From a virus, in IMG/VR virus record IMGVR_UViG_3300032313_000953, positions 1 through 22,337 of that record: a stretch of DNA of 22,337 nucleotides. One strand, given 5' to 3'. Shown here piece by piece: positions 1-22,337 of this stretch. The notes under the pieces were generated by a model. The model was not told the DNA's origin, searched no databases, and saw nothing but the letters and a program-made list of their open reading frames with translations. Position 1 is the stretch's first letter. Each line of letters starts with the position of its first letter. A program made the position numbers and the translations under genes.

Positions 1-57
1 CATACAATGAAAGATACTATGGAAGAAATAGTTAAGTTTTATATGGAAGAAAAATGA
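1..57 (+). CDS. 3' end of an upstream gene (partial)
   Basis: The reading frame that begins at base 1 is open and stops with TGA at 55-57. Only 18 residues are present, rich in Met, Glu and Lys, so no family can be named. The stop overlaps the start of the next gene in an ATGA, the same coupling used through this plus-strand operon. That makes it likely to be the tail of a real gene cut by the window edge. Confidence 0.6.
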   Translation, partial: HTMKDTMEEIVKFYMEEK

Positions 58-761
58 CAGAGATGGTTGAAGTAGTCATTAACGGAGAGTTTAAGATAGT
101 CCTGCCACAGCATCGTGCAGATAAACCAGAGTGGTATGAACCAGAAGGTTGGGAAAAGATCCGAACCAAGTCTATGTTTGATCATATTGGTAAGGGAGAT
201 GTTGTTTATTATGTAGAAGCAGAAGAAGGAGAGTTTCCTGCTCTGTGCCAGATGTGGGGAGCAAGAGTAGTTTTGTTTGAGCCAAACCCACAAGTATGGT
301 CACACTATCCAATACTTTGGTCTGCAAATAAACTTGAACCACCTATAGCAACAGTTGCAGCATTTGCATCTGATATAAATAATAATAAGTCAGAGATATA
401 TCTCAATGGCTTTCCACCAGTATCAAGTGAAGATTTAAATAAAGCACACGGATTTAAAGAGTTATATCTTGAAGGAGATAGTTACGGTCAGATACGTATA
501 GATGATCTTGTTTATGTAAATGAATTAGAAGCCCCAACAGCAATCTCTATTGATGTAGAGGGTAGCGAATGGAAAGTTCTTAAAGGGGCTGAAAGAGTTC
601 TTAGAGAGTATAAACCAAAGATTTGGTTATCTGGTCACCCAGAATTTATGTTTCACCAGTTTGGCGAGTATCTTTCTGAGGTAAGGCACTGGATTAAGAT
701 GCTTGGATATAAAGAAACACTACTTGACTACCAGCATGAGGTTCATTTATTTTATGAGTAA
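54..761 (+). CDS. FkbM-family SAM-dependent methyltransferase
   Basis: This 235-residue protein is a likely O-methyltransferase of the FkbM (Methyltransf_21) type, which methylates sugars or other hydroxyls. A SAM-binding half is visible near residues 48-78 (acidic strand, then GARVVLFEPNP). The family signature ISIDVEGSEWKVLKGA lies near residues 164-180, followed by the usual strand ending in a GHPEF-type segment. The glycine-rich motif I is degenerate (VVYYVEAEEGEFP), so activity should not be assumed. The start ATG overlaps the preceding stop, has a purine-rich GGAAGA upstream, and the gene overlaps the next by 8 bp. Its place before a deacetylase and three glycosyltransferase-like genes suggests methylation of a glycan. 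The class is clear; the substrate is not. Confidence 0.85.
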   Translation: MTEMVEVVINGEFKIVLPQHRADKPEWYEPEGWEKIRTKSMFDHIGKGDVVYYVEAEEGEFPALCQMWGARVVLFEPNPQVWSHYPILWSANKLEPPIATVAAFASDINNNKSEIYLNGFPPVSSEDLNKAHGFKELYLEGDSYGQIRIDDLVYVNELEAPTAISIDVEGSEWKVLKGAERVLREYKPKIWLSGHPEFMFHQFGEYLSEVRHWIKMLGYKETLLDYQHEVHLFYE

Positions 762-1365
762 TCTAATTTTTTGTCCACACACAGATGATGCTGTATTTTC
801 ATTAGGAAGTTATATTTTAAACAATAAAAATTTTATTATAGCCTCTGCATTTGCTGGCATACCAACTGATGATATTGGATACAAGAAGCATACAGTTCTT
901 AGAGGTGAGCACAAAAAAGCCTGTAATTTTGTTAGCGCCAAAGAAATTAATGGAAATTTATTAGATGATGTATATGGAAAACAAGATAAAAATTTATTGG
1001 TTACTTGGATTGAACAAATTATTAGAGATCACGATACATCAGAAGTTCTTAATTTAAATGTGTTTGTGCCACTTGGAATACACCATCCAGACCATATATT
1101 TTTAAGCGACTGCTTATATGAGATTATGCAAAAATATAATTGTACATTTTTTCTTTATGCAGAATTGCCATACAGAGTATTATATCCCGCACTCTATGAG
1201 GATAGACTTAATAAATTTAAATCAAAATATAGAATAACACAAATTAATATTATTTCTAATGATAAAAAGTTGGATGCTATAAAATTTTATGACTCTCAAA
1301 TACAGGGAGATATTGTTAAAGATCTTATTGTTGAAGAAAACTTGTGGAGAATAGAAAATGACTAA
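754..1365 (+). CDS. PIG-L/LmbE-family deacetylase
   Basis: This 203-residue protein resembles the zinc-dependent N-acetylglucosamine deacetylases of the PIG-L/LmbE family, which remove acetyl groups from GlcNAc-containing substrates. The N-terminal metal motif is CPHTDDA at residues 7-13, where the family usually has AHPDDE. The second motif IHHPDH is at residues 109-114. The usual Glu of the first motif is Ala here, but the expected metal His/Asp and catalytic Asp remain. An in-frame ATG lies at 703, but I prefer 754: it puts the motif close to the N-terminus as in the family and gives an ATGAGTAA overlap of 8 bp with the preceding gene. In this operon it probably trims N-acetyl groups from a sugar that the glycosyltransferases handle. 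Confidence 0.82.
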   Translation: MSNLIFCPHTDDAVFSLGSYILNNKNFIIASAFAGIPTDDIGYKKHTVLRGEHKKACNFVSAKEINGNLLDDVYGKQDKNLLVTWIEQIIRDHDTSEVLNLNVFVPLGIHHPDHIFLSDCLYEIMQKYNCTFFLYAELPYRVLYPALYEDRLNKFKSKYRITQINIISNDKKLDAIKFYDSQIQGDIVKDLIVEENLWRIEND

Positions 1366-2206
1366 CGCATACTTATATTCTTTTAATGAGGAAGATTGTG
1401 CTGCCGATAAGTGGGACTATGGCATTTTAAAAGAAGTATTTGATAAATATGAGGTTAATCAGATAAAGGTTAACTCTATACCAAAAGCTGATAGGGGCTT
1501 TGTAGTAATTCCTGGACCTCAAAACCTTGGGCACGAAGAAGATATTAATAAAGAAATACAAAACCTTTCAAGAGTTGTTCTATTTGTTACAGGGGATGAA
1601 GAAGGTAAGTTTGATATAAGTAAGATTAGTCATCCTAATGCTGAGATATGGATTCAATACCCTCAAGAACAGCACAAGGATTATAACAAATTACCTATTG
1701 GGGCACCGCAACATTTAAAACAATTTGTTCCAGATTATCCTATTAAGAATTGTGATTTGTATTTTGGTGGTCAGATAACTCATTCAAGACGACAGCAGTT
1801 GGCTAAGGCTATACAGACTATGCCAAATGCCCTTTTTAAGCCTACAGCAGGCTTTGCACAGGGAGATAAGCCTGAAGACTACTACCGCATACTAGCCAGT
1901 GCTAAGATCGCTCCAGCGCCATCTGGGGCAGTTACAATAGACTCCTTTAGATTCTTTGAGGCTATAGAAATGTTGTGTCTTCCTATTGGAGATAAGATTA
2001 ATTCAAAGGGTGACTTTATTGATTTTTATAATATTATATTTGAAAATGAAATTCCTGTAAGTTTTGTTTCTACTTGGGCTGAATTACATTACTTGGTTCC
2101 TGAACTATTAAATCAGTACCCTCACAATATGCACAAGGTGGTATGCTGGTGGATGAAGTATAAAAGAGATCTTGGAATAAAACTAATGAGGCAGATTAAT
2201 GAATAA
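1358..2206 (+). CDS. putative GT-B glycosyltransferase (exostosin-like C-terminal half)
   Basis: A 282-residue protein with no confident family. The second half (about residues 130-225) looks like the donor-binding half of a GT-B enzyme, recalling exostosin-type transferases. It has a YFGGQITHSRRQQL segment, then a KIAPAPSG segment, then SFRFFEAIEMLCLPI, where an aromatic-Glu patch precedes a change of strand as in GT-B nucleotide-sugar sites. GGAGAAT lies about 5 nt before the ATG, and the start overlaps the preceding stop as ATGACTAA. Its position between a deacetylase and two other transferase-like genes supports a sugar role. The assignment rests on motif layout and context, so it could be an inactive or divergent relative. 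Confidence 0.55.
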   Translation: MTNAYLYSFNEEDCAADKWDYGILKEVFDKYEVNQIKVNSIPKADRGFVVIPGPQNLGHEEDINKEIQNLSRVVLFVTGDEEGKFDISKISHPNAEIWIQYPQEQHKDYNKLPIGAPQHLKQFVPDYPIKNCDLYFGGQITHSRRQQLAKAIQTMPNALFKPTAGFAQGDKPEDYYRILASAKIAPAPSGAVTIDSFRFFEAIEMLCLPIGDKINSKGDFIDFYNIIFENEIPVSFVSTWAELHYLVPELLNQYPHNMHKVVCWWMKYKRDLGIKLMRQINE

Positions 2207-2960
2207 AAATGATATAACAATTATCTTGGCTACTTCAGTTTTACCAAGCCATCCTAGCACTGATATGATTGATGAGACCATTAGTTCTCTTAGAGTTCAT
2301 TTTCCAACTAATGAAATTATTATGCAGATAGATGGATTACGACGAGAGCAGATGGATCGTGAAATAGATTATAACGAATATAAAAGTAGAATTCTTTGGA
2401 AATGTTTACACGAATATAAAAATATATTACCAATAATCTTTGCCAAACACAGTCATCAAACCACAATGATGCGTAAGACTATTCGTGAAATCCAGACACC
2501 ACTTATGATTTATGTTGAAGGCGATGCCCCATTGACACCAGACCAGCCAATTGATTGGGAAAGGTGTATTGATATGATTGAACAGAAAAAAGCTAACACA
2601 ATTCGTTTTCATCATGAGTCAGTAATCCCAGAAGACCATAAGCATTTAATGTTTGGACTTGAAGATGGGTTTATGAAAACTTCTCAATGGAGTCAGAGAC
2701 CGCATTTAACTACTGTTAAATATTATAAAGATGTTGTTATACCATTTTCTGATGAAAAAACTTTTATTGAAGATAGATTTCATGGTAAGATTCAAGACGA
2801 TATACTTCCTTACGATACTTTTAGTCAAGAAGGCTGGGATACACATAAACTTTGGATATACCATCCAGAAGGAAACATTAAGCGTTCTTATCATTTAGAT
2901 GGTCGTGAAGGTGGTAGAAAGTTTACTACAGATGATAATGTTTGGTTTGATAACAAATGA
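2199..2960 (+). CDS. putative GT-A (GT2-like) glycosyltransferase
   Basis: This 253-residue protein begins with TIILATSVLPSHP, the first strand and loop of GT-A fold glycosyltransferases. It continues with an ETISSLR helix and a strand ending in DG. An EGDAPLTP segment near residues 107-114 sits where the metal-binding DxD motif is expected; the exact DxD is absent, with E-G-D instead. The C-terminal half is rich in His, Trp and Tyr, and is unlike the common GT2 core. It overlaps the previous gene as ATGAATAA and the next one by ATGA. The likely role is sugar transfer onto a phage or host glycan, at moderate confidence. Confidence 0.6.
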   Translation: MNKNDITIILATSVLPSHPSTDMIDETISSLRVHFPTNEIIMQIDGLRREQMDREIDYNEYKSRILWKCLHEYKNILPIIFAKHSHQTTMMRKTIREIQTPLMIYVEGDAPLTPDQPIDWERCIDMIEQKKANTIRFHHESVIPEDHKHLMFGLEDGFMKTSQWSQRPHLTTVKYYKDVVIPFSDEKTFIEDRFHGKIQDDILPYDTFSQEGWDTHKLWIYHPEGNIKRSYHLDGREGGRKFTTDDNVWFDNK

Positions 2961-3991
2961 GACTAGGAATAATTGCTAGATCCGACAATACGGGACTTGG
3001 AAATCAGACCAGGGAATTGGTCAATATGCTAAATCCTCACAAAATTCTTTTGATTGACTCCACATCATTTAATAAAAATGAACAGCATCCAGAGTGGTAC
3101 GCTAGCTATAATTGTATTAAGAGTAACGGATTTCCTTCTTCTGAACAAATTAAAACATTTTTAAATGATGTAGATGTTGTTCTAAGTTGTGAAACATTTT
3201 ATGATCAAAATTTTATAAACTTTGCAAAGAAAAGAAATGTTAAGACAATTCTTCAATACAATTATGAGCTATTTGGTCACTTATCAAATCCAAACCTACC
3301 GTTGCCAACAGTTCTATTGTCTCCTAGTGTATGGAATATTGAACACATACAAAAAATGTTTGGTGGTCAAACAAAAGTTATTCATCTTGCACCACCGACA
3401 ACTGTTGAGTTGTTTAGTGAAGCAAGAAAAATAAATATTTCAAAGTCACACAAAAGAATTCTTCATATTGCTGGTAAAAAAGCAGCAAAAGATAGGAATG
3501 GAACTGAAACTGTTATTGATATGCTTAAGTATTCTAAAGGTGATTATGAGTTGGTTATTAAAAGCCAAAGTGAAATAGAAACAAAAATTAAAGATTCCAG
3601 GCTTACAATTGAAATTGGAAACCCAACAAATAGACAAGATATGTATAGTGGATTTGATGCCATGGTTTTGCCAAGACGTTATGCTGGACTATGCTTGCCT
3701 ATGAATGAAGCTTTATTAAGTGGCCTTCCAGTTTTTATGACAGACATATCTCCAAATAACTCAATATTGCCCAATGATTGGCTTATTCCCGCACACAGCA
3801 TTGGAACCTTTAGAACTAAAACAAGAATTGAATTGTTTGAAGTTGATTTAAAAAGATTAGCACAAAAAGTTGATAGTTATATTATTTCTGATAATTCTTT
3901 AGAAAAAGAAAAAGCTTTTGATATAGGGTTTAATAATTTTGCTCCAAGTAAACTATTGGATAAGTACTTAGATATTATTTCTCATGCTTAG
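2957..3991 (+). CDS. GT4-like (GT-B fold) glycosyltransferase
   Basis: A 344-residue GT-B glycosyltransferase. The N-terminal domain starts with a strand and a Gly-rich loop (SDNTGLGNQTREL, residues 8-20) typical of GT4 acceptor domains. An ILHIAGKKAAKDRNG segment near residue 170 marks the start of the C-terminal donor domain. RRYAGLCLPMNEALLSGLPV around residues 237-256 matches the nucleotide-sugar motif of this family (Glu, then Glu-Ala...Gly-x-Pro-Val). It is the last plus-strand gene: it starts in an ATGA overlap and its final 17 bp overlap, tail to tail, the minus-strand gene that ends at 3975. GT4 enzymes are retaining and use nucleotide sugars; acceptor and donor cannot be told from sequence. 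Confidence 0.8.
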   Translation: MRLGIIARSDNTGLGNQTRELVNMLNPHKILLIDSTSFNKNEQHPEWYASYNCIKSNGFPSSEQIKTFLNDVDVVLSCETFYDQNFINFAKKRNVKTILQYNYELFGHLSNPNLPLPTVLLSPSVWNIEHIQKMFGGQTKVIHLAPPTTVELFSEARKINISKSHKRILHIAGKKAAKDRNGTETVIDMLKYSKGDYELVIKSQSEIETKIKDSRLTIEIGNPTNRQDMYSGFDAMVLPRRYAGLCLPMNEALLSGLPVFMTDISPNNSILPNDWLIPAHSIGTFRTKTRIELFEVDLKRLAQKVDSYIISDNSLEKEKAFDIGFNNFAPSKLLDKYLDIISHA

Positions 3992-4685
3992 TTTTTTGAA
4001 TAAACTTATCTTTTAATATCTCACTTAATATTAAACTAAAAGACGAATCTGCACTAGATAAATAAGTATGGTTGTCTTTATTTAAGTTATATGATTTTAA
4101 AACTAAAGGACCTTTTACGTAAACTTTAACATCTTCCATCTCTTCTCCAGGTAAATTAAACAAGTTGCCGTATATTGATCTCCAAAGTAAATTTTCTCCA
4201 TAAGATAACGCTTGCTTTAATTTAGTTTTTTCCATAATCATTGGTACGTGAAGCTCGTAATCTAAAGGATTTTCCACCCCAAGCGCTTTAATTTTTTTGT
4301 ATGTTGCAGAAAGCTTTCTTGTATAGTTAGAATTAGCATTTATTTTTTGATATTTGTTTATTTTTTCTAATAAGGATCCACCATGATAATCAAGAATCTT
4401 ATCTATTTTTTTAATAATATAAAAGTCATCATTCATTAATATAAACGTGTCAGATATGTCAGAAGAATCACAAATAGCATGTAAATTGTTAATTGCATTT
4501 TTGTATTTATCTTCATTTTGACTTACCTGTATATGATTTCCAGCATACCAATCTGGCCTTCCACCTACAACCCATATGTTTGACTCTGGAAAACTATTGA
4601 CTACAGACCTAATTGAATACTTTAATTCCTCGTTTAGACCTTCTCTACATATATATGCAAAATCTATATTAATTTTATCCCCCAA
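3975..4685 (-). CDS. Stealth-like sugar-phosphate transferase
   Basis: This 236-residue protein resembles Stealth (capsular polysaccharide phosphotransferase) proteins, which transfer sugar-1-phosphate. Near the N-terminus are NIDFAYICREG and ELKYSIRSVVNSFPESNIWVV (residues 6-40, in pieces), matching conserved region 1. ILMNDDFYI at residues 82-90 matches the NDD core of conserved region 2. Later conserved regions are not obvious, so it may be a short or divergent form. No ATG lies near the N-terminus. The assigned start is TTG at 4685, with no Shine-Dalgarno and a TATAAT at 4689-4694 immediately upstream. A terminator hairpin also lies just upstream. It sits opposite the glycosyltransferase operon and probably adds to the same glycan. 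Start position is uncertain. Confidence 0.65.
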   Translation of the reverse strand: MGDKINIDFAYICREGLNEELKYSIRSVVNSFPESNIWVVGGRPDWYAGNHIQVSQNEDKYKNAINNLHAICDSSDISDTFILMNDDFYIIKKIDKILDYHGGSLLEKINKYQKINANSNYTRKLSATYKKIKALGVENPLDYELHVPMIMEKTKLKQALSYGENLLWRSIYGNLFNLPGEEMEDVKVYVKGPLVLKSYNLNKDNHTYLSSADSSFSLILSEILKDKFIQKTKHEK

Positions 4686-4687
4686 AA

Positions 4688-4727
4688 TTATAAAAAGCAG
4701 ACATAGTATTAGTATGCCTGCCTTTTA
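4688..4727 (-). terminator. intrinsic terminator, minus strand
   Basis: Arms 4697-4705 and 4713-4721 form a 9-bp stem with a 7-nt loop. On the minus strand the only non-Watson-Crick pair is G-U, and the stem is followed by TTTTT and then ATAATTTT. On the plus strand the same position is an A-C mismatch, so the minus strand is the better reading, although weak two-way action is possible. It would end transcripts that run leftward through the holin-like gene at 4740-5012, just before the Stealth-like gene. Confidence 0.75.
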
Positions 4728-4739
4728 TTTTATCACAGA

Positions 4740-5012
4740 TTACTTCTTTGGTGCTGCCTTCTTTGTAGCAGCCTTTTTAACAGGTGCCTTAGCAGACTTT
4801 AGAGCCTTCTCTACTTCCTTAGCATCTGGCAATACGCCAAACGCTTTGTCATTAGGGTTGATTGCTCTGATTGCCACTGGTGCAATGGCAGCAACAAGTG
4901 CTGTCCATAGATCCTTTGGATCTGTTACGCCAGCCATATAGAGTGCTAGACCTGATGCAAGTACTGAGCGACCATATGATGCTAACATTGCCTTTAGTTG
5001 TTCTGTATTCAT
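4740..5012 (-). CDS. small membrane protein, possible holin
   Basis: A 90-residue protein with two hydrophobic segments, about residues 14-29 (SVLASGLALYMAGV) and 36-52 (LWTALVAAIAPVAI), joined by a short TDPKD turn. A NPNDKAFG segment follows, then a Lys/Ala/Pro tail (residues 71-90). Size, two short membrane helices and a cationic tail are holin-like, and similar small proteins are common in actinobacteriophages. No lysis gene is adjacent, so this call is an inference. It has one of the best ribosome sites in the window (TAGGAGGAATAAA before ATG), which overlaps the stop of the XapX-type gene just upstream. A terminator follows its stop. Confidence 0.55.
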   Translation of the reverse strand: MNTEQLKAMLASYGRSVLASGLALYMAGVTDPKDLWTALVAAIAPVAIRAINPNDKAFGVLPDAKEVEKALKSAKAPVKKAATKKAAPKK

Positions 5013-5022
5013 TTTATTCCTC

Positions 5023-5181
5023 CTAGGATATAGCTCGTGTTATTAATGTAAAACCAATCCATAGACCAATAATTCCTGCGACTCCCGCAAAAACTGGTGG
5101 TGCTGGTACTGGCAATTTGAATGCAGCAAACACAATTCCGCATCCAAAACCTGTTAGTGTTGATAAAATAATATCTTTCAT
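5023..5181 (-). CDS. XapX-domain small membrane protein
   Basis: This 52-residue gene begins with ATG at 5179-5181 inside an ATGA overlap with the upstream luciferase-like gene, and ends with TAG at 5023-5025. AAGGAAAA precedes the start. The protein has two hydrophobic helices around a KLPVPAPPVFAGVAGIIG core (about residues 22-39), which is the pattern of the XapX family (about 50-60 residues, function unknown). Family members have this Pro-rich turn between two membrane helices. A longer frame at 5009-5212 covers the same DNA but has no such features. Coupling to the luciferase-like pair suggests joint expression; the role is unknown. Confidence 0.75.
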   Translation of the reverse strand: MKDIILSTLTGFGCGIVFAAFKLPVPAPPVFAGVAGIIGLWIGFTLITRAIS

Positions 5182-5921
5182 TTATTTTCCTTTTCTTTAT
5201 ATTGTTTGACAAAATTATGAATTGCTTTTTTTTCTTTTTCTTCCCATTGTGTAATCATAACTTCGTCTATTCCTTTACTTTTTAATTCATCTATAAACAT
5301 ATTAAATTCTTCAAATGTAAACATTTTTTCGTCACTTTGTTTATTTTTAGAAACATAATCTGTTTCTTGTTTTTCTTCTATTAAAGTTGGAGTTATTGAT
5401 ATCATAATTTTTTTATTATTTAGATCATATCTTTTATCTAAGTATTGTGAATAAGGAATTATCATCTTACTATTGTGTTTGCTTCCAGCATCAAAAACAA
5501 ATTTGTTTGTTGTTGAAATATAATAATCTGGAGTTTTTGTTTTTAACTTTTCAAGTTCGTCAATATAATTTATTAGATAGTTTGATCTATCTACATTAGG
5601 TGATAAGTCATTGACTTCTCCCAGTATTCCACCAAATTCTTTTTCATTGTCTTGAAGCCATCCAGTTACAAAATTAATTTGTAATCTATTTGCTTCAATA
5701 CTATCAATTGAGTTATTGATCATACACAGATATTGTGGAGAAATAGCGTGTGGTCTTATTGCGACCATATATTTAAAATCTTTTTCTAAAACAATATGCT
5801 TTGATATTTGTGTAAAGAAATCATTTTGATTTACATGATAAATAAATAAAGCACCTGAGTATCCACTATTGTACAACTCTTCAACTTCTTCTATCCCAGT
5901 AGAAAATATATAAAATTTCAT
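5178..5921 (-). CDS. SsuD/luciferase-like monooxygenase-fold protein, copy 2
   Basis: This 247-residue protein resembles the N-terminal half of SsuD-type (alkanesulfonate) and other luciferase-like flavin monooxygenases. YSGALFIYHVNQNDFFTQIS is followed by KYMVAIRPHAISPQYL (residues 49-64) and RLQINFVTGW (about 79-88). These align in order with the SsuD segments that read roughly VALRPG..SP and GRL.INVVTGG. A short Arg-to-Leu helix (RSNYLINYIDELEKL) follows, as in the family. It is well below the usual length of about 350-380, so parts of the barrel or the flavin site may be missing. It is a clear paralogue of the gene at 5921-6685, coupled to it by TAATG, and coupled to the XapX-type gene by ATGA. 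Substrate unknown; activity not assured. Confidence 0.68.
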   Translation of the reverse strand: MKFYIFSTGIEEVEELYNSGYSGALFIYHVNQNDFFTQISKHIVLEKDFKYMVAIRPHAISPQYLCMINNSIDSIEANRLQINFVTGWLQDNEKEFGGILGEVNDLSPNVDRSNYLINYIDELEKLKTKTPDYYISTTNKFVFDAGSKHNSKMIIPYSQYLDKRYDLNNKKIMISITPTLIEEKQETDYVSKNKQSDEKMFTFEEFNMFIDELKSKGIDEVMITQWEEKEKKAIHNFVKQYKEKENK

Positions 5922-6685
5922 TATATTTTTTCTAATCTTTTATATTGTTTGACAAAGTTATTAAGAATTGATCTTTCTTTTTCAATCCAGTTAGCATAAA
6001 GAAGTATTTTATTTATTCCTTTTTTTTCTAATTCATCAACTATATCATTAAACTCTTTATGTGTAAAATATAAAATCTTAGAATCTTTGTGATCTTTTTC
6101 AATTCTTTGTTTGCGTACATCTTCTAACTCTTCTTTTGTTTCTCTAAGAACTGCCCAAAAATAAATCATTACATTTCTATTTTCTATATTATAAATTTTA
6201 CTTTTATAGTCTTGATATTCAATTAATAATCTACTATTATGTTTTAATGTTTTATTAACCATATCGTTATTTACTACTGAAACATAATAGTCTGGTACCA
6301 CTTTATCAGTTTTTTCAAGTATGTCAATATAGTCTATTAAATAATTTGCTTTATCAGCTGTTGAAGATGAGTCATTTATACTTCCTACAATACCACCAGA
6401 ATTTGCTTCATCTTGTGGTGTATATCCACTTATAAAATTAATTTCTATTCTGTCTTTATCAATATTATTAATTGATTCATTAATCTTGCATAAATATTGA
6501 GGAGAAATTGTATATGGTCTAATTGCAACCATATACTTAAATTTTTGTTTTTCAATAATTGTTCTTGATATTTGTGTAAAGAAATCAGATGATAATGTGT
6601 TATATACAAATAAACCTCCACTATAACTGTGATCAACTAATTCTTTAACTTCATTAATTTTATCAGAAAAAATATAAAAATCCAT
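5921..6685 (-). CDS. SsuD/luciferase-like monooxygenase-fold protein, copy 1
   Basis: This 254-residue paralogue of the next gene shares the same block order: DFYIFSDKI at the start, YSGGLFVYN, FFTQISR, KYMVAIRPYTISPQYL, RIEINFISGY, then GGIVGSIND and a YLIDYIDILEK helix. Both end with a NFVKQYK helix. The resemblance is to luciferase-like (SsuD type) flavin enzymes, though the protein is about 100 residues shorter than those. The pair probably arose by tandem duplication and has since diverged strongly at the sequence level, while the predicted core is kept. The stop overlaps the next ATG by one base. Whether either copy binds flavin cannot be judged from sequence alone. Confidence 0.68.
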   Translation of the reverse strand: MDFYIFSDKINEVKELVDHSYSGGLFVYNTLSSDFFTQISRTIIEKQKFKYMVAIRPYTISPQYLCKINESINNIDKDRIEINFISGYTPQDEANSGGIVGSINDSSSTADKANYLIDYIDILEKTDKVVPDYYVSVVNNDMVNKTLKHNSRLLIEYQDYKSKIYNIENRNVMIYFWAVLRETKEELEDVRKQRIEKDHKDSKILYFTHKEFNDIVDELEKKGINKILLYANWIEKERSILNNFVKQYKRLEKI

Positions 6686-6689
6686 TATG

Positions 6690-7040
6690 CTATTTCTTTT
6701 CTGGTAAAAGTTTTAATAATTTTTCAGAGTATTGATCTAATCCAATATCTTTTAACTCTTCTGAAATTTCTTCTATTGTTTTTTGTGATGTCTCAATATA
6801 ATCAAAAGCCCAATCTCGTGAATCAGATAAGAACTTTATAAAATTTTCTTTATGCATTGAGTCATCGGAAAAATAAGCACTGCTTTCTGTTTTTAGCAGA
6901 ACGTCTTCTATTGCTTTTTTAGCAATAAATGTTTCAACAAGTGCTAAGTTAGATTTTTTTAATTTATTGTTTACTGACCAATATGCAATTCCAAAAGAAA
7001 TTGAAAGAGTAGCAAAAAATATTAAAAGTCCAGTCTCCAT
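6690..7040 (-). CDS. unrecognised protein with N-terminal membrane anchor
   Basis: A 116-residue protein. Residues 4-22 form one hydrophobic helix (LLIFFATLSISFGIAYW), and the rest is charged and mostly helical, with a DSRDWAFDYIETSQKTIEEI segment near residues 73-92. The expected topology is a short outside N-terminus and a cytoplasmic helical domain. No family is recognised. It is separated from the next gene by 4 nt. A TACAAT hexamer lies 7 nt before the ATG and could be a -10 element of the leaderless type seen elsewhere here, but the match is weak. Confidence 0.7.
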   Translation of the reverse strand: METGLLIFFATLSISFGIAYWSVNNKLKKSNLALVETFIAKKAIEDVLLKTESSAYFSDDSMHKENFIKFLSDSRDWAFDYIETSQKTIEEISEELKDIGLDQYSEKLLKLLPEKK

Positions 7041-7068
7041 AGTATCTATTGTACTACATCAATCATTT

Positions 7069-7200
7069 TCATATGTCATCGCCTTCAATATCAAATATAT
7101 CTAAGTCTGATAGTTTGCTTAATGAAGAAGCAAAAAATAAACTGGTTGCTACACAAGCTGATATTATTGTTAATATCAATATAATTATTTTCTTTTTCAT
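7069..7200 (-). CDS. 43-residue membrane protein or lipoprotein
   Basis: A short gene starting with ATG at 7198-7200 in an ATGA overlap with the upstream gene, and stopping with TGA at 7069-7071. The protein opens with KKK, then a hydrophobic run, then ISAC at residues 13-16, which fits a lipobox. This would give a mature lipoprotein of only 28 residues with an acidic end (SDLDIFDIEGDD). It could equally be a single-pass membrane protein, because hydrophobicity continues past the Cys. The translational coupling is the main support that it is real. Function unknown. Confidence 0.55.
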   Translation of the reverse strand: MKKKIIILILTIISACVATSLFFASSLSKLSDLDIFDIEGDDI

Positions 7201-7412
7201 TTTACTGCCTCTCTTGTAACTAACACTATAGCCCCTTCCATTTCTAATGCTTTTTTTATAGACACTACATATTGTAATGCTGCTATTTTTTCATCATGTA
7301 CCATTTTTAAAAATTTATACTCATCTAATTTTACAGTCAAAAAGTGTTCATTGTCAATAATATCTACATTAAAATTTTTAGGAGCATCAATTGAATGAAA
7401 AGCTTTACGCAT
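7197..7412 (-). CDS. unrecognised small protein
   Basis: A 71-residue soluble, mixed-charge protein (RKAFHSIDAPKNFNVDIID at the start, then a helix around LDEYKFLKMVHDEKIAALQY). No family is recognised. I take the ATG at 7412, which lies 4 nt after the stop of the upstream gene. A TTG at 7427 would add five residues and overlap that gene by 11 bp. It is coupled by ATGA to the 43-residue gene that follows. It lies in a run of small genes after WhiB. Confidence 0.6.
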   Translation of the reverse strand: MRKAFHSIDAPKNFNVDIIDNEHFLTVKLDEYKFLKMVHDEKIAALQYVVSIKKALEMEGAIVLVTREAVK

Positions 7413-7416
7413 AGAA

Positions 7417-7635
7417 TCAGTGTACAAGTTCTTCTCTTTTCCAATGAATATAAGATTTAATATATACTACTGCATAAGCAATAGCAGAAAATATAAAACC
7501 ATATTGTTTTGTTATGATTGCATAAGTAATCCATAGAATTTCATTTGCACAAAGGATAAGCCATCCCCAGATAGTTTTACGACCAACAAAGTAGATCCCT
7601 GCTACACCTATTACTGCTAATACCCAAGACCACAT
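7417..7635 (-). CDS. small three-helix membrane protein, PnuC-like fragment
   Basis: A 72-residue, very hydrophobic protein with three likely membrane helices (about residues 3-18, 23-42 and 46-63), many Trp and Tyr, and a charged end (HWKREELVH). The GWLILCANEILWITYAI and FIFSAIAYAVVYI segments resemble one repeat of PnuC/SWEET-like small transporters. If that is correct it would need to assemble as a multimer. This is a weak resemblance and a plain phage membrane protein is equally possible. It begins 1 nt after the WhiB gene ends, so it is probably on the same mRNA. Confidence 0.6.
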   Translation of the reverse strand: MWSWVLAVIGVAGIYFVGRKTIWGWLILCANEILWITYAIITKQYGFIFSAIAYAVVYIKSYIHWKREELVH

Positions 7636-7636
7636 A

Positions 7637-7921
7637 CTATTGCTCCATAGTTAAAGCTTGCCATATATCGTACCAATCCTGCTTTGTTTTGTGTTTATTA
7701 AATTCTCTTGAAATTTCTCCACCTTCTAAATAAACTCCACCCCAAACTCCCCACTCTTTACCAGAAATTCCGTTAGCAAAGCATGTTTTTTTTACTGGAC
7801 ACATTTTACACATTGAATCAATACCTGATCTAATATCTGTTTCATCTTCATATTTTTCAAAATATAAATTTGTGTCAGTATCAAAACATATTCCATTGTC
7901 TTTCCATAAATGTTGTTTCAA
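7637..7921 (-). CDS. WhiB-family Fe-S transcription regulator
   Basis: A 94-residue WhiB-like protein, a family of actinobacterial and actinophage regulators that hold a [4Fe-4S] cluster and bind the primary sigma factor. The four cluster Cys are at residues 12, 38, 41 and 47 (C-x25-C-x2-C-x5-C), followed by the family turn GVWGG at 58-62. The usual basic C-terminal stretch is modest (HKTKQDW), so DNA contact may be weak. Length is typical. Phage WhiB proteins are known to interfere with host WhiB control, which is a plausible role here. This gene is the strongest single pointer to an actinobacterial host. Confidence 0.93.
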   Translation of the reverse strand: MKQHLWKDNGICFDTDTNLYFEKYEDETDIRSGIDSMCKMCPVKKTCFANGISGKEWGVWGGVYLEGGEISREFNKHKTKQDWYDIWQALTMEQ

Positions 7922-7923
7922 TT

Positions 7924-8133
7924 TTAAGTCCTATACGTGTTTGGTATATTCCATCCTTCACGTCCAGGACTATAGACTTTATGAAGGTACCACTTATCTT
8001 TTATTCTAATTCCATTAACAGAGGTTTTTGCTGTATTTGATTCTTTTATATCAATAACATCCCATCCATCCCAAATTAAATTTTTATTTTTTTCTACAAT
8101 CTTTTCCATTGTATTTAAACTTTTTACGTTCAT
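7924..8133 (-). CDS. unrecognised small phage protein
   Basis: A 69-residue protein with the layout WDGWDVIDI, SVNGIRIKDKWYLHKVY, then REGWNIP near the end. It looks like a compact beta-rich fold with repeated Gly-Trp turns. Similar short proteins seem to occur in other actinobacteriophages, but I cannot name the family. The start is well supported by AAGGAG five nt before ATG. It ends 2 nt before the WhiB start, so the two are almost certainly co-transcribed. Confidence 0.7.
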   Translation of the reverse strand: MNVKSLNTMEKIVEKNKNLIWDGWDVIDIKESNTAKTSVNGIRIKDKWYLHKVYSPGREGWNIPNTYRT

Positions 8134-8146
8134 TTATTCTCCTTTG

Positions 8147-8500
8147 TTATTTAGTATTTAAAAATTCCAACTTCAATATTTTTAATTCAGCTTTAACAAC
8201 AAGGCTAGATTTTGACTCGTTGGGACTACTTAAAAAAGCAAAATAATCTATCTGTTCTATATTTTGATCTAACCATAAGGGTGCGGTATTATAAAATTTA
8301 ATTTTTTTACCTCTTGCTTTCATTCCTCGTTCTGATAAATTGCAAAACTCTGAAACAAAATTATTTATTTTTTCAGGACCAATAGAATAAACAACAAATT
8401 CATTATCGTTTTCTTTCATACCAGACATTGCAACACTCATTGCACGAAGAAATACACTGTAATCTTTAAAGGTTTTTGTTCCCTGTACTGCCACTATCAT
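8147..8500 (-). CDS. SLOG-like (DUF2493-type) hypothetical protein
   Basis: A 117-residue protein. The opening IVAVQGTKTFKDYSVFLRAM resembles the first strand, Gly loop and helix of SLOG/DUF2493 Rossmann-like proteins, which bind nucleotides or nucleotide-like ligands. Strands around EFVVYSIGP and YFAFLSSPNE would complete a small alpha/beta fold. Key ligand residues cannot be fixed by eye. Its first 35 bp overlap the end of the upstream gene, the longest same-strand overlap among the small genes apart from thioredoxin. Function unknown. Confidence 0.55.
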   Translation of the reverse strand: MIVAVQGTKTFKDYSVFLRAMSVAMSGMKENDNEFVVYSIGPEKINNFVSEFCNLSERGMKARGKKIKFYNTAPLWLDQNIEQIDYFAFLSSPNESKSSLVVKAELKILKLEFLNTK

Positions 8501-8894
8501 CTGGTACTACCCCGTTTCGTAAATCATCTAAGATGTCCATCATCTTTGCTAATTCTTTTTTTGATAACTTGTCTACATTTAAAGGTTTAATTGTACTTTC
8601 ATCTACTCTGCCATTAATAGATTTTGCACTATAAAAAACATTATCTGCTATCCAATAAGCCATTCCATCTGTTATTATAACCTTTAACATATTTTTTTGA
8701 ATATGTTTTTCAGACTGTCTGATTATTTTTGGTTTTACAAACATCTCTTTAGGAATAACATTTTTAACAATTTCATGCATATTGCTTTGACGATATTTAA
8801 TTTTAGATAAAAATTTTATTTTGTTTTTATTCGTTATACTAATTATAGCCCAAACCAATAACAATGTCAAGCTCAAAATAACTATATATTCCAT
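8466..8894 (-). CDS. unrecognised membrane-anchored protein
   Basis: A 142-residue protein with one N-terminal hydrophobic helix (residues 4-20, IVILSLTLLLVWAIISI) and then a basic, helical cytoplasmic part. The middle has a short strand pair (KVIITDGMAYWIADNVFYSA). The end is acidic and Gly/Ser rich (VVPDDSGSTGNKN). No family is recognised. It is anchored like the protein at 6690-7040, and both may scaffold something at the inner face of the membrane; that idea is inference only. Two nt separate it from the upstream gene. Confidence 0.65.
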   Translation of the reverse strand: MEYIVILSLTLLLVWAIISITNKNKIKFLSKIKYRQSNMHEIVKNVIPKEMFVKPKIIRQSEKHIQKNMLKVIITDGMAYWIADNVFYSAKSINGRVDESTIKPLNVDKLSKKELAKMMDILDDLRNGVVPDDSGSTGNKNL

Positions 8895-8897
8895 ATA

Positions 8898-9269
8898 TTA
8901 TTTTTTTCTTAAATCAAATGCAGTTCCTAGCCAAATTTTTTCTGTTTCTTTTTTTTCACGCTCAACGATTGCACGTGACCAAGAAAATCCTGCATCTCCA
9001 CCCCATGCATCCCACATAATGCGACCATTAGATGGAAACTCTGGGCCATCATAAAAACCTTTTCCTTTTTTGTCTACTTCATGACGAGAAAAGAAAGAGA
9101 ACATTCTTTTAACAGTACTAAGAGACATTGCAGATCCATTAACTATGTCTGTTGCTCTACCCCAACCTACTGGAGTACCCGCACCTGTTGCTTTGCCATC
9201 TTCTTTCCATTTAAGGGCACGACGTGCTGCTGCTTTCATGCCAGATGTTGGTGTATATGTATCAGCCAT
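8898..9269 (-). CDS. conserved phage protein, structural-type domain
   Basis: A 123-residue protein built around blocks common in tailed-phage proteins: TSGMKAAARRALKWKEDGK (residues 8-26), VGWGRATDIVNG (34-45), MFSFFSRHEVDKKGKGF (about 56-72) and GRIMWDAWGGDAGFSW (about 82-97). This block set is often seen next to or fused to head or virion proteins, but its job is not established. The start overlaps the stop of the preceding, probably related structural-type gene by TAATG. I am confident it is a conserved phage protein, and less so that it is in the virion. Confidence 0.68.
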   Translation of the reverse strand: MADTYTPTSGMKAAARRALKWKEDGKATGAGTPVGWGRATDIVNGSAMSLSTVKRMFSFFSRHEVDKKGKGFYDGPEFPSNGRIMWDAWGGDAGFSWSRAIVEREKKETEKIWLGTAFDLRKK

Positions 9270-9991
9270 TATTTATTAAATCCTTTCGGATCAAATACCC
9301 CACTCCAAATGCTCTTTGTAGTTTCTGCTTGATCAGACTTATATGTACCACCACGACGCTTATATTCTTGTACTACCCAGGCGTTAGCTACAGCAGATGG
9401 GTATACATCAAACTTGTCTTTTGCTGCTTGCACTACTGTTGCATACAACTTTGGATTAGATGGGGTTGATCCACCTCTACGTGGCTTGATCATTTCTCCA
9501 TAGTTAGGTTTTTTTGCTTTTGCCATATCATCTTCCATTTCTTCTGATTTAGTTATTGGTACACAATTAGGAACCATTCGTCCATCTTTTTCTTTCATAC
9601 CACGTTGTTCATATCCAACCCAACAAGCTTTTGTTAAGTTGTCCCATTTGTCCATCTCTTCATCGTCTGAATGATAAGATTTACCTATTGAATTATCATA
9701 TGCATCCATACCATTATCTGAATCTTCCATTGAATAATTTTTCATATCAACTACCTTTGCATCTTTGTACATCATGCCAATACTGTATGCTGTTTCTTCC
9801 CAGCCATCATCTTCTTCTTTGTATATTCTTACAGCCATTGCTGGATTCTCTGGTGGCATTGACTCAAGAGCGTACTCAGATCCAGGAGTTCCTAGTGTTC
9901 CGCCTTCTATCATTATGTGCTCTACCATACCGTGAATCATGCCCTCTTTGGTCATGCCCATTACAAAATCGCCTTCTTTTATATCCATCAT
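9269..9991 (-). CDS. multi-domain phage protein, structural type
   Basis: A 240-residue acidic, Met-rich protein with three blocks. Residues 3-80 look like a small beta barrel of the Hva1/Tudor-like kind (EGDFVMGMTKEGMIHGMVEH ... PAMAVRIYKEEDDGW). Residues about 115-150 hold a KACWVGYEQRGMKEKDGR segment ending in PNCVPI. Residues about 165-225 hold NPKLYATVVQAAKDKFDVYP plus YKRRGGTY, seen in other phage proteins. Such blocks recur in virion or prohead-related proteins, so a structural role is plausible but not shown. It has no Shine-Dalgarno; a promoter -10 ends 6 nt before the first ATG, so the mRNA is probably leaderless. Confidence 0.65.
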   Translation of the reverse strand: MMDIKEGDFVMGMTKEGMIHGMVEHIMIEGGTLGTPGSEYALESMPPENPAMAVRIYKEEDDGWEETAYSIGMMYKDAKVVDMKNYSMEDSDNGMDAYDNSIGKSYHSDDEEMDKWDNLTKACWVGYEQRGMKEKDGRMVPNCVPITKSEEMEDDMAKAKKPNYGEMIKPRRGGSTPSNPKLYATVVQAAKDKFDVYPSAVANAWVVQEYKRRGGTYKSDQAETTKSIWSGVFDPKGFNK

Positions 9992-9997
9992 ATACCG

Positions 9998-10026
9998 ATT
10001 ATATCAGACTTCTCGCTTCTTAACAA
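9998..10026 (-). promoter_or_regulatory. promoter: TTGTTA, 17 nt, extended -10 TGATATAAT
   Basis: The -35 is at 10021-10026 and the -10 hexamer TATAAT is at 9998-10003, with a 17-nt spacer and an upstream TG making an extended -10. The -10 ends 6 nt before the ATG at 9991, so transcription would begin at or next to the start codon. It overlaps the end of the upstream gene at 10004. It would drive the two structural-type genes and the genes after them. Confidence 0.7.
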
Positions 10027-10387
10027 GCCTTTTAATCTCACCCAAATGCCATTGATCATCTTTAGATAGTTTTAAAGTTTCTTCTTTATCAAAAGCTTTT
10101 TTTCCAAGGGAAACAATTGGATCAGGTTTCATAAAGTCAATTTCTAAAAAGCCCATTTCCCACAATTTTAAAACATTTTTATTCACATCATTAATATGTT
10201 CTTTATATAAATCTGGCATAAGTTCTTTGATTTTGGGAGTAAATACATATAAAAACTCACCGTTGTCTGAGTCTAAACCAACAACTTCAATACCTCCATT
10301 TAATATTAAATAGTCTAGAGAATCTTGTTCGTTAGGCATCATGTTCTTTCCATCAGGATTGAATATCATTTTGAATATTTTTTTCAT
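10004..10387 (-). CDS. unrecognised protein
   Basis: A 127-residue protein. It has a basic, hydrophobic start (MKKIFKMIFNPDGK), then an alpha/beta part with YLILNGGIEVVGLDSDNGEFLYVFTP around residues 26-52, a helix ending in LKLWEMGFLEIDF, and a basic tail (KRLVKKRE). The order could fit a winged-helix protein, but no family is recognised. I take ATG at 10387; a TTG at 10393 sits at a better distance from AGAGGA and could be the true start. Its first 35 bp overlap the end of the thioredoxin gene. Confidence 0.6.
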   Translation of the reverse strand: MKKIFKMIFNPDGKNMMPNEQDSLDYLILNGGIEVVGLDSDNGEFLYVFTPKIKELMPDLYKEHINDVNKNVLKLWEMGFLEIDFMKPDPIVSLGKKAFDKEETLKLSKDDQWHLGEIKRLVKKREV

Positions 10388-10634
10388 AACCAATAAATTC
10401 CTCTAGTTGTTCTTTAGTTTTTGCTCCAGTAATTCTTTTAATCTCTTTGCCATCTTTTAATAATATAAACGTAGGAATAGAACGAATCTCAAATTTTTTA
10501 GCTAATTCTATTTCTGAATCAACATCTATTGATTGAAATTTAATTATACTGTCTCTGTTAATTTCTTCTACAATTGGTTTTACTTTTTTGCAAGGATAAC
10601 ACCAGTCTGCTGTAAAATAAAATACATGCTTCAT
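10353..10634 (-). CDS. thioredoxin
   Basis: A 93-residue thioredoxin-fold oxidoreductase. The active site is W11-C12-Y13-P14-C15, and the cis-proline is at residue 54 (RSIPTFILLKDG). WCYPC differs from the common WCGPC, so redox potential and partners may differ. The start is set at the ATG whose first base overlaps the previous stop (TAATG); a TTG 27 nt upstream would add nine residues and is less likely. The tail (residues 82-93) is the part that overlaps the following gene. Phages use such proteins to supply reductant, for instance to ribonucleotide reductase, but no such partner is in this window. Confidence 0.9.
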   Translation of the reverse strand: MKHVFYFTADWCYPCKKVKPIVEEINRDSIIKFQSIDVDSEIELAKKFEIRSIPTFILLKDGKEIKRITGAKTKEQLEEFIGYEKNIQNDIQS

Positions 10635-11833
10635 TAATTGTTTTCTCCATTCCATACCCAAACATTTATATTTTTGTGCCCAGCACCAACAATTTTGTTT
10701 TTTATTTCATCATAAATATTCCAAGAAAATACAATAATGTCCGTTGGATTTAATAAAAGCATTTTTTCCATGCTTGTAATAGGAATGCTTGGTCCTAACA
10801 AAAAATGATTTTGTTTTTCAACAGCGTCATCAGCAATTGCTTTAATGTCTCCACGTTTAATCTGTGCAAAGTTTAACAATACTGTTGATTTAGCAGATGC
10901 TGTATATCCACAAATTATAGATCCAGAGTTATTTAGATCAACAACCTTGTTATAAAATTTTTCAACATTACTTTTTATTCTGTCATATGAAATTTTCCAA
11001 GCTTCTTTATTCATTAAACCAGTTTTATATTCATACAAAATTGTTTCATTAACTATATTCTTTTGTTCTTTATTTTTTGACAGCCAATACCTATTAGACC
11101 CACCATGAGTTGTTAAAAATTCAACATCAAATAGTTTTAAATTAAATAAATTTGCTAATCTTGATACTGAATTACATGAAAGATATGAGTAGTGTTCATG
11201 GAAAATTGTATCAAAATGATCTTTTTCTAATATATTCATTATTGTTGGATTCTCAACACTCACCACTGTTTCATCAGAGCAGAGGATAGATATGCCATTC
11301 ATAAAATCTTGAATGTTTGGTACATGTGCCATAACATTATTTGCAATGATTAACTTTGGATATCCTTTTTCTTTTAATATATCTTGTGCTAACTTAGATC
11401 CAAAGAATTGAGGAATTGTTGGAACACCATTTATTGCTGAATAAAATGCAAGATTTTCTGCTGGATCTACTCCAAGTATTCCAATACCTTTTTCTTTAAA
11501 ATATTTAAGCATATATCCATCATTGCTTGCTAACTCTAAAACCCAATCATCTTTAGTTATATTATATTTTTCTATAACTTCATTGCAATATGTTTTTGAA
11601 TGTTCTAAAAATGACTTACTAAGTGATGTCCTAAAGTTATAATAACTAAACAATGATGACTCGTCAAGGTCTATAGATGTTTGCCCAAGGCCACAAGATT
11701 CACAAACAACCATTTTGGTTTCATATAGCTCTGGTGTTAATAAATCTTCTTTTGCAAATCCTGCAGCAACTGGGATTTTTCCAAGATCAATTGCATCAAA
11801 AAGATTTGTGCTATTGCACCCGCGACATATCAT
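10634..11833 (-). CDS. sugar C-methyltransferase-like protein (three-domain)
   Basis: This 399-residue protein matches the three-part layout of NovU/TylCIII/TcaB9-type methyltransferases, which add a methyl to carbon 3 of a nucleotide-linked deoxysugar. Residues 1-60 form a zinc-binding part with Cys at 3, 6, 44 and 47. The SAM motif VLELASNDGYMLKYF is at 98-112, with D123 in LGVDP ending the next strand. HEHYSYLS at 212-219 is the family's conserved His/Tyr segment. The C-terminal Rossmann-like part begins at GYTASAKSTVLLNF (309-322). All main motifs are intact and the length is typical, so an active enzyme is likely. It fits with the sugar genes at 54-4685, although it lies in another operon. 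Confidence 0.85.
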   Translation of the reverse strand: MICRGCNSTNLFDAIDLGKIPVAAGFAKEDLLTPELYETKMVVCESCGLGQTSIDLDESSLFSYYNFRTSLSKSFLEHSKTYCNEVIEKYNITKDDWVLELASNDGYMLKYFKEKGIGILGVDPAENLAFYSAINGVPTIPQFFGSKLAQDILKEKGYPKLIIANNVMAHVPNIQDFMNGISILCSDETVVSVENPTIMNILEKDHFDTIFHEHYSYLSCNSVSRLANLFNLKLFDVEFLTTHGGSNRYWLSKNKEQKNIVNETILYEYKTGLMNKEAWKISYDRIKSNVEKFYNKVVDLNNSGSIICGYTASAKSTVLLNFAQIKRGDIKAIADDAVEKQNHFLLGPSIPITSMEKMLLLNPTDIIVFSWNIYDEIKNKIVGAGHKNINVWVWNGENN

Positions 11834-11847
11834 ATGCTTAATCAGAT

Positions 11848-12255
11848 TTATTTTCTAGATAATTTTCTTGCTTTGGCTAATGCATCAAAATCTTTTACCT
11901 TAGTATCTCCTAGGTATCCCCATGCATAACCATCGTTGATCATCATATCATTAAGTGATACAGTGTCTCCATTAATGTATACCCAGCCTAAAATGCGACC
12001 ATACTTTTCAGATGAGTCCATCTTCTCAGTCTTAATAACAACAGACTTGGCATCCTTTAGAGCCTTCTTAAGGTACTCCTTAGACTCAAGTCCAAGTGCC
12101 TTCTCTTTAAGGTCCTTGGTACGAGATTCAGGGGTATCAATACCAGCCAATCTTACACGGGACTGGAACAAAATATCAAACCCCAAATCAATAAGAACAT
12201 CAATGGTGTCTCCATCTACCACGTTCTCTACTTTTCTTACATAATACTCATACAT
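11848..12255 (-). CDS. thermonuclease (SNase-like) nuclease
   Basis: A 135-residue calcium-dependent nuclease of the staphylococcal nuclease family, which cuts DNA and RNA. The catalytic set is complete: R35, D40 and E43 in VRLAGIDTPESR, and R87 in KYGRILGWVY, with D16 in DGDT as another metal ligand. By chance these have nearly the same numbers as in the staphylococcal enzyme. There is no signal peptide, so it acts inside the cell, for example in host nucleic acid breakdown. It ends 14 nt before the sugar methyltransferase gene and follows the zinc-ribbon gene by 3 nt. Confidence 0.92.
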   Translation of the reverse strand: MYEYYVRKVENVVDGDTIDVLIDLGFDILFQSRVRLAGIDTPESRTKDLKEKALGLESKEYLKKALKDAKSVVIKTEKMDSSEKYGRILGWVYINGDTVSLNDMMINDGYAWGYLGDTKVKDFDALAKARKLSRK

Positions 12256-12258
12256 AAA

Positions 12259-12489
12259 CTATACCTCTAACTTTTTTCGTTCATCAATAATTGTTAGCAT
12301 AAATGCCATCATTTTCTTATAAGCGTCTGGATTGTCCATAATTTTATTGTAGTGATGACCGCAAAATAATAGGTCTCCACTAATACCAGTAACCTTTACT
12401 AGTGCTTCTGCTGCACAGGAATCACAACGATCAGTTGCTTTAAGAATCCATTCTTCAATTTGAATTTCTTCTTCTGCAATCATATTCAT
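12259..12489 (-). CDS. actinobacterial-type zinc-ribbon protein (DUF7455-like)
   Basis: A 76-residue protein with KATDRCDSCAAEALVKVTG (about 17-35) followed by LLFCGHH (41-47). Two Cys pairs' worth of ligands (C22, C25, C43, H45/H46) form a likely zinc site. This TDRCD-x-C-x-A ... ELLFCxHH pattern is typical of a small protein family widespread in actinobacteria. The start is the ATG at 12489, 7 nt after the previous stop; a longer frame to 12531 would overlap that gene and lacks support. Function of the family is not known, but it suggests a nucleic acid or protein contact role and an actinobacterial host. Confidence 0.75.
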   Translation of the reverse strand: MNMIAEEEIQIEEWILKATDRCDSCAAEALVKVTGISGDLLFCGHHYNKIMDNPDAYKKMMAFMLTIIDERKKLEV

Positions 12490-12496
12490 AATTATA

Positions 12497-12682
12497 CTAC
12501 TTCTTTCTATTATCAGTGCTATAAAAACCACTGCCGTTGAAAACTGCTCCTACATTAGAGTATACACGAACCAGTGGTAGAGTGCAAGTTTCACACTCAT
12601 ACCCTGGGTCGTTTTCTTTGATAGATCGTTCCTTGATATATCTTTGTGCACATGGCATGCAATCATATTCATACAGTGCCAT
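12497..12682 (-). CDS. FmdB-type zinc-ribbon protein
   Basis: A 61-residue protein with two CxxC knuckles, C8/C11 and C30/C33, and the opening ALYEYDC that typifies FmdB-family zinc ribbons. A short Gly/Ser-rich end (FNGSGFYSTDNRKK) also fits the family. FmdB proteins are labelled regulators, but the biochemical role is poorly known. No Shine-Dalgarno is clear. It lies 8 nt after the endolysin gene, so it is probably co-transcribed with it. Confidence 0.85.
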   Translation of the reverse strand: MALYEYDCMPCAQRYIKERSIKENDPGYECETCTLPLVRVYSNVGAVFNGSGFYSTDNRKK

Positions 12683-12690
12683 AAACTAAA

Positions 12691-13281
12691 TTACTTCTTT
12701 ACAGCAGGCTTAACAGCTTTTGATGCTGTGGGTGTAGGTGCTGCAACCTTATTTAGTAGTGGAGCGTTTTCTTCACCAACATAAACTGGACGGCCCCAAC
12801 CAACAACTGCGTTAATTAGTTTCTTCTTATTATCTTTTACATATGCACGAGTCTTCTCTACACACATTCCGCCATTTCGTTGATCTCCCTTTGCGGTTCC
12901 AGAAGTGTTTCCTTCAATAACTTGAATTGTTCCATCTCCATTATTCTTAATGCAAAGACCAACATGTGAAATACGATTTACACCATCTTCTGGAAAATCA
13001 AAATAAATCCAGTCTCCTGGAGTTGGATCATCATTACGAGCATCTGCCCAACGCTTTTCTTTCTTAAACTGATCTGATGCTGCTACTGTTGATGCAGACT
13101 TAGGGAATGATTTTACTCCCGCTGTAAATGCACACCAAGAAACGAATGACTGGCACCATGGTTGGAAGTTAACCTTCATCCATGCACCGTACTTTGTTTC
13201 GTTATCCTTTGGACCTTCAATGGTTCCTAGTTCTTTCTTTGCAATCTCAATAATTGCTTCTACTGATCCTTTAACTGCCAT
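12691..13281 (-). CDS. endolysin, CHAP-domain peptidoglycan hydrolase
   Basis: A 196-residue CHAP-family cysteine amidase/endopeptidase that degrades host peptidoglycan. Catalytic C43 is in the WCQSFVSWCAF segment, H106 in ISHVGLC, and E123 with N125 in VIEGNTSG. The part before position 43 has the usual KKELGTIEGP opening and a W34 region. After residue 165 comes a Pro/Thr/Ala/Lys tail with no clear cell-wall binding domain. There is no signal peptide, so a holin must release it. It has a strong ribosome site (AGGAGGAACAA) and an extended -10 promoter at 13312-13320, so it can be expressed on its own. Confidence 0.92.
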   Translation of the reverse strand: MAVKGSVEAIIEIAKKELGTIEGPKDNETKYGAWMKVNFQPWCQSFVSWCAFTAGVKSFPKSASTVAASDQFKKEKRWADARNDDPTPGDWIYFDFPEDGVNRISHVGLCIKNNGDGTIQVIEGNTSGTAKGDQRNGGMCVEKTRAYVKDNKKKLINAVVGWGRPVYVGEENAPLLNKVAAPTPTASKAVKPAVKK

Positions 13282-13311
13282 TTGTTCCTCCTATTGATTG
13301 GCTATCTATCA

Positions 13312-13320
13312 ATTATAGCA
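13312..13320 (-). promoter_or_regulatory. extended -10 promoter TGCTATAAT for endolysin
   Basis: TATAAT at 13312-13317 is preceded by TGC, giving the extended -10 form. A start about 7 nt downstream would leave a leader of some 23 nt that contains AGGAGG. It lies between the HNH gene and the endolysin gene. Confidence 0.55.
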
Positions 13321-13596
13321 TTAAGCAGTTTTCTTTGTCAACCTATCATGAGTTCTTATCCTATGACAGTTTGCACACACTACTTCACATTTTGCTATTT
13401 CTTTTTTAATTGCTGCCCACGAAAATCCATCGTGGATCATCCTTGAAATGTTATATTTTTTATCACTTAAATGATCAAAATCTAAAACGATGTGATTCTT
13501 AACTCCACAATCTACACAGCCAGATGATTCTTTTATTTCAGACAATCTTTTCTTTAATTCTTGTTTATTATATTTAAATAGCTCTTTGTCAGGCAT
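13321..13596 (-). CDS. small HNH endonuclease
   Basis: A 91-residue HNH nuclease. Zinc Cys pairs are C27/C30 and C74/C77. The catalytic His region is VLDFDHL (H42), and CANCHRIRTH at 74-83 supplies the Asn and final His. Basic N-terminal residues (YNKQELKKRLSEIKES) fit DNA contact. Size is at the low end for free-standing HNH proteins, which are often mobile or homing-type in phages, but others take part in packaging. It splits the GPx-like gene from the endolysin and may be a recent insert, although flanking duplications are not evident. Confidence 0.88.
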   Translation of the reverse strand: MPDKELFKYNKQELKKRLSEIKESSGCVDCGVKNHIVLDFDHLSDKKYNISRMIHDGFSWAAIKKEIAKCEVVCANCHRIRTHDRLTKKTA

Positions 13597-13617
13597 ATTT
13601 ATTAATTTAATATAATT

Positions 13618-14424
13618 TTACAAACTAGATAAAATTTTTGAATTAGGATTTATTGGAGATAAACTTCCCAAAATTAATTTTTCTATTTCTTTACAAACAA
13701 GTCCATACTCTTCATTAAATACTTCCATAGTTCTACCCTCGCCCATTTCTGCAGGAGTTCCAGCATCAATTAAAGACTGCTTAAGAGTTTTTTCTATATC
13801 ATAATTTAATGTTGTGCAAGCAAAATGTTTTACAACATATCCATCTTTGTCAATTAAATATTTTTCAAAATTTCCACCCATTTGGGCACCATTATAAAAA
13901 CCAAGATTTAACCAAGGAGATAGGTATCCTCCTTCTGGAGTTTCGTCTTGAATCTGGTGCTTACGCACCATTTGGTTAAGTTCTAGCATTTGTTCTGAAA
14001 TTTCTGCATACAGTTCGTGTGGTGGCAATGTTGGCTGACCCAAACCATTTACTCCTTCTGGCAAACCATTACCTAATTCATGATTTAAGTCTAAATTTGG
14101 ATTAGATGAAACCATTTGTGAAAATTGAAAAGTAGTTCCATAGACTTCCTGTCCATATTCTTTTGAGTCCATACCGCAAGTAATTCCTTGTGACCACCTA
14201 CCCTTAGTAACTCCTGGACCACAGTAATCATTTGTAGGGACGGCAATTATTTCAAATCCTTGATCTTGATATTTTTCTTGAAGCCACTGTAATACTTCCA
14301 TTTGGTTTGCGTTTCCACAACCAACTGTTGTGTTAACTACCATTGTTACCTTACCCTTAAATTGATCTAAGTGGTTTGGTGTGCCCTCTGCAGAGTCTAG
14401 TGGAATTTCATAAATTGATTTCAT
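13618..14424 (-). CDS. glutathione-peroxidase-like protein
   Basis: A 268-residue protein with the GPx fold: SIYEIPLDSAEG, then a KGKVTMVVNTTVGCGNANQM core (residues 24-42), where C36 aligns with the peroxidatic Cys. EIIAVPTNDYCGPGV takes the place of the usual FPCNQF segment. GNFEKYLIDKDGYVVKHF (about 189-206) matches the C-terminal WNFxKFL block, but the Trp is Gly here. A long insert of about 100 residues, rich in Gly, Asn, Glu and Pro, separates the two halves, which makes the protein much longer than the usual 160-180. The tetrad is therefore incomplete by eye; activity is uncertain. It is probably leaderless, its -10 ending 6 nt before ATG. A role in oxidative stress is inference. Confidence 0.8.
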   Translation of the reverse strand: MKSIYEIPLDSAEGTPNHLDQFKGKVTMVVNTTVGCGNANQMEVLQWLQEKYQDQGFEIIAVPTNDYCGPGVTKGRWSQGITCGMDSKEYGQEVYGTTFQFSQMVSSNPNLDLNHELGNGLPEGVNGLGQPTLPPHELYAEISEQMLELNQMVRKHQIQDETPEGGYLSPWLNLGFYNGAQMGGNFEKYLIDKDGYVVKHFACTTLNYDIEKTLKQSLIDAGTPAEMGEGRTMEVFNEEYGLVCKEIEKLILGSLSPINPNSKILSSL

Positions 14425-14430
14425 AAAGAT

Positions 14431-14439
14431 ATTATATCA
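14431..14439 (-). promoter_or_regulatory. extended -10 promoter TGATATAAT for GPx-like gene
   Basis: The hexamer TATAAT at 14431-14436 ends exactly 6 nt before the ATG at 14424, as at 9991. The upstream TGA makes it an extended -10. A possible -35, TGTGTA, lies 17 nt away inside the right arm (transcribed last) of the long inverted repeat at 14451-14529. Confidence 0.6.
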
Positions 14440-14450
14440 CAATGTAAAAG

Positions 14451-14529
14451 CCCTACACAGGTCTTCCAGGCACAATAGCCACGGTCATATAAATGGGTAA
14501 CTAAACCATCTCTAAGGTCCTGTGTAGGG
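14451..14529 (-). ncRNA. structured RNA or attenuator: 11-bp closing stem
   Basis: Arms 14451-14461 and 14519-14529 are perfect 11-bp inverted copies (CCCTACACAGG). They enclose 57 nt that can form inner hairpins: on the minus strand ATGG/CCAT around a 9-nt loop and GGC/GCC around a 6-nt loop. It is not a tRNA (no T-arm). It lies between Hsp20 and the GPx-like gene and is followed by CTTTTA. It could end or attenuate the hsp20 transcript, or be a separate small RNA. Confidence 0.45.
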
Positions 14530-14543
14530 ACATTTATATTGTA

Positions 14544-14957
14544 CTACTTGATTTTAATTGTTTTTGGTTTCTTTTCTTCTGGAACAATGCGATCAATGTT
14601 GATGTGCAACATTCCATCCTTTAGATCAGCTCCAGTTACTTCCATGTATTCACCAAGAGCAAATGATCGTGTAAACTTACGACCTGCAATGCCCTTATGA
14701 ACAACTTCAGCATCTGTTACTTCTGTAATTTCTCCCTTAATAATAAGGGTTCCACTATCTACGGTTACACCAATATCTTCTTTCGTAAACCCTGCAACAG
14801 CAAGTGAAAGCCTATATGTATCTTCATCTAGTTTAAGAAGATCATATGGAGGGTAAGATTGGTTGTTTGTTTTATATACATTGTTTAGCTGTGTTAGGTT
14901 TCTATTAAACCCAATAAAAAAAGGGTCATTAAAAATGGCCCATGGATCGTTCATCAT
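14544..14957 (-). CDS. hsp20: Hsp20 small heat-shock protein
   Basis: A 137-residue small heat-shock protein (IbpA-like), an ATP-independent holdase that binds unfolding proteins. The alpha-crystallin domain runs from about residue 36 (YPPYDLLKLDEDTYRLSLAV) to the end. It includes AGFTKEDIGVTV and DGMLHINIDRIVPEE, and closes with the IxI-type motif in KTIKIK. All family blocks are present and size is normal. AGGGGAATAAC precedes the first of two ATGs. An extended -10 lies about 55 nt upstream, and the leader would start with a hairpin. Phage Hsp20 proteins are known from large phages and likely protect assembly or replication proteins. Confidence 0.94.
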   Translation of the reverse strand: MMNDPWAIFNDPFFIGFNRNLTQLNNVYKTNNQSYPPYDLLKLDEDTYRLSLAVAGFTKEDIGVTVDSGTLIIKGEITEVTDAEVVHKGIAGRKFTRSFALGEYMEVTGADLKDGMLHINIDRIVPEEKKPKTIKIK

Positions 14958-14986
14958 GTTATTCCCCTTTCAAGCGAATAAGTTAG

Positions 14987-15007
14987 TGTACCCCCGAAGG
15001 CAGTACA
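14987..15007 (-). promoter_or_regulatory. UUCG-capped hairpin at 5' end of hsp20 leader
   Basis: On the minus strand TGTAC and GTACA form 5 pairs, with a G-U pair, one bulged base, two C-G pairs and a TTCG loop above. It begins about 7 nt after the -10 at 15013, so it would be the very start of the hsp20 mRNA, where stem-loops protect RNA ends. It is followed by a leader holding the Shine-Dalgarno. No T-run follows, so it is not a terminator. Confidence 0.45.
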
Positions 15008-15012
15008 AATCT

Positions 15013-15021
15013 ATTATATCA
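15013..15021 (-). promoter_or_regulatory. extended -10 promoter TGATATAAT for hsp20
   Basis: Exact copy of the nonamer that also lies at 9998, 14431 and 20623. It begins 8 nt past the 3' end of tRNA-Gly and about 55 nt before the hsp20 start. No good -35 is visible, which an extended -10 can tolerate. Confidence 0.6.
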
Positions 15022-15028
15022 TAATTAG

Positions 15029-15099
15029 AGCAGATAGCGGGAATCGGACCCGCACATTAACCTTGGCAAGGTTACGCACTACCACTATGCAATATCTGC
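15029..15099 (-). tRNA. tRNA-Gly (GCC)
   Basis: A cloverleaf of 71 nt without encoded CCA. Acceptor stem GCAGATA/TATCTGC; D arm GCAT..GTGC with a GG in the loop; anticodon stem TAACC/GGTTA with loop TTGCCAA, anticodon GCC at 15065-15067; T stem GCGGG/CCCGC. Base 73 is U, as expected for bacterial tRNA-Gly. The T loop reads TCCGATT, with C where almost all tRNAs have U55. It reads GGC (and GGU) Gly codons, which may be rarer in the host. Confidence 0.9.
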
Positions 15100-15125
15100 G
15101 TGATACTACTTGATTTTACTATAGT

Positions 15126-16613
15126 TTAATTTTTATAAATTTTAATTTTGTCGTAATTTCTATGAAGTAGCACCTCAACAGTTAAACCTTCTAGGTTGAC
15201 TTTATCTCCTTCATGAAGAAGCATATCCATAGTTGGACCACCAGATCTTCCATTTAAAGATCCACAGGAATCTAATTCTAGTTTTCGTCCACTTGGGTAA
15301 ATTGGAGTTAAAAAATTTTCTCCATGACCAAGTGTAGCATCATATGTATAAACTAAAACACCATCTCTTGTGGTTGGTGTTGTGCATGAAAACTTTGTAA
15401 CTCTTCTAGATTCAATCACAATTGCTTTAGAATTAGATACTGGAATTACCGCAAGTTTTACACCTAAATCAGTTCCACTAAGTGGAACAAGTGTTATTTC
15501 AATATTTTCTATATCTTTAGATTTTTTGCAGTAAACCTTCTCATCTGGTAACCACCGTGCAAAAAAACGCAGCCAGCCACTTAACTCTTTGCTTGGCCCA
15601 TCTTGGCTTCCCATTAAATCAAGTGGATTAAATGGTGGCCTATCGCCACGAGATACACCAACGTGAGGCAACCCTATTGCATGTCCAAACTCATGTGCCC
15701 AATATGACCAGTAAGTTTTTCCAGGAAGATCAAAAAAAGCTCCTGGAATTGAATAAGAAGCAATTTTACCCTCTTGAGATGTGTAATCTATTACAGGTTG
15801 ATCCCAGGGAAAACCTTGAGAGCTTTCTGCTAAAAATGTTTGCCCTTTTGGAAGTATAAAATTAACTGTTTGAATATTGCTAAAATCAAAAACAGGATCA
15901 GCAGCATTCATTGCATCTTTAAATAGTCTTGGTCCATTCGCTGCATCAATTAGATTTGCTGAATATTGAATGTTATAATCATTGGTTTTATTAGGAAGAG
16001 TTACCCACTTATCTAAAACCACCCACTCCACTTTGAATTTGCCCTCACTAACAGTTTCAAACCACTCTGATGTCAATTTCATTTGCTCATCTACTCGTGA
16101 TCTAAAGTTTTTCTCTCCAGGTAGATCTACAAAATCTATTGGTATCAATGCCCACTTAACCGTTCCCATGCTTGGCGTCATGGTATTCCAAACTGGAAAT
16201 CCAGCTCCAGTTCTGCCTCTTGAATTACTTACTTCTTTTATTTTACATATTTCAATATCGTCGCTGATCACAGAAGGAGGTGAGTAAGAAATACTCTTTA
16301 TTGTTGAAGTGGGTGTTGGAGTTGGAATGGGTTTAGGGGTTAGCGTTGGCGTAGGAATAGTCGTTGGTGAAGGCGTTGGTAACGGTGTATTTTTTATTTT
16401 AGCCCATCTATAGACTTTGCCATTCTTCAAACATATTGTGTTATTGTTAATTTTATTTAAATTTGATTTAGAACACGATTTATTTGTAAATTCATATTCT
16501 TTAACATTATTTTTATTAATTATTGGTGGTGGTTGAGTTGCAACTTGGGACGGTGCTTGTCCTGGTAAGAATAAAGAAACAACGGTTACAGTAGAAACAC
16601 AAATTATACACAT
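15126..16613 (-). CDS. secreted metzincin-type metalloprotease
   Basis: A 495-residue zinc protease. The zinc site HEFGHAIGLPH is at residues 307-317, which fits the metzincin pattern HExxHxxGxxH, and DLMGSQ at 332-337 could be the Met-turn. Residues 1-20 are hydrophobic and could direct export, though the opening lacks a basic residue. Next are SCSKSN and CLKNGKVYRWAK (about 47-72), then a Pro/Thr linker (76-104) and the protease domain (about 130-400). The closest families by eye are M6/M11-type and other metzincin proteins. AGGGG sits 6 nt before ATG. It probably acts outside or at the cell surface, perhaps on host envelope proteins; the target is unknown. Confidence 0.82.
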   Translation of the reverse strand: MCIICVSTVTVVSLFLPGQAPSQVATQPPPIINKNNVKEYEFTNKSCSKSNLNKINNNTICLKNGKVYRWAKIKNTPLPTPSPTTIPTPTLTPKPIPTPTPTSTIKSISYSPPSVISDDIEICKIKEVSNSRGRTGAGFPVWNTMTPSMGTVKWALIPIDFVDLPGEKNFRSRVDEQMKLTSEWFETVSEGKFKVEWVVLDKWVTLPNKTNDYNIQYSANLIDAANGPRLFKDAMNAADPVFDFSNIQTVNFILPKGQTFLAESSQGFPWDQPVIDYTSQEGKIASYSIPGAFFDLPGKTYWSYWAHEFGHAIGLPHVGVSRGDRPPFNPLDLMGSQDGPSKELSGWLRFFARWLPDEKVYCKKSKDIENIEITLVPLSGTDLGVKLAVIPVSNSKAIVIESRRVTKFSCTTPTTRDGVLVYTYDATLGHGENFLTPIYPSGRKLELDSCGSLNGRSGGPTMDMLLHEGDKVNLEGLTVEVLLHRNYDKIKIYKN

Positions 16614-16627
16614 TTTTTACCCCTTAA

Positions 16628-17278
16628 TTAGCTATTTTTGATAATAATAAAAGAATCCCAGCCATCTATATTATGTTTTCTTTCTCCATAAAACCCAACA
16701 AACTGATACTTATGTTCTTCAAGGTATTCTAATAGTTTATGATATGAACCATGACAGTCTTCTATTATATAAAAACCATCTTTTTTTACCCTATCAAACA
16801 TATTTTTAAATAAATTAAGTTGAGCATCATATTGATGAAGACCATCATCTAATATAAGGTCAAACTCAACATCAATCTTATCTTTAAATTTTTGAATAGA
16901 TTCTGAACTTGTCTGGTCTACTACAAATGTAGATATTCTGTTTTCAGAAAACATTATATCTTGATCTGTATCTATACCAATAATATTTGCATTAACAAAG
17001 TAGTCTCTCCACATTCTTAAAGATGCTCCAGGCTGTCCATGAATACCCATAGAGCTAGGAAGATTAGGATTATTTGTTCCTATGCCACATTCTAGTATGT
17101 TTAAAGCTGTATTCTTCATACCGCTTAAAAAGAAATCATAAATATCTGTATAGCAATGATAAGGCCATCCACCTTTATGAATACTTCCTTCAACTACACA
17201 GCCTTTATCAGAACCATATTTTTCAGATAATTCAGATAGAAGGTTTGACTTTTTAGCATAATTTAAATCATAGTGCAT
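16628..17278 (-). CDS. macrocin-type O-methyltransferase-like protein
   Basis: A 216-residue class I SAM methyltransferase resembling demethylmacrocin/sugar O-methyltransferases. LSELSEKYGSDKG near residues 14-27 and TDIYDFF (about 44-50) are typical openings. The SAM motif is ILECGIGT (about 61-68). PGASLRMWRDYF (about 83-94) and IIGIDTD (99-105) follow, and FDLILDDGLHQYDAQ (139-153) holds acidic residues used for metal and catalysis in this family. FYIIEDCHGSYH is near 168-179. The protein is complete. It adds a second sugar-type methyltransferase to the window's glycan enzymes. It has no clear Shine-Dalgarno. Confidence 0.82.
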   Translation of the reverse strand: MHYDLNYAKKSNLLSELSEKYGSDKGCVVEGSIHKGGWPYHCYTDIYDFFLSGMKNTALNILECGIGTNNPNLPSSMGIHGQPGASLRMWRDYFVNANIIGIDTDQDIMFSENRISTFVVDQTSSESIQKFKDKIDVEFDLILDDGLHQYDAQLNLFKNMFDRVKKDGFYIIEDCHGSYHKLLEYLEEHKYQFVGFYGERKHNIDGWDSFIIIKNS

Positions 17279-17291
17279 AATATATTTTTCT

Positions 17292-17483
17292 TTAAATCAT
17301 TAGACGAACTACATGGCAGCATGGGTCTCCACCCTCATCCCACTCAGCAGCTTCATCTTCGCCCATATACTCATACCCACCATCATGGGTGTTGCAGTAT
17401 GGATTTGAAATCCATCCCCGTTCAATTCCGTTTGTTAACCAGATGCCAAACTCTGCATCTTCTACGCTATCTTCTATATGCAT
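17292..17483 (-). CDS. small acidic protein, unknown
   Basis: A 63-residue acidic protein with four Trp/Tyr turns, a CNTHDGGYEY segment (about 30-39), EEAAEWDEGGDP and a closing CCHVVRLM. The three Cys and two His could bind a metal. Related short proteins seem common in actinobacteriophages, but I cannot name a family or function. A TATACT hexamer ends 6 nt before its ATG, so it is probably read from a leaderless mRNA. Confidence 0.7.
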   Translation of the reverse strand: MHIEDSVEDAEFGIWLTNGIERGWISNPYCNTHDGGYEYMGEDEAAEWDEGGDPCCHVVRLMI

Positions 17484-17489
17484 AATATA

Positions 17490-17495
17490 AGTATA
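17490..17495 (-). promoter_or_regulatory. -10 element TATACT with 6-nt spacing to ATG
   Basis: TATACT followed by TATATT and then ATG at 17483, the same spacing as at 9991, 14424 and 21208. Upstream bases are AGG, not TGN, and no -35 is clear. It overlaps nothing of the gene that stops at 17499. Confidence 0.45.
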
Positions 17496-17498
17496 CCT

Positions 17499-18023
17499 CT
17501 AAGCACTTACTACGTCAACTGGACCCATACATGATGGATTAAATTTAATTGCAGCATTTACTGCTTGAACAACTCTGTTTCTTGCATTTTTTTGTTTATC
17601 TGTTGCATATAAAACTCCATAGGCATACTCAGCACCAGAACCCATAGCAAGGTATGGAAGAGTATATTTAGACAAAGACATATCTGCAGAACTATGTTCG
17701 TAAATTTGACCACGAACACAAATAATTAATCCCAAGTCTCCATCTTTAGATGTGTCAACCCAAAATTCATTATAAAATTCTTTTAGTTCTTTAATAAATC
17801 TGGTTTGCATAAACTTATCAATATCTTTAATGTTTGGAACAGATGGTTTAAAGTTATAGCGAATTCTTTCTCCGTCCATCGCCCCAGCATATCCAATTAG
17901 ATAGGGACCAATCTTCCAAACTTTCGGCGCATCAAGAGCAAGTATAGTGCCATCATCAGAAGCACCACGATCTCCAGCCATATAAACTTTATCTTCATGG
18001 CGGACAACAGCAATACAAGTCAT
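17499..18023 (-). CDS. proteasome beta/HslV-like N-terminal nucleophile hydrolase
   Basis: A 174-residue protein with the proteasome beta fold. After removal of Met, the N-terminal residue would be Thr (T1), with D17 in MAGDRG and K33 in DAPKVWKI, exactly the catalytic numbering of these proteases. GYAGAMDG, YLAMGSGAEYAYGVLYA (about 123-141) and a DVV end are also conserved. The start so close to the nucleophile means no propeptide, as in HslV. No ATPase (HslU or Mpa/ARC type) is in the window, so it may assemble alone or use host partners. The Shine-Dalgarno (GGGAGGGG) is strong but lies inside a 9-bp helix. Confidence 0.87.
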   Translation of the reverse strand: MTCIAVVRHEDKVYMAGDRGASDDGTILALDAPKVWKIGPYLIGYAGAMDGERIRYNFKPSVPNIKDIDKFMQTRFIKELKEFYNEFWVDTSKDGDLGLIICVRGQIYEHSSADMSLSKYTLPYLAMGSGAEYAYGVLYATDKQKNARNRVVQAVNAAIKFNPSCMGPVDVVSA

Positions 18024-18029
18024 GCAGAA

Positions 18030-18078
18030 ACCCCTCCCAAACCGATATACTCAAGTATACCATTGGCTAGGAAGGGGT
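18030..18078 (-). promoter_or_regulatory. stem that covers the ribosome site of the proteasome-like gene
   Basis: On the minus strand ACCCCTTCC (18078-18070) pairs with GGGAGGGGT (18038-18030) over 9 bp with one G-U. The right arm is the Shine-Dalgarno of the gene starting at 18023. The loop of 31 nt holds a second hairpin, TATAC/GTATA with a 4-nt loop, and an extended -10 TGGTATACT at 18054-18062. Transcripts that read through from the holin genes would hide the site; those that start at the inner promoter would lack the left arm. Confidence 0.5.
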
Positions 18079-18100
18079 GTCAAGTAATGCTAGATAATGA

Positions 18101-18385
18101 CTAATTAGCCTTTTTGTCTACCGTTTTAAACGCATCATTTATTTCTGCGATAGTAAGCCTGCCATCGTCCAAAAAAGCCCTAGCCAGCCTTTCAACTACT
18201 GTTGCTACTCCTAGTAGGCCTGCAAGCATTACTGCCTGAATTGTATCAATTCCTACTACTGCTCCAGCACCAAGCACAGATAGTCCAGATGCAGCAAATA
18301 CTGCTACTATACGCATCAAAATATTTGGAAGAGCTTTTTGTGGGCTCTCTTTTTTAGGGGCCACTGCTATTTTTTTAGTTGCCAT
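18101..18385 (-). CDS. holin-like membrane protein
   Basis: A 94-residue protein with a basic N-terminal stretch (ATKKIAVAPKK), a long hydrophobic part (about residues 22-63) that can form two membrane helices, and a DGRLTIAEINDAF segment (about 74-86) before a Lys-rich end. This layout, with the DGRLT..EI..AF tail, is common in proteins called holins in actinobacteriophages. AAGGAG precedes ATG by 7 nt. It follows a 51-residue membrane protein by 1 nt; two such proteins in tandem could be a holin pair. The endolysin is 5 kb away. Confidence 0.65.
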   Translation of the reverse strand: MATKKIAVAPKKESPQKALPNILMRIVAVFAASGLSVLGAGAVVGIDTIQAVMLAGLLGVATVVERLARAFLDDGRLTIAEINDAFKTVDKKAN

Positions 18386-18386
18386 T

Positions 18387-18542
18387 TTATTTCTCCTTAT
18401 TTCTAATTGGACTAGTAATAATCCAAAGACTTGTTGTAGCTATAATTCCATAGCCAACGATAGTTTTTGCGCTACCGTCCAAAACAACCCAGGCAATAAA
18501 CATTCCAAGAAGAGTCCATGCCTGATCTACTAGGTCTTTCAT
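18387..18542 (-). CDS. 51-residue two-helix membrane protein
   Basis: This short frame starts with ATG at 18540-18542 and stops with TAA at 18387-18389, one base before the next gene. The protein has two hydrophobic helices (about residues 9-21 and 28-44) around an LDGSAKTIVG turn and a charged end (RNKEK). LGMFIAWVVLDGSAKTIVGY resembles small membrane proteins that sit beside holins in actinobacteriophages. It is likely the partner of the holin-like protein that follows. Its ribosome site is weak. Confidence 0.65.
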   Translation of the reverse strand: MKDLVDQAWTLLGMFIAWVVLDGSAKTIVGYGIIATTSLWIITSPIRNKEK

Positions 18543-18559
18543 TATATTTTTTATTATTC

Positions 18560-20578
18560 TTACCATTTTCTTCCTCCTCTTGAACCTGGTGAATTAGCGC
18601 CTGAGCCACCACCAGAACTTCCTCCACCACCAGAGCTTCCACCTGTAGCTCCACCTGTTGCGACAGCTGCTGCGTTAATTGCTGCACCTGTTGCTACTAC
18701 TGTAGCAACTACCATATCTGTTGCTTCTTCTCTTTCTTCCTCAGTCATATCTGCACCAATACTTGCAAATGCTGCAATTGCTGCTGATGGATCTGTGAAT
18801 ACTGCATCTAACAATGCGCCTGGATCTTGAACTAATTCAACACTTGCTGCAACTTCTGCAGTGATTACAAGAGCATTTCCATTTTCATCTGTACGAACTT
18901 CAATTGGTGTTTCTGGTGGAAGGTCTGCATATGAAACTCCAGACGCTTGTACTTCTGCTGCAGAAATAGACTCTCCAGGTTTAAGGTCTTCTATTAATGC
19001 TGCTACTACAATATCTTTTTGCTCTTCAGTTAACTCTTTTCCAGAATCTACATCTTTTTTTATTTCATCAATAATCTTTTCTTCTTCTGCAATAGCAGCC
19101 AACTCTTCTGCAATTTCTGCCTCTTCTTCTGCTATGGCTGCTTTCTCTTCTGCTATAGCATTTGCTATTTCTTGTTCCATAGCTTCTTGCTCCGCTGCAA
19201 TTCTATCTGCTTCTGCTTGAGCGTTTGCTTCTTCTTGTGCTTCTGCTTCTTCTTGTGCAATACGGTCTGCTTCTGCTTGTGCTTCTGCTTCCATTTGAGC
19301 CTGTGCTGCTTCAAGTTCTGCTGCTATACGATCAGCTTCTGCATTTGCATCTATCTCTGCCTGTATTCTTGCTGCCTCTTCTGCCATTGCTGCTTCTTCT
19401 TCTGCAATCTTAGCAGCAAGTTCTGCTGCAATTCTATTTGCTTCTGCATTGGCTGCAGCAATCTCTGCAAGTCTGTTTGCTTCTGCTTGAGCTGCTGCTG
19501 CTTGCTGTGCAATCAATGCTGCTGTTTCTGCTTGTATTCTTGCTGCTTCTGCTTGTTGTGCAGATAATTGGGCTGCTACTTGTGCTGCAATTTCTGCTTC
19601 AGTTGGTCCAGTCGGTACTGTCACTGTTGATGTTTCGCTGGGCGGAGGCGTTGTTACAGTTGTTGTTTCAGAGGGACTAGGTGTAGGAGAAGGTGAAGGT
19701 TCTGGAGCAGGTGCTACATATGTAGAACCAGTAACAACATTTGAATTTGCAGAGTAAAGTGCAAATGTATCGTTATCTGATCTAATATGAAACGACCAGA
19801 CTGTTCCTGCTGGCATAAGTCCATTTAGCAAGGAATGATCAATTGTTATTGTTGTGTTCAAAGAATTTGGTCCGCCAACATTTCCAGTAGCAATTCCCCA
19901 GCCATTGCACCCAGTACAATTAAAACTAATTGCATATCTTTCTGGTTGAGTATTGCCAGTATTTGGGGCTTCCCAAGTTAAGACTGTTGAGGTTTCTCCA
20001 CTGGCTATTGTTAAATTTCTTGGAGGACCTATTGTTTTTACTACTGGTGCTGCTTGAGATGTAAAGGCTGATTCTGGAATAATATCCATAGACCCAGACT
20101 GATCCCAATTAAGAAATACATTTGCTCCCCCACCATTTTCATAATACATTAATTCTATTGTTTTAGGGACTCCTGCTGTAAAAGATATTGGATCAGTTGT
20201 AGTTCCTCCGCCACCCTTGTCAACCCAGTCATCTGCTACTAAGACTCCACCAATGTATAGCCTTGTACCATCATCTGCTGTTGCTAAGAATGATATGTTT
20301 TGAGTCGTATTGCTAAGAATTGACCCCGTAAATCGTACAATAACATCCTCTGATGGTCCACCTAAGACGCTTCCACTGCCCCACTGAAAGTCAATTTTGG
20401 GTACATTAGTAGTGACGACTGGAGATGCTCCCTGGGGTATATAGGGAGAACTATTTTGTCCCAGCACATTATAGACTTGAGCAGTCAAACCTTCTGCTGC
20501 GTGAGCTTTGTCAATTAGCAAAAGCAGGGGAAATAAAACAAATGATAAGATTAATACTAACCTTAGTAATTTTTTAAT
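18560..20578 (-). CDS. exported PA14/FN3/coiled-coil surface protein, AUU start
   Basis: A 672-residue protein. Residues 1-27 are a signal peptide (KKLLR, a Leu-rich core, then KAHA before the likely cut). About 30-172 is a PA14-like domain (DDGTRLYIGG, DDW), a carbohydrate-binding fold. About 183-286 is FN3-like. Residues 288-325 form a Pro/Ser/Thr linker; about 326-500 is an Ala/Glu-rich coiled coil built on AEAxRIAAEL-like units; the end is Gly/Ser rich. No ATG, GTG or TTG exists in frame before a TTG at 20521, which would cut off the signal peptide. ATT at 20576-20578 sits 6 nt after a perfect AAGGAG, so I place the start there. It may be a tail fibre or a host-surface protein. Confidence 0.72.
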   Translation of the reverse strand: MKKLLRLVLILSFVLFPLLLLIDKAHAAEGLTAQVYNVLGQNSSPYIPQGASPVVTTNVPKIDFQWGSGSVLGGPSEDVIVRFTGSILSNTTQNISFLATADDGTRLYIGGVLVADDWVDKGGGGTTTDPISFTAGVPKTIELMYYENGGGANVFLNWDQSGSMDIIPESAFTSQAAPVVKTIGPPRNLTIASGETSTVLTWEAPNTGNTQPERYAISFNCTGCNGWGIATGNVGGPNSLNTTITIDHSLLNGLMPAGTVWSFHIRSDNDTFALYSANSNVVTGSTYVAPAPEPSPSPTPSPSETTTVTTPPPSETSTVTVPTGPTEAEIAAQVAAQLSAQQAEAARIQAETAALIAQQAAAAQAEANRLAEIAAANAEANRIAAELAAKIAEEEAAMAEEAARIQAEIDANAEADRIAAELEAAQAQMEAEAQAEADRIAQEEAEAQEEANAQAEADRIAAEQEAMEQEIANAIAEEKAAIAEEEAEIAEELAAIAEEEKIIDEIKKDVDSGKELTEEQKDIVVAALIEDLKPGESISAAEVQASGVSYADLPPETPIEVRTDENGNALVITAEVAASVELVQDPGALLDAVFTDPSAAIAAFASIGADMTEEEREEATDMVVATVVATGAAINAAAVATGGATGGSSGGGGSSGGGSGANSPGSRGGRKW
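19080..19610 (-). repeat. degenerate repeats coding for the coiled coil
   Basis: The DNA repeats short units such as CTTCTGCTTGTGC and TGCTGCAAT on the plus strand, irregular in length. On the minus strand they encode Ala/Glu/Gln-rich helices with recurrent AEADRIA. The opposite strand and other frames are open for long stretches only because of this bias. Confidence 0.75.
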
Positions 20579-20622
20579 CTTTAACTCCTTATAGTCGTAG
20601 TGGTGATATGACTATTAAGGCT

Positions 20623-20631
20623 ATTATATCA
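20623..20631 (-). promoter_or_regulatory. extended -10 promoter TGATATAAT for PA14 gene
   Basis: Exact copy of the recurring nonamer. A start about 7 nt after it would leave a leader of about 38 nt ending in AAGGAG and the proposed AUU. A TTGATA lies 15 nt upstream of the hexamer as a possible -35. Confidence 0.55.
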
Positions 20632-20632
20632 T

Positions 20633-21211
20633 TTAATTAAGATTATCAATTAAAAGTCCTGCTCGTGGACCATCGCACCACACTTCGTGTGAGTTCTCAA
20701 GAGGAAGGTATAGCATATCTCCTGGATTCAGAGTGTAAGTAATGTCTCCATCTATTTTCCAAAATGATGTTCCAAGTATTTGCCAATAAAATATATCGTG
20801 TGGATCGTGATGGTCAGATACAAGGCGATTTGATAAAGAAATTCTTATGCCTTGAAAATGCCAATCGGAATCACAAGAGCAATGCTGATCTAAATAATAT
20901 GTACAATGACTATTGTCTTTTGAGTCATTTAATTTATATAGCAACTCAGATACCCCATTAAAATCTTTAAATATATTATGTGATTGTGGAGAAAGCCAAA
21001 GCTTGCTTTGTATTTGAATATTTCCTATTGAATTAAAATCAGAAAGGTTGTTTATTTCTTTTACTCTTTTTTCTAAATCGTGGTTAGGTACCACTGACTC
21101 ATTATATAAAAACAATAGGACATCTTCCCAAGAAATATCTGGTTTTTGATAGTTCTCAAACACAATTGCTTGGCTATTCTTTTTTGCTTCTTTAATTAAT
21201 TCTAACATCAT
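20633..21211 (-). CDS. cupin/JmjC-like protein
   Basis: A 192-residue protein. The C-terminal part (about 118-190) looks like a cupin/JmjC-type beta barrel: ISLSNRLVSDHHDPHDIFYW with clustered His/Asp, a FWKIDGD turn, NPGDMLYLPLENSHEVW with the typical PGD and His, then a closing strand. These could form an Fe(II) site as in 2-oxoglutarate hydroxylases; the exact HxD...H set cannot be fixed by eye. The N-terminal half is helical and unique. The first two codons are both ATG; a -10 lies exactly 6 nt before the second, so translation may begin there. Substrate unknown. Confidence 0.6.
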   Translation of the reverse strand: MMLELIKEAKKNSQAIVFENYQKPDISWEDVLLFLYNESVVPNHDLEKRVKEINNLSDFNSIGNIQIQSKLWLSPQSHNIFKDFNGVSELLYKLNDSKDNSHCTYYLDQHCSCDSDWHFQGIRISLSNRLVSDHHDPHDIFYWQILGTSFWKIDGDITYTLNPGDMLYLPLENSHEVWCDGPRAGLLIDNLN

Positions 21212-21214
21212 AAT

Positions 21215-21223
21215 AGTATATCA
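21215..21223 (-). promoter_or_regulatory. extended -10 promoter TGATATACT for cupin-like gene
   Basis: TATACT at 21215-21220, preceded by TGA, ends 6 nt before the second of two adjacent ATGs. It lies just downstream (on the minus strand) of the terminator at 21236, consistent with a new transcription unit. Confidence 0.55.
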
Positions 21224-21235
21224 GTTTTTAGGTAC

Positions 21236-21263
21236 AAAAAAGGGAGCCAAGTTAATGACTCCC
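21236..21263 (-). terminator. intrinsic terminator of the Ig-like surface protein gene
   Basis: On the minus strand GGGAGTCA and TGGCTCCC form 8 pairs (one G-U) around a TTAACT loop, followed by six T. It begins 17 nt after the stop at 21281. This is the clearest terminator in the window. Confidence 0.88.
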
Positions 21264-21280
21264 CTAATTGTTGGACTATT

Positions 21281-22337
21281 TTACTTCTTTAGAGCAACCT
21301 TAGCCTTTGGATTCTTAGCATTCCACTTCTTGGCAAGAGCGTTATACTCTGCTTTGTAGGTTGCTGCTGCTGCCTTGAGAGCAACATCTGCTGCTGCCTT
21401 TGCAGTTGCTGAATCTGTTGTTGACTTAGCGATTGCATCTGCAAGAGCCTTATCTGATGCAACCTTATCTGATGCACGGCCTGCACGTTCTGCAACTAAA
21501 GCAGCATTTACTACTGCTAGTTCTGCATTAAGTCCTGCAATTCTTGCATTAAGTGCATTAATTGTTCCATTAAGATCAGTTACTGCGAATGAACCAACTA
21601 CAGCCTTAACTGGTGCTGGAAGTCCTGTAACTGCTGTCGCTGAAGTTGCTCCTGTTGCTGCAATTGTTACTGTGCCAGCAACTGCTGTTGCCAACTTCTC
21701 AGCACGTGAGCCAAGAGTAAGTGTTGAGTCTGCAGAAACATTTGCTGCTGTTGCTGTAAGGATTGACTTTGAGATTGAGGCATCTGCCCAAGTAGCACCA
21801 ATAAGTGTTGCTGTTACTGTCTCTCCGCCTACTGCGTTACCAAATACGTCTGTTACATTTACTGCAACTGATGGGATTGTTCCTACTGCTACTGCAGATG
21901 GAACTGTTAGGCCAACATTGTATGCTGATCCTGCGATACCCTTAACATAAACGATAGTGGAATATGCACCATTTGTAATGGTTACTGATCCAGTTGCTGT
22001 TGATGTTGTGAATGCATACACAGTAAGTGCTGCACCCTGTGATGTTGCTGAATGTGTTGTTGTTCCTGCTGATGCAAGAACTGGTGCTGTTGGAGCGTTG
22101 TCCAAAGCCAGAACAATTCGTACTCCACCTGTTGAGGCAAATGATACTACTGTTCCTGTGTCAGCAGTTGCAACTAGGGCTACAGCATCTGCTGCATCTA
22201 CCTTATTATCTGCTGGTACGTTTGCAGTTGCTGGTGCAAGTGCGGTTGTTGTATTCGCTGCTCCTGCAACCGTTACTGCTAGAGGTGCTGCACTTGAAGG
22301 TGCAATTACCAATGCTGTGCTAGTCAGGGCTGCAGCG
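21281..22337 (-). CDS. secreted Ig-like/S-layer-like surface protein (5' end missing)
   Basis: The frame stays open to the right edge, so the true start is outside; a TTG at 22312 is not convincing. At least 352 residues are visible. The start of the visible part (AALTSTALVIAPSSAAPLAV) could be the end of a signal peptide. Next come beta-rich stretches, including VAVNVTDVFGNAVGGETVTATL, typical of bacterial Ig-like domains. Then follows a helical coiled-coil part (LNGTINALNARIAGLNAEL ... AADVALKAAAATYKAEYNALAKKW), closing with NPKAKVALKK. The Ala/Thr/Val-rich composition and this ending recall surface proteins of freshwater actinobacteria. Role unknown: host-like coat, adhesin or virion fibre. 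Confidence 0.72.
   Translation of the reverse strand, partial: AAALTSTALVIAPSSAAPLAVTVAGAANTTTALAPATANVPADNKVDAADAVALVATADTGTVVSFASTGGVRIVLALDNAPTAPVLASAGTTTHSATSQGAALTVYAFTTSTATGSVTITNGAYSTIVYVKGIAGSAYNVGLTVPSAVAVGTIPSVAVNVTDVFGNAVGGETVTATLIGATWADASISKSILTATAANVSADSTLTLGSRAEKLATAVAGTVTIAATGATSATAVTGLPAPVKAVVGSFAVTDLNGTINALNARIAGLNAELAVVNAALVAERAGRASDKVASDKALADAIAKSTTDSATAKAAADVALKAAAATYKAEYNALAKKWNAKNPKAKVALKK

Follow-up and report, generated by a model that had tools for sequence, protein, structure and literature searches.

Compact luciferase-like barrels with a predicted flavin/dioxygen pocket in a variable gene slot of WhiB-encoding phages

Introduction

What would a phage do with two paralogous luciferase-like proteins encoded directly ahead of a small membrane protein, and do the three belong together? 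The question is raised by positions 5023-6685 of a 22,337-nucleotide stretch of viral DNA (IMG/VR record IMGVR_UViG_3300032313_000953, positions 1-22,337), referred to here as the window. An initial annotation had described a coupled block of two shortened SsuD-like barrels and a XapX-type gene, and had proposed that the barrels form a two-subunit flavin enzyme or, alternatively, bind a ligand without catalysis.

Results and Discussion

The described positions do hold three minus-strand open reading frames (Table 1), with one base common to genes B and A at a TAATG junction and four bases common to genes A and XapX at an ATGA junction. The A and B proteins are 47% identical over their full length (E 1e-80), and nowhere in the window is the DNA richer in AT than in their genes (GC 0.25-0.27). 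Given that dN/dS among close homologues is 0.10-0.42, these are conserved genes under purifying selection and not chance reading frames. The TIGR03565 (SsuD) profile matches A with E 3.8e-7 (29.5 bits) and B with E 7.7e-7 (28.5 bits), about 490 bits under the curated cut-off of 518.2 bits that defines an SsuD equivalog, while the XapX gene matches TIGR03510 (E 4.7e-16) with 58.1 bits, above that profile's curated cut-off of 27.8. The SsuD-type and XapX-type likenesses first noted are thus borne out, the former as likeness and not as equivalence.

Table 1. Genes of the barrel locus and its conserved frame in the window
Feature	Position	Strand	Description and basis
Barrel copy B, upstream	5921..6685	-	254 aa, compact SsuD-like luciferase-like monooxygenase homologue; ORF and TIGR03565
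Barrel copy A, downstream	5178..5921	-	247 aa, compact SsuD-like luciferase-like monooxygenase homologue; ORF and TIGR03565
XapX small membrane protein	5023..5181	-	52 aa, two hydrophobic segments (hydropathy); TIGR03510
TMc2 single-TM protein, upstream slot edge	6690..7040	-	~116-149 aa; synteny in nearly all loci
c3 ~90-aa protein, after XapX	4740..5012	-	Lys/Ala-rich tail; synteny
76-aa conserved frame gene ('MYTD')	7197..7427	-	Synteny
WhiB-like protein	7637..7921	-	PF02467 E 1.7e-10, PHROG 472

The AlphaFold2 models of A (pLDDT 92.0, pTM 0.89) and B (pLDDT 92.4, pTM 0.90) both have eight barrel strands and short loops. In a Foldseek search with the A model the MsuD chains rank first (E 5.6e-9); by VIA the A model aligns with KvPepI over 231 residues (Z 20.1, rmsd 3.0) and with SfnG and MsuD at tied scores (Z 19.6 and 19.5), and the B model aligns with MsuD over 247 residues (Z 20.3, rmsd 3.5). 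Since 235-242 residues of A align to SsuD, SfnG, RutA and LuxA at Z 18-20, the range also obtained for B, both models have the LLM fold. A and B are accordingly modelled as complete, loop-trimmed luciferase-like TIM barrels, nearest to MsuD/SsuD, SfnG and KvPepI, and the description of each as a shortened SsuD-like barrel holds; neither copy was predicted to adopt any other fold.

A scan of IMG/VR with the A sequence returned five relatives, and a second scan with an alignment of those five raised the number to at least 321 barrel loci. The top 80 were carried forward; 59 diverse members make up the family alignment. TIGR03565 is matched by 57 of the 59 (best E 2e-15), TIGR04021 by 56, TIGR03612 by 30, and PF00296 (Bac_luciferase) by 21 (best E 1.6e-7), A and B themselves not being among the last. 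Aligned by hhalign with an SsuD/LLM set, the 59 phage proteins gave a probability of 97.9 and E 3.7e-13 (A residues 1-232, SsuD residues 3-338). The PF00296 matches, the TIGR03565 values below 1e-6 for A and B and the hhalign result place the barrels in the LLM superfamily by sequence as well, and they are best read as probable descendants of the SsuD/RutA-type group.

Beyond IMG/VR, proteins of the barrel kind from uncultured Caudovirales phages are found in BFVD, namely A0A6J7WQ01 and A0A6J7WN64. No PHROGs family recurs among the barrel members, tblastn of A, a long-type barrel and XapX against 50,697 phage records gave no match, and a search of a bacterial/archaeal collection with the barrel alignment, seeded on one conserved motif, gave nine pattern matches and zero relatives. 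As far as these collections reach, the family therefore appears to be large, phage-specific and restricted to uncultured phages. Three loci also encode a second, very diverged barrel homologue of 281-283 aa whose identity to A is about 25% (L062; L064, 730-1575; L065, 632-1483), which lies outside the slot described below and several genes upstream. A Pfam DM_Arn match of B (E 0.0017, 43 residues) is under the cut-off and within the barrel, and was attributed to chance; PDB matches to SNAP25 and designed helices were dismissed as helix composition.

The genes around the barrels recur in the order WhiB, 76-aa protein, TMc2, slot, XapX, ~90-aa protein. The TMc2 protein has one N-terminal hydrophobic segment; the ~90-aa protein has no Pfam or PHROG match and is holin-like by appearance only, and Pfam and PHROG searches gave no clear family for the 76-aa protein. 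The WhiB gene makes the host probably actinobacterial, whiB serving as an actinophage marker in freshwater work (PMC6802176; PMC10202952); the main text of these two papers on freshwater actinophages makes no mention of luciferase or monooxygenase genes.

Several other features deserve mention. Between the WhiB and 76-aa genes the window, like some of its relatives only, encodes a 72-aa PnuC-like membrane protein (7417-7635; PF04973 under cut-off, PHROG 2421 E 1e-24). The strand that carries the slot also encodes an endolysin (12691-13281), an Hsp20 (14544-14957) and an HslV-family peptidase (17499-18023), a tRNA-Gly (gcc) gene occupies 15028-15099 on the minus strand, and a Stealth-CR2-like protein (3975-4685; PHROG 7999 E 4e-53) adjoins a glycosyltransferase gene on the opposite strand. 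The XapX gene of L099 (4001-4156) is a 75% match labelled 'Chitinophagaceae'; the phage frame surrounds it, and L099 looks like a contig of phage origin that binning had placed in a MAG.

Across loci the position between TMc2 and XapX is empty or holds one or two barrels, proteins of 48-61 aa, 2OG-Fe(II) oxygenases, a tryptophan halogenase or an IMPDH. The 2OG-Fe(II) oxygenases can themselves be tandem paralogues placed before XapX (PF13640, E 1e-12 to 1e-14), as at L072 (4669-5277 and the following gene) and also at L087, L124, L139 and L180; some of these phages have a barrel too. Genes of the tryptophan-halogenase family (PF04820, E about 1e-96 to 1e-100; E 2e-96 for the halogenase counted as slot content) lie within the slot or immediately upstream of it at L034 (716-2263), L023 (3342-4871) and L105, and just upstream there are also an Asp/Asn-hydroxylase-like protein, more halogenases, a sulfotransferase, a GlcNAc transferase and others. 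Another O2-dependent enzyme is found nearby in 13 of 51 loci selected by XapX, a count made by cluster with representatives checked against Pfam, one class matching weakly (E 1e-4). The nearest relatives of the window match it from about the XapX start onward and differ in slot content, L173, L170 and L127 having a slot without a barrel and L015 one with a single barrel. Slot content thus turns over between relatives, and the barrels, present in zero, one or two copies, are best read as cargo that can be removed from the variable slot which TMc2 and XapX flank in WhiB-encoding phages.

What the barrels might do was approached through their active site. In the structure of MsuD with FMN and methanesulfonate, the isoalloxazine/dioxygen pocket consists of A75, R77, N104, V106 and G108 (PMC8234197). 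We mapped the MsuD residues onto the barrels by two independent alignments, profile-profile and MAFFT, whose key columns agree. The pocket is essentially invariant across the 59 rows: A75 corresponds to A54 (59/59), R77 to R56 (58/59), N104 to N83 (59/59), G108 to G87 (59/59) and V106 to position 85, which is V, I or L; no column of the family alignment is invariant apart from those of A54, N83 and G87.

At the FMN phosphate site, by contrast, H123 is variable, Y127 is replaced by Ser and S178 by Asn (57/59), with R126 occurring as Arg or Lys, and the remodelled site has a conserved set of the barrels' own (S107, Y115, Y119, S136, T138 and N139); R112 and S113 are further residues of this site. 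The β7-β8 lid is mostly gone, leaving a short remnant, and the C-terminal tail of SsuD is missing. Of the residues that bind the sulfonate, R225 has become S, A, Y or H, R296 lies within deleted sequence, and W195 falls in a gap in one alignment and is at most Tyr in the other, so that the sulfonate-binding residues are absent across the family examined; H227 is T, S or A. A comparison of flavin-site residues with SsuD, as the initial annotation had suggested, hence finds the FMN-ring/dioxygen pocket kept and the phosphate and sulfonate sites not.

Given that the pocket is kept while the sulfonate residues, the lid and the tail are lost, we infer flavin binding, catalysis and a substrate class for A and B from these residues, namely flavin/oxygen chemistry with a different substrate. 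The reading that we favour, and consider somewhat probable, is that A and B are phage-specific, host-fed FMNH2/O2 monooxygenases whose substrate is not an alkanesulfonate, carried as slot cargo and without XapX as a partner. Each copy would take reduced flavin from host reductases, the flavin would react with O2 at the kept FMN-ring/dioxygen pocket, and the barrel would oxygenate a substrate unlike alkanesulfonates, which might be a metabolite of the host or a component of the phage or host surface; the second copy would provide a second specificity and not an obligatory second subunit. Searches of 16 phage contigs (32-114 kb, possibly incomplete) found no flavin reductase of PF01613 or PF03358. 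A host can supply FMNH2, and as many contigs are fragments, little weight attaches to the lack of reductase or partner genes. As a tentative extension, a widespread group of uncultured WhiB-encoding phages might carry an exchangeable oxygenase slot whose flavin and paired 2OG-Fe(II) enzymes, with aspartyl-hydroxylase-like proteins and tryptophan halogenases in or beside it, modify a common class of target, for example virion, glycan or cell surface, with the barrels a new phage-only branch acting on a new substrate.

Three features speak against an enzyme. With H123, Y127 and S178 replaced, the barrels could bind a different flavin or some other molecule; little is left of the lid, which in MsuD closes over FMN; and the conserved Ala, Asn and Gly on the strand ends could be partly structural. 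It is conceivable, though on balance unlikely, that the barrels are repurposed to bind flavin, a flavin adduct or some other ligand and do not turn it over. They might then act as scavengers resembling LuxF, a shortened relative that binds a flavin adduct. The loss of the substrate arginines, W195, lid and tail, the remodelled phosphate site and a size near that of a minimal barrel would all suit a binder; however, the most strictly kept residues surround the isoalloxazine ring and dioxygen, where a pure binder would not need them, and the same slot is occupied elsewhere by other oxygenases. The earlier proposal of a ligand binder without catalysis is thus the less likely one, the flavin/dioxygen pocket being the most conserved part of the protein.

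Pairing of the copies was assessed over 50 distinct barrel loci, the set left after removal of near-copies. Seventeen hold a tandem pair, 29 a single barrel with room for a second, and four are undecided; the pair thus recurs in other phages, contrary to the possibility, allowed for in the initial annotation, that homologues never occur as a pair. Many pairs join a long type (~280 aa) and a short type (~250 aa), in either order, and window copies A and B both fall within the short group. In the barrel tree, upstream and downstream copies do not split into two clades, and supported branches alone require at least six (upstream) and at least ten (downstream) label changes, which rules out a single ancient duplication into upstream and downstream copies. 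One close relative, L021 (86-93% DNA identity to the window), has a single barrel consisting of the body of B and the tail of A, a fusion that shows copy loss or gain by recombination in the common 3' ends. With 17 pairs but 29 single loci, no two clades in the tree and a fused copy in L021, tandem pairing is a genuine, repeated feature without being obligatory.

These data bear directly on the idea that A and B form an obligate heterodimer like LuxA/LuxB, with one catalytic and one supporting subunit. The overlapping tandem genes, the 17 pairs and the frequent joining of a long and a short type would be expected of such an enzyme, but its two subunits should always be encoded together, which the 29 single loci contradict; moreover, the label changes in the tree, the placing of both window copies in one group, the fused copy of L021 and the retention of the pocket in both copies (A, N and G invariant in all 59 rows, at both positions) count against it. 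We therefore regard an obligate heterodimer as improbable, and the two-subunit flavin enzyme first proposed is disfavoured as an obligate arrangement.

That the barrels are true SsuD alkanesulfonate monooxygenases, freeing sulfite for the host as an organosulfur auxiliary metabolic gene, would accord with SsuD being their best family match and with 'ssuD' appearing among viral auxiliary genes (PMC9636769). We consider this very unlikely, since R225, R296, W195 and H227 are not kept, the lid is a remnant, the scores fall far below the equivalog cut-off, and no neighbour of the ssuE, ssuA, ssuB or ssuC type was seen.

XapX occurs in at least 546 IMG/VR loci, and the copies listed are 87-96% identical, whereas the barrels of the same listed phages are often about 40% identical. 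Of the 51 distinct XapX loci that could be assessed, 7 have a barrel; this and the other locus frequencies given here are indicative only, as the loci counted are those ranked highest by similarity to the window. XapX overlaps the preceding gene by ATGA irrespective of what that gene is, a barrel in 41 loci and TMc2 in another 41 with no barrel between, and it lies upstream of the barrel in 6 of the 50 distinct barrel loci. XapX is best read as a conserved phage core gene at the downstream slot edge, the barrel's neighbour and not its partner, and a membrane-associated functional module of barrels and XapX, for which the overlap in the first 41 loci could be cited, is scarcely credible given the identical TMc2 overlap, the many XapX loci without a barrel and the reversed order at six loci. 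The 'coupled block' thus dissolves: of the three-gene arrangement looked for elsewhere, the tandem pairs recur and the XapX coupling is independent of the barrel. A literature search for XapX together with phage found no paper, and one on phage luciferase-like monooxygenases as auxiliary metabolic genes led to a single paper, which concerns viruses of soil nitrifiers.

The findings matter in three respects. Annotation could label the barrels as 'ssuD', an auxiliary metabolic gene for organosulfur compounds, although no family member examined has the sulfonate site; sulfur-cycle claims from such matches therefore need checking. By keeping the ancestral enzyme's flavin/dioxygen pocket and losing the remaining active site, the barrels would give flavin-oxygen chemistry a scaffold that nature has already reduced to a minimum. 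Finally, the slot is a defined place to search for what these phages oxidise.

Comparison with known systems

With SsuD/MsuD (TIGR03565; PDB 1m41, 7jw9, 7k64) the barrels have in common the full-length TIM barrel, detectable sequence homology and the pocket residues A75, R77, N104, V106 and G108, with R126 as R/K. They differ in length (~240-290 aa against ~380 aa), lacking the insertions, most of the β7-β8 lid and the C-terminal tail, and in not keeping R225, R296, W195, H227, H123 and Y127; unlike SsuD, they adjoin no reductase or transporter. RutA and SfnG, group C flavin monooxygenases represented by the profiles TIGR03612 and TIGR04021, have the same fold and strand-4 Asn/Gly motif but another substrate site and length, and barrel scores are far under the family cut-offs. 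The KvPepI-type F420-dependent oxidoreductase (PDB 9gkh, 9gnc) is a comparably compact barrel, but identity is only 10-12% and the sequence profiles of the barrels favour SsuD over F420 enzymes.

LuxA/LuxB are likewise tandem paralogous barrels (A against 1luc by VIA: Z 18.3, rmsd 3.5, 235 aligned); in the phages, however, pairing is optional, the pocket is present in both copies, lux genes are absent, and the sequence is closer to SsuD. For the XapX domain (TIGR03510/DUF1427) the window's gene is a member whose sole difference is that it is phage-borne. The literature yielded no paper on the pairs, slot or active site of these uncultured Caudovirales phage barrels. The two BFVD entries, named 'Luciferase-like domain containing protein', are phage-encoded compact barrels of 249-251 aa that are annotated by domain only; with 32% (A0A6J7WQ01) and 22% (A0A6J7WN64) identity and TM 0.77-0.79, they evidently belong to the same family as the barrels of the window.
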